The notes under the pieces: generated by a model
What the model was told of the DNA's origin: nothing
Databases searched by the model: none
What the model saw: the letters and a program-made list of their open reading frames with translations, nothing else
From: Candidatus Microgenomates bacterium
GTDB lineage: Bacteria; Patescibacteriota; Microgenomatia; UBA8517
Direction of reading: 5' to 3'
Assembly (NCBI GenBank): GCA_016784385.1
Contig: JADHUT010000006.1
Coordinates: forward strand, 1 to 44,742
Length of the DNA stretch: 44,742 nt
Translations under genes and position numbers: made by a program
In this document: one piece after another, positions 1 to 44,742 of the stretch
Layout: every line of letters begins with the position of its first letter
How positions within the stretch are numbered: the first letter of the stretch is position 1

Positions 1-1
1 G

Positions 2-271
2 CTCCCCCGGTAGGATTCGAACCTACAACCTTATTCTTACAGTTAACCCTCTTGTTACCAAAAGGCCTGGACTATCTCACCTCCCTCTAGGGGAGCCGGG
101 TATATAGTCTCTACACATTTACGAAAAATTTAAAAAATTTCGATTTAGCTCGGGATAGCCCTTTTTTTAAAAAAGGATTTCCCCGAATTAGCCCGGTTTT
201 CCACAATACATTGCTGTAAAGCGCTGCCTACATATTGACAGGAATCTGCTCTGCCATTGAGCTACAGGGGA
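2..271 (-). tRNA. tRNA-Asn(GUU), interrupted by a group I intron
   Basis: The exons are 271-238 and 39-2. Joined, they give a 72-nt cloverleaf: acceptor TCCCCTG pairs with CGGGGGA, D stem GCTC/GAGC, anticodon loop CTGTTAA (anticodon GTT at 34-36) and T arm GTAGG-TTCGAAT-CCTAC. Discriminator G is at base 2. Base 1 would be the first base after it, so an encoded CCA cannot be judged. Pair 27-43 is a G-A mismatch; the other arms are sound. The body closely resembles bacterial tRNA-Asn. A possible -10 (TATAAT on the minus strand) lies at 318-313. The intron splits the anticodon between positions 35 and 36. Confidence 0.9.
40..237 (-). ncRNA. Group I self-splicing intron in tRNA-Asn
   Basis: The 198-nt insert follows a U (base 238) and ends in G (base 40), as group I introns do. 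The 5' exon end CCUGU pairs with a guide GUAGG at 231-227, giving the diagnostic U-G pair at the splice site. A core block GGGGAAATCC...GGGCTATCCCGAG looks like the P4-P6 region. AGAGACTATA and GATAGTCC look like the two P7 strands. No reading frame lies inside, so it carries no homing endonuclease. It shares core blocks with the intron at 39395-39587. Confidence 0.88.
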
Positions 272-363
272 TTGGAATAACCAATCCTTGCGGATTGTAA
301 ACGTACAAGGAGGATTATATCATTTGTGGGGAAGCAGTTCTAGATTGGTGGTATGATTATTTT

Positions 364-585
364 ATGTCAACTTTTTTTAAAGAACACTTCTCCCGCTCAT
401 TTGTAAAAGCCATAACCTTCAGATTGTTAGTAATAGTTTCAAATGTAATTATCATTACAGTTGTGACAGGGGAGGCAAGGGTTGTATTTTCTGTAGTTTT
501 GGTTTCTACTATTGCAAATACAATTTTATATATTCTTCACGAGAGAGTTTGGAACAAAGTTAAATGGGGGAGAGGAAAACATTAA
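364..585 (+). CDS. Small DUF2061-like membrane protein
   Basis: A 73-residue protein with two predicted hydrophobic segments (about residues 20-36 and 42-58). The opening KAITFRLL and closing YILHERVWNKVKWG match the pattern of DUF2061, a family of small two-helix membrane proteins of unknown function. It stands alone after the tRNA and overlaps by 4 nt the 3' end of the convergent zinc-ribbon gene. An AAGGAGG lies about 50 nt upstream, too far to serve this ATG, and the frame is open back to it, so the start could be earlier at a non-ATG codon. Confidence 0.7.
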   Translation: MSTFFKEHFSRSFVKAITFRLLVIVSNVIIITVVTGEARVVFSVVLVSTIANTILYILHERVWNKVKWGRGKH

Positions 586-1406
586 CAACTAACATCTGCT
601 CCACAGTGTTGACAATTTGGTATTAATTGTCCAACAGGCCTTGTGTTTGTTGTTCCGCATGTCGGACAGTCAAAATTTAGAGATCCATATTCATCTTCTA
701 GTCCTGAAAAAATAAACTTTTCTGAATTTAAAGTAGTAATATTTGAAAAACTACTTTTTCCGTTTGGGCAACTTATGGAATTTTTTCCTAAAAAGCCACT
801 TTCTTGCATTTGTTGTATTACGAAGTGGTGGGGTACTCCTGTTCTGATCTGGTTAGCGAAATAAACTGCTCTTTGTTTTGTATGGTGGGTTGTTTGGATT
901 AGATTTATATCTTTTTGTGTTTTCCTTTTTATCCAAGAGATTATTTTAAATATGTTTTGGTCGTCATCCGTGATTGTGTAGAGCGTTTTTCTTTTGTGTT
1001 TTGGATTTACAACATCAGCATCAAACAAAATTGCTGAGTTTAAAACTACCTTTTCTCCATCTGGAGTATATGCAATTTTATGAATTATTACCTTTGCACA
1101 AGGATATTCATCTATAAGAGGCGGACTGATCCAAAGAGCCATTCCTTCGTTGGTTTGACTTGCCCAATCTTGCAACTTGAACGCAACTTCTTTTTCCACC
1201 CCGTCAGCCACAAAGTCTAATACTGGTTTTTGTGTGTTTGGATCAATTAACATATCATTTTGTACCCGGAAGAAGTATGAATCTGGTTTACGATGGGTTT
1301 CTTGAGAGATAGATACAAGTTCAGCAATTAAACTGTTTTGTTCTTGTGAGTTCCAAGTTTTTGAAAATCTTGAAACAGTTTTTACTGGTGTCTCTTTGTA
1401 ACTCAT
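582..1406 (-). CDS. Unknown protein with C-terminal zinc ribbon, behind a cobalamin riboswitch
   Basis: A 274-residue soluble protein with no signal or membrane segment. The C-terminus has two CxxC pairs (CPTC and CQHC, about 20 residues apart), which suggests a zinc ribbon. A central stretch MALWISPPLIDEYPCAKVII followed by a line on gene-encoded product (GEKVVLNSAILFD) looks folded and conserved, but I do not recognise the family. The start at 1406 is preferred over the ATG at 1427 because AGGAAAAC sits just before it. The cobalamin riboswitch core at 1505-1431 ends about 20 nt before this ribosome site, so expression probably responds to cobalamin. It could be a cobalamin-related handling or sensing protein, but nothing in the sequence proves that. 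Confidence 0.75.
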   Translation of the reverse strand: MSYKETPVKTVSRFSKTWNSQEQNSLIAELVSISQETHRKPDSYFFRVQNDMLIDPNTQKPVLDFVADGVEKEVAFKLQDWASQTNEGMALWISPPLIDEYPCAKVIIHKIAYTPDGEKVVLNSAILFDADVVNPKHKRKTLYTITDDDQNIFKIISWIKRKTQKDINLIQTTHHTKQRAVYFANQIRTGVPHHFVIQQMQESGFLGKNSISCPNGKSSFSNITTLNSEKFIFSGLEDEYGSLNFDCPTCGTTNTRPVGQLIPNCQHCGADVSC

Positions 1407-1430
1407 ATGTTTTCCTGCTCGGGACATTTT

Positions 1431-1505
1431 AAGTTGCTAGTTTTCCGGCTAAACGGTTGCGGCACAGCTCCTGAATTTCACAGGATTCCTTAAACACAAC
1501 TTGTC
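1431..1505 (-). promoter_or_regulatory. Cobalamin riboswitch core (B12 box), compact form
   Basis: On the minus strand, 1481-1453 holds GTGAAATTCAGGAGCTGTGC followed at once by CGCAACCGT. With the preceding GGAATCCT this reproduces the conserved B12-box core of cobalamin riboswitches: a GUGAAAUUC hairpin closed by CCUG/CAGG, then GCUGUGCCGCAACCGU. Flanking AGTTG/CAACT (about 1501-1497 and 1436-1432) can close the element. It is smaller than the classical AdoCbl riboswitch because the usual P2-P3 arm is absent or very short. It lies directly before the ribosome site of the zinc-ribbon gene, so translational control is plausible. Confidence 0.8.
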
Positions 1506-1602
1506 AAAATTCATAGTAACTAGTTTTTAAAAAACAAACAAGTATGCAAAGAACAACAAATTTGGATAGTTTTTGAAAGTTTTCGTGATATTATTAATTA
1601 AC

Positions 1603-2127
1603 GTGGGTATTAAATTAGCTGTTCATGACAAGGCTTCTTTACTTCGTTCTGTTGTTCTTTCTGCAAATGATGGAATAATAACCACCTTTGCAATAGTTAC
1701 AGGCTCTCTAGGAGCTTCTCTCTCACCAACAGTGGTACTTATCTTAGGTTTTGCAAACCTTTTCGCTGATGGTTTTTCCATGGCCACAGGGAATTATCTA
1801 GGTATTAAAAGTGAAATTGAGTTGGAAAAGAAAGAAGGCCAAAACATTTCAATTGGAAACAAACCAATGAAAAATGGAATAATTACATTTTTTTCATTTG
1901 TGGTTGCGGGTTTTGTCCCACTTTTTCCTTATGTATTGAAGTTAAAAAATAGTTTTGTATTTTCCTGTGTTCTTGTTGCAATAACCTTGATAGTAGTTGG
2001 GTTCATTAGAGGAGTATACACAGGAAAAAACAAGTTAAAAATAGCCACAGAAAACTTGATTATTGGAGGACTGGCCGCAGTAGTTGCATATGGAGTTGGA
2101 TTTTTGGTTGATAAATATTTGATATAA
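1603..2127 (+). CDS. VIT/CCC1-family Fe/Mn transporter
   Basis: Multi-pass membrane protein of the VIT1/CCC1 family, which moves Fe2+ or Mn2+ across membranes. Hallmarks are LRSVVLSANDGIITTFAIVT in the first helix and ANLFADGFSMATGNYLGIKS in the second, followed by the short cytoplasmic EIELEKKE stretch and three more helices. At about 174 residues it is short, and the usual long metal-binding loop is reduced. The start is uncertain: GTG at 1603 gives the family-like N-terminus; TTG at 1573 would add ten hydrophobic residues. No ribosome site is seen. It is divergent from the riboswitch-controlled gene. Confidence 0.8.
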   Translation: MGIKLAVHDKASLLRSVVLSANDGIITTFAIVTGSLGASLSPTVVLILGFANLFADGFSMATGNYLGIKSEIELEKKEGQNISIGNKPMKNGIITFFSFVVAGFVPLFPYVLKLKNSFVFSCVLVAITLIVVGFIRGVYTGKNKLKIATENLIIGGLAAVVAYGVGFLVDKYLI

Positions 2128-2182
2128 AAATTGTTTCTACATACAAAGGAGGTGAAAATTAAAACTAAAGTTTAAAAAAAAT

Positions 2183-2362
2183 ATGATAAAAAATAAAAAA
2201 GATGTTAAAAAAGTTTCTATGTATTTAATGAAAGGAGCATTGTTGGCAACTGTTATGGCAGCTGTTGGATACTTAGGGTATGACATATGGCTTGCTTCAA
2301 CTCAGTGGTTATTGGTAGCTGCGGTAATGGCACTTTTTGGAGTATATATGAAGCTGGGTTGA
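2183..2362 (+). CDS. Small two-helix membrane protein
   Basis: A 59-residue frame opening MIKNKKDVKKVSMYLMKGAL, then hydrophobic segments around residues 18-34 and 42-57. A basic head and two helices fit a tiny inner-membrane protein; family not recognised. A near-perfect anti-16S match, AAAGGAGGTGA at 2145-2155, lies 27 nt before the ATG, too far for normal initiation. It could instead serve a 7-codon GTG leader at 2152-2175. The stop codon lies within a 6-bp GC hairpin (GCTGGG...CCCAGC, 2353-2369) with no T tract. Confidence 0.6.
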   Translation: MIKNKKDVKKVSMYLMKGALLATVMAAVGYLGYDIWLASTQWLLVAAVMALFGVYMKLG

Positions 2363-2449
2363 GCCCAGCGGTAATTGTGCGTTAAATATGCGGAGAATAT
2401 AGATATATTGACAACTCATAGTTTGTAATGTATCTTAAATCAATAGTCA

Positions 2450-2947
2450 ATGAGATTTAAAATGAAAGACATTGTAGTTGGAATAGTAGTCATTGCAGTT
2501 GTTGTAACAACGGCCCTTATTTACAAAAATTTAAAATCTCCAAAAACACTTCCCAAAGTCATTGATTCAACCTCAAAGCAAGATTTCATGAATGAGTTTA
2601 ATATGGAAATTCCTGATGATTTGGACTCAGTTGAGCTGAAAGATGTGACAGGGGGAATGGGTAGAGGAATAGCAACTCGAAAATTTGAAGGTACTTTTAC
2701 CCACACAGTACTGGCAGATTTACCTGATTTGGAAACTGGTTTCTATGAAGGCTGGTTGGTCAGGGGAGAAGTTGGGAATAGCAACTTTGGTTTTATCTCA
2801 ACAGGAAAGCTTAAGGTTGCAAAGGGAGGATTTTTGTTAGAATTTAGCTCGGGTACAGATTATTCAGATTACGGTGGTGTTGTGGTAACAGAGGAGTTAA
2901 TCTTTGACAAGACTCCTGAAATACACATTCTAGAAGGTTCTTTTTAA
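2450..2947 (+). CDS. Single-pass membrane protein with extracytoplasmic domain
   Basis: 165 residues: a short basic N-terminus, one hydrophobic helix (about residues 8-26), then an outside domain. The domain has the order FTHTVLADLPDLETGFYEGW, a FISTGKLKVAKGGF strand pair and a closing VVVTEELIFDKTPEIHILEG. This resembles the exported domain of anti-sigma-K (RskA-like) proteins, but no partner sigma factor is nearby. It lies just ahead of the redox cluster with a 25-nt gap. Function unproven. Confidence 0.7.
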   Translation: MRFKMKDIVVGIVVIAVVVTTALIYKNLKSPKTLPKVIDSTSKQDFMNEFNMEIPDDLDSVELKDVTGGMGRGIATRKFEGTFTHTVLADLPDLETGFYEGWLVRGEVGNSNFGFISTGKLKVAKGGFLLEFSSGTDYSDYGGVVVTEELIFDKTPEIHILEGSF

Positions 2948-2972
2948 TTTTTTTGTCTGGTATACTCATTTG

Positions 2973-3713
2973 ATGGTTGAGGTAAGTATTCCAATAGCTT
3001 TCGTTGCGGGGTTAGTTTCTTTTTTTGCTCCATGTGTGGTTCCTTTGATTCCTGCATATGTTGGCTATGTTACAGGAGTTTCTTTGTCTGAGCTCAAAAA
3101 AAATGGACACAAACCGTATTTCAAAAAGATATTAATCTCATCTATTTTTTACATACTTGGTTTTTCAATAGTTTTTGTCCTTTTGGGTTCAATCACAGCA
3201 GGTGTTGGAGTAGTACTTCGCAGAAACGGCCAATTAATACAAAGGATTGGTGGAATAATAATAATTATTCTTGGCTTGCAGTTTGCAGATGTTTTCAAGC
3301 TTCCTTTCTTGAATTATCAAAAACAATTTAAAATCCCAGCTTGGATTGATAAACTAGGAAATTTAAGATCTTTCTTTTTAGGGTTGGTTTTTGCAATAGT
3401 TTGGACCCCGTGTGTTGGAGCAATATTGGGGTCAATTCTGGCACTTTCCATTTCAACCCAAACTGCACTAGGAGGAGCAGTGCTTTTGTTTGTATATTCT
3501 CTTGGAATTTCTATTCCATTTTTAATAATCTCTCTTACTCTAGCCTCCGCTCCGAAGTATATTTCTTGGATTGGCAAACACATTGGAATTATTTCAAAGA
3601 TTGCAGGAATACTACTAGCCATTTTGGGAGTACTACTTTTAACTGACACATACAAATATCTTAATTCATGGCTGTTTGAAGTTGCTTTCAAGTTTGGGTT
3701 TAGAGTAAGATGA
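2973..3713 (+). CDS. ccdA: CcdA/DsbD-type thiol-disulfide transporter
   Basis: Membrane protein that carries electrons from cytoplasmic thioredoxin to extracytoplasmic thiol proteins. About six hydrophobic helices. The two functional cysteines sit in family motifs: FFAPCVVPLIPAY (Cys21) in helix 1 and VWTPCVGAIL (Cys147) in helix 4. Length (246 aa) is normal for CcdA. ATG 2973 is chosen over TTG 2970; TATACT at 2961-2966 lies 6 nt before it, so the gene may be leaderless. The thioredoxin-cupredoxin and glutaredoxin genes follow directly and are its likely partners. Confidence 0.9.
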   Translation: MVEVSIPIAFVAGLVSFFAPCVVPLIPAYVGYVTGVSLSELKKNGHKPYFKKILISSIFYILGFSIVFVLLGSITAGVGVVLRRNGQLIQRIGGIIIIILGLQFADVFKLPFLNYQKQFKIPAWIDKLGNLRSFFLGLVFAIVWTPCVGAILGSILALSISTQTALGGAVLLFVYSLGISIPFLIISLTLASAPKYISWIGKHIGIISKIAGILLAILGVLLLTDTYKYLNSWLFEVAFKFGFRVR

Positions 3714-3732
3714 GTATGGCTTTATTTAGATA

Positions 3733-4551
3733 ATGAGAAAATTTACTCTCATATTTGTTCTTCTTGTTTTAACTGCATCTTTCGTGGTTGTGTTTTTATA
3801 TTTTGCCAGTAGTAAAAAAACTTTAATTCCAAATCAAACTGGTACCCAAACATCTGTTGAAGATATCCAAAAGTACAACGGGGTAGATATGGGGCCCTCT
3901 GTTTATGAAGATTACACCGCTGAGGCATATGATGAAGCTTTAAAAGAAGGAAGGGTGGTTTTTCTATATTTCACCGCAAACTGGTGTCCAATTTGTAGAG
4001 AACAAGAACCTATTAATAGGGAAGTTTTTGAAAATTTGAGTAAGGTTGGTGTGGTTGGACTGAGAGTTCATATTTTGGACTCTGAAACGACCGATGAAAC
4101 AGAAAGTTTAGCAAAAAAATTTGATGTAAACTACCAACATACTTATGTAATATTGGACTCTCTTGGTGCAGTAAATTACAAATACACAGGACCTTTGGAA
4201 AAGTCGGTCATCATTGAAAAGATTTTAGATGTCACTAAAAGTATTCAACAGGGTGAGGACAACAAAAGTGACGTAGTAAAAATTGAGGTTGTTGCTCAAG
4301 AGTTTAGTTTTACCTTGCCAGAGACAGAGATATTGCAAGGTCAAGAGATAGAACTGACCCTAAAAAATGAAGGTAAGATGATTCACGATCTGGTAATTGA
4401 CGAGCTTGGAGTGACAACTAGCAATGTTCTCCCAGGTGAAAGTGTAGTTATTAATTTTACAGTTCCAGAAAATATTGGAAGTTTAGATTATTATTGTAGT
4501 ATTGGAAACCACAAATTCCTTGGAATGAGTGGTAGTATAGAAGTGAGGTGA
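3733..4551 (+). CDS. Membrane-anchored thioredoxin-cupredoxin fusion
   Basis: 272 residues in three parts. An N-terminal signal anchor spans residues 5-25. A thioredoxin-fold domain (about 55-170) has active site WCPIC at 84-88, as in the DsbD C-terminal domain. A cupredoxin domain (about 180-272) has a full type I copper ligand set: His218 in MIHDL, then Cys255, His260 and Met265 in YYCSIGNHKFLGM. The product should face the outside of the membrane. CcdA, encoded 20 nt upstream, is the expected electron donor. The fusion suggests a role in copper handling, metallation or extracellular redox; the substrate is unknown. Confidence 0.85.
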   Translation: MRKFTLIFVLLVLTASFVVVFLYFASSKKTLIPNQTGTQTSVEDIQKYNGVDMGPSVYEDYTAEAYDEALKEGRVVFLYFTANWCPICREQEPINREVFENLSKVGVVGLRVHILDSETTDETESLAKKFDVNYQHTYVILDSLGAVNYKYTGPLEKSVIIEKILDVTKSIQQGEDNKSDVVKIEVVAQEFSFTLPETEILQGQEIELTLKNEGKMIHDLVIDELGVTTSNVLPGESVVINFTVPENIGSLDYYCSIGNHKFLGMSGSIEVR

Positions 4552-4558
4552 AATTTAT

Positions 4559-4807
4559 ATGCAAGTAATAGTATATTCAACAACAACATGCCCATATTGT
4601 AAGATGTTAAAAGATTATTTGACTGAAAAGAAAATTTCTTTCGTTGAAAAGTTAGTAGATCAAGATGACGCCGCAAAGGAAGAAATGGTTAAAAGCTCGG
4701 GAGGATTTTTAGGAGTTCCTTTTTCTGTAATTACAAAAGATGATGGAGAAAAGCAAACAGTTTTTGGTTTTGACAAAGGAAAACTAGGTTCAATATTGGG
4801 AGTATGA
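4559..4807 (+). CDS. Glutaredoxin-like protein
   Basis: 82-residue thioredoxin-fold oxidoreductase with the classic dithiol motif CPYC at residues 11-14, a cis-proline context GVPFSVI, and GFDKGKL at the C-terminus where glutaredoxins bind glutathione or a partner. It begins 7 nt after the thioredoxin-cupredoxin gene and belongs to the same operon. It is cytoplasmic, so it may feed reducing power towards CcdA or serve ribonucleotide reductase. Confidence 0.88.
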   Translation: MQVIVYSTTTCPYCKMLKDYLTEKKISFVEKLVDQDDAAKEEMVKSSGGFLGVPFSVITKDDGEKQTVFGFDKGKLGSILGV

Positions 4808-4818
4808 TTTATTGAAAA

Positions 4819-5475
4819 ATGATTTTTGTAAATTTTAAAACTTATGAAAAAGGTACAGGGGCGGCCGCTTTGGAAACTGTAAAGATTTTGGAAGAAGTTT
4901 CAAAAAGTTCTGGGGTTAAAATAATTCCTGTAGTTCAACCTTCTGATGTTGCCGAAATTACCCAAGCTGTTTCTTTAGAAGTTTGGGTACAAAAGATTGA
5001 CCCTGTAGAGTACGGGGCACACACAGGTAGTATTATTCCTGAAGCTGTAGTTGAAGACGGTGCAATGGGAACATTTCTAAACCATTCTGAGGGTAAAATT
5101 GACTTTGAAACTTTAGCAAAAGCACACGACAGGGCAAAAGAGGTGGACTTAAAAACATTAATTTTTGCAAGTGACATTGTCGAGCTTGAGAACATAAGCT
5201 CCTTGACCCCAAACTTTGTTTCATATGAACCAGCAGAACTAATAGGTAGTTCAACCACTTCAGTAACCCAGGCTAAACCTGAAATAGTGAAAAAGGCTGC
5301 AGAAATATCAAGAAATGCAGGAATTCCATTAATTGTAGGGGCTGGAGTACACAGCAGGGAAGACGTTAAAAAAAGTTTGGAGTTGGGGGCTGTTGGGGTG
5401 GCAGTTGCATCTGACATCATGAACGCCACCGATCCTAAAAAAGAACTCTTGGATTTGGTGGAGGGGTTTAAGTAA
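4819..5475 (+). CDS. tpiA: Triosephosphate isomerase, archaeal type
   Basis: Interconverts dihydroxyacetone phosphate and glyceraldehyde 3-phosphate. At 218 residues it is shorter than bacterial TIM (about 250) and carries the archaeal signature set: VNFKTYEKGTG at the start, KIDPVEYGAHTGSIIPEAV, GTFLNHSE, SYEPAELIG and VGAGVHSREDV. Catalytic residues are Lys7, His89 and Glu137. It opens the central-carbon cluster, 11 nt after the glutaredoxin gene. A TATGAT at 4803-4808 ends 10 nt before the ATG and could be its own promoter. Confidence 0.93.
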   Translation: MIFVNFKTYEKGTGAAALETVKILEEVSKSSGVKIIPVVQPSDVAEITQAVSLEVWVQKIDPVEYGAHTGSIIPEAVVEDGAMGTFLNHSEGKIDFETLAKAHDRAKEVDLKTLIFASDIVELENISSLTPNFVSYEPAELIGSSTTSVTQAKPEIVKKAAEISRNAGIPLIVGAGVHSREDVKKSLELGAVGVAVASDIMNATDPKKELLDLVEGFK

Positions 5476-5504
5476 TTGACAATATGACAAATTTGTCATA
5501 ATAT
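5476..5504 (+). promoter_or_regulatory. Promoter with palindromic operator of the RelE/HigA module
   Basis: TTGACA at 5476-5481, a 17-nt spacer and TAATAT at 5499-5504 form a consensus-like promoter. The spacer holds the perfect 18-bp palindrome TATGACAAATTTGTCATA (5483-5500), a likely autoregulatory operator for the HTH antitoxin. The toxin ATG starts only 4 nt after the -10, so the transcript would be leaderless, or a -10 at 5497-5502 (CATAAT) is used. Confidence 0.75.
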
Positions 5505-5508
5505 CTTT

Positions 5509-5817
5509 ATGAAGGTTATTTATGATGACAGGTACAAAAAGTTTGTAAAGAATTTGTCGAGCTTGGATCAAGGTAAAATTTTAAGATACCAGGATCTTTT
5601 TTCAGATTATGGATTTAAGTTATCATCAAAATATTTAAAAAAATTAGATAATAACTTGTGGGAGTTAAGACCTGGGAACTTAAGGTTGTTAGTAGGTAAG
5701 GTAAGGAGCTTGGGTTTAACAGTTTTTGTACACGTATTCAAGAAAAAGAGTCAAAAGACTCCCAAAAAAGAAACAAAAACAGCACAAAGGAGATTAAACG
5801 AATATGAAAAAAGTTAA
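5509..5817 (+). CDS. RelE/HigB-like toxin
   Basis: 102-residue basic protein resembling RelE/HigB (phage Gp49-like) mRNA interferases: MKVIYDDRYKKFVKNL start, central KYLKKLDNNLWELRPGNLRL, and a strand followed by a Lys-rich tail (FKKKSQKTPKKE...RRLNEY). These toxins cleave mRNA on the ribosome. Its 3' end overlaps the antitoxin gene by 14 nt, and the toxin-first order matches higBA. It is inserted between tpiA and rpiB. Confidence 0.85.
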   Translation: MKVIYDDRYKKFVKNLSSLDQGKILRYQDLFSDYGFKLSSKYLKKLDNNLWELRPGNLRLLVGKVRSLGLTVFVHVFKKKSQKTPKKETKTAQRRLNEYEKS

Positions 5818-6091
5818 ATGGACAACACACAAGGAATTTAAAAAAGAATTGCTTTCTAATCCTAAAACAAAGAAGGCATACGATGATTTGGAAACAGAGT
5901 TCCAAATCTCTAGACAAATTATAAACGCAAGATTAAAAAATAAAATGACACAGGAAGATCTTGCAAAAAAGGCTAATACCGCACAGGCGGTGATATCAAG
6001 GCTTGAAGGAATGAACGCAAAACCATCAATTTCTCTTTTGGCGAGAGTAGCAAGAGCGCTAGATACTAAAATTGAATTATCGATACAATGA
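5804..6091 (+). CDS. HigA-like XRE-family antitoxin
   Basis: 95 residues. An N-terminal helical part binds the toxin in this family (KEFKKELLSNPKTKKAYDDLE). It is followed by a Cro/C1-type helix-turn-helix at about residues 38-90: MTQEDLAKKANTAQAVISRL, then IEGMNAKPSISLLARVARAL-like recognition and capping helices. It should neutralise the preceding toxin and bind the palindrome at 5483-5500. It overlaps rpiB by 4 nt (ATGA), so the TA operon reads into carbon metabolism. Confidence 0.88.
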   Translation: MKKVKWTTHKEFKKELLSNPKTKKAYDDLETEFQISRQIINARLKNKMTQEDLAKKANTAQAVISRLEGMNAKPSISLLARVARALDTKIELSIQ

Positions 6092-6537
6092 AAATATTTC
6101 TAGGAGCAGACCACAGAGGGTATGAGTTAAAAGAAAAAATTGCCTCATGGCTTTTTGAACTTGAGGTTGATTTTGAAGATTTAGGAGCAGACCATCTGGA
6201 CGAAGGTGACGATTATTCAAAATATGCAACTGAGGTAGCTTCATTGGTTGCAAAAAGACCAGGATCAAAAGGAGTACTCCTTTGTGGGAGTGGTGTTGGA
6301 GTTGAGGTTATGGCAAATAAATTTGATGGAATTAGAGCTGCAATTGGAAAGAGTGCGGGACAAGTTAAAGCAGGAAGAGAAGATGATGATATGAATGTAT
6401 TAGTAATTGCATCTGACTTTACTTTAGAGCGTCAAGCCAAAGGAATGTTGATTGCATTTTTGGAAACCAAGTACCAAAAAAATGTCAGGCATGAAAGAAG
6501 GCTTGATGAGATAGAAAAGATTGAGGCAAATAATTAG
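6088..6537 (+). CDS. rpiB: Ribose-5-phosphate isomerase B
   Basis: 149-residue RpiB/LacAB-family enzyme that interconverts ribose 5-phosphate and ribulose 5-phosphate in the non-oxidative pentose phosphate pathway. The family opening LGADHRGYELKEKI, the anion-hole loop LLCGSGVGVEVMANK and the late VLVIASDFT are present. The active-site Cys is in CGSG. It is coupled by a 4-nt overlap to the HigA-like antitoxin. It is a logical partner of the transketolase downstream. Confidence 0.9.
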   Translation: MKIFLGADHRGYELKEKIASWLFELEVDFEDLGADHLDEGDDYSKYATEVASLVAKRPGSKGVLLCGSGVGVEVMANKFDGIRAAIGKSAGQVKAGREDDDMNVLVIASDFTLERQAKGMLIAFLETKYQKNVRHERRLDEIEKIEANN

Positions 6538-6797
6538 TCTTCTGTGTGTGGATTTATAATTATTCCTCCATGGTTTAATACAGTAACTTCTGTTGGGGAA
6601 GATATGGGGTTGTATTCACTATTGATAACACAAGGTGAGTTACTCCATGCAGTATTACCAGCAGAACAATTTCTTTGAATTGGATAGGCCTTTCCGCCTG
6701 TTGTGGCATCGTCTAATCCGATTACGGTGGCAGTCATACCTTCGAACTCGGAAGACCTTTCAGCTTTTGTACAACCTTCACATATTTTTACACTCAT
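6534..6797 (-). CDS. Small hypothetical protein
   Basis: 87 residues, no membrane segment, four cysteines (CEGC near the N-terminus, later single cysteines at NCSAGN and SPCVI). It overlaps the 3' end of rpiB by 4 nt on the opposite strand. Not recognised. Two other lone small minus-strand genes in the window (36958-37197 and 40911-41147) are similar in size and cysteine content but not clearly in sequence. Confidence 0.5.
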   Translation of the reverse strand: MSVKICEGCTKAERSSEFEGMTATVIGLDDATTGGKAYPIQRNCSAGNTAWSNSPCVINSEYNPISSPTEVTVLNHGGIIINPHTED

Positions 6798-6915
6798 GCG
6801 ATGGAATATATCATATGCAAATAGAAAAAGCCACTGATTAGACTCTGATGTATTTTGTTAGTGGCACAGCCTAAAGATTAATGAATGTTAATTAATGTAG
6901 TGGTAGTATAGATAC

Positions 6916-7884
6916 ATGGGTGATTTGCCAACATTAAAAGACTTGGATATAAGCAATAAAAAAGTTTTGGTGAGAGTTGATTTGGATGTAGATTTGAATG
7001 ACAAACACAAAGACTATCGTCTTGAAGTTTTGACTCCAACCCTAAACTATTTGAAAGAAAAAAGTGCTAAAATAATACTAATGGGCCACAAAGGAAGGCC
7101 TGGTGGCAAGGTGGTCGATAGTCTAAGCACAAAACCATTTGAAAAATATTTTTCAAAATGGAATGTGCAGGTGCTTGAAAACCTTCGTTTTGACCCTCGA
7201 GAGCGGAAAAATGATTCTGAGTTTGCAAAAGAATTAGCCAGTAAGGCTGATGTGTTTGTTAATGAAGCATTTGCAACAGCTCACAGGGAACATGCTTCAA
7301 TTGTTGGTGTTCCCAAAATCTTGCCTTCTGCATTTGGACTTCATTTTGAAAAGGAAGTAGAAAATCTTTCAAAAATTTCAAAAGATCCAGACAGACCACT
7401 TCTTTATATAATTTCAGGTATTAAAAAAGACAAAGTCGAAATGATCAAAAAGCTTGAAAGTAAGGCTGACAAAATACTGGTTGGTGGAAGGCTACCTGAT
7501 TACATGGGGGACAATACAAAAAGCGTGAGAAGTTTTGGAAAAGATGAAAAGATTATTATTGGGAACTTAGTAATGGATAAAGAAGATATAACAGTAAATA
7601 CAATTGAAATATTTAAAAGTGAAATAAAAAAAGCTAAAACAATAGTTTTGGCAGGAGTATTGGGAAAATATGAAGATGAAGGACACAGGCAGGGAACAAA
7701 GGCAATTTTTGAAGCTGTTTCTGTTTCTTCTGCCTTCAGGGTAGTGGGTGGTGGAGATAGTTTAACTGCCATCCAAATGTTTGGGTTAATTGATAAATTT
7801 GATTGGGTGAGCGTGGGAGGTGGTGCTATGATTGAGTTTTTAATCTCCGGCACGCTACCTGCAATAGAAGCACTAAAAAGCTGA
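6916..7884 (+). CDS. pgk: Phosphoglycerate kinase, compact form
   Basis: Transfers phosphate between 1,3-bisphosphoglycerate and ADP. PGK hallmarks are present but altered: VLVRVDLDVDL near the start, GHKGRPGGK, VLENLRFDPRERKNDSEFAK, VNEAFATAHREHAS, GGGDSLTAI and VSVGGGAMIEFLISGTLPAI at the end. At 322 residues it is about 70 short of typical PGK. Losses lie before LENLRF and in the C-domain between the GGRLPDYM and AGVLGKYED blocks, where the usual NGPMG is AGVLG. TAGTAT at 6904-6909 ends 6 nt before the ATG, suggesting leaderless transcription. Its 3' end overlaps the convergent PIN gene by 12 nt. Confidence 0.88.
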   Translation: MGDLPTLKDLDISNKKVLVRVDLDVDLNDKHKDYRLEVLTPTLNYLKEKSAKIILMGHKGRPGGKVVDSLSTKPFEKYFSKWNVQVLENLRFDPRERKNDSEFAKELASKADVFVNEAFATAHREHASIVGVPKILPSAFGLHFEKEVENLSKISKDPDRPLLYIISGIKKDKVEMIKKLESKADKILVGGRLPDYMGDNTKSVRSFGKDEKIIIGNLVMDKEDITVNTIEIFKSEIKKAKTIVLAGVLGKYEDEGHRQGTKAIFEAVSVSSAFRVVGGGDSLTAIQMFGLIDKFDWVSVGGGAMIEFLISGTLPAIEALKS

Positions 7885-8235
7885 AGCAATTTTCATTTTT
7901 CCAAAAAATTTCATTTTAAGTAGTTTTTTGTCGTTGGTTAAAAAAATATCACATTCTGCTTCCACAGCAGAATGAAGTTGGATATTGTCTTCTAAATCAT
8001 TGCCTGGACCTTCTAGTGAGAGAATCAATATTTTTTCTGATAATCCAACGATTTCAAAGACATCCTTGTATTTTAGCAATAATTTACTTGGAACTTTGTG
8101 TTTGTATGAGTAGAAAAAAATATGATACGAAAGTGGGGACACAAAGACTTTGTGTCCATCTAGCATTTTTTGTTTTCCTGTGTCTCTTTCCGAAACGTCT
8201 ATAAAAAAATTTGTGTCAAGAAATATATTAGCCAT
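7873..8235 (-). CDS. PIN-domain toxin (VapC-like)
   Basis: 120-residue PIN-fold nuclease. Acidic metal-binding residues are visible: Asp7 in IFLDTNFFID, the central DLEDNIQLHSA and the late LTNDKKLL. PIN toxins cleave tRNA or rRNA. It overlaps the upstream antitoxin gene by 8 nt, forming an operon, and its end overlaps the end of pgk. Confidence 0.85.
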   Translation of the reverse strand: MANIFLDTNFFIDVSERDTGKQKMLDGHKVFVSPLSYHIFFYSYKHKVPSKLLLKYKDVFEIVGLSEKILILSLEGPGNDLEDNIQLHSAVEAECDIFLTNDKKLLKMKFFGKMKIASAF

Positions 8236-8482
8236 GTTTTTTTAGCATTGCTTCTTTATAATTTTTATTTCTTTGTGAAACTGTTAATTTAGGTAAATTC
8301 ATAGCTTTAGTTATTGCAAACATCCTTTTTGCACTGAAAAGTTTTGGTTTTTCGATTTTTATAGGACTGATGGTTGCCACTGGTTTAGATCTGTGAATTA
8401 AATCTATGTGTTGACCATACGCAAGCGCCTCCAGAAGATCTGGTGTCTGTGTTCTTAGCTGGGTTGTAGTTATATAGTTCAT
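8228..8482 (-). CDS. Phd/YefM-like antitoxin
   Basis: 84 residues with a Phd/YefM-type N-terminus: YITTTQLRTQTPDLLEAL, then IDLIHRSKPVATISPI, the DNA-binding half. The basic C-terminal half should wrap the PIN toxin. It is first in a two-gene minus-strand TA operon placed between pgk and gap, and probably represses the promoter at 8492-8520. Confidence 0.85.
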   Translation of the reverse strand: MNYITTTQLRTQTPDLLEALAYGQHIDLIHRSKPVATISPIKIEKPKLFSAKRMFAITKAMNLPKLTVSQRNKNYKEAMLKKHG

Positions 8483-8491
8483 ATATATTTA

Positions 8492-8520
8492 AATATATAC
8501 TCAAATGTATATATTGTCAA
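8492..8520 (-). promoter_or_regulatory. Promoter and palindromic operator of the Phd/PIN module
   Basis: On the minus strand TTGACA (8520-8515), a 17-nt spacer and TATATT (8497-8492) form a near-consensus promoter. A perfect 18-bp palindrome TATATATTTAAATATATA (8482-8499) covers the -10 and the first base of the antitoxin ATG at 8482. The leader would be only 2-3 nt. Confidence 0.75.
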
Positions 8521-8586
8521 GTGGGTCGTATTATCGTATGCTGATATTGATGGTAAACGAAGTTTGCCACGTGTAAAAATATAAAC

Positions 8587-9711
8587 ATGGTAAAAGTTGG
8601 AATAAATGGATTTGGAAGAATAGGGAGGTTGGCTTATAGAATTGGACTTCTAAAACACTCTCAGGAAATTGCATTTGTTGCTGTAAACACATCAGGTTCC
8701 ATGGACAGCTCTGGTTGGACACATCTTTTAAATTACGATTCAACATACAGGAAGTTTGAATACGAAGCCGTTGCAAGAGAAATAAAAAAGGCAAAAGAAG
8801 CAACCGACGAAGATCCTCTAATTGGCCACATATTAGTTTCAGAAAAAGTAGTTGAAACTGCACTGATGGCTCAAAAAGATCCTGCAAAGATTCCATGGGG
8901 CAAATACGGCGTTGATGTTGTCATTGAGTCCACTGGAAGGTTTGTAACCCAGGAAGATGCAAAAAAACACGCGGCTGGTGGTGCTAAAAAAGTTGTAATA
9001 TCAGCCCCTTCAAAGGGAGGCAATGTTGGAACTTATGTACTTGGAGTGAATGAAAAACCAGGAGAAGTTCCAAAAGGGGAGGTTATATCAAATGCAAGCT
9101 GCACCACCAACTGCGTCGCTCCTGTGGCTGCTGTGATGCACGGAGTGTTTGGTGTGGAAAAGGCAATGATGACAACTATTCATGGATATACTGACGATCA
9201 AAATCTGCAAGACGGATCCCACAAAGATTTAAGGAGAGCCAGGGCAGCTGCAATTAATATTATTCCAACTTCAACTGGAGCTGCAGTCGCCACAACAGAA
9301 ACAATACCGGAGTTAAAAGGAATATTTGATGGGGTGGCACTTCGTATTCCAGTGGCAACAGGATCCATTACTGATTTTACTTTTGTTTTAAAAAAGAAAG
9401 TAACAGTAGAAGACATCAACAATGCCTTTGTCGAGGCTACTAAAAACCCCCTGTACAAGGGAATACTCGCAACTACTGATCAAAATTTGGTTTCAAGCGA
9501 TATCATAGGCCGGCCGGAGTCTGCAATAGTTGATTTAGGGCTAACACAAGTGGTTGATGGAAATTTAGTTAAAGTATTTGCTTGGTATGACAATGAATGG
9601 GGATATGCAAATAGACTTGTAGAGCAAGTAATCAGGGTGGGAAGAAGTTTAGAAAGTAGTGTAATCCCAGTTGACCCAATTTCTCTTGCTTTCAAACAAC
9701 AACAACAATAA
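8587..9711 (+). CDS. gap: Glyceraldehyde-3-phosphate dehydrogenase, type I
   Basis: Oxidises glyceraldehyde 3-phosphate to 1,3-bisphosphoglycerate. The Rossmann start VGINGFGRIGRL, active site ASCTTNCVAP (Cys172), His199 in TTIHGYTDDQ and the closing WYDNEWGYANR are all present. The region after beta-2 reads VNTSGSMD where NAD-dependent enzymes have NDL, so the usual Asp that selects NAD is missing; use of NADP is possible. At 374 residues it is longer than typical, through an extension at about 35-100 and a Gln-rich tail (QQQQ). Confidence 0.95.
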   Translation: MVKVGINGFGRIGRLAYRIGLLKHSQEIAFVAVNTSGSMDSSGWTHLLNYDSTYRKFEYEAVAREIKKAKEATDEDPLIGHILVSEKVVETALMAQKDPAKIPWGKYGVDVVIESTGRFVTQEDAKKHAAGGAKKVVISAPSKGGNVGTYVLGVNEKPGEVPKGEVISNASCTTNCVAPVAAVMHGVFGVEKAMMTTIHGYTDDQNLQDGSHKDLRRARAAAINIIPTSTGAAVATTETIPELKGIFDGVALRIPVATGSITDFTFVLKKKVTVEDINNAFVEATKNPLYKGILATTDQNLVSSDIIGRPESAIVDLGLTQVVDGNLVKVFAWYDNEWGYANRLVEQVIRVGRSLESSVIPVDPISLAFKQQQQ

Positions 9712-9716
9712 TAATT

Positions 9717-10307
9717 ATGGATAATTACAAATCTTTGGGTGTAAAAAATATTGCCTTTTTTGGAGATGCAAATATACCTGCAAGTGACCCTGTTTATAAA
9801 AGTGCCTTTAATACTGCAAAATTGTTGGCTGAAAATGGGTACACCATTGTTGATGGGGGAGGACCTGGAGTAATGGTTGCAGCAACTAATGGAGCTAAAG
9901 AAGCCGGAGGGGCGACGCTTACTGTAACATTTAATCCTGTTAATGCCACAGGTTTTGAGGAAAAGTATGTTGAAAATGTTGCTGATAAAGAAATAATAAC
10001 CACTAATTATATTGAAAGGATGTTTAAGTTGATGGAACATGGCGATATTTTTGTTATGTTTAAAGGTGGCTCTGGTACTATTTCAGAATTTGGGACCGCC
10101 TGGGTACTGGCAAAAATTTATTATGGTCATCACAAGCCATTTATTTTAATGGGCCGTTTTTGGGCAGAGATAATTGATGTTTTCAGAAAGAATATGAACA
10201 TAGACAAAGCAGAACTTTCTGTTTTTGAAATTGTAGAAAAACCAGAAGATGTTTTAAAAGCTATACATAAATTTGAGGAAAGACTGGCCAAGAGAACCAA
10301 AAAATGA
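9717..10307 (+). CDS. LOG-family nucleotide-binding protein
   Basis: 196-residue Rossmann-like protein of the LOG / TIGR00725 'lysine decarboxylase-like' family, which includes phosphoribohydrolases acting on cytokinin-type nucleotides. The signature PGGxGTxxE appears as GGSGTISEFG, and the phosphate loop as DGGGPGVMVAATNGAKEAGG. It lies 5 nt after gap and overlaps the transketolase gene by 4 nt, so it is part of the carbon operon. Its role there is unknown. Confidence 0.8.
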   Translation: MDNYKSLGVKNIAFFGDANIPASDPVYKSAFNTAKLLAENGYTIVDGGGPGVMVAATNGAKEAGGATLTVTFNPVNATGFEEKYVENVADKEIITTNYIERMFKLMEHGDIFVMFKGGSGTISEFGTAWVLAKIYYGHHKPFILMGRFWAEIIDVFRKNMNIDKAELSVFEIVEKPEDVLKAIHKFEERLAKRTKK

Positions 10308-11152
10308 AATACACAATTGAAGACCTAGAAAGTAAGGCCAAGGAAGTACGGAAAGATATTATAAAAATGATTCTAAAGGCCAAAGCGGGACATCCTGCAG
10401 GATCTCTTGGGATGACTGATGTTTTTGTCGCACTTTACTTTGCAATTTTAAATTATGATTTGCAAAAACCAGATTGGGAGGATAGAGACAGACTAATATT
10501 GTCAGCGGGCCATATTTGTCCAGCACTATACGCCACAATGGCCCATGCAGGGTACTTTGACCATTCCCATCTCTGGAAATTTGGAGATTTTGGAGGGATG
10601 TTGCAAGGACACCCACACAAAGGATTTTTGAAAGAACTTGAAACCACATCAGGACCATTAGGATCTGGTTTGGCTCAAGCTGCTGGCATTGCTTATTCTG
10701 CTAAAATGGATGATCAAAGGTTCAGAACATATTGCATCACTTCTGACGGGGAACAGCAGTCTGGAAACCATTGGGAAGCTGTAATGTTTGCTGGAAAAAA
10801 TAATCTTAGTAATTTAACAATGATAATTGACAGAAACAACATCCAAATTGATGGGTTTACTGAAGATGTTATGCCATTGGAGCCTTTGGCTGATAAATAC
10901 AAAGCTTTTAATTGGTCGGTAATTGAAATTGATGGACATAATTTTGAAGAAATTATAAATGCTGTTAATAAAGCTAGAGCAATATATGAAAACCCTACTG
11001 CAATAATAGCAAGGACAATTCCAGGGCGGGGAGTTGATTTTATGGAATTGAATCCTGGTTGGCATGCAAAAACTCCCACCAAAGAGCAGGCAACAAAGGC
11101 ATTAAAAGAAATACGAAACATGCAAGGAAGTATCAAGGAGTATGGAGAATAA
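10304..11152 (+). CDS. tktA: Transketolase, N-terminal (TPP-binding) subunit
   Basis: 282 residues corresponding to the thiamine-diphosphate binding half of a split transketolase. Seen are GHPAGSLGMTDVFVALYF, SAGHICPALYA, the TPP motif starting TSDGEQQSGNHWEA and ending NRNN-like DRNNIQIDG, and a closing IPGRGVDF. Together with the next gene it moves two-carbon units between sugar phosphates. It overlaps the LOG gene by 4 nt and precedes the C-terminal subunit by 36 nt. Confidence 0.93.
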   Translation: MKYTIEDLESKAKEVRKDIIKMILKAKAGHPAGSLGMTDVFVALYFAILNYDLQKPDWEDRDRLILSAGHICPALYATMAHAGYFDHSHLWKFGDFGGMLQGHPHKGFLKELETTSGPLGSGLAQAAGIAYSAKMDDQRFRTYCITSDGEQQSGNHWEAVMFAGKNNLSNLTMIIDRNNIQIDGFTEDVMPLEPLADKYKAFNWSVIEIDGHNFEEIINAVNKARAIYENPTAIIARTIPGRGVDFMELNPGWHAKTPTKEQATKALKEIRNMQGSIKEYGE

Positions 11153-11188
11153 GCAAAGCTTGGCCAGTTAAAGCCCTGGTAGAATTTT

Positions 11189-12187
11189 ATGTTAAACAAA
11201 AAATTATATTTAAACCCTGACGCATTAAATAGTAGAAAAGTGGAACAAAAACACACTCGTGATGGGTTTGGTGAAGGGTTGTTGGCAGCAGGGGGGAAGG
11301 ATGAAAATATTGTAGTACTCACAGCTGATTTGAAAGACTCTACAAGAGTTAATTTGTTTGCAGACGCATACCCAAAAAGATTTATTGAGGTTGGAGTTGC
11401 AGAACAAGCGTTGGCTTCGATTGCCTCAGGCATGGCAAATTATGGAAAAATTCCATTTATCAGTTCCTACGCAATTTTTTCACCAGGGCGTAATTGGGAG
11501 CAAATCAGAACCACTATTGGAATTGATGGTTATCCGGTAAAGATAATTGGAGCACAAGCGGGCCTTAACATTGGTCATTATGGAGTTACCCATCAAGGGT
11601 TGGAAGACATTGCATTGGCTCGTGTAATTCCAGGTATGACAGTTCTGGTTCCATTGGACTATGAAGAGGCAAAGAAAGCAACTGAGCAAATCGCAAAACT
11701 AGAGGGTCCAGTTTATATGAGACTTAACAGGGCAGTGGGTCCTGTCATAACTACATCAAAAACTCCTTTTAAAATTGGAAATAGTGAGGTTTTGTGGAGT
11801 GGGAAAGACCCCAAAGTAACAATTATTGGAAGTGGGCCGATATTATATGAAGCACTGCTGGCAGCTAAAGAACTTTTGAAAGTCTCAATAGATGTGATGG
11901 TTGTTAATTGTCATACAGTAAAACCTTTGGATGAACTAGGAATAATCAGATCTGCAAAAACAACTGGTGCTGTAGTTACTCTGGAAGAACACCAAGTAAT
12001 GGGCGGGTTGGGCTCTGCAATCAGTGAGGTATTGTCTAAAAACTTTCCGGTTCCGATGGAAATGTTGGGTGTACAAGACAGATACGGTCAGAGTGGAGAA
12101 GTTAAAGAGCTTTACGAAGAATATGGATTAACAAAAAAAGATGTAATAATCTCTGTCAAAAAACTTCTTTCTCGCAGGGGGATTTAA
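11189..12187 (+). CDS. tktB: Transketolase, C-terminal (pyrimidine-binding) subunit
   Basis: 332 residues: the pyrimidine-binding domain with the catalytic Glu in IEVGVAEQALASIASGMA, followed by the C-terminal domain (VTLEEHQVMGGLGSAISEVL). It pairs with the preceding gene as a split transketolase, the form common in archaea and many small-genome bacteria. Confidence 0.93.
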   Translation: MLNKKLYLNPDALNSRKVEQKHTRDGFGEGLLAAGGKDENIVVLTADLKDSTRVNLFADAYPKRFIEVGVAEQALASIASGMANYGKIPFISSYAIFSPGRNWEQIRTTIGIDGYPVKIIGAQAGLNIGHYGVTHQGLEDIALARVIPGMTVLVPLDYEEAKKATEQIAKLEGPVYMRLNRAVGPVITTSKTPFKIGNSEVLWSGKDPKVTIIGSGPILYEALLAAKELLKVSIDVMVVNCHTVKPLDELGIIRSAKTTGAVVTLEEHQVMGGLGSAISEVLSKNFPVPMEMLGVQDRYGQSGEVKELYEEYGLTKKDVIISVKKLLSRRGI

Positions 12188-12211
12188 AATTGTGTTAAGC
12201 TAAAAAAAGCC

Positions 12212-13192
12212 ATGTTGCAAACTGTCCAAAAAATAATGAGTTCCAAAAAAGGAGTACTTGCCCTTGATTGGAGTCCTTCTACAATTGAAATACAATTTAA
12301 AAATGTTGGAATAACCTCTACACCGCAATTAAATAGGGTTTACAGGCAAATGTTAGTGACAACTCCAGAGTTAAATGAATTTATTAGTGGAATTATTTTG
12401 CATGACGAGACAGTTAATCAGCAGTTAGATAGTGGGGAGGGATTTGTAGAATATTTAGGTGGATTAGGGATAGTATCTGGAGTTAGAGCAGATGATGGAA
12501 AGTCCAAATACGGCGATACGCAGCAAGATATGACTGAAGGGCTAGACAGCCTTGACGATCGGCTTAAAAAATATGCTGAGGTTGGTATTAAATTTACAAA
12601 ATGGAGGGCAGCTTTTAAAATTTCAGATTATTATCCTTCCAAAGAATTTTTGAAAGAAAGTATTGACAGGTTGGTAACTTTTGCAAAAATTTCCCATAAA
12701 CATGGATTAGTTCCTTTTGTGGAACCTGATGTGGAAATGAAAGGTGATCACACTACAACCAGATGTTCAGAAGTAACAGCGCAAGTGCTGAAGCTATTAT
12801 TTGATGCCCTAAAGGAGGCTGGGGTTGATTTAGAGAATGTAATTTTAAAAACAAATATGGTACTACCTGGAACCGAAAGTGGGGTTGAAGCGGCTTCACT
12901 GGAAGTTGCCAATGCAACCTTGTATGCATTGAGAAAGTCAGTCCCAGAAAATGTAGGCGGTATAGTGTTTTTGTCTGGTGGTCAGAGTTATGAAGATTCA
13001 GTGCATCATCTGGATAAAATTGAAGATCTTGCACGCAATGATCCATGGGAGATATCTTTTTCATACGCTAGAGCTTTACAAAAAGATGCATTAGAGGTTT
13101 GGAGTGGAAAAGAAGAAAACATTGATGAGGCACAAAAAGTATTGATAGAAAGAATTAAAAAGGTTGTAAAAGCCAGAAAGGGAGAACTGTAA
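12212..13192 (+). CDS. Fructose-bisphosphate aldolase class I
   Basis: 326-residue Schiff-base aldolase that cleaves fructose 1,6-bisphosphate. The family line is clear: YRQMLVTTPELNEFISGIIL, GIKFTKWRAAFKI, LVPFVEPDVEM and ILKTNMVLPG with the Schiff-base Lys213. The normally conserved ADEST near the start is LDWSPST here, keeping the Asp but not Glu-Ser. It lies in series with transketolase and the PfkB-type kinase. Confidence 0.88.
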   Translation: MLQTVQKIMSSKKGVLALDWSPSTIEIQFKNVGITSTPQLNRVYRQMLVTTPELNEFISGIILHDETVNQQLDSGEGFVEYLGGLGIVSGVRADDGKSKYGDTQQDMTEGLDSLDDRLKKYAEVGIKFTKWRAAFKISDYYPSKEFLKESIDRLVTFAKISHKHGLVPFVEPDVEMKGDHTTTRCSEVTAQVLKLLFDALKEAGVDLENVILKTNMVLPGTESGVEAASLEVANATLYALRKSVPENVGGIVFLSGGQSYEDSVHHLDKIEDLARNDPWEISFSYARALQKDALEVWSGKEENIDEAQKVLIERIKKVVKARKGEL

Positions 13193-13195
13193 TAA

Positions 13196-14188
13196 ATGGC
13201 AAACTTAGATCTTCTTTCAATAGGAGATGCAAATTTAGATGTGTTTATAGAGCCATCTGAATCTGAGTCACTTTGTAGAGTAGATACAAAGGAGTGTTTT
13301 ATTGCTTTTTCATACGCAGACAAAATTCCAGTAAAGTCACTGGAGTTTTCAATTGGAGGAAATGCTGCAAATAATGCAGTTGGAACTAGAAGGCTAGGGG
13401 TCAACACTGCAGCAGTGTTGACACTTGGAGACGATTCCACAGCAAAACAAATTATTGAAGCTCTGGAAAAAGAAGGGGTTGATTTAACATATGTAATTCA
13501 ACAACCTTCAACAAAATCAAACTTTAATGTGGCCATAACCTATACAGGAGAGAGAACGATTTTTTCTCACAAATCTCCAAGGAGCTATGAATTCCCAGTA
13601 CAGTTGCCAAAAGTTCCATGGGCATATTTAACCTCAATGGGTGATAGTTTCAGACCTTTTTACAACCATCTATCAGATTGGTTAATAAAAAACCCAGAAG
13701 TAAAACTTGGATTCAATCCAGGAAGCAGGCAAATGAGAGCTGGGTTAGATCAACTTACAAATATAATGAAACTAACTCATGTAATTTTTGTTAACAAACA
13801 AGAAGCAGAAAAATTGACAGGATTTGAAAGTAAACCAAAAGTTACAAAAGAACTCCTTATGAAACTGTCAGGACTTGGTCCAAAAGCTGTAGTAATCACA
13901 GACGGGAGTAATGGCTCATATGTATTTGATGGAAATAAATCAACCCATTGTGGAGTACTACCTGTTGATGCACACGAGAGAACTGGTGCAGGGGACGCAT
14001 TTGGTAGTGGATTTTTGGCAGCTTTAATCAAGGGAAAGTCCTATGCAGAAGCACTCATGTGGGGAACTGCAAATTCTTCTTCAGTTATTGGATATGTAGG
14101 CTCTCAAAGAGGGCTTTTGACCGAAATGGATATGGGAGTTTGGTTGGAGAGAGGAAAATCTTCAGGAGTGGTGATTGAAGAAATTTGA
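13196..14188 (+). CDS. PfkB-family carbohydrate kinase
   Basis: 330-residue ribokinase-fold enzyme. The glycine-rich N-terminal signature is EFSIGGNAANNAVGTRRLG, and the C-terminal signature with catalytic Asp is ERTGAGDAFGSGF. Substrate cannot be read from sequence. Position right after aldolase suggests a sugar phosphate or ribose, possibly replacing a missing phosphofructokinase. The gene starts 3 nt after the aldolase stop. Its stop codon lies inside the -35 of the next TA promoter. Confidence 0.88.
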   Translation: MANLDLLSIGDANLDVFIEPSESESLCRVDTKECFIAFSYADKIPVKSLEFSIGGNAANNAVGTRRLGVNTAAVLTLGDDSTAKQIIEALEKEGVDLTYVIQQPSTKSNFNVAITYTGERTIFSHKSPRSYEFPVQLPKVPWAYLTSMGDSFRPFYNHLSDWLIKNPEVKLGFNPGSRQMRAGLDQLTNIMKLTHVIFVNKQEAEKLTGFESKPKVTKELLMKLSGLGPKAVVITDGSNGSYVFDGNKSTHCGVLPVDAHERTGAGDAFGSGFLAALIKGKSYAEALMWGTANSSSVIGYVGSQRGLLTEMDMGVWLERGKSSGVVIEEI

Positions 14189-14213
14189 CAAGAATTAGAA
14201 CATGTTATAACAT
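14185..14213 (+). promoter_or_regulatory. Promoter with palindromic operator of the AbrB/Doc module
   Basis: TTGACA (14185-14190), a 17-nt spacer and TAACAT (14208-14213). The perfect palindrome ATGTTATAACAT at 14202-14213 covers the -10. The ATG at 14220 lies where transcription should start, so the mRNA is probably leaderless. Confidence 0.7.
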
Positions 14214-14219
14214 TGCAAT

Positions 14220-14477
14220 ATGTTAAATATTCGTAAAGTATTAAAAGTAGGAAACTCTCTGGGTCCTACATTTCCTAAAGAGTTTGTGGATAAACACAAC
14301 ATAAAACCAGGTGATGATATTGTGGTTACACATCATAATGGTTCTGTTACCTACTCAATTAATGTACCCAAACAAACAGATTATCAAACAATTGAGGATT
14401 CAGAGTTTTTTGGTTTGGTAAAAGAAATAGACCTAAAGTACAAAAGAGCTCTAGATAAATTAGCAAACCTTTCTTGA
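14220..14477 (+). CDS. AbrB/MazE-like antitoxin
   Basis: 85 residues with the AbrB/SpoVT swapped-hairpin pattern: RKVLKVGNSLGPTFPKEFVD, then HNIKPGDDIVVTHHNGSV. The C-terminal acidic half (about 50-85) is the expected toxin-binding tail. It overlaps the Doc-like gene by 4 nt and probably autoregulates through the palindrome at 14202-14213. Confidence 0.85.
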   Translation: MLNIRKVLKVGNSLGPTFPKEFVDKHNIKPGDDIVVTHHNGSVTYSINVPKQTDYQTIEDSEFFGLVKEIDLKYKRALDKLANLS

Positions 14478-14863
14478 AAATAATTACACCCAAGCAAATT
14501 TTAATTGTCCATGAGCATGAAATAAAAAAACATGGAGGGTCTTCAGGTATTCGAGATGTTGGAATGTTGGAGTCTGCAATTGGAAGGCCATTTGCAACTT
14601 TTGCTGGTAAGGATTTATATATTACAATTTTTTTAAAAGCAGGCGCACTTGTTCAGTCGCTTGTCAAAAACCATCCGTTTGTTGATGGAAACAAGAGAAC
14701 GGCATTGGTTTCAGCAATTGTTTTTTTGAAAATGAATAATTATATACTTTCTATATCTCAGGATAAATCTGTAGATTTTGTGATGGATGTTGCAAACAAA
14801 AACTTGTCAGTAGATCAAATTTCTCTCTGGTTCAAGAAACATTCAAAAAAGATTACTCAGTAA
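14474..14863 (+). CDS. Doc/Fic-family toxin
   Basis: 129 residues. The Fic core reads HPFVDGNKRTAL (His67), the Doc variant of HPFxxGNGR. Doc enzymes phosphorylate EF-Tu. The start is TTG at 14474, overlapping the antitoxin stop in TTGA. It closes the carbon cluster and is followed, 19 nt later, by a GC-rich palindrome. Confidence 0.88.
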   Translation: MKIITPKQILIVHEHEIKKHGGSSGIRDVGMLESAIGRPFATFAGKDLYITIFLKAGALVQSLVKNHPFVDGNKRTALVSAIVFLKMNNYILSISQDKSVDFVMDVANKNLSVDQISLWFKKHSKKITQ

Positions 14864-14882
14864 ATTCATCCAACTTCGCCAA

Positions 14883-14900
14883 CCTGCCTGCGCAGGCAGG
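14883..14900. repeat. REP-like GC palindrome
   Basis: CCTGCCTGCGCAGGCAGG is a perfect 18-bp palindrome in otherwise AT-rich DNA, between the convergent Doc-like and PsbP-like genes. It is flanked by TTCGCC and GCTACGCTGGA. It closely matches the 20-bp palindrome at 36124-36143. It may act as a two-way terminator. Confidence 0.75.
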
Positions 14901-14917
14901 AGCTACGCTGGATCGCT

Positions 14918-15649
14918 TCATTCTGTGAAACTAAAAGTGGAGAGAATTTGATCAAATAAATTTTTATATTGATAGTCGAGGAGTCCAATTATAAAATAAC
15001 CGTTACTGGTTTTTACAACAATTGTTTCAATTTTATCTCCTGCATCGAAACCTTGCATGTCTAGTATTACGTCAGTATGGTATCGAATGCCTGAAATGCC
15101 ATCAAGAATCAGAGTTTCACTTGATACTTTTTGGTATTCATCTGATTTATAGCTTGGAGCTTCCTCTAGTTTATTTATTGTTAAAGTTAAAAACTTGCCG
15201 CCACCAAATCCTCCACCTCTTTCAAATAAATCCGATATTTCTTTAATTATTGCCAGTGGCGCAACAAAAAGATTGAAGGATTTGTTTTCTGTTTCACTAA
15301 AATAAGTGCCCCATTCTTTAGGGAATTTAAAAGAAAAGCCAAATTTAGAATTTTCATAAATTTCCCAATCAGAAGTTGGATCAGTTGAAGGTTTAGGGCT
15401 TGGAACACTAGTGGGTTGGATACTTGCAACCTTCAACTCTTGCATTTGTTTTACTAAATTTTGAGTTTGGTATGCAAAAAAACCTGCAGCGGCTACTGCC
15501 AACAGAAGAAGTATTGAAAGCAAGGTAACCAAAAAACCGTTTTTTTGTGTTGGGGTTGGTTTTGGTTGGGTTTCTGTTTGTACAGGTACAGGATCAGTGG
15601 GAACTGATGGTGGTTGTATTGGTTGGACAGGTTGGTTTACAGGTTCCAT
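14918..15649 (-). CDS. PsbP-like membrane-anchored protein with Pro-rich N-terminus
   Basis: 243 residues: a Pro/Gln/Thr-rich cytoplasmic start (about 1-37), one hydrophobic helix (about 39-61), a Pro/Ser linker and an exported domain beginning WEIYENSKFGFSFKFPKEW. That opening and the closing FDQILSTFSFTE are typical of PsbP-like/lipoprotein domains of unknown function in this group. TATATT at 15661-15656 ends 6 nt before the ATG, so transcription may be leaderless. Confidence 0.75.
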   Translation of the reverse strand: MEPVNQPVQPIQPPSVPTDPVPVQTETQPKPTPTQKNGFLVTLLSILLLLAVAAAGFFAYQTQNLVKQMQELKVASIQPTSVPSPKPSTDPTSDWEIYENSKFGFSFKFPKEWGTYFSETENKSFNLFVAPLAIIKEISDLFERGGGFGGGKFLTLTINKLEEAPSYKSDEYQKVSSETLILDGISGIRYHTDVILDMQGFDAGDKIETIVVKTSNGYFIIGLLDYQYKNLFDQILSTFSFTE

Positions 15650-15714
15650 TCTTTAAATATATCAGTAATTTTGTTACATTGTAAGTATAGCTTATTTTTT
15701 TTAAAGTTTTAATT

Positions 15715-16725
15715 ATGAAAATTTTTGTAACACGACAAATTCCAGGAGACCATTTAAAAAAATTGGGTGAAGGTGGTCATGAAGTTACTATTTCTGAATT
15801 TGATAGACCACTAACTCCTGAAGAACTTTTGGAGAGGGCCAAAGGTGTTGATGGTTTACTTTCCCTTCTTTCAGACAAAATTGATGGAGAAGTGGTGGAT
15901 GCAATTGGGCCTCAACTTAAAGTGGTTAGTAATTATGCTGTTGGTTTTGACAACATAAACATTGATGAGTTGTCAGATCGAGGTATAGTTGTTACAAATA
16001 CACCAAGTGACGAGGTAAACGAAGCAGTAGCTGAACATACTTGGGCATTAATTCTAGGATTAATCAGAAGAATAGTTGAAGCAGATGAAGCAACAAGAAG
16101 AGGGGCGTACAAAGGTTGGGAACCTGATATTTTTTTGGGCACTTCTTTGAAAGGAAAAACATTAGGAATAGTTGGGTTGGGCAGGATTGGAAAAATGGTA
16201 GCAAGAAGAGCCAAAGGTTATGGAATGAGTGTTATTTATACAAAACGCACGAAAGACCCAGAAAGTGAGAAGGAACTGGGTATTGAATTTAATTCACTTG
16301 AAGAACTTTTGAAAAAATCTGATGTAGTTACCCTCCACACTCCATTAACAGAAGAAACAAGACACTTAATAAGCAATGCTTGGCCCTATGGGCAAAAAGC
16401 AGACACACTTGCGCAAATGAAGAAAGGGTCGTTTTTGGTTAACACATCAAGAGGACCTGTTGTTCGTGAACATGATTTAGTAGAAGCCTTGAAAAGTGGG
16501 CATATAAAAGGTGCTGCTTTGGATGTATTTGAGTCTGAACCAAATATAGATCCTGAGCTTTTTGGAATGCCTAATGTAATTACAACTCCACATATTGCAT
16601 CAGCTACCACTGAAGCCAGAGATGAAATGGGGAAGTTGGCAGTTAGTGGACTGCTGGATGTATTCTCAGATAAAATACCTTCTAATATAGTTAAAAAGGA
16701 TGTATGGCAAAAAAGAAGGAAATAG
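15715..16725 (+). CDS. D-2-hydroxyacid dehydrogenase (glyoxylate reductase type)
   Basis: 336 residues. The NAD(P) motif is GIVGLGRIGKMVARRAKGYG. The catalytic triad is seen as Arg in NTSRGPVV, Glu in DVFESEP and His in TTPHIASAT. Closest in pattern to glyoxylate/hydroxypyruvate reductases of the GyaR type. A possible promoter is TTGTAA (15679-15684), 17 nt, TAAAGT (15702-15707), ending 7 nt before the ATG. It overlaps the next gene by 22 nt. Confidence 0.88.
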   Translation: MKIFVTRQIPGDHLKKLGEGGHEVTISEFDRPLTPEELLERAKGVDGLLSLLSDKIDGEVVDAIGPQLKVVSNYAVGFDNINIDELSDRGIVVTNTPSDEVNEAVAEHTWALILGLIRRIVEADEATRRGAYKGWEPDIFLGTSLKGKTLGIVGLGRIGKMVARRAKGYGMSVIYTKRTKDPESEKELGIEFNSLEELLKKSDVVTLHTPLTEETRHLISNAWPYGQKADTLAQMKKGSFLVNTSRGPVVREHDLVEALKSGHIKGAALDVFESEPNIDPELFGMPNVITTPHIASATTEARDEMGKLAVSGLLDVFSDKIPSNIVKKDVWQKRRK

Positions 16726-17660
16726 AACAAGAAGACTTCCAAGATTTAAAACCTCTCAGAAGAAGAAAGAAAAAAGAAACAAATAAACCTTGGGGTAAAA
16801 AAGAAAGGTTGATTACCTTAATTGTATTGGCCTTAACTGTGCTGATAGCTACAGTTTTGTCTCTTTCCGCCAGAGCATGGAAGCTTCCAAACACTCCAAA
16901 AATAAACATACCAAATTTCAAGAATTTCGGTTTTTTGCAAGAAAAAACTGTAATTGTGGGGAATGAAGACGCTCAAATTAATCAACAAAAAATTGAAAAG
17001 ACAAAAACAGATTTTAAAAATACTACTGATGGCTATTCAGGAATATATTCATTCTATATATATGATCTAAATGGAGATTATTTTTATGGAGTTAATAATC
17101 AAGAAACCCTGCAAGCTGCCTCCTTGATAAAATTACCAGTAATGGCAATTGCATTTCAAAAACTTGAAAGTGAGGAATTAAATGAAGAGGAAATATTACC
17201 TCTTCTGGAAGCAATGGGTAAAAGATCAGACAATGAGGCTTTCACAAAGACCGTTGAGATTTTAGGAGAGGATGAGGTTATTGTTGAAATAAAAAATCTT
17301 GGAATGCACTCTACTAGTTTCAGTGACAACCAAACCACACCAGAAGACGTGGGAATGTTTTTCAAAAAGTTGTATGGAAGAGAACTTTTAGATGAAGAAT
17401 ATACAAGTCTGTTTTTGCAGTTTTTAACAGATACGATATACGAGGACTGGATAACTCCAGGAATTCCAGAAGGTGTGGTTGTTTCTCACAAATATGGCCT
17501 AGAAATTCATTCAGTTTCTGATGGTGGAATTGTTTTTAGTGACAAACCATTTGTAATGGTGATAATGACAGATGGAGTGGTTGAGAAAGAGGCAGATAAT
17601 ATATTTCCAACTCTGTCTAAATTGTTGTATGATGGACATACCAATGAAATCACCAATTGA
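16704..17660 (+). CDS. Beta-lactamase-like serine hydrolase, membrane-anchored
   Basis: 318 residues: a very basic cytoplasmic head (1-33), one helix (about 36-56), then a class A beta-lactamase/DD-peptidase fold outside. Active-site motifs: SLIK (Ser140, Lys143), SDN at 175-177 and HKYG in place of KTG. It is probably a peptidoglycan-related hydrolase rather than a resistance enzyme, because the Glu166 region is not clearly recognisable. It overlaps both neighbours. Confidence 0.82.
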   Translation: MAKKKEIEQEDFQDLKPLRRRKKKETNKPWGKKERLITLIVLALTVLIATVLSLSARAWKLPNTPKINIPNFKNFGFLQEKTVIVGNEDAQINQQKIEKTKTDFKNTTDGYSGIYSFYIYDLNGDYFYGVNNQETLQAASLIKLPVMAIAFQKLESEELNEEEILPLLEAMGKRSDNEAFTKTVEILGEDEVIVEIKNLGMHSTSFSDNQTTPEDVGMFFKKLYGRELLDEEYTSLFLQFLTDTIYEDWITPGIPEGVVVSHKYGLEIHSVSDGGIVFSDKPFVMVIMTDGVVEKEADNIFPTLSKLLYDGHTNEITN

Positions 17661-18300
17661 ATACATAAAACAGGCAATTTCAATTTATACACAAAAAGAA
17701 AACTTCATCTTTTTTGCCAAGATAATGGCAGTTTTAACAATCGTGGCAACCCTTTTGGGGCTGTTGATGGGCTACCTTTATCCTGCAGATGTTTATGAAA
17801 CATTGGATTTTTCAAATTTGGCTTACACAATGGGTTTTATTGTTCTTTCTTTAATAGTTTCTATTTTTGGGGTATTTGTTCGTTCAACAACACTGGTTTC
17901 TGTAATAAATACAGGAGGAGATGTTAAGGGAGTTTTTGGGATTGGATACAAAAAAATATGGAAATATTTGATTGTAACAATGGTGGTAGGGTTGATTGTT
18001 TTCCTTGGTGGACTTCTTCTCATAATTCCTGGAATAATGTTTGCAGTATGGTTTTCTTTTTCCACACTTTTGGTTATTGATAAAGAATTGAAAGTAAAAG
18101 AAGCCTTAAGACAAAGCAAAGAAATGGTTAGTGGAAGATTTTGGAAGGTTTTGGGCAGATTTTTTGTGTTTGGGTTATTTGTAATAGTAGTTGCTGTGAT
18201 CTTTGATTATATTCCGTATGCAGGGTCAATTATAGTTAGTTTCTTGTCACCACTTTTCATTTTACCTTCATACCTGTTGTACAAAGATTTAACAGTATAA
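17644..18300 (+). CDS. Multi-pass membrane protein, GPDPase-membrane-domain-like
   Basis: 218 residues from ATG 17644, with about five hydrophobic segments and internal stretches such as LLLIIPGIMFAVWFSFSTLL followed by DKELKVKEALRQSKEMVSGR. This layout matches the membrane domain found with glycerophosphodiester phosphodiesterases and in stand-alone membrane proteins (DUF7847-like). No catalytic domain is attached. It overlaps the serine hydrolase gene by 17 nt. Confidence 0.7.
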   Translation: MKSPIEYIKQAISIYTQKENFIFFAKIMAVLTIVATLLGLLMGYLYPADVYETLDFSNLAYTMGFIVLSLIVSIFGVFVRSTTLVSVINTGGDVKGVFGIGYKKIWKYLIVTMVVGLIVFLGGLLLIIPGIMFAVWFSFSTLLVIDKELKVKEALRQSKEMVSGRFWKVLGRFFVFGLFVIVVAVIFDYIPYAGSIIVSFLSPLFILPSYLLYKDLTV

Positions 18301-18331
18301 TATTTTTTGTCATTAATATATAATAAATATC

Positions 18332-18517
18332 ATGACAAACGAATGGGTTGTTGGTATAGTAGATCCAAAAAATAACTTAAAGAGAACCGATATTCCCGGT
18401 GTATGGGAAGTTCCTCCGGCAAGAAAGTTAACACCTAAGCAAATAAAGGCAGAGTTAAAGGATGTTGTTGGTACAACACCTGCCATCAGAAATTTCATAA
18501 ACAGAATAGTTAAATAA
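18332..18517 (+). CDS. Small hypothetical protein
   Basis: 61 residues, soluble, not recognised. TATAAT at 18319-18324 ends 7 nt before the ATG, which supports a real leaderless gene. It ends 5 nt before the convergent penicillin-binding protein gene. Confidence 0.5.
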   Translation: MTNEWVVGIVDPKNNLKRTDIPGVWEVPPARKLTPKQIKAELKDVVGTTPAIRNFINRIVK

Positions 18518-18522
18518 CCCAA

Positions 18523-20673
18523 TTAAAAGGCGTGTTCGGTTGAAGCCGCAGGCTCTATGACTTTTGGGCACGTCATCACTTTTTCTTCTAAATACCACTC
18601 CATTTTTCCAAAACAAGGAACTTTTACAAGTCCTTCTGGAACTGGCCACTCAACTGATTTGGTATTTGCCAGCAAACTTCTCATGATTTTATTCCAAATA
18701 GGGGATGCTCCAGTTATTCCTGATGCCACCCTACTCATTGGGGAATTATCGTTATTTCCCACCCATACAGCCACTAGGTAGTTTTGGTTAAAACCTACCG
18801 TTATATTGTCTCTGAGATCGTTACTGGTACCTGTTTTTACTGCAACCTCAGGGTGGTTTGGAATTACAAGTGTTGAGTTGGTTCCAAAAGCTGGAGATCT
18901 GGCGATATTATCCTTTAACACATCAATTAGAAGATATGCCACTCTTGGATCAACCACCTCAACTGGTTCTTCTTGGTTAAATCGGTTCTTGCTTGGGAAA
19001 AGATCTTTATCTTTATAATTTATAATACTACTGATAGTTTTAATTTCAGGTTTTTCTCCAACATTTGCAATAGTGGCATATACAAGGGCTAGGTCAATTA
19101 GTTTTACTTCACCTGCACCCAGGGTTAATGAAAGACCGAATCTGGAAGGGTCAGTCCAGGTTGTAATTCCCATTTTCTGCCCTAATTCAACCATTTTTGA
19201 TACTCCGTATGAAGCCAATATTTTAACAGCTGGGACATTTCTCGATTGTGCAAGGGCTGATCGGAGGGTCATTTTTCCTTTAAACTTTCCATCATAATTT
19301 TTTGGACTGTAGGGAATTGTTCCTGGTACATTAAAAGTAATTGGAGAATCGTCAATTGTGGAGGAAAGTGTCAATCCATTAGAAAGAACATATGCATAGT
19401 TTATAACCTTAATGGACGATCCGGGTTGTCTTGCTCTTGTGGTTACATTTACATTCCCATCCATCTTTGTATCAAAATAATCCTTTGAACCAACCATTGC
19501 CAAAACCTCTCCTGTTTCAGGGTTAAGTACTACAACTGCTCCATTTCCGACATTTAACTTTTTGAGACTGTTTAGTTCTTGTGAAACAATCTTTTCAGTC
19601 AATGCTTGAATTTGGTAATCCAAAGTGGTAACGACTCTCAACCCACCCTTTTCCACCATTTCATCGCCGTAAATTTGTGCTAGTTGGTTTTTAACAAACA
19701 TTACAAAGTGTGGGGCAAGAATCGTTGTCTTGTTTGGTGCAAATGAAATAGGTTGAGTAATGGCCATGTTTTCTTCGTCTTCTGTTATGAATTTATTTAT
19801 TTTCATCAAATAAAGAACTTCACGCTGTTTTGAAAAAGCAAGTTCAGGATTAGGGCCAAACGGAGAATATTTTGTTGGACTTTGCGGAAGACCTGCCAGA
19901 AGTGCTGCTTCTGAAAGGTTTAATTGATCCACGTTTTTACCAAAGTAGTGATTACTGGCTTCTTGTATTCCATATGCGGTGCCACCGAAACTAACTTCAT
20001 TTAGATACATTTCCAATATTTGATCCTTTGAGAAATTCATTTCAACCCCAACAGATAAAATAATCTCACGCAGTTTTCTGACGAATGTTTTTTCAGAGGA
20101 GAGAAGAGCATTTTTAACCAACTGTTGGGTAATGGTTGATCCACCTTGAAGTTTTCCTTCCCTAATGTTTTTATTTAGGGCTCGAAGCATTCCCCTAACT
20201 GAAAAACCTGGGTGTGAGTAAAATTCAGCGTCTTCTGCTGCCAGAGTTGCCAAGCGTACATGTTGGGGGACTTGATCCAAACTTATTAGAGTTCTGTTTT
20301 TATCTTTATATATGGTGTAGAGAAGAATTTTATTTCTGTCATAAATTTTAGTAGATACTTCTTGTTGACGAGTAATAAGCTCTTTGGGGGAGGGTAGACC
20401 TTTTAGAATAAAAAGATAAAAGATAAAGGAAAAAGAAATGACAACAACGACAGGGAGCAGAAAACGCTTTTTCATATGAGGGAGTTTGGTTTTTTTTAAT
20501 TTAAACTTAGGAAGAGTAAGTTTGGGGAGTTTTATTTTTAAAATCATCTTTCCAATAAATAAAAAACTGTGGCCCACACTGTAAAAAACAAACAAAATTG
20601 CAAGAATTATTTTTGAAAGAAGAAAATAAAAGGGTTTACCAATTGTTGATAGAATTGTCCCCAGAAGTTTCAT
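18523..20673 (-). CDS. Class A penicillin-binding protein (bifunctional)
   Basis: 716 residues: two hydrophobic N-terminal segments, then a GT51 transglycosylase domain (EDAEFYSHPGFSVRGM, GGSTITQQLVKN) and a transpeptidase domain. Transpeptidase motifs are SSIK in RQPGSSIKVI, SRN in AQSRNVPAV (the usual SxN) and KTGTSNDLRDN. It polymerises and crosslinks peptidoglycan. TATAGT at 20685-20680 ends 6 nt before the ATG (leaderless). A paralogue lies at 21448-23694, separated by a TA module. Confidence 0.93.
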   Translation of the reverse strand: MKLLGTILSTIGKPFYFLLSKIILAILFVFYSVGHSFLFIGKMILKIKLPKLTLPKFKLKKTKLPHMKKRFLLPVVVVISFSFIFYLFILKGLPSPKELITRQQEVSTKIYDRNKILLYTIYKDKNRTLISLDQVPQHVRLATLAAEDAEFYSHPGFSVRGMLRALNKNIREGKLQGGSTITQQLVKNALLSSEKTFVRKLREIILSVGVEMNFSKDQILEMYLNEVSFGGTAYGIQEASNHYFGKNVDQLNLSEAALLAGLPQSPTKYSPFGPNPELAFSKQREVLYLMKINKFITEDEENMAITQPISFAPNKTTILAPHFVMFVKNQLAQIYGDEMVEKGGLRVVTTLDYQIQALTEKIVSQELNSLKKLNVGNGAVVVLNPETGEVLAMVGSKDYFDTKMDGNVNVTTRARQPGSSIKVINYAYVLSNGLTLSSTIDDSPITFNVPGTIPYSPKNYDGKFKGKMTLRSALAQSRNVPAVKILASYGVSKMVELGQKMGITTWTDPSRFGLSLTLGAGEVKLIDLALVYATIANVGEKPEIKTISSIINYKDKDLFPSKNRFNQEEPVEVVDPRVAYLLIDVLKDNIARSPAFGTNSTLVIPNHPEVAVKTGTSNDLRDNITVGFNQNYLVAVWVGNNDNSPMSRVASGITGASPIWNKIMRSLLANTKSVEWPVPEGLVKVPCFGKMEWYLEEKVMTCPKVIEPAASTEHAF

Positions 20674-20718
20674 TGCGATACTATAACACTATAGTTTGAG
20701 GGTGAAAAGTATAAAATG

Positions 20719-21126
20719 TCAATTAGATGGCTGTGGATGTAATTTAAGGCCGGGTATTTTGGAGAAGTGCTTGATGTTTTTTGTGGCTAGAGTTAAATTT
20801 TTTGTTAGTGCAGTAGATCCAATAATAAGATCGAAATCTTCTAATTTTGCACCCTTTTTTTCAAGTTCAATTTTTAAATCCACGAAAGTATCGGCCACTG
20901 TTTGGTTGAATTCAACTGTTTTAATATTCAATTCTTTGACAAAACCATTAAAATGGGCCAAGTTTTTGTCAGGATTATATGATCTTTTTATACCATATAA
21001 AATTTCCGCCCAAGTAATGACACTTATAAATAAGTTACTTTTTGATTTAGTAATAATGAAGGATAAGAAATCACTTTTTTTGTTTAAATGGTCAATAATA
21101 ACATCACTGTCTATGAGTAACCCCAT
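20719..21126 (-). CDS. PIN-domain toxin (VapC-like)
   Basis: 135 residues with the PIN acidic set: Asp6/Asp8 in LLIDSDVIID, Glu in ITWAEILYGI and Asp in LEDFDLIIGSTAL. A typical VapC ribonuclease. It follows its antitoxin gene by 2 nt, between the two penicillin-binding protein genes. Confidence 0.9.
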   Translation of the reverse strand: MGLLIDSDVIIDHLNKKSDFLSFIITKSKSNLFISVITWAEILYGIKRSYNPDKNLAHFNGFVKELNIKTVEFNQTVADTFVDLKIELEKKGAKLEDFDLIIGSTALTKNLTLATKNIKHFSKIPGLKLHPQPSN

Positions 21127-21128
21127 TT

Positions 21129-21392
21129 TTATTTAAGTATTTTTACACTTTTTCTAAAAGATTTTGTGTATTTTTTAATCTTTTCAGTATCGTCTACACT
21201 CCAAACTCCTGCGTATTTTTTTAATATATCGGATCTGGAGGACACCTTGTTTATGGGATTTGTCACTTTAACGATTCTGACCATTGGTTTACCCATTTTT
21301 TCAACAACTATGTCGTAATTGCTATAATAGGCCAGATTCATTAGTTCTCCAAGGTTTTTTCTAGCTTCATACGCGGACACTACTTTTAACAT
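21129..21392 (-). CDS. Phd/YefM-like antitoxin
   Basis: 87 residues from ATG 21392, opening VVSAYEARKNLGELMNLAYY with KMGKPMVRIV, the usual Phd/YefM DNA-binding fold. The Lys-rich C-terminus should bind the PIN toxin. The ATG at 21392 is preferred to upstream codons because a consensus promoter ends 9 nt before it. Confidence 0.85.
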   Translation of the reverse strand: MLKVVSAYEARKNLGELMNLAYYSNYDIVVEKMGKPMVRIVKVTNPINKVSSRSDILKKYAGVWSVDDTEKIKKYTKSFRKSVKILK

Positions 21393-21401
21393 ATTGAACA
21401 A

Positions 21402-21430
21402 ATTGTACAATATGTACAATATACTGTCAA
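21402..21430 (-). promoter_or_regulatory. Promoter of the VapBC-like module with operator repeats
   Basis: On the minus strand TTGACA (21430-21425), 17 nt, TACAAT (21407-21402). The spacer and -10 hold two TATTGTACA direct repeats that also form TTGTAC/GTACAA inverted repeats, a likely operator. The ATG is 9 nt downstream of the -10. Confidence 0.75.
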
Positions 21431-21447
21431 TACCAAAGTAAACAAAT

Positions 21448-23694
21448 TCACCGAAGTGGGTAACGGATAGTTGCAGAGGCGCTTGCAATAGGACAGTCCA
21501 TACAATAAATGGCTCCAGTAGGATCTATGTAAACTGATTTATTTTGAGTTTCTACTTGTTCAGGTAGAGCTGAGGAGTTTGCAATTTGACCTGTGTCTTT
21601 GAAAATTTGGACATCTTGAGTAGTGATACCTACTGAAGCTGGAACTGTATTTTTTAAAAAATACTCAAATCTTGTAGGGCATCCTGGGTTGTTTGTATCT
21701 CCAGAGGGTAATCCTCCCACATTGGAACAAATGTTAGCGCCAACTACGTCTTCTGGTTGAAGGGGCCATGCGTGGCCATCATCATCAGGGCTGTAATTAC
21801 CTTCTTCTGCAATTTCCAACACCTTTCCCATAATCTTGTTCCAGATAGGGGATGCTCCTGATACACCTGACACAGAAGCCCCCATTGATGAATTGTCATT
21901 GTTTCCAACCCATACAACAGCAACAGCGTGTTTGGTGTATCCAATAGTCCAGTTGTCTCTTCTGTCATTAGTGGTTCCTGTTTTAACAGATACTTCAGGG
22001 TGGCCTTTTACATTAAGGAAGGAGCTTGGTCCAAAGGCTTGTATTCTTGCGTTATTGTCATGGAGTATGTGTGAGATTATAAATGTTACTCCAGTATCTA
22101 GTATCCTCTCTCCTGTTAGTTGTATTTCTTCGGTGTCAACTTCTTCTAATACTTTTCCTTTCCAGGTTTCGACCTTTGTAATTGCCACCAGGTCTTGCTT
22201 TATACCACTATTAGCCAGGACTCCAAAAGCAGTTGCCATGTCAATTGGTCTTACCTCTCCACCACCCAGAGTTAGAGATAGTCCATAATTGTCAGGATCT
22301 TGATATGTAGTGAGACCCATATTTCTTGCGAACTTCACGAAATTTTCAATTGAGTTTAGTGCCAACACTTTAACTGCTGGTATATTGTATGAGTTTCCAA
22401 GTGCAAATCTAATTTGGGTTAGCCCATGATACCCACCATCATAATTTACAGGGCAATACAGAGATTGACCTGTAACTGAGAAACAAGTTGGGATATCAGC
22501 CAGTGTTGTGGCAGCAGTTATTTTTTCATCAGCAATTCCAAGTGCATAATTAAGTGGTTTTATAGATGAACCAGGTTGCCTGTGTGCAAGCGTTACATTT
22601 ACTTTTCCATCTTCGTCTTCTGCAAAATAGTCTTTGGACCCCACCATTGCCAAGATTTCACCAGTTGAGGGGTGAGTAACTATTGCAGCCCCATTTCCAA
22701 CTTCGTATTGTGCAAGTTTTGCAACTTCTGTAGCTACTGCCGTCTGGGCAAATTCTTGTAAATCAAGATCAAGTGTAGTGGTGACACGCAATCCTCCTTG
22801 TTCAACCATCTTTTCGCCATATTTTTCAACCAACTGGTCTTTTATCCAAAGAGCAAAATGGGGGGCAACAGGCGCTTCAATTTGGGAGTATTTTAGCTCA
22901 ACTTCAAAAGCCTCGTCAGCTTGTCCTTGGTCAATGTAGCCAGCTTTTACCATTTGGTTTAGTACTTCACGTTGCCTTTCTTTTGCAAGTTCAGGGCGTG
23001 CTCCAAAGGGAGAGTATCTTGTTGGGCTTTGAGGAAGTCCTGCAATTAATGAAGCCTCAGCCAAGTTTAAGTTTTTAGCGGGCTTACCAAAGTAAAGTTC
23101 ACTTGCAGATTCTATGCCATATGCAGTAGAGCCATATGGAATTTGATTTAGATACATTTCCAAAATTTGGTCCTTTGAATAAATTCCCTCTACTATAATA
23201 GTAAGGAAGAATTCACGGGCTTTTCGCCTTATTGTTCTTTCAGGGGTCAGTAGAGCATTTTTGACCAACTGTTGGGTTAGAGTAGAGCCACCTTCAACTT
23301 TTCCTCTCGTTACTATTTTAAAGGCTGCCCTTGCAATTCCAGTGAATGAAAAACCATAGTGTTTGTAAAAGTCTTTGTCTTCAATTGCAATAGTTGAAGT
23401 TTTAACGTATTCAGGAAGACTGCTCAGCTCCACAGGGCTTCTTCTGGTGTCGGTATAAATTTCATACAGAAGTTTTCCATTTCTGTCGAGCAATCTGGTG
23501 GAGACGGGAATGTTGGGGGATGATAGATTTGTTGGTAATGGAATTCCCCAAAGAAGCCATACAAAAAAAATAGTTAACACACTCCAAAAGGCAACTTTTT
23601 TCCTGTTGTTAACAACAGAAAGGGAATTTTTTATTCTACTAAATAGTGGTATTTTTGTCGTAGTTATGTTTTGTTTTTTATCTGGGTCCTCCAT
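21448..23694 (-). CDS. Class A penicillin-binding protein (bifunctional), second copy
   Basis: 748 residues from ATG 23694. One N-terminal helix, GT51 motifs (EDKDFYKHYGFSFTGI, GGSTLTQQLVKN), then transpeptidase motifs SSIK, SYN (in GNSYNIPAV) and KTGTTNDRRDN. The C-terminal tail has cysteines (NICSNVGGLPSG...PGCP, IYCMDCPIAS) not present in the first copy. TATACT at 23710-23705 ends 10 nt before the ATG and overlaps the -10 of the divergent gene. Confidence 0.93.
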   Translation of the reverse strand: MEDPDKKQNITTTKIPLFSRIKNSLSVVNNRKKVAFWSVLTIFFVWLLWGIPLPTNLSSPNIPVSTRLLDRNGKLLYEIYTDTRRSPVELSSLPEYVKTSTIAIEDKDFYKHYGFSFTGIARAAFKIVTRGKVEGGSTLTQQLVKNALLTPERTIRRKAREFFLTIIVEGIYSKDQILEMYLNQIPYGSTAYGIESASELYFGKPAKNLNLAEASLIAGLPQSPTRYSPFGARPELAKERQREVLNQMVKAGYIDQGQADEAFEVELKYSQIEAPVAPHFALWIKDQLVEKYGEKMVEQGGLRVTTTLDLDLQEFAQTAVATEVAKLAQYEVGNGAAIVTHPSTGEILAMVGSKDYFAEDEDGKVNVTLAHRQPGSSIKPLNYALGIADEKITAATTLADIPTCFSVTGQSLYCPVNYDGGYHGLTQIRFALGNSYNIPAVKVLALNSIENFVKFARNMGLTTYQDPDNYGLSLTLGGGEVRPIDMATAFGVLANSGIKQDLVAITKVETWKGKVLEEVDTEEIQLTGERILDTGVTFIISHILHDNNARIQAFGPSSFLNVKGHPEVSVKTGTTNDRRDNWTIGYTKHAVAVVWVGNNDNSSMGASVSGVSGASPIWNKIMGKVLEIAEEGNYSPDDDGHAWPLQPEDVVGANICSNVGGLPSGDTNNPGCPTRFEYFLKNTVPASVGITTQDVQIFKDTGQIANSSALPEQVETQNKSVYIDPTGAIYCMDCPIASASATIRYPLR

Positions 23695-23718
23695 GATATG
23701 ATCAAGTATAATCAAATT
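23695..23718. promoter_or_regulatory. Overlapping back-to-back promoters of two divergent genes
   Basis: Only 24 bp separate the two start codons. TATAAT (+, 23707-23712) serves the HEPN-like gene and TATACT (-, 23710-23705) the penicillin-binding protein gene. The two -10 elements overlap by 4 bp, so the promoters should exclude each other. Confidence 0.6.
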
Positions 23719-24234
23719 ATGGACTTTAATCTAGAAAAAAGAATTTGGTGGGATTATGCAGAAGAAGATTTGAGAGAACTTCTGGAAGCTTCTATTTTTT
23801 TGCTTAATACTGTTCGTAGTTGGGGAGGAGATCTTTCTGGCGGGAAAGAAGAATTCCATGATTATTCATTTTGTGTTTTTCCTGCAGCCAAAGCATATGA
23901 GGGGTATTTAAAAAAAGTATTTTTAGATATGGGTTTTATAAACGAAAAGGCGTACTTTGGTAAGCATTTCAGAATAGGAAAGGCACTAAATCCCGCTTTG
24001 GAAAAAAAATACAGAGGGAAGGACAATGTATATGATCAGATAGTTAAGTACTGTGGTGGAAAAGATCTTGCAGATACTCTTTGGGAGGCATGGAGAAAAG
24101 GGAGAAACTTGATAACCCATTGGTTTCCAAATGAAAAAAATGCAATTACTTTTTCTCAAGCTCAAGATCGTGTCAACATGATTTTGTCTGCAATGGATAT
24201 GGTTTTTAAGGAGTGTAAGGTAAGCGAAGCTTAA
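23719..24234 (+). CDS. HEPN-like protein, possible RNase
   Basis: 171 residues, mainly helical. Near the C-terminus RNLITH gives the R-x4-H motif of HEPN ribonucleases. The central FCVFPAAKAYEGYLKKVFLD resembles HEPN-type or RnlA-like toxins. No antitoxin or nucleotidyltransferase partner is adjacent; the next gene is a CPBP protease. TATAAT at 23707-23712 ends 6 nt before the ATG. Activity is an inference from the motif. Confidence 0.65.
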   Translation: MDFNLEKRIWWDYAEEDLRELLEASIFLLNTVRSWGGDLSGGKEEFHDYSFCVFPAAKAYEGYLKKVFLDMGFINEKAYFGKHFRIGKALNPALEKKYRGKDNVYDQIVKYCGGKDLADTLWEAWRKGRNLITHWFPNEKNAITFSQAQDRVNMILSAMDMVFKECKVSEA

Positions 24235-24257
24235 AAAATCTGATATTAAAAAAGAAA

Positions 24258-24914
24258 ATGTCGAAACAAACTGATACAAAAGGAGTAAAGTATGCGGTAT
24301 CCCTTGCAACATATTTGTTGATTGTATGGGGTTTTTATCGGTTTTTGTTCCAATTTCCAGAAACCATTGAGGAACTAGTACTAAAGCCAGTTGTTTGGCT
24401 TGTACCAGTATTTTATTTACTCAAAAAAGAGGGGAGTAAATTAAGCTCAGTTGGTATAACCACCAAAAATCTTTTTCCGGCCATTTACTTTGCATTAGGT
24501 CTTGGAATTTTCTTCTTGTTGGAAGCACTTGTCGTGAATTTTGTAAAATATGGAGGTAATTTTAGTTTCAATTCAAATATAGGAACCTTGCCGCTTTTGA
24601 CATCTTTTGGTCTTTCTTTTGCAACGGCGGTCTCTGAAGAGATTTCGTTTAGAGGGTACATATTTACCCGCATTTGGGCAGGAGTGAAATCAGAATGGCT
24701 TGCAAATATTATTACTAGTTTTTTTTGGGCACTAATTCATACTCCAATAACTTTTTTTGTATGGAAGTTGGATTTTTCAGCAGCGCTAATTTATCTATTG
24801 TTAACAACACTTTTTGGTATTGGTTCAGCATTTGTGTACGCAAGAACTAAAAACATATTTTCTTCAGTACTGTTGCATGTCTTGTGGCAGTGGCCAATAA
24901 TACTATTTAGGTAA
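24258..24914 (+). CDS. CPBP-family intramembrane metalloprotease
   Basis: 218-residue multi-pass membrane protein. The CPBP/CAAX signature is complete: EEISFRG (about residue 127), FFWALIHTPI (about 158-167) and LLHVLWQWP near the C-terminus, supplying the Glu and His metal ligands. Substrate unknown. It follows the HEPN-like gene by 23 nt. Confidence 0.88.
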   Translation: MSKQTDTKGVKYAVSLATYLLIVWGFYRFLFQFPETIEELVLKPVVWLVPVFYLLKKEGSKLSSVGITTKNLFPAIYFALGLGIFFLLEALVVNFVKYGGNFSFNSNIGTLPLLTSFGLSFATAVSEEISFRGYIFTRIWAGVKSEWLANIITSFFWALIHTPITFFVWKLDFSAALIYLLLTTLFGIGSAFVYARTKNIFSSVLLHVLWQWPIILFR

Positions 24915-24957
24915 GGTTTGATTGGTTTGACGAGAGAGTATATAATTATCAACACTC

Positions 24958-25569
24958 ATGATAGAAAAGACTGTAGTTATTTTTTCCTCAATTATATTAG
25001 CTCTTACCATACTTGCTGTATCAATTTTCAGAGGAGCCACTCCTCGTTATGCATTTTCTCCAGCAACCCCAATTCCTAAAAGTGAAGCAAAAGAAGAAAT
25101 GGTGGAAATTGATTATCAACTACCTTACCCTGGTAAGGTAATACCGGGTGACTTTCTTTGGTACCCTAAAGTACTTCGAGACAAGCTTCAATATCTATTG
25201 TCCTTTACACCACAAAAGAAAGCAGAATTTAATCTTTTGTGTGCAAACAAAAGACTTGGTATGGCACTAATGTTATTTGAAAATGGGAAGCCGGATTTGG
25301 CATATTCTACCTTGACTAAGTCTGAAAAGTATTTAGAAAATGTGTTTACCAATAATCCTGAAGATATACAATTTTTAAAAGAACTGTCCAATGCTTCATT
25401 AAAACACATCCAAGTAATAGAGCAACTTTTAGTACCGCTCTCTCCAGAAGATCTTCAACCAAAAGTAATTGAGTCAGCCAACAAAGCAAGAAATTCTTAC
25501 AATAAAGCACGCGACCTACTAAGGTCAAAAGGGGAAGTGGCCCCAACAAATCCCTTTGAATCTGAATAA
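24958..25569 (+). CDS. DUF5667-like membrane-anchored protein
   Basis: 203 residues: an N-terminal hydrophobic helix (about 5-24), then a helical outside domain. LPYPGKVIPGDFLWYPKVLR followed by KKAEFNLLCANKRLGMALML is the recognisable DUF5667 pattern. Function unknown. TATAAT at 24941-24946 with TTGATT 17 nt upstream forms a plausible promoter. Confidence 0.75.
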   Translation: MIEKTVVIFSSIILALTILAVSIFRGATPRYAFSPATPIPKSEAKEEMVEIDYQLPYPGKVIPGDFLWYPKVLRDKLQYLLSFTPQKKAEFNLLCANKRLGMALMLFENGKPDLAYSTLTKSEKYLENVFTNNPEDIQFLKELSNASLKHIQVIEQLLVPLSPEDLQPKVIESANKARNSYNKARDLLRSKGEVAPTNPFESE

Positions 25570-25599
25570 ACTCCCCCCTTTGTAATATAAATCTTGTGC

Positions 25600-25836
25600 A
25601 TTTTTTCTGGTGTTTATTTTTTTAATTTCTGCACTATTTCCGCGAGCAATTTATTCTCTCTTTTTTTAGCTATGCGCTACGGGTAGCTTGATATAGATAA
25701 ACATATTTGTTAGTAGTTGACTTACTAGGACTAGTGTTTCAATATCAATTCTGTCACTAGGGTTAGCGTATTTGCTTTCCACATGTGAAACTTGGTTATT
25801 CTTTGTGAAAACAAAAAGTAAATATGAAATGTCCAT
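25600..25836 (-). pseudogene. Possible broken XRE-type regulator remnant
   Basis: On the minus strand 25836-25666 reads as a frame with NNQVSHVESKYANPSDRIDI then ETLVLVSQLLTNMFIYIKLP, which looks like the second half of a Cro/C1 helix-turn-helix. After the stop, another frame continues with KRENKLLAEIVQKLKK, as if by a frameshift. The N-terminal half is missing, because the nrdR start occupies that DNA. This could be chance, but the pattern is unusual for intergenic sequence. Confidence 0.35.
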
Positions 25837-26264
25837 TTTGCAGCAACACCGATACACAAGTTTTGGAGTCGAGAGTGTCAGAAGATGGTCATGGAATGAG
25901 AAGAAGAAGAGAGTGTGGTAAGTGTAAAAAAAGATTTACTACGCAAGAGTTGGTTAGAAAGTCGGCTCTCTGGGTTATTAAAAATGACGGCAAGAGAGAA
26001 CTTTTTGAAAAAGAGAAAATTAAAAAAGGAATACTGCGAGCAATTGAAAAAAGACCAGTATCGATGGATCTTGTAAATGAAGTACTAGATCAGGTGGAGC
26101 AGGAAATGCTTCGAGCTGAAAAAGAAGAAGTGCAAAGTAGGGCAGTAGGAAATGCAGTTTTAAAAAGACTTAAAAAAATTGACAAAGTAGCATGGTTAAG
26201 ATTTGCAAGTGTATACATGAGGTTTGAGGAATTAGAAGATTTCGAAAAATGGCTAGAAAAATAA
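25824..26264 (+). CDS. nrdR: Transcriptional repressor NrdR
   Basis: 146 residues. N-terminal zinc ribbon (CPFC at 3-6, CGKC about 31-34) with the conserved VLESRVSEDGHGMRRRRECG, followed by an ATP-cone domain from about residue 48. NrdR senses ATP/dATP and represses ribonucleotide reductase genes. It overlaps nrdJ by 16 nt, its obvious target. No clear NrdR box pair is seen upstream. Confidence 0.95.
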   Translation: MKCPFCSNTDTQVLESRVSEDGHGMRRRRECGKCKKRFTTQELVRKSALWVIKNDGKRELFEKEKIKKGILRAIEKRPVSMDLVNEVLDQVEQEMLRAEKEEVQSRAVGNAVLKRLKKIDKVAWLRFASVYMRFEELEDFEKWLEK

Positions 26265-28840
26265 AAACAAAAGGTAAAGTAAAAAAAAGATTGAATAACA
26301 AGATATCTTTTAAAGATTTTGTTGCTCCAACACACGAGTCTATAAAGGAGGAAATTAAAAAGAAAGTTGGTATTCAACCTAAAAGGCCAACTGACTTGCA
26401 AAATGGCAATTGGACTGAACAATCATTGAAGGTTTTAAAAGAAAGATATTTGATGAAAGACAATGATTTGAACCCCATCGAAACCCCTGAAGATATGATT
26501 TGGAGAGTTTCTTGGGAGATTGCCTCATCAGAAGCCAGATGGGGAAGTGATGAAAAGCAGGTAATGGAGTCGGCGCGAGATTTTTACAATCTAATGATAT
26601 CTCGCAAATTTATGCCAAATTCTCCAACACTTATGAACGCGGGTACCGGTAACGGATTGCAGTATTCTGCTTGCTTTGTTCTTCCAGTTGAGGACTCAAT
26701 GGAGGGTATATTTGATGCCTTAAAATACCAGGCAATTATCCACAAAACTGGTGGTGGTACTGGATTTTCTTTTAACAGGTTAAGGCCGTTTGGATCTATT
26801 GTTAAAACAAGCTCGGGTACAGCATCAGGGCCAGTTTCTTTCATGAGAATTTTTGACGCATCAACCAATGAAGTGAAGCAAGGTGGAAAAAGAAGGGGGG
26901 CCAATATGGGAATATTGAGAGTTGATCATCCTGATATTTTGGAATTTATTCACTGTAAAGAAGAGGGTGGAATAACCAACTTCAATATTTCAGTAGGAAT
27001 TACAGATAAATTTATGCAAGCTTACAAAAATGATGAAGGTTATGAGCTTGTGGACCCTAGAACTAATGAAGTGATGAAAACTTTGTCTGCAAGAGAAGTT
27101 TTTGATGAGATCGCAGATGGAGCCCATAGAACTGGAGACCCCGGATTGATCTTTTTAGACAAGATGAACAGAGGGTCTTCCAACCCTGTTCCGTCTCTCG
27201 GTCCAATAGAAGCAACTAATCCATGCGGAGAGCAAATGTTATATCCATATGATGCATGCAACTTGGGAAGTATATTTTTAACCTATTTTGTCAAAGATGA
27301 AAAAGGTCTATCGCTTAATAAGCGAATTGATTGGGAAGGATTAAAAGAAGCTACGAGAATTGCTACAAGATTTTTAGATAATGTAATCGAAGTTAATCCA
27401 TACCCTCTTGAAGAAATAAGGAAAACAGTTCATTCAATTAGAAGAATAGGGTTGGGTATTGGTGGTTGGGCTGACATGCTCCTTTCACTGGGAATTCCTT
27501 ATGATTCTCAAAAGGCTCTAGATTTAGCAGGAAAAGTGATGAAAACTATTCAAAAAGAGGCAGTTTCAGAAACACAAAAACTGGCTATATCTAGAGGTGC
27601 ATTTCCTCTTTTTGAAAATTCAATTTACAAAAACAAAACTCCTAGGAGAAATTCTACAGTCACCACAATTGCTCCAACAGGCACAATATCAATTATTGCG
27701 GGTTCCAGTTCTGGAATTGAACCCTTGTTTGCAATTGCATATCAGCACATTGTAAAAGACAAGCATTTTGACAGAAAGATGTCATTTATTAATCCATACT
27801 TTGAAGAAGTGGCAAAGAGTGAAGGTTTTTGGAGTCCTGAACTTATGGATAAAGTTTCAGAACATGGAGTAGTTAGAGGGTTAACCGAAATTCCAGAAAA
27901 AACAAGAAAAGTTTTTGGAACTTCCCACGAGATTGACCCAATTTGGCATATTAAAACTCAGTCAATTTTTCAAAAATATACTGAAAATGCAGTTAGTAAA
28001 ACTATTAATTTAAGACACGATGTCACGGTGGACGATGTAAAAGATGCTTATATACAATCATGGGAAAGTGAGTGTAAAGGGGTTACGGTATTTAGAGATG
28101 GTTGCAAAGATGCTCAAGTACTAAATCTTGGAGTAAAAGATAAAGCTAAAAATGTCGAAGAAATACAAGACGTGGTAGTTGATGAAGATCCCCTAAGACA
28201 AAGGCCGTATGTGGTGACAGGGTCAACTTATAAAATGGGAACTCCTGTTGGTACTGCATTTGTAACTATAAATGAAGACACTGAAGGCCAACCTCTGGAA
28301 GTGTTTATTAATGTTGGTAAAGCCGGGAGTGATGTTGCAGCGATGGCAGAAGCTTTGGGTAGAACCATTTCCACTTCATTAAAATTCAAAGGAGGAGTTA
28401 CTGCCACAGAGCGAGCCAGAGAATTTGCAGAACAATTAGCAGGAATTGGTGGGAGAAGGTCAATTGGTTTTGGACCAACAAAAATAAGATCCCTGCCAGA
28501 TGCAGTAGCTGGGGCACTTTCTATCCACTATAAATTTGGAATTAACGGATACCATCTGAGCCCTCAGATTTTTAATGGAGACAAGGTATATACAAATGGG
28601 CAAGCAAATACACAAGAGATTGGGACGGAAGAACCCACAAAAGAAGAAACTGAAAAAGTTTCAGGAGATTTGTTTGTAGCAGACAGCGAAAAAGCAAACG
28701 AATCAGATTATCTGCAACTTTCCACAGACCAGACACATGCCCAAAAACCAGGTGATATTTGTCCTTCTTGCGGGGCCAGCGCATTAGTTTTTCAAGAAGG
28801 GTGTTCAAAATGCCACGCATGTGGACATAGTGAGTGTTAA
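26249..28840 (+). CDS. nrdJ: Adenosylcobalamin-dependent ribonucleoside-diphosphate reductase (class II)
   Basis: 863 residues. Reduces ribonucleotides to deoxyribonucleotides using a radical generated from adenosylcobalamin. Class II core motifs: SPTLMNAGT, STGTASGP-like SSGTASGPVSFMRIF, ATNPCGEQ with the active-site Cys, and APTGTISIIAG. The C-terminal FGPTKIRSLPDAVAGALSIH region and a terminal zinc finger (CPSC...CSKCHACGHSEC) are typical of long NrdJ. No small subunit gene is present, as expected for class II. The next gene encodes the enzyme that makes its cofactor. Confidence 0.96.
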   Translation: MARKIKTKGKVKKRLNNKISFKDFVAPTHESIKEEIKKKVGIQPKRPTDLQNGNWTEQSLKVLKERYLMKDNDLNPIETPEDMIWRVSWEIASSEARWGSDEKQVMESARDFYNLMISRKFMPNSPTLMNAGTGNGLQYSACFVLPVEDSMEGIFDALKYQAIIHKTGGGTGFSFNRLRPFGSIVKTSSGTASGPVSFMRIFDASTNEVKQGGKRRGANMGILRVDHPDILEFIHCKEEGGITNFNISVGITDKFMQAYKNDEGYELVDPRTNEVMKTLSAREVFDEIADGAHRTGDPGLIFLDKMNRGSSNPVPSLGPIEATNPCGEQMLYPYDACNLGSIFLTYFVKDEKGLSLNKRIDWEGLKEATRIATRFLDNVIEVNPYPLEEIRKTVHSIRRIGLGIGGWADMLLSLGIPYDSQKALDLAGKVMKTIQKEAVSETQKLAISRGAFPLFENSIYKNKTPRRNSTVTTIAPTGTISIIAGSSSGIEPLFAIAYQHIVKDKHFDRKMSFINPYFEEVAKSEGFWSPELMDKVSEHGVVRGLTEIPEKTRKVFGTSHEIDPIWHIKTQSIFQKYTENAVSKTINLRHDVTVDDVKDAYIQSWESECKGVTVFRDGCKDAQVLNLGVKDKAKNVEEIQDVVVDEDPLRQRPYVVTGSTYKMGTPVGTAFVTINEDTEGQPLEVFINVGKAGSDVAAMAEALGRTISTSLKFKGGVTATERAREFAEQLAGIGGRRSIGFGPTKIRSLPDAVAGALSIHYKFGINGYHLSPQIFNGDKVYTNGQANTQEIGTEEPTKEETEKVSGDLFVADSEKANESDYLQLSTDQTHAQKPGDICPSCGASALVFQEGCSKCHACGHSEC

Positions 28841-28887
28841 AGTCCTTTCAATAAAACAAATCCGGCCCACTTTGGTATGATATGGCA

Positions 28888-29379
28888 ATGTCTGTTTACA
28901 CAAAAAAGGGGGACAAAGGAAAAACTTCAGTTTTGGGTGGAAAGAGGATTTCAAAAAATTCAAAAGTAATTAACGCAATTGGAGCAATAGATGAACTAAA
29001 TTCATACATCGGTATTATTGGAAGATTGGAAAGTATCCAAAAAAATCTTTTTACAATTAATTCAATTTTGGCTGGGTCTGATTTGAAATTGCCCCCAAAT
29101 GCTACAAAAAAAATGGAGATTGAAATTGACAAAACAGAAGGGAAACTGCCAGTTTTAAAAAACTTCATTATATATAGTGGAACCTCAAGAGCAAAAAGAC
29201 TTTTCTTTGCAAGAAGTATATGTCGTCGCGCAGAAAGAATTTTGGTATGCTTGCCAAATATCCAAAAAAACAATCCTGAGATACTCAAATTCATAAATAG
29301 ACTGAGTGACTATTTGTTTACAATGGCAAGAAGCGAGAACTATTCTAAAAAGATTAAAGAACTCACCTGGAATCAGTGA
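28888..29379 (+). CDS. ATP:cob(I)alamin adenosyltransferase (PduO type)
   Basis: 163 residues. It converts cob(I)alamin to adenosylcobalamin, the cofactor of NrdJ encoded 47 nt upstream. Family marks: the start VYTKKGDKGKTSVLGG, the active-site block ARSICRRAERIL and the closing FINRLSDYLFTMAR. ATG 28888 is preferred to 28882 because TATGAT (28876-28881) ends 6 nt before it and the protein then begins as the family does. Confidence 0.9.
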   Translation: MSVYTKKGDKGKTSVLGGKRISKNSKVINAIGAIDELNSYIGIIGRLESIQKNLFTINSILAGSDLKLPPNATKKMEIEIDKTEGKLPVLKNFIIYSGTSRAKRLFFARSICRRAERILVCLPNIQKNNPEILKFINRLSDYLFTMARSENYSKKIKELTWNQ

Positions 29380-29394
29380 TATACTAAATTTAGT

Positions 29395-29757
29395 ATGGCG
29401 CTATTTCCTGAAAAAGAACCAAAGAATATTGCTACTGAAGTAGGGGGTGAAGAACCTTCTGCCTTAAACATTGAAAGAAAAGAAGTCGTTACCCCAATTC
29501 CTACTCAATTTAAGGCACAAGTCGCAGACGATTCTGGAAACCCAATAATTCAAACCCCACAAACCAAAAAGGTTCAGATTACAATTCCTGCGACCAGCGA
29601 GGAAGAGCTGCAAAAAAACAGAAAAGAAAAAACAACAACAACGACTTCTTGGAACGCATCATTTTTACTGCGTGTAATACAAAAAGCCTTGCATTTTGGA
29701 AAGCAGGTTTTATTTTCGCCTATAAAAATGCAAAATGAAGGAGGAAAGGCAAGATGA
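29395..29757 (+). CDS. Hypothetical protein upstream of a TraD/HerA-like ATPase
   Basis: 120 residues, mostly low-complexity polar sequence (many Pro, Thr, Lys, Glu) with a short helical end (LLRVIQKALHFGKQVLF). It overlaps the ATPase gene by 4 nt (ATGA), so the two are probably translated together. TATACT at 29380-29385 and a perfect 16-bp palindrome ATACTAAATTTAGTAT (29381-29396) overlap the start codon. Function unknown. Confidence 0.65.
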   Translation: MALFPEKEPKNIATEVGGEEPSALNIERKEVVTPIPTQFKAQVADDSGNPIIQTPQTKKVQITIPATSEEELQKNRKEKTTTTTSWNASFLLRVIQKALHFGKQVLFSPIKMQNEGGKAR

Positions 29758-32081
29758 TAATACCTGATATAACAACAATTGTTACAACATTTTTTTTGGT
29801 GATAATCTTACTTTTCTTGGTTGCTGCTATTGGTTATTTTCTTTTCGTAATATTTAAGTATAGAGGTAGGGAAACAAAATCCATTGATTCAGTTCTTTTC
29901 CAGGTTTCAATGCCTCGCCTTAATGAAATAAAAATAGATGCAATGGAGCAACTTTTTGCCTCTTTGTATTCTATTAAAAAAGGAGGGTGGAAGCAGAAAT
30001 TTTCGGTGCAGCCAGCTATTTCTTTTGAGATTATTGCTCGTGAAGAAGATATAAAGTTTTACATTTGGACCCCAGTCGAAACAAAAGATTTGGTGGAAAA
30101 ACAGGTTCACGGAGCATATCCAGATGCAGAAGTATTGGAAGTTGATGAAATAAACATATTTGATACCAAGGGTGCAGTTGCTTATAAATCACTCCAACTT
30201 GGCAAAGCCAATCATTACCCTCTAAAAACTTTCAAAGATTTGCCAACTGACATTATGGCCTCTATTACATCATCTCTTGCAAAAATGGGGAAGGGAGAAG
30301 CTGCTTCAATTCAAATATTGGTTTCACCAGCTGAGTCTGATTGGCAAAAGAATGGTAGTAAGTTTATTTCAGACACCAAAAAACAAGAAAGTACAGCTGA
30401 AAGTGCAAAATATTCAGTATCAGGTAAAACTTTGGAAGCAGTTGAGGGGAAAGTTTCAAAACCTGGGTTTGTTACTTCTATAAGAATAGTGGTGGTATCG
30501 GGCAGCAAAGAAACTGCAAAGACTCATTTGGGCAATATTGTCTCGTCCATAGGTCAAACTGCAGGGGATATGAATAATTTGGGAAGCAGAAAAATTTACA
30601 ACAAAGGGGCCTTCATGCAGGACTTTTTGTATAGGTATCAACCAATGTTCCATGTCTTAAAAAATCATGAAAGTATCTTAAACTCAGAAGAGCTGTCAAC
30701 AATTTTTCATTTTCCCAATAGACAAGTTACTACACCACACATTCACTGGTTGCACAGTAAAACTGCTCCTGCACCCGCTGAGATACCCAGCAGCGGCCTT
30801 TATTTGGGTAAAAGTGTATATAGAGGTGTGAATAGAGATATATATATGGGAGACGATGATAGAAGTAGACACACCTATATTATCGGAGCCACAGGTACTG
30901 GAAAAACTGAACTTATGAAAAGCATGATTATGCAAGACATTCGAGCCGGGAAAGGCATCTGTTTTATGGACCCACACGGTGATGCAGTAGAGGATATATT
31001 AAAACTTATTCCTCCAGAAAGAGCAGAAGATGTTATTTACTTTAGACCAAGTGATACAGCCAGACCAATGGGCCTTAATCTATTGGAAGCAAAAACTGAA
31101 GATCAAAAGCATTTTGTAACAACATCTGTCATTAATATGATGTACAAGCTCTTTGACCCTCATAAGACCGGTATTGTTGGACCACGTTTTGAACATGCCG
31201 TGAGAAACGCCATGTTAACAGTCATGGTAGAGCCAGGAAGTACTTTTATTGAGGTAATGCGTGCATTAACTGATGCAAAATTTGTTCAAGAGCTTCTTCC
31301 CAAAGTAGAAGACCCAATTATAAGGCGATACTGGACTGATCAAATCGCACAAACTTCTGATTTTCATAAATCAGAGGTATTGGATTACATTACTTCAAAA
31401 TTTGGCCGATTCGTTACAAACAGAATGATTAGAAATATAATTGGTCAATCCACTTCATCTTTCTCTTTTAGAGATGTTATGGATAACGGAAAAATATTAC
31501 TAATTAACCTGGCAAAAGGAGAACTGTCAGAAGAAAATTCAAACTTTTTGGGGCTAATTTTAGTTCCCCGTATTCTAATGGCTGCCATGAGTAGGACTGA
31601 TACACCAGAAGACCAAAGAAGACCTTTCTATTTGTATGTTGATGAATTCCAGAATTTCGCTACACCTGACTTTGCAGTAATACTTTCAGAAGCTAGAAAA
31701 TACAAACTTAATCTAACTGTTGCTAATCAATTTATAGGACAAATGGAGGAAGATGTAAAAAATGCTATTTTTGGAAATGTGGGTACAAAGATTTCATTTA
31801 GGGCAGGTGTCACCGATGCTAACTATCTACAACATGAGTTTGCACCAACATTTGGGGAAGATGATTTACTCAATGTCCAAAGATACCATGCATATGTAAA
31901 AACAATTGTGAACAACCAACCAGTTACACCATTTTCATTAGATACAACCCTGGATTTATCAAAAATAAAAGCACAAGAAGATACAAGGGTTTCTGAAATA
32001 ATTCAAGAAATGAGTAGACTAAAGAATGGAAGAGATGCTGGACTTGTGGAAGTAGAGATTGCAAGAAGAGCAAAGCTCTGA
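29754..32081 (+). CDS. Membrane-anchored TraD/HerA-type ATPase
   Basis: 775 residues. One N-terminal helix (about 8-32), an uncharacterised middle, then a P-loop ATPase with Walker A GATGTGKT (about 378-385) followed by MDPHGDAVEDIL and Walker B LYVDEFQNFAT. The pattern is that of TraD/TraG-like coupling proteins with a TraM-recognition region. Such ATPases move DNA or protein. No other conjugation gene is in the window, so it may serve a pilus, secretion or DNA-uptake system. Confidence 0.85.
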   Translation: MIIPDITTIVTTFFLVIILLFLVAAIGYFLFVIFKYRGRETKSIDSVLFQVSMPRLNEIKIDAMEQLFASLYSIKKGGWKQKFSVQPAISFEIIAREEDIKFYIWTPVETKDLVEKQVHGAYPDAEVLEVDEINIFDTKGAVAYKSLQLGKANHYPLKTFKDLPTDIMASITSSLAKMGKGEAASIQILVSPAESDWQKNGSKFISDTKKQESTAESAKYSVSGKTLEAVEGKVSKPGFVTSIRIVVVSGSKETAKTHLGNIVSSIGQTAGDMNNLGSRKIYNKGAFMQDFLYRYQPMFHVLKNHESILNSEELSTIFHFPNRQVTTPHIHWLHSKTAPAPAEIPSSGLYLGKSVYRGVNRDIYMGDDDRSRHTYIIGATGTGKTELMKSMIMQDIRAGKGICFMDPHGDAVEDILKLIPPERAEDVIYFRPSDTARPMGLNLLEAKTEDQKHFVTTSVINMMYKLFDPHKTGIVGPRFEHAVRNAMLTVMVEPGSTFIEVMRALTDAKFVQELLPKVEDPIIRRYWTDQIAQTSDFHKSEVLDYITSKFGRFVTNRMIRNIIGQSTSSFSFRDVMDNGKILLINLAKGELSEENSNFLGLILVPRILMAAMSRTDTPEDQRRPFYLYVDEFQNFATPDFAVILSEARKYKLNLTVANQFIGQMEEDVKNAIFGNVGTKISFRAGVTDANYLQHEFAPTFGEDDLLNVQRYHAYVKTIVNNQPVTPFSLDTTLDLSKIKAQEDTRVSEIIQEMSRLKNGRDAGLVEVEIARRAKL

Positions 32082-32113
32082 TAGTCTACTTTTAGTTTTC
32101 AAACAAAACAATT

Positions 32114-32974
32114 ATGAATATTGGAATAATAGGTTGGGGATTTGTAGGGGAAGCCACGGGCACTGGCTTTTCAAAATCAAAAAAGAATAATGTTTTTTGG
32201 TTTGATAAATTCAAAAAAAGTCCAGACACTTTTGACGAAGTAGTGGAAAAGAGTGAGTTTATTTTTGTTTGTGTTCCAACTCCAATGCACAGAGATTATT
32301 CAGGAATGGACATGAGTATTGTCGAGGGGGTAGTGGAGCAAATTGCCTCAATGATTAGGGGCACTAAAAAGATATTAATTATCAAGTCAACCGCACTTCC
32401 AGGGACAACTGACAAATTTGCAAAAAAATATCCAAATGTAAATTTTGTAATGAATCCTGAGTTTTTAACACAGAAGAATGCCAAAGCCGATTTTTTGAAT
32501 CCCGCAAGAACCGTAATTGGAGCAAAAAACAAAAGTGTTGTAGATAGAATAAAAAAGCTTTACAAAACGATATTACCAAAGGATCATGAATACCACATTA
32601 CAGATACCACTAGCGCTGAGGTCATTAAATATATGAGCAATATAATGCTTGCTTCAAAAATACTGCTTGCAAATGAGTTTTACTTTTTAAGTAAAAAAGT
32701 AGGGGCAGACTACAACAAAGTCAGACGAGCTGTTGAAGCAGATCCAAGAGTGGGACCTTTCCTGAAAGTTCCAGGATGGGATGGAGACTTTGGTTTTGGG
32801 GGAGCATGTTTTCCAAAGGACACATTGGGAATACTCTCTTTTGCAAAGAAACAAAAAATTGACATGTCTGCACTAGAGGCTATTTGGAAGAAGAATCTTA
32901 AATTGCGAAAGACGAGAGACTGGGAAAAAATGGACAATGCTTTTGGTAGAGGTGCTTCAAAGAAAAAAAAGTAG
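32114..32974 (+). CDS. Short UDP-glucose/GDP-mannose dehydrogenase-like protein
   Basis: 286 residues. Rossmann start IGIIGWGFVGEATG, FVCVPTPMH, KSTALPGTTDKFAKKYPNV and the catalytic GFGGACFPKD (Cys near 232). Typical enzymes are about 390-450 residues and have a C-terminal UDP-binding domain. This one stops soon after the active-site Cys with a basic tail, so it lacks that domain. Substrate unclear. The antisense of its 3' end is open in frame with the serine recombinase gene. Confidence 0.85.
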   Translation: MNIGIIGWGFVGEATGTGFSKSKKNNVFWFDKFKKSPDTFDEVVEKSEFIFVCVPTPMHRDYSGMDMSIVEGVVEQIASMIRGTKKILIIKSTALPGTTDKFAKKYPNVNFVMNPEFLTQKNAKADFLNPARTVIGAKNKSVVDRIKKLYKTILPKDHEYHITDTTSAEVIKYMSNIMLASKILLANEFYFLSKKVGADYNKVRRAVEADPRVGPFLKVPGWDGDFGFGGACFPKDTLGILSFAKKQKIDMSALEAIWKKNLKLRKTRDWEKMDNAFGRGASKKKK

Positions 32975-34566
32975 CAATATTTGGTATAATATACTTGTTT
33001 AGCAAGGGCGCATAGCTCAGTGGTAGTAGCGCTGATCTTATAAGTCAGAGGTCCATGGTTCGATCCCATGTGCGCCCACCCAGAAAGAGTTGATGAGGTG
33101 GCGCAAGCCGCGAATGGCCACGCGGCGAGCGCCGAGAAGCCTGTTTTATACACACACGAAAGCTGCCGATTATTTAAAGAGTAGTCCGAGCCGACTTTTT
33201 TCCCGATTGAACAAAGTTCATCGGGATTATTTTTTGCGCGCGCGATTTTGGCCGTCGAAACGGCCACCTCTATGAATTCTCTCATTAGTCCGAGCCACTC
33301 ATTTCCGTTTTTAGAAACACTATTCATTTCCGCTTTTAATTTTATTTTCATTTCGACAAGTTTGTTCTTTTTGTCTTGGTAAACCTGAGGCTCAATTATT
33401 TGGTCAAGAAAGCCTTCAAGTAACCGATCAAGTTTTTGATCAGTTTCTGTAATCTGAGAAGAAATTTTAGAAATAGTAGTCTCACTATTTTCTTTTTGCT
33501 CTGTTTCTTCTTGGTCTAGTTTTTTCAACCAAGGTTTAACCCATGAAGTGGGTAAACTAGCTTTAGCAACAATTGTCCTCAATTGTTGTTCTAAAATTTC
33601 TTCTCTTAAATAGCCTTGACTACAATTTCCTTTCTTTTTAGTACAGCGGTAGTAAATATAGTTAACATCACCACGGGTGGTAGGGAAGCACTTGTGTTTG
33701 ACTTCTGCAGTTATTGAACAGCCACATTCGGCGCATTTGGCAAGACCAAGAAAAACAAAATTATGATTTCTAGGCTTCGGATGTTCTCTTGCCTCAAGTA
33801 TTTTTTGAACTTTATTGAAAACTTCAGGATCAATAAATAGTTTGTGGCTTCCTTCAAAAGTTTCACCGCCGAAGTTTATGATTCCAATGTAAAACTTATT
33901 ACTCAAAATCCTTTTAACTGTATCTAAATGCAACATTTTTCCATTGTATCTAGTGATTCCAAACTTTTGGAAAAATTTTGCAATATCAGCAAAAGAGTTT
34001 TCGCCATTGGCGAAAATCTCAAATGCTTTTCTGACGATTTTAGATTTTACAGGGTCAACTTCTATCGTCCTCAATCTTGGTTCATTTAGATAGCCATACG
34101 TAGCCTTGTTTGGCAGAACTCCCTTCCTTAGTTTTTGCCTGTTTCCTCTCTTTACATTTTCAGAAAGATTATCTACATAATATTTGCTCTGGGAAAATGC
34201 GATTGAAAGCATGAATTTGCCTTGCGGGGTGTTTTCAAACCAAAATGTGGGAAACTTTAGATCAATTATTTTCCCAGTATCTAGTAAATAGATAATCTTT
34301 CCTCCATCTATGGAGTTTCTTGCAAGCCTGTCTGCGTGCCAAGCCAAAATTCCATTTGTTTCACCTTTTTCAATTTTTTCTATTACTTGGTTAAAAACAC
34401 TTCTTCCTGGAATTTTGGCTGTTCTAGCCTCTACCAGAAATTCAGTAACATGCAATTTTTCTCTTACTGCAAATTCTTTTAACTCGGCAATTTGTGATTC
34501 GATGGACAAAACTTGTTTCTCTTTCTCATCTGTTGATTTTCGGCAGTAGGCAATGTATTTAATCAT
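32710..34566 (-). CDS. Large serine recombinase running through the attachment site without its own stop
   Basis: The N-terminal resolvase domain has the catalytic Ser in YCRKSTDEKEKQVLSIESQ and the arginines of WHADRLARN. A recombinase domain follows, then a zinc ribbon (CAECGCS...YYRCTKKKGNCSQ) and a coiled-coil region (about residues 370-430). Recognisable recombinase ends near KKVGSDYSLNNRQLSC (about 33180). The frame then continues through the 93-bp repeat, the antisense of tRNA-Ile and the antisense of the dehydrogenase gene, stopping at 32710. The natural stop seems lost through integration. ATG 34566 is chosen for the family-like start; a weak AGAAAG precedes it. Confidence 0.85.
   Translation of the reverse strand: MIKYIAYCRKSTDEKEKQVLSIESQIAELKEFAVREKLHVTEFLVEARTAKIPGRSVFNQVIEKIEKGETNGILAWHADRLARNSIDGGKIIYLLDTGKIIDLKFPTFWFENTPQGKFMLSIAFSQSKYYVDNLSENVKRGNRQKLRKGVLPNKATYGYLNEPRLRTIEVDPVKSKIVRKAFEIFANGENSFADIAKFFQKFGITRYNGKMLHLDTVKRILSNKFYIGIINFGGETFEGSHKLFIDPEVFNKVQKILEAREHPKPRNHNFVFLGLAKCAECGCSITAEVKHKCFPTTRGDVNYIYYRCTKKKGNCSQGYLREEILEQQLRTIVAKASLPTSWVKPWLKKLDQEETEQKENSETTISKISSQITETDQKLDRLLEGFLDQIIEPQVYQDKKNKLVEMKIKLKAEMNSVSKNGNEWLGLMREFIEVAVSTAKIARAKNNPDELCSIGKKVGSDYSLNNRQLSCVYKTGFSALAAWPFAACATSSTLSGWAHMGSNHGPLTYKISATTTELCALAKQVYYTKYCYFFFFEAPLPKALSIFSQSLVFRNLRFFFQIASSADMSIFCFFAKESIPNVSFGKHAPPKPKSPSHPGTFRKGPTLGSASTARLTLL
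33006..33078 (+). tRNA. tRNA-Ile(UAU)
   Basis: 73-nt cloverleaf: acceptor GGGCGCA/TGCGCCC, anticodon stem CTGAT/GTCAG, loop CTTATAA giving anticodon TAT, T arm CCATG-GTTCGAT-CCCATG region, discriminator A at 33078. The following bases are CCCA rather than CCA. TATAAT at 32985-32990 is the probable -10. Its last bases are the left edge of the recombinase element and of the 93-bp repeat. Confidence 0.9.
33076..33168. repeat. 93-bp inverted repeat A, left copy (attL-like)
   Basis: Perfect inverted match to 34614-34706. It begins at the last bases of tRNA-Ile (CCACCCAGAAAGAG...) and ends ...GAAAGCTGCCG. Inside is a GC-rich imperfect hairpin, GGCGC-aa-GCCGCG / CGCGGC-ga-GCGCC at 33100-33133, in sharp contrast to the AT-rich surroundings. 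A further 16-bp inverted pair, GTCCGAGCCGACTTTT, lies at 33184-33199 and 34785-34800. Confidence 0.9.
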
Positions 34567-34613
34567 GGTTTTTGTCTTTCTCAATTTTTGCATTTTCTTT
34601 TTTCTCTTTAATC

Positions 34614-34706
34614 CGGCAGCTTTCGTGTGTGTATAAAACAGGCTTCTCGGCGCTCGCCGCGTGGCCATTCGCGGCTTGCGCCACCTCATCAACTCTTTCT
34701 GGGTGG
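34614..34706. repeat. 93-bp inverted repeat A, internal copy
   Basis: Exact reverse complement of 33076-33168, lying just upstream of the recombinase start. It shares its end GTGG with repeat B (34703-34784). Together they read as an uncut attP site (A-GTGG-B) in inverted orientation inside the element. Confidence 0.9.
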
Positions 34707-34784
34707 ACTCTTTACGAACAAATTCGGACTGATTTCAAAAACGTATCGTCTTAGCTCCGACCCCGCTTCGCGTTGGCTCTCCGC
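34703..34784. repeat. Inverted repeat B, internal copy
   Basis: Near-perfect inverted match to 36034-36113, beginning GTGGACTCTTTACGAAC and covering about 80 bp with one substitution and two single-base gaps. It abuts repeat A at the GTGG. Confidence 0.88.
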
Positions 34785-34859
34785 AAAAGTCGGCTCGGAC
34801 ACCGCCGTTAGGCGAAAAAGAAAAATGTAAAAATTGTTAATGTTCCTGTCTAAATTTAA

Positions 34860-34948
34860 ATGGCGCATCCGGTGGAACCAACTAAGAATTGCTTCTTGTT
34901 GTCCGAATGCGCCATCAAAAAAAGCAATTCCTTTAAAAGTTGGTTCCA
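34860..34948. other. Interleaved inverted repeats that fold as an H-type pseudoknot
   Basis: Three perfect repeat pairs in 89 bp: a ATGGCGCAT (34860-34868) with 34907-34915; b TGGAACCAACT (34873-34883) with 34938-34948; c GAATTGCTT (34886-34894) with 34922-34930. Stem c is nested in stem b, and the loop of that hairpin contains the partner of a, which lies 5' of b. That order is an H-type pseudoknot. It lies between the att hub and the cargo gene, upstream of the cargo -10, so it is not part of a simple leader. Confidence 0.75.
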
Positions 34949-35023
34949 ATTATTAATTTACGCTGTTTTATAAATATTTCAACTATGTTTTATTGAATCA
35001 ATCTTAGGCTATAATGTGTTTAC

Positions 35024-35980
35024 ATGGATAAATTTATTGACGAATCACGTAAGATTCAAGAAAGGTTTCCCAAAGAAGATCGTATAGAAGTTGGTAGTGA
35101 TGGTTGGCTTTCGCCGAAGGGAAATTACTACAAAGTCAAGCCAGACGAACACGATGAATCCGCCACTTATTTAACTTCTAACTCTGATGAAGTCAAAACA
35201 CTGGTCAAACAAACACTGGAGACATGGGATTACTACAGGTATCAAGATTTGAATGCCCGAGAAAAACTAGCAAAATTAGGATTTATTTTAATTCGTGGGC
35301 AAATTCTACGGTCTGAAGATGCAACAAATTTTACACCTGAGCAACTACAAAAGATTACAGAAGCAGGAATAAGAGTGATAAGTGCATTTGATGGAGCAGT
35401 TGACTATCCAACAAAAACAATATTGCAAAAAGTTACCTCAATCGCCGAAGGCATAGAAAAAGCTGATGATGTGGCAGATCTCCAAGCCCATCTCAACGAT
35501 TTAGAATTGGGCAAAGTGGGTCGTGCTTACGATGATCAATTTAGAGAAAAAACAATGAACGATATAAAAAGATTTGTAAGATCACCACTTAAAACAACAA
35601 TAAATGATAATCAGTTTTGGGATTCAAAAGGAAAAGAGCATGAGATTCTTTCGTCTGGTATTTTCGACTACTTATCACAAGGTTTTTTGGATGAGATGGA
35701 AATGGATTTAGGGAGATCTTTATATAAATTTAGGGTGATAGATTTTGGATCGTGTAAATTGTTAGTTCAAAGAGAGGAATATTACCATGATGGACTGTCG
35801 TGGGGTATGAGTGGAGATACTAATAATTATATTTCCATGTCTGTAGTTGATGAAAAATCAATTCGTCAAAAATTATCAAAACTTATAGGTGACAGGGGCA
35901 GCCTGTATAAAGATACTCCCAAGATAAAAACTGGATCTGGCGGTTATTTTTCTGAAGTTATTACAGACATTAGTACATAA
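35024..35980 (+). CDS. Unknown cargo protein of the recombinase element
   Basis: 318 residues, soluble, not recognised. The N-terminal GWLSPKGNYYKVKPDEHDES followed by a LGFILIRG line resembles a short module seen in phage and plasmid proteins of the type 'GWI.p.G.f...ygeH...A'. The rest is helical and acidic. TATAAT at 35010-35015 ends 8 nt before the ATG. It is the only full gene besides the recombinase between the element borders, so it should be the cargo. Confidence 0.7.
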   Translation: MDKFIDESRKIQERFPKEDRIEVGSDGWLSPKGNYYKVKPDEHDESATYLTSNSDEVKTLVKQTLETWDYYRYQDLNAREKLAKLGFILIRGQILRSEDATNFTPEQLQKITEAGIRVISAFDGAVDYPTKTILQKVTSIAEGIEKADDVADLQAHLNDLELGKVGRAYDDQFREKTMNDIKRFVRSPLKTTINDNQFWDSKGKEHEILSSGIFDYLSQGFLDEMEMDLGRSLYKFRVIDFGSCKLLVQREEYYHDGLSWGMSGDTNNYISMSVVDEKSIRQKLSKLIGDRGSLYKDTPKIKTGSGGYFSEVITDIST

Positions 35981-36033
35981 TTTTTTAGTTCGGCGAAGCC
36001 GAACAAATCGCGCGCGTTCTGGCAAAAAAATAA

Positions 36034-36113
36034 GCGGAGGCCACGCGAAGCGGGGCCGGAGCTAAGACGATACGTTTTTGAAATCAGTCCGAATTTGTTC
36101 GTAAAGAGTCCAC
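36034..36113. repeat. Inverted repeat B, right copy (attR-like)
   Basis: Reverse complement of 34703-34784 at about 80 bp. It ends GTAAAGAGTCCAC, after which sequence unlike the internal copy begins (TAAAGTAAGACC). The junction at CCAC is the counterpart of the tRNA-CCAC junction on the left. Confidence 0.88.
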
Positions 36114-36123
36114 TAAAGTAAGA

Positions 36124-36143
36124 CCTGCCTGCCGGCAGGCAGG
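36124..36143. repeat. REP-like GC palindrome
   Basis: CCTGCCTGCCGGCAGGCAGG, a perfect 20-bp palindrome, between the element border and the tRNA-like remnant. It is the same family as 14883-14900. Confidence 0.8.
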
Positions 36144-36170
36144 GGTCCCTGGTGAATAACCCTCGTATGA

Positions 36171-36195
36171 CGAGGTCGAATCCATGTGCGTCCAC
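36171..36195 (+). other. Remnant of a tRNA-Ile 3' end, possible right attachment copy
   Basis: ATGTGCGTCCAC at 36184-36195 matches the tRNA-Ile 3' end ATGTGCGCCCAC (33068-33079) at 11 of 12 bases, preceded by a shortened T-arm-like GAGGTCGAATCC. The anticodon half is absent, so it cannot be a working tRNA. It forms a direct repeat with the tRNA on the other side of the element. Confidence 0.6.
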
Positions 36196-36199
36196 ATAA

Positions 36200-36949
36200 A
36201 TGTTAAAAAAAATGTTAATTACAAAAAATACTTCACCGCAAGATTTGTCTGAATACATAAAAAACCTTCGTGAACAAAAGGGGAAAGAGGGTGAGGTTTT
36301 GGAAGTTATAAATTCAGCCCTTGGGTTTGGTCACGACTTTGTGGTAAATCTATTTTGGGAGGAAGCACTAACTTACCAACACGTGGTCATGAATGATTCT
36401 TCAAACAGAAAAGCTCTTTTAAAGATGCAAGAATCTATCCTGAAAGGTAAGTTTTATATTACAAAATACAAGCTGGTTCATTGGAATAGTCGTTTATACA
36501 GATTTCTCGGCAGGCATTCTGATTACAAGGGAGAATATAAAAAGTCGGTCAATTACTATAAAAAAGCACTAAAATTTTATAAATCAGACCCTGACATAAA
36601 ATTGGGTTTACCTAGAAACTTAGAGTTGGAAGCATTTTTGTCATTTTCACTTATCATGTCAGGAAGTTTTGACAAGGGTTGCAAGTTAGCAAAAACTACA
36701 TACAGTAAATTTTTTGAAACCAAAGAAGGTAAAAATTTAAAAAAGTTAGACAATCAAACGTGGGGGATATGGATGAGTGGAATAACCATACGGACAATTG
36801 GAGCATTTTTAGACAAAAAGTTGTTATTTAACAGAAAAGAATTTAGATCTTGGCTGAGTGAAACTGAAAAGTTTTTAAAACCAACCAGTCTTTTTTCATA
36901 CAGACTGGGTGAAATAGAAAATTTAAAATTGAAACTTTTTTCTGATTAG
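36200..36949 (+). CDS. TPR-like helical protein, unknown
   Basis: 249 residues, helical. A TPR-like pair is visible around KKSVNYYKKALKFYKSDPDI, and KLVHWNSRLYRFLGRHSDYK precedes it. No catalytic motif. It starts 4 nt after the tRNA-like remnant (ATG 36200, or 36212). It may be chromosomal sequence pushed away from the tRNA by the element. Confidence 0.6.
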   Translation: MLKKMLITKNTSPQDLSEYIKNLREQKGKEGEVLEVINSALGFGHDFVVNLFWEEALTYQHVVMNDSSNRKALLKMQESILKGKFYITKYKLVHWNSRLYRFLGRHSDYKGEYKKSVNYYKKALKFYKSDPDIKLGLPRNLELEAFLSFSLIMSGSFDKGCKLAKTTYSKFFETKEGKNLKKLDNQTWGIWMSGITIRTIGAFLDKKLLFNRKEFRSWLSETEKFLKPTSLFSYRLGEIENLKLKLFSD

Positions 36950-36957
36950 AAGAAAAA

Positions 36958-37197
36958 TTATAATCTTGCTAATTGTCCAATAACCTCTCTTGAATTACTT
37001 GATGTGTTAAATGGACAATCTATTTTATAACATATGGCAGATTTTCTATCGTAATTGATCAATATAGTGGGACTCCTCAGTGTCCCGTCTAATCCTCCAT
37101 CTTTGGTGGGAACACACAATGCCAGCAAAACACTTTGGTTATCGTGGGCAACAGCCAGTTTTCTGTTTGCACAATTTGTTATTTCTATTTCACTCAT
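36958..37197 (-). CDS. Small hypothetical protein
   Basis: 79 residues, soluble, with four cysteines spread along it. It follows the Xer-like gene by 3 nt on the same strand and is probably co-transcribed. Not recognised. Confidence 0.5.
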   Translation of the reverse strand: MSEIEITNCANRKLAVAHDNQSVLLALCVPTKDGGLDGTLRSPTILINYDRKSAICYKIDCPFNTSSNSREVIGQLARL

Positions 37198-37200
37198 TTT

Positions 37201-38064
37201 TTAGAGCTCGGTTAATGTTTGTTTTTTGCCTGATTCTTTTGTGTTTGCAAGCTCCAAGTAACGCTCTGTAGTGGATAGTCTTTTGTGTCCTGATACTTGT
37301 GAGAGAAGAACAAGATCAACTCCTGCTTTTATGTTTTCAACCATGAAAGTGGTTCTGATGTCATTAACTGAATATTTTGGTAGTTCTGCTCTTTGGATAT
37401 ACCTGTCTACGGCTGCTCGAATGTTTCTAACAGCTAATGGCTTTCCAGTTTTACTTATAAACACATATTCAGATTCTATTTTTGGTCTTGTTGGAACATA
37501 TTCTTTCAGTGCAGTTTGGGCAACAGAGTTCATAGGAATTGTTCTTTGTGGTTGTGTGGCATGACTTTGGACCGTCATTTGACCATCTTTAACATCTTTT
37601 AGTTTCAGGTTGGCAACTTCTGAAATACGAAGACCAGTTTGCAAGATGAGCTCAATTATTGCAGAAATCCTCGGATCTGAGCGAACTGCATCACGAAGAG
37701 CTCTGTATTCTAGGGGAGTTAAAAATTTAGGCAATGCAACCTCAATTTTAGGATGTGTTACTGCTTTTGAAAGATCAGTAGTCAATTTACCTTCAGATAC
37801 TAAAAATCTAAAAAATGACTTAACTGCATTGAGCTTACGTGAGACTGATTTTGGAGTGTATTTTTGTGCCAAAAGTGTATCTCTGAAAATATCTAAATCT
37901 TCAGTTTTAATTTTGTCTGCAGTGGCAATTTCTTTTTTTGTTAAAAATTCCACTAACTGATCCAGGTCAGACCTGTATGCAAGTATTGTTGCGGGGGATC
38001 TACCTTTATCTTCTAAATCCTTCAAGAAGGCTGGGACTAAGCTTTTTACTATATCTTGTGTCAT
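37201..38064 (-). CDS. Xer-like tyrosine recombinase with altered box II
   Basis: 287 residues with SAM-like N-terminal and phage-integrase catalytic domains. Arg of box I is in TGLRISEVANL, the late His in SGHKRLSTTERY and the nucleophile is that Tyr. Box II, normally HxLRHTF, reads NDIRTTF: the Arg remains, both flanking His positions are lost. It may be a diverged XerC/D or an accessory integrase. It lies 1 kb beyond the serine-recombinase element. Confidence 0.85.
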   Translation of the reverse strand: MTQDIVKSLVPAFLKDLEDKGRSPATILAYRSDLDQLVEFLTKKEIATADKIKTEDLDIFRDTLLAQKYTPKSVSRKLNAVKSFFRFLVSEGKLTTDLSKAVTHPKIEVALPKFLTPLEYRALRDAVRSDPRISAIIELILQTGLRISEVANLKLKDVKDGQMTVQSHATQPQRTIPMNSVAQTALKEYVPTRPKIESEYVFISKTGKPLAVRNIRAAVDRYIQRAELPKYSVNDIRTTFMVENIKAGVDLVLLSQVSGHKRLSTTERYLELANTKESGKKQTLTEL

Positions 38065-38088
38065 AATTAATTCTTTAGGTATTATACA

Positions 38089-38457
38089 GTGAAACAGAAA
38101 TTAGTCAACATTATGGGTTCAGTAGTTCCAATAGTATTTTTATTTGTTTTATCAGGCTCGTTTATTAAAAGCATAAAAAGAGACCATCAAGCCAAGCTGC
38201 TTATACAAAAAACAGAAAATAAGCTCCAAAAGGCAAAAAAAGAAAATGAAGAATTAGAAAGTACTCTTGAGTTCACACAAAGTGAACAATTTATAGAAGA
38301 ACAGCTCAGAAATAAACTGGGGCTCGCTAAAGAAGGGGAGATAGTACTAGTTTTACCTGACGATGAAACTTTAAAAAAATTAGCTCCAACCATACCAGAG
38401 GAACAAGAAGAAAAACCCCTGCCTAACTGGAAAAAGTGGATGAATTTGTTTTTGTAG
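38089..38457 (+). CDS. FtsB/DivIC-like septum protein
   Basis: 122 residues: one N-terminal helix (about 10-25), a coiled coil (about 33-65: KTENKLQKAKKENEELESTL) and QLRNKLGLAKEGEIVLVLPD, the typical FtsB/DivIC end. It links the divisome complex outside the membrane. The start is GTG 38089 or ATG 38113; the latter is about 28 nt past TATTAT (38080-38085). Divergent from the Xer-like gene. Confidence 0.85.
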   Translation: MKQKLVNIMGSVVPIVFLFVLSGSFIKSIKRDHQAKLLIQKTENKLQKAKKENEELESTLEFTQSEQFIEEQLRNKLGLAKEGEIVLVLPDDETLKKLAPTIPEEQEEKPLPNWKKWMNLFL

Positions 38458-38465
38458 TTTTTTTG

Positions 38466-38539
38466 TGCCAGCGACTGGAATCGAACCAGTGACCTATCGC
38501 TTATGAAACGATCGCTACTAACCACTGAGCTACGCTGGC
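38466..38539 (-). tRNA. tRNA-Met(CAU), uninterrupted
   Basis: 74-nt cloverleaf: acceptor GCCAGCG/CGCTGGC, anticodon stem ATCGT/GCGAT, loop TTCATAA (anticodon CAT), T arm CACTGG-TTCGATT-CCAGTG, discriminator A at 38466. No CCA is encoded. It has no initiator marks (no 1-72 mismatch, no three G-C pairs in the anticodon stem), so it is probably elongator Met. Confidence 0.88.
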
Positions 38540-38579
38540 GTAATCGTGTTGTGTCAAATCTGACATATGACCAATTGAT

Positions 38580-39263
38580 CTATTGTTGTCTAGATAATGA
38601 TAAACCTTTAATCAGCCCTAGCATTTTATAATAAAGATCGCCAGGTTTCAAAATTACAACATCTAGTGTACCAAAATGATTGTCGTGATTTTCATATATT
38701 TTAGCATTTACAACTCTTTTGAAGCTAGTTTTGCGAAAATTTGACATCGGTACTCCGGTAATATCTGACCAGTATTTTCTGACGATAGTTTCTCTTTTTT
38801 CATGACTTTGGTTTATTCCAACTCTTAATGATAATCTTTTGGGACCAAGATTGAAAAATTTTGAGTACCAAGAGATCATAAATTTGATCATTTCTGGGTC
38901 GGAGTTACAAATTCCTAACTTACGAGTTTTTTTGGAACCCTCTTCCCAATAAAGTGCAATTCCTGCAGAGAAAAATTCTTGATCTGTGATATTTTTGAAT
39001 TTTTTTATCCCCTTCTTTTCCATTTCTCGTATGGTGTTTAATCTTTTATTTTTTTGTGCTAAAGACCCTCTGAGTCTACCGAGCTCTGCACCTTTAATTC
39101 TCCGTTGTTTTAAGGATTCCATGTGTTCCACAGTAAGGATGATGTCTCTGACCCAAAGACTTACAGAGCTTTTACTTACGCCCAATTTTTTAGTGATTAC
39201 TCTCACACTTTCACCATTGGACCTCATTTTTCTAGCCTCAATACGTTTTTGTGATTTTGCCAT
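38580..39263 (-). CDS. HTH protein with LAGLIDADG-like C-terminal pattern
   Basis: 227 residues. An N-terminal helix-turn-helix (MRSNGESVRVITKKLGVSKS followed by SVSLWVRD) is followed by FFSAGIALYWEEGSKKTRKL, GICNSDPEMIKFMISWYSKF and SLRVGINQSH. This order is common in small CPR proteins and resembles the LAGLIDADG homing-endonuclease fold, but the acidic catalytic residues cannot be assigned with confidence. It stands between tRNA-Met and the intron-bearing tRNA. Confidence 0.6.
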   Translation of the reverse strand: MAKSQKRIEARKMRSNGESVRVITKKLGVSKSSVSLWVRDIILTVEHMESLKQRRIKGAELGRLRGSLAQKNKRLNTIREMEKKGIKKFKNITDQEFFSAGIALYWEEGSKKTRKLGICNSDPEMIKFMISWYSKFFNLGPKRLSLRVGINQSHEKRETIVRKYWSDITGVPMSNFRKTSFKRVVNAKIYENHDNHFGTLDVVILKPGDLYYKMLGLIKGLSLSRQQ

Positions 39264-39312
39264 ACCTACAGTAAATATTACGTACTTCTATAATACTATG
39301 GTTCGAATTATG

Positions 39313-39341
39313 TTGTCAATATTTGTTCTATCGTGTACAAT
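39313..39341 (+). promoter_or_regulatory. Promoter of the intron-bearing CAU tRNA
   Basis: TTGTCA (39313-39318), 17 nt, TACAAT (39336-39341). The mature tRNA begins 22 nt further at 39364. Confidence 0.7.
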
Positions 39342-39363
39342 ACCATTGTTCTTTAAACATACA

Positions 39364-39626
39364 TGCGGGGTAGTGTACGGCTGCACGTGAGGCTCAAAAT
39401 GGGCCGCTTTATTAGTAATTTTTAAGCAGAATTTGGCTATATCAGGGAAATCCTTTTTTTAAAGGGCTATCCTGAGGGAAGTCTCCATAAAGGATGGATG
39501 ACCCCGCAGAGACTACACGCCGAACCCCTGATTATTTCAGGGTGATGATATAGTCCGACACTCCAAGTAATTGGAGATTACAGTTTGCATAATCTCACAG
39601 ACTGGGTTCAACTCCCAGCCCCGCAA
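39364..39626 (+). tRNA. tRNA with anticodon CAU (Met or lysidine-Ile), interrupted by a group I intron
   Basis: Exons 39364-39394 and 39588-39626. Joined: acceptor TGCGGGG/CCCCGCA, D arm GTGT-ACGGCT-GCAC, anticodon stem TGAGG/TCTCA with loop CTCATAA (anticodon CAT), short variable loop CAGA, T arm CTGGG-TTCAACT-CCCAG, discriminator A, then CAG not CCA. U1-A72 and T11-A24 argue against a classical initiator. Given that tRNA-Met(CAU) is at 38466-38539 and tRNA-Ile(UAU) at 33006, the role of this copy is uncertain. The intron lies between positions 33 and 34. Confidence 0.88.
39395..39587 (+). ncRNA. Group I self-splicing intron in the CAU tRNA
   Basis: 193 nt, following U 39394 and ending in G 39587. 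Exon end GGCU pairs with a guide GGCC in ATGGGCCGC near 39401-39406, with U-G at the splice site. Core block CAGGGAAATCCTTTTTTT...AAGGGCTATCCTGAG and the P7-like AGAGACTA...TATAGTCC match the intron at 40-237. No reading frame inside. Confidence 0.88.
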
Positions 39627-39833
39627 CAGATTCGACTTCGCAAAGCGAAGGAGAACCTTTCCTGAAGGAATATTTGCGAAGCAAAATATGGCTCGAAAGA
39701 CGTTTTTTTTCCGCTTTGCTCCGCTCACTGCAAGCTATTGCGAAAAAGTGTCCTCAGCCTTCCGAAGACATAAGAACAAATTATCCCCAAGAACTGATTT
39801 CTTATTTCTTCCAACCCTTGCAACAAAAAAATA
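39627..39833 (+). other. Non-coding stretch with short inverted repeats
   Basis: Between the intron-bearing tRNA and the terminator I see no convincing gene. It holds short GC-containing hairpins such as TTCGCAAAGCGAA (39655 region: TTCGC/GCGAA) and TTTGCGAAGCAAA. No translated frame shows a family. Confidence 0.5.
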
Positions 39834-39834
39834 A

Positions 39835-39858
39835 ATCCGCCACTTTCGGCGGATTTTT
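39835..39858 (+). terminator. Rho-independent terminator before trpS
   Basis: ATCCGCC-ACTTTC-GGCGGAT followed by TTTTG gives a 7-bp stem and a T tract. It would end the tRNA transcript. A second perfect hairpin, ACGGCTT-TT-AAGCCGT, follows at 39881-39896. Confidence 0.75.
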
Positions 39859-39920
39859 GTTGGATGAAGCAAAAATCTTGACGGCTTTTAAGCCGTTGCG
39901 GTTTGTTGTAGAATACAAGT

Positions 39921-40907
39921 ATGTCAAAAAGAAGAGTATTGTCAGGCATAAGAGCAACAGGAAGGCTTCATTTGGGTAATTACTTAGGTGCTGTGAAAGG
40001 TATGGTTGAATTGGAAGAAAGTGATAAATATGAAACGCTTTATATGGTTGCTGATCTTCATAGTTTAACTACACCGTATGACAAAGAAAAACTACAAGAG
40101 AATGTTAAAAATGTGGTTTTGGATTATTTATCAGCAGGGATTAATCCTGAAAAATCTACAATTTTCATTCAATCCCAGGTTCCAGAGCACACAGAACTTT
40201 TTTATCTTTTTTCAACCGTTGTTTCACTGGCACGCATGATGCACCTTCCTACATACAAGGAAAAAATAGCACAACACCCTAAAAGTTCTACTGTGGCCCT
40301 TCTTAATTATCCAGTGTTAATGGCATCTGACATACTGATATATAAAGCAGGACTAGTTCCAGTTGGTATTGATCAAGAACCGCATTTAGAAATTGCACGC
40401 GAAATTGCAAGAAAAATGAATGCAACATATGGCTTGGACTTTTTAGAGCCAAAAAGGTTTGCAACAAAAGGAGAATATGTTCCATCCCTCACTGGAGAAG
40501 GTAAGATGAGTAAGTCAGTTGATGGTAGTTTTATTAATTTAACTGATGATTTGGAAGCTATAAAGAAAAAATTATCAAAAGTTCCAACTGACAGTGGAGC
40601 GGGCGATATGTTACCAAAAGAGGGGGGAGTTGCAACCCTGTTCACCTTAATTGAATTATTTCAGGGAACAAATGAAAGAATTAAATATGAAGAACAATAT
40701 ATAGGTAGTGGAATTAAGTACTCGGAGTTAAAAGAAAAATTAAGTGAAGCAATTTATGAGGACCTCAAACCAATACAAGAAAAGCGATCAGAACTTGAAA
40801 GTGATCCTGAATATGTGGATAAAGTAATAAAAGAAGGAGCAGAAAAAGCAAGAAAGATTGCCTCTGAAACTTTAAAAGAGGTAAAACAAAAAATGGGTTT
40901 GGGGTAA
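39921..40907 (+). CDS. trpS: Tryptophanyl-tRNA synthetase
   Basis: 328 residues, class I aminoacyl-tRNA synthetase that charges tRNA-Trp. HIGH-type HLGN in GRLHLGNYLG (about residue 17) and KMSKS at about 195-199; the middle GIDQEPHLEIAREIARK is the TrpRS-specific substrate block. Normal length. TAGAAT at 39909-39914 ends 6 nt before the ATG, so the mRNA is likely leaderless. Confidence 0.96.
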   Translation: MSKRRVLSGIRATGRLHLGNYLGAVKGMVELEESDKYETLYMVADLHSLTTPYDKEKLQENVKNVVLDYLSAGINPEKSTIFIQSQVPEHTELFYLFSTVVSLARMMHLPTYKEKIAQHPKSSTVALLNYPVLMASDILIYKAGLVPVGIDQEPHLEIAREIARKMNATYGLDFLEPKRFATKGEYVPSLTGEGKMSKSVDGSFINLTDDLEAIKKKLSKVPTDSGAGDMLPKEGGVATLFTLIELFQGTNERIKYEEQYIGSGIKYSELKEKLSEAIYEDLKPIQEKRSELESDPEYVDKVIKEGAEKARKIASETLKEVKQKMGLG

Positions 40908-40910
40908 ATT

Positions 40911-41147
40911 TTATCTGTAGGGTTGATTTTGGCGAGTGACACTAAATCCTTCTGGTTTTTCATCACAACCTTCACAAGAAATTTCTAAAGGACCTTTCTC
41001 CTGTGTCATGGGATCACTCAATTCTACGAATCGTGGAGTAAAGAACCCTGTGCCACAACTGTCAATACACAAACCAGTTGAGGGGTCGTAATTAACCTTA
41101 CCCTGCCCCTTGTCACACATTTGTGCTAAATCGTATTCTTTTGCCAT
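40911..41147 (-). CDS. Small cysteine-rich hypothetical protein
   Basis: 78 residues with five cysteines (MCDKG, LCIDSCGTG, SCEGCDE). The spacing CxxxC and CxxC could bind metal. TATAAT on the minus strand ends 10 nt before the ATG. It converges on trpS. Not recognised. Confidence 0.5.
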   Translation of the reverse strand: MAKEYDLAQMCDKGQGKVNYDPSTGLCIDSCGTGFFTPRFVELSDPMTQEKGPLEISCEGCDEKPEGFSVTRQNQPYR

Positions 41148-41198
41148 ATTACGGGTGATTATATGTAATTACTATAGTAGAATCAATAATATATAAAC

Positions 41199-41549
41199 AT
41201 GGATCAAATTTCATTTGACGATTTTCAAAAAATAGACATGAGAATTGGAACTGTGGTGGAGGCAGAAGTTCCTGTGTGGAGCCATTGGGTTATGAAATTA
41301 ATAGTTGATTTAGGTGAAGAAATAGGCACAAAAACTGCATTTTCAGGAATTATGAAGTTTTTTGATGCTAAAGATCTGCAAGGCAAACAATTTCCATTTG
41401 TAGTTAATATGAAGCCAAAAACAATTGGGCCTGAAAAAGAGTTGTCAGAAGTAATGATGATAATGGCTGTGGAGAAGGACGATGAGGAAACTGCTCCTGT
41501 TTTATTTAAATTATCTAAAAAAGTTCCCAACGGCACAAAAGTTGCTTAA
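41199..41549 (+). CDS. tRNA-binding (CsaA/EMAPII-like) domain protein
   Basis: 116-residue OB-fold domain with FDDFQKIDMRIGTVVEAE, SGIMKFFDAKDLQGKQFPFV and NMKPKTIGPEKELSEVMMI. This is the tRNA-binding domain found alone in CsaA and at the C-terminus of MetRS and PheRS. It is probably a tRNA or protein chaperone. TAATAT at 41187-41192 ends 6 nt before the ATG. Confidence 0.85.
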   Translation: MDQISFDDFQKIDMRIGTVVEAEVPVWSHWVMKLIVDLGEEIGTKTAFSGIMKFFDAKDLQGKQFPFVVNMKPKTIGPEKELSEVMMIMAVEKDDEETAPVLFKLSKKVPNGTKVA

Positions 41550-41587
41550 TTTTTTGTGGTATAAATTTGTGCTATACTCAACCTCGT

Positions 41588-43528
41588 ATGAAATCAGACA
41601 AACCTAAAAGTTCCAGAAAAGACAAGAAAAAATTAGTTGTTACAAAAAACTCTAAAAGACCAGTTGCTCCTAAAACTTCTAAAACGAAAAAGGCAGTAAT
41701 AATGAGAGTGAACATTTGGACAGTTGTTTTTACACTTCTACTTGTAATGTTTATGCTCCCTGGCCTTTTGTCATTTTTTGGTTTGGCTGCAACTGGTGAG
41801 AAGTTAGATTTATCAGTTGTTATGTCTGACATAAAAGAAGAAAGAATTGAAAAAATTATTGTTGAAGACGAAAAGGTTCTTGTTGAATACAAGGACGGAT
41901 CTGCAAAGTTTACTGTAAAAGAGCAAGGGGAGAGTTTAAATGAACTTTTAGAAAAATCCGAAATTGACCCAACAACTGTAAATTACGAGGTAATTGATCA
42001 AACTGCTGCAAAAGCAGTTGCTGAAATAGTTGGGATACTTCTCCCAGTAATTCTTCTCGGGGGACTATTTTTCTTTTTGATGAAAAAGCAAACCAAAGGT
42101 GCACAGGATATATTTTCTTTTGGAAGGAGCAAAGCCAAGATATTTGCAAAAGGAAAACAGGATGTTTCTTTTGATGATGTTGCCGGAGTAGATGAAGCAA
42201 AAAAGGAATTAGTAGAAGTTGTAGACTTTTTGAAACGTCCTGAAAAATACCGAAAAATAGGTGCAAGAACCCCCAAAGGAGTACTTTTATTCGGGCCTTC
42301 AGGAGTTGGAAAAACTTTACTAGCAAAAGCTGTTGCAGGAGAAGCCAATGTTCCATTTTTCTCAATGGCGGGGTCTGAATTTATGGAAATGTTGGTAGGA
42401 ATTGGAGCTTCAAGAGTTAGGGATCTTTTTAAGCAAGCAAAAGCCTCTTCTCCTTCAATTATATTTATTGATGAAATTGACGCAATAGGAAGACAACGTG
42501 GTAGGTCTGGAATGGTGGGGGGGCACGATGAAAGAGAACAAACCTTGAATCAAATATTGGTTGAAATGGATGGGTTTACTCCTAATGAATCAGTAATAGT
42601 ACTAGCAGCCACTAATAGAGGAGATCTTCTGGATCCCGCTCTTCTTCGGCCAGGAAGATTTGACAGAAGAGTTACTTTGGATATGCCAGATAAAGAAGGA
42701 AGAGGAGATATATTAAAAATACATGCAAAGGGGAAAAGTTTTGGAAAAAGCATTCAATGGGGAAGAGTTGCAGATAGAACAGTGGGTTTTTCGGGAGCTG
42801 ACCTGGAAAACATGCTCAATGAAGCTGCCATTTATGCTGCAAGAACTGGGAAAAGTGAAATTACAATGGAAGACATTGAAGAAGCATCCACTAAAGTAAA
42901 ACTGGGTCCTGCGAAGAAAAGGTTGCAAAGCAAAGAAGACAAAAAAATCACTGCTTACCATGAAGGCGGCCATGCTATAGCAACTCACTTTACTCCAAAC
43001 ATGGATCCTGTTCACAGAATTTCAATAGTGGCCAGGGGTATGAGTTTGGGCCACACTCTAATTCCACCTGCTGCAGATAGATCCCATGACACAAAAACAA
43101 GACTAATGGGACAAATTGTAGCAATGTTAGGAGGAAGAGTTGCAGAACAGGAAGTATTTTCAGAAATGACTTCAGGAGCCTCCAATGATATTGCTCAAGC
43201 TACAAGAATAGCTAGGGCAATGGTAATTGAGTGGGGAATGAGCAGCCTAGGACCTATTAATTTTGGGGCTGATTCAGGTTTAGGGGACTTCGGACAAATG
43301 GAGTGGTACAAGGAAAACACTGTTTCACCTGCCATGCAAGAGAAAATTGACCTAGAAGTTAAAAAGATTATTGATACTGGTTATAAAGAGGCTGAAAAGT
43401 TAGTAATTAAACACAGAAAACTTCTAGATAAGGTAGCTGAAAAGTTAATAAAAATAGAAACTATAGATAGAGGGCAATTTGAAAAAATTGTTGGCAAAAA
43501 GATTAATGGAGGCAATGGAAAATTTTGA
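41588..43528 (+). CDS. ftsH: ATP-dependent zinc metalloprotease FtsH
   Basis: 646 residues from ATG 41588: basic head, two helices, AAA+ domain (Walker A GPSGVGKT near 235, Walker B IIFIDEIDAIGRQRG, SRH DPALLRPGRFDRR) and M41 protease with HEGGH at 458-462. Walker A has SGVG where most FtsH have PGTG. The C-terminus ends soon after KIVGKK. It degrades membrane proteins. TATACT (41573-41578) ends 9 nt before the ATG, so the gene is probably leaderless. Confidence 0.96.
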   Translation: MKSDKPKSSRKDKKKLVVTKNSKRPVAPKTSKTKKAVIMRVNIWTVVFTLLLVMFMLPGLLSFFGLAATGEKLDLSVVMSDIKEERIEKIIVEDEKVLVEYKDGSAKFTVKEQGESLNELLEKSEIDPTTVNYEVIDQTAAKAVAEIVGILLPVILLGGLFFFLMKKQTKGAQDIFSFGRSKAKIFAKGKQDVSFDDVAGVDEAKKELVEVVDFLKRPEKYRKIGARTPKGVLLFGPSGVGKTLLAKAVAGEANVPFFSMAGSEFMEMLVGIGASRVRDLFKQAKASSPSIIFIDEIDAIGRQRGRSGMVGGHDEREQTLNQILVEMDGFTPNESVIVLAATNRGDLLDPALLRPGRFDRRVTLDMPDKEGRGDILKIHAKGKSFGKSIQWGRVADRTVGFSGADLENMLNEAAIYAARTGKSEITMEDIEEASTKVKLGPAKKRLQSKEDKKITAYHEGGHAIATHFTPNMDPVHRISIVARGMSLGHTLIPPAADRSHDTKTRLMGQIVAMLGGRVAEQEVFSEMTSGASNDIAQATRIARAMVIEWGMSSLGPINFGADSGLGDFGQMEWYKENTVSPAMQEKIDLEVKKIIDTGYKEAEKLVIKHRKLLDKVAEKLIKIETIDRGQFEKIVGKKINGGNGKF

Positions 43529-43537
43529 CTTTTCTTC

Positions 43538-44053
43538 TTAGAAAGCCAAGCTTCCAATTACAGCAATAGTCACAAATTTAATAGTTTTTCCAATGAAAGT
43601 GGCAGTTAAAAATTTATAGAGAGGGTATTTTGTAACTCCTGAGATAATTCCAGCAAGATCAAAAAGAGGATTTGGTATAGCTGCCAGAACACTTATGGTT
43701 AAAAATCCACTCTTGTGCATCCACTTTTTAATCTTTTTGTATTTTTTTGTTTCTTTGACTACTGCAGTTCCTCCATGTCCTGCCAGAAAACCAGTTAGTT
43801 CACCTATTGTTGCTCCAGCTGCTGTTATTACTCCTACTAGGTAAGGATTGAAAACTGACCCTCCCACGAAAGCTGTGACAACAACAGGAGCTGGGATTAC
43901 TATTGTTGCGTTACCCAATATACTTATAAAAAAAATTCCCAGTAGCCCAAATTCTTTTAAGTTGGCTAAATCGTTTCGAAAGTAAATGATTCCTCCGCTT
44001 ATAAGCAAAGACAGGACAATAAACCCATACTTAGTTAGTTTTTCTTTTTTCAT
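43538..44053 (-). CDS. VTT/SNARE-associated (YqaA-type) membrane protein
   Basis: 171 residues from ATG 44053, with about five hydrophobic segments. Family marks of the VTT domain: GLLGIFFISILGNATIVIPA, GATIGELTGFLAGHGG and AAIPNPLFDLAGIISGVTKY. Members are membrane transporters or lipid-related proteins of uncertain function. Divergent from polA with 24 bp between starts. Confidence 0.85.
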   Translation of the reverse strand: MKKEKLTKYGFIVLSLLISGGIIYFRNDLANLKEFGLLGIFFISILGNATIVIPAPVVVTAFVGGSVFNPYLVGVITAAGATIGELTGFLAGHGGTAVVKETKKYKKIKKWMHKSGFLTISVLAAIPNPLFDLAGIISGVTKYPLYKFLTATFIGKTIKFVTIAVIGSLAF

Positions 44054-44077
44054 ATATTTTAGTCTACAATCTACACA
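44054..44077. promoter_or_regulatory. Overlapping divergent promoters, polA and VTT gene
   Basis: TACAAT (+, 44065-44070) lies 7 nt before the polA GTG. On the minus strand TAGACT (44066-44061) lies 7 nt before the VTT ATG. The two overlap. The 24-bp start-to-start gap equals that at 23695-23718. Confidence 0.5.
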
Positions 44078-44742
44078 GTGCAAAAAAAACTAGTAATAAT
44101 TGATGGTAATGCCATAATGCACAGGGCGTTTCATGCAATTCCAAACTTAACTACACCGAAAGGAAAACCAATTAATGCTGTGTATGGGCTTGTTTCAATG
44201 CTGATTAGTATCACACAAAACTTAAAGCCAACTCACTTGGTGGTGTGTTTTGATGAAAAAAAACCAACATTCAGGCATTTAGAGTTTAAGCAGTATCAAT
44301 CCCACAGACCAGAAACAGATAAAAATTTAATTAGTCAGTTTGAAAAAGCTCGTGAATTTTTAAAAAGATCAAGAGTCCCTGTTTACTCAAAAAGGGGGTT
44401 CGAGGCAGATGATTTAATCGGGACAATTTCAAAACTTTCGGTGAGAAAGCCAAATAATTTTGATGAGGTTGTAATTGTTACTGGAGACAAGGATATCCTG
44501 CAGCTTGTGAATGACAAAGTTAGCTTGTTCATGCCAATTAAGGGTCTTTCAAATGGGATTATATTTGGAAGCAAAGAAACAAAAGAAAAATTGGGAGTAA
44601 CCCCAAACCAAATTGTAGATTATAAAGGCCTAGTTGGAGACCCTTCTGACAACTACAAGGGGGTAGTGGGGATTGGTCCTAAAACTGCAAACACCCTATT
44701 GGACGAATACGGAGATTATAAAAATATATATAAAAATATAAA
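44078..44742 (+). CDS. polA: DNA polymerase I, 5' part (5'-3' exonuclease domain), cut by window end
   Basis: About 221 codons to the end of the window from GTG 44078. The start LVIIDGNAIMHRAFHAI is the usual PolA/FEN opening. ADDLIGTI, VTGDKDILQLV and VGDPSDNYKGVVGIGPKTAN are the metal-binding and helix-hairpin-helix motifs of the 5' nuclease. Polymerase domains lie beyond the window. Confidence 0.93.
   Translation, partial: MQKKLVIIDGNAIMHRAFHAIPNLTTPKGKPINAVYGLVSMLISITQNLKPTHLVVCFDEKKPTFRHLEFKQYQSHRPETDKNLISQFEKAREFLKRSRVPVYSKRGFEADDLIGTISKLSVRKPNNFDEVVIVTGDKDILQLVNDKVSLFMPIKGLSNGIIFGSKETKEKLGVTPNQIVDYKGLVGDPSDNYKGVVGIGPKTANTLLDEYGDYKNIYKNI

What the first reader, a model, noticed from the sequence alone, without database searches (positions are those of the whole stretch)
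582..1505. Cobalamin riboswitch controlling an unknown zinc-ribbon protein
The B12-box core is near-perfect, and the next gene is not a known B12 transporter, synthase or isozyme. A family regulated by cobalamin but with no known function is a good candidate for a new B12-related protein.
Basis: partly seen in the sequence, partly recalled or inferred. Interest (0 to 1): 0.8.

Follow-up and report, generated by a model that had tools for sequence, protein, structure and literature searches.

The report
B12 switch controls unknown CPR protein
A genuine vitamin-B12-sensing RNA switch sits in front of a previously undescribed zinc-ribbon protein, and the same pairing recurs across a whole class of tiny CPR bacteria, where the gene often lies beside type IV secretion genes or beside the B12-dependent enzyme that makes DNA precursors.

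Summary
Confirmed and extended. An AdoCbl-II riboswitch (RF01689, 41.0 bits, cut-off 36.5) lies at 1431-1502, minus strand. Behind it are a P13/L13 hairpin whose loop is complementary to aptamer loop L5, and a Shine-Dalgarno inside P13. The next gene (582-1406, 274 aa) matches no Pfam or NCBIfam family.

All 16 genomes with the protein among 56 relatives have the switch upstream (15 by Rfam model, one by eye). In 281 genomes of the class, 73 of 100 profile hits do; most others are false hits, contig ends or weaker matches. P4, P6 and P13 covary. Other targets are adenosyltransferase, a DUF4430/DUF6580 uptake-like pair and MetE: a B12 regulon.

New: 21 of 40 loci lie within 8 kb of the T4SS core (PrgI-VirB4), versus 0 of 20 control windows; many others adjoin NrdJ and adenosyltransferase. 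Genome G066, without detectable reductase, adenosyltransferase or B12-binding motif, keeps switch and gene inside its only detected T4SS cluster.

Best reading: B12 shortage turns on a T4SS-linked protein. The regulation is well supported by sequence; the protein's function is inference. Main rival: a B12-handling factor.

The parts
1431..1502 (-). AdoCbl-II type cobalamin riboswitch aptamer (RF01689)
   Evidence: cmscan 41.0 bits, cut-off 36.5, model 1-81 complete
1469..1485 (-). P4 hairpin of the aptamer (UCCUG...CAGGA)
   Evidence: 4 of 5 pairs with changes on both sides in 32 homologues, 95% of cells paired
1460..1464 (-). Loop L5 of the aptamer, UGCCG
   Evidence: invariant in A3; complementary to L13 with one bulged base
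1413..1424 (-). Expression platform: P13 (UCC/GGA) with loop L13 CGAGCA, five kissing pairs CG.GCA to L5 UGC.CG; SD AGGA in its 3' strand
   Evidence: all 3 stem pairs covary in 32 homologues; bulged base variable, loop otherwise nearly constant
1404..1406 (-). Proposed start codon (corrects the longer ORF start at 1427)
   Evidence: sequence: ATG 6 nt after an SD that is part of P13
582..1406 (-). B12-regulated zinc-ribbon protein, 274 aa, undescribed family (stop codon included)
   Evidence: no Pfam or NCBIfam match (only sub-cut-off hits); homologues in the class; invariant or nearly invariant E36, S94-P95, R139, C213
585..689 (-). C-terminal zinc ribbon module (C247, C250, C265, C268; terminal C274)
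   Evidence: invariant or nearly invariant cysteines; tail 75% identical to that of L003 while bodies are 21% identical
25824..26264 (+). NrdR-like regulator (context gene)
   Evidence: named from its sequence; same order in L180
26249..28840 (+). NrdJ, B12-dependent ribonucleotide reductase, the only PF02867 gene found in this genome
   Evidence: NF006417 995 bits, TIGR02504 698 bits
28882..29379 (+). PduO-type cob(I)alamin adenosyltransferase (ATR)
   Evidence: TIGR00636 135.5 bits, cut-off 108; PF01923
29754..32081 (+). T4SS coupling-protein-like ATPase (TrwB/TraG), downstream of NrdJ-ATR
   Evidence: PF10412 43 bits, PF12696, PF02534

Best explanation
A cobalamin (AdoCbl-II class) riboswitch represses translation of a zinc-ribbon protein found in one class of CPR bacteria when B12 is plentiful: ligand binding lets aptamer loop L5 kiss L13, which stabilises P13 and hides the Shine-Dalgarno sequence. 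When B12 runs short, and with it AdoCbl for the only ribonucleotide reductase detected in this genome, the protein is made. I propose that it works with the cell's type IV secretion apparatus, as a substrate delivered to, or an accessory factor used on, a neighbouring or host cell, so as to gain B12 or deoxynucleotides. Shown from sequence: aptamer, kissing-loop complementarity, P13 covariation, class-wide coupling to this family, homology of its short and long forms, T4SS and NrdJ/ATR linkage. Inferred: the direction of control (from characterised riboswitches), the exact ligand, and every step of the protein's own action.
For: Riboswitch; P4/P6/P13 covariation (96.6% of cells paired against 69.8% in shuffles and 29-57% in slid controls); L5 UGCCG matches L13 CG-N-GCA, with compensatory L032 (UCUCG with CGAAGA); terminator version of the same platform before ATR genes; mechanism as in PMC10653944. 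Family coupling: 16/16 genomes, 73/100 hits in the class with most exceptions explained; disjoint profiles homologous over nearly full length, E 7e-25, 5e-20, 4e-18. B12 regulon: ATR, DUF4430/DUF6580, MetE; L186 operon with uptake-like genes, ATR and family gene. T4SS: PrgI-VirB4 within 8 kb in 21/40 loci, 0/20 controls, Fisher 2.4e-5, mostly divergent with gaps of 85-1300 nt, in GTDB families f1, f2, f3, f5 and f8; G066 gene inside its only detected T4SS cluster. G066 has no detectable NrdJ, NrdR, ATR or canonical B12-binding motif, yet an intact switch.
Against: No biochemical data. In the window itself the gene is not beside PrgI-VirB4. T4SS linkage is strongest in one family (f5, 14 of the 21 loci); for the 26 other loci it is 7/26 (binomial 5e-5 to 4e-3 for assumed base rates of 4-8%). 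The loci were chosen by me and are not corrected for phylogeny. Shared operons with ATR and uptake-like genes fit B12 handling equally well. No secretion signal was tested, and no fold match was found.
Confidence: 0.5

Rival explanations
1. B12-handling factor: a cytosolic protein that reduces, de-ligates or hands over imported cobalamin to the adenosyltransferase and NrdJ; the invariant Cys and the zinc ribbon would be redox or transfer sites.
For: Same riboswitch-led operon as ATR in six loci, each followed by the family gene, and in G155 with uptake-like genes, ATR and the family gene; 51 of 115 riboswitches lie under 3 kb downstream of an RNR gene on the same strand.
Against: G066 keeps switch and gene without detectable NrdJ, ATR or B12-binding motif; G100 has NrdD and no NrdJ or ATR but keeps both (86% complete); bodies mostly 15-30% identical, unusual for a conserved enzyme; no B12-protein family match.
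Confidence: 0.27
2. NrdJ partner or regulator: it tunes or re-reduces NrdJ when AdoCbl is limiting, using a Cys-rich tail that resembles the C-terminal Cys tail of NrdJ.
For: Adjacency to NrdJ in many genomes; tail pattern CPxC..CxxC..C resembles the NrdJ end CPxCG..C..C..C..C.
Against: Family and switch persist in genomes without NrdJ; the tail resemblance may be generic to zinc ribbons, since profile searches also drew in apparent prolyl-tRNA synthetases and ribosomal eL43.
Confidence: 0.1
3. B12-independent stand-in for a B12 enzyme, as MetE is for MetH.
For: MetE follows the highest-scoring riboswitch found in the class (98.7 bits), and B12-repressed genes are often such isozymes.
Against: The 274-aa alpha/beta core plus zinc ribbon has no enzyme-like match by sequence or fold.
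Confidence: 0.06

Closest known systems
AdoCbl-II cobalamin riboswitch (RF01689, clan CL00101) with L5-L13 kissing loop
   Same: Aptamer passes the Rfam cut-off; P13/L13 platform over the RBS, or antiterminator/terminator before ATR, as in characterised riboswitches (PMC10653944)
   Different: Controls an undescribed protein family; the L13 loop here is CG-N-GCA with a variable bulge
B12-repressed regulons (uptake genes, ATR, MetE)
   Same: The class carries such classical targets under the same switch
   Different: The commonest first target (52 of 83 loci) is the new family
CPR type IV secretion cluster (PrgI, VirB4, T4SS_pilin, TrwB/TraG-like ATPase)
   Same: The family gene is often an immediate divergent or co-directional neighbour
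   Different: No T4SS component family matches the protein; translocation untested
NrdJ C-terminal Cys tail
   Same: CPxC...CxxC...C pattern near the C-terminus
   Different: No homology shown beyond a generic zinc ribbon; five rather than six cysteines

Membership tests
Cobalamin riboswitch AdoCbl-II (RF01689) | Aptamer sequence and structure above the curated cut-off | tested here: met
   41.0 vs 36.5 bits
Cobalamin riboswitch AdoCbl-II (RF01689) | Compensatory changes in helices | tested here: met
   P4, P6 and P13
Cobalamin riboswitch AdoCbl-II (RF01689) | L5-L13 complementarity with an RBS or terminator platform | tested here: met
   that the loops actually kiss is inferred
Cobalamin riboswitch AdoCbl-II (RF01689) | Binds a cobalamin and changes expression | not testable with these tools
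   needs in-line probing and a reporter
Type IV secretion substrate or accessory | Genomic association with T4SS genes | tested here: inconclusive
   Met for the family (21/40 vs 0/20), not met for PrgI-VirB4 in the window itself; no phylogenetic correction
Type IV secretion substrate or accessory | Recruited by the coupling protein and translocated | not testable with these tools
   needs experiments
Known B12 enzymes, transporters and ATR | Profile match | tested here: not met
   no such Pfam or NCBIfam match for the protein or its homologues
Ribonucleotide reductase or NrdR | Profile match | tested here: not met
   no match for the protein; NrdR and NrdJ are separate genes at 25824-28840
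Anti-phage defence families | PADLOC profile match | tested here: not met
   one member each of 36 weakly hits HEC-08 or TmtA, none for the window protein

The most novel reading that the evidence does not exclude
In these CPR bacteria B12 serves as an environmental or host-state signal: a riboswitch couples B12 shortage to deployment of a type IV secretion protein, even in a genome with no detectable B12-dependent enzyme, so that a vitamin riboswitch governs cell-cell interaction rather than metabolism.
Probability: 0.25. Interest if true: 0.92.

Novelty: new variant of a known kind. Interest (0 to 1): 0.74.

Why it matters
The RNA is of a known class, but its main target across a whole bacterial class is an undescribed protein family: a B12 regulon of CPR bacteria that searches of the held open-access library did not find described. 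It ties B12 supply, DNA-precursor synthesis and a secretion apparatus together in organisms that are mostly uncultured, and gives concrete, testable handles on how they depend on their neighbours.

Tried and rejected
Single-strand folding (z -0.47) gave no support and was not used. Iterated profile searches ran into NrdJ tails through the zinc ribbon and were replaced by comparisons of disjoint profiles. Hits outside the class matched almost only the zinc-ribbon region, and the nine scanned had no cobalamin riboswitch nearby, so they were not counted as members. Several zinc-only hits inside the class read as prolyl-tRNA synthetases. Whether the tails are a general tag was tested: four tail types occur only on this family, apart from one truncated member at a contig end and one N-terminal ribbon. 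Foldseek gave no match with E <= 0.001, for the window model against PDB and BFVD and for a second model against PDB; the weak PAS/longin/TagF-like hits were not used.

Full report
Observation. The window is one contig (C23) of a 696-kb CPR-type genome, G000; the named relatives found are Candidatus Daviesbacteria. cmscan of the whole window gives RF01689 (AdoCbl-II) at 1431-1502 on the minus strand, 41.0 bits against a cut-off of 36.5, E 1.6e-6, complete model. It lies directly upstream of ORF 582-1427 (-). Downstream of the aptamer the RNA reads AAAAUG UCC CGAGCA GGA AAACAU AUG. The UCC/GGA stem with loop CGAGCA is P13/L13; AGGA at its 3' side is a Shine-Dalgarno 6 nt before ATG 1406, so the probable start is 1406 and the protein has 274 residues.

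Is the RNA real? In 32 homologues (A3) P4, P6 and P13 show 96.6% paired cells against 69.8% in shuffles and 29-57% in slid controls; P4 has 4 of 5 and P13 all 3 pairs with changes on both sides. L5 is UGCCG nearly everywhere and L13 is CG-N-GCA, giving five pairs with a variable bulged base. In L032 L5 is UCUCG and the loop CGAAGA, a double compensation. P13 stems vary as UCC/GGA, UUC/GAA, UCU/AGA, CCC/GGG, CUG/CAG and UCA/UGA. Before ATR genes the same segment can pair with a terminator stem (UCCUUCUCGGGAGAGAAGGAUUUUUU, L081). This is the architecture described for characterised corrinoid riboswitches, in which the L5-L13 kiss stabilises P13 and shuts the RBS or promotes the terminator (PMC10653944). 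The OFF direction is inferred from that work. Which cobalamin is bound is undetermined.

Coupling to the protein. Of 56 genomes searched among relatives, 16 (the window's own included) encode the protein and all 16 have a riboswitch directly upstream: 15 by RF01689, and G015 by eye, with large insertions. In 281 genomes of the class, 100 profile hits were found against 200 riboswitches in 187 genomes; 73 hits have one on the same strand under 2.2 kb upstream. Of the exceptions, G250 and G080 have a match above the RF00174 cut-off on closer scanning, G167, G214 and G269 weaker matches, and others a B12 box; G152 and G147 lie at contig ends; several zinc-only hits read as prolyl-tRNA synthetases. 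For G290 no riboswitch was found. First targets of 83 riboswitch loci: the family 52, ATR 6 (each followed by the family gene), DUF4430 or DUF6580 10, unassigned 15; MetE follows another (L109). At least two of the 15 unassigned (L034, L094) are family genes missed by the window or threshold used. These loci are the best-scoring ones, not a random sample, and some of their genes were used to build the profiles.

The family. Three disjoint sets (short forms A2, longer forms A6 and A7) are homologous over nearly their full length (hhalign E 7e-25, 5e-20, 4e-18). Invariant or nearly so in the short forms: E36, S94-P95, R139, C213 and the four zinc cysteines (window numbering from ATG 1406). Bodies are mostly 15-30% identical. 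Tails fall into a few zinc-ribbon types shared by very different bodies: window and L003 tails are 75% identical, bodies 21%; the four types tested occur only on this family. AlphaFold models of a short and a long member (pLDDT 81 and 80, pTM 0.69 and 0.76) share one order of helices and strands and match no solved structure at E <= 0.001. No Pfam or NCBIfam family fits the window protein.

Surroundings. The window carries NrdR, NrdJ, a PduO-type ATR and, after a small ORF, a TrwB/TraG-like ATPase at 25824-32081. NrdJ is the only PF02867 gene found in G000, and no NrdD was found. Elsewhere in the class 51 of 115 riboswitches lie under 3 kb downstream of an RNR gene on the same strand, counting only genomes whose RNR was listed. 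Operons include NrdR-NrdJ-switch-ATR-family (L180), NrdJ-switch-ATR-family (L173-L176) and switch-DUF4430-alpha/alpha toroid-DUF6580-ATR-family (L186).

T4SS. For 40 family or riboswitch loci fetched with about 8 kb on each side where the contig allowed, 21 contain PrgI and VirB4, against 0 of 20 control windows from genomes of the class (Fisher 2.4e-5). In most the riboswitch gene and PrgI are divergent neighbours with gaps of 85-1300 nt (f1, f5); in f2, f3 and f8 PrgI is downstream on the same strand. All 14 f5 loci are positive; outside f5 it is 7 of 26, still above an assumed 4-8% base rate. In two of the f5 loci no family ORF reached the threshold used. This is not corrected for phylogeny, and I chose the loci.

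A telling genome. G066 (734 kb, 96% complete) has no RNR or ATR profile match, no tblastn match to NrdJ, NrdR or ATR at E 1 and no canonical B12-binding motif. Its family gene has an intact switch and lies inside the only T4SS cluster detected there, with T4SS pilins, a VirB6-like protein and a lysozyme-domain protein. B12 enzymes of other kinds are not excluded by these simple searches. G100 (86% complete) has NrdD and no NrdJ or ATR, and also keeps switch and gene.

Mechanism. Shown from sequence: a conserved switch, its platform, its class-wide target and the genomic neighbourhoods. Inferred: B12 represses translation. Proposed: B12 shortage induces a protein that works with the T4SS. The chief rival is a B12-handling factor. 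I put the regulatory part above 0.9 and the T4SS role near 0.5.

Known or new. The RNA belongs to a known class. The target family and its T4SS linkage were not found in the held literature, which lacks most subscription journals and preprints.

Noticed in passing
48-247 (-) and 39385-39577 (+): Two group I introns (RF00028, 70 and 89 bits). The first appears to interrupt a tRNA at the contig start that ARAGORN does not report.
   Followed up: no
25824-32081 (+): NrdR-NrdJ-adenosyltransferase followed by a T4SS coupling-protein-like ATPase, an arrangement seen again near family genes in L174-L176 and L258.
   Followed up: partly
L109 1021-1192: Strong RF00174 riboswitch (98.7 bits) before MetE in G276, a classical B12-repressed gene in a CPR genome.
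   Followed up: yes
L186 401-4944: Single riboswitch-led operon: DUF4430, alpha/alpha-toroid (perhaps intrinsic-factor-like) protein, DUF6580 ECF-type component, ATR, family gene.
   Followed up: yes
L177 and L178: Two cobalamin riboswitches in series, one before DUF4430-DUF6580 and one before the family gene.
   Followed up: partly
L116 and L134: Riboswitch followed by only a ~100-aa zinc-ribbon ORF instead of the full protein.
   Followed up: no
L031, L089, L090, L099, L101: Riboswitch targets of about 260-500 aa in other families of the class not recognised by the family profiles.
   Followed up: no
G066 (L201-L238): A 734-kb genome with no detectable ribonucleotide reductase of the families searched (PF02867, PF13597).
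   Followed up: partly
1573-2127 (+): VIT1-family transporter divergent from the riboswitch gene; a VIT1 match also lies within 8 kb of the family gene in 5 of 40 loci.
   Followed up: partly
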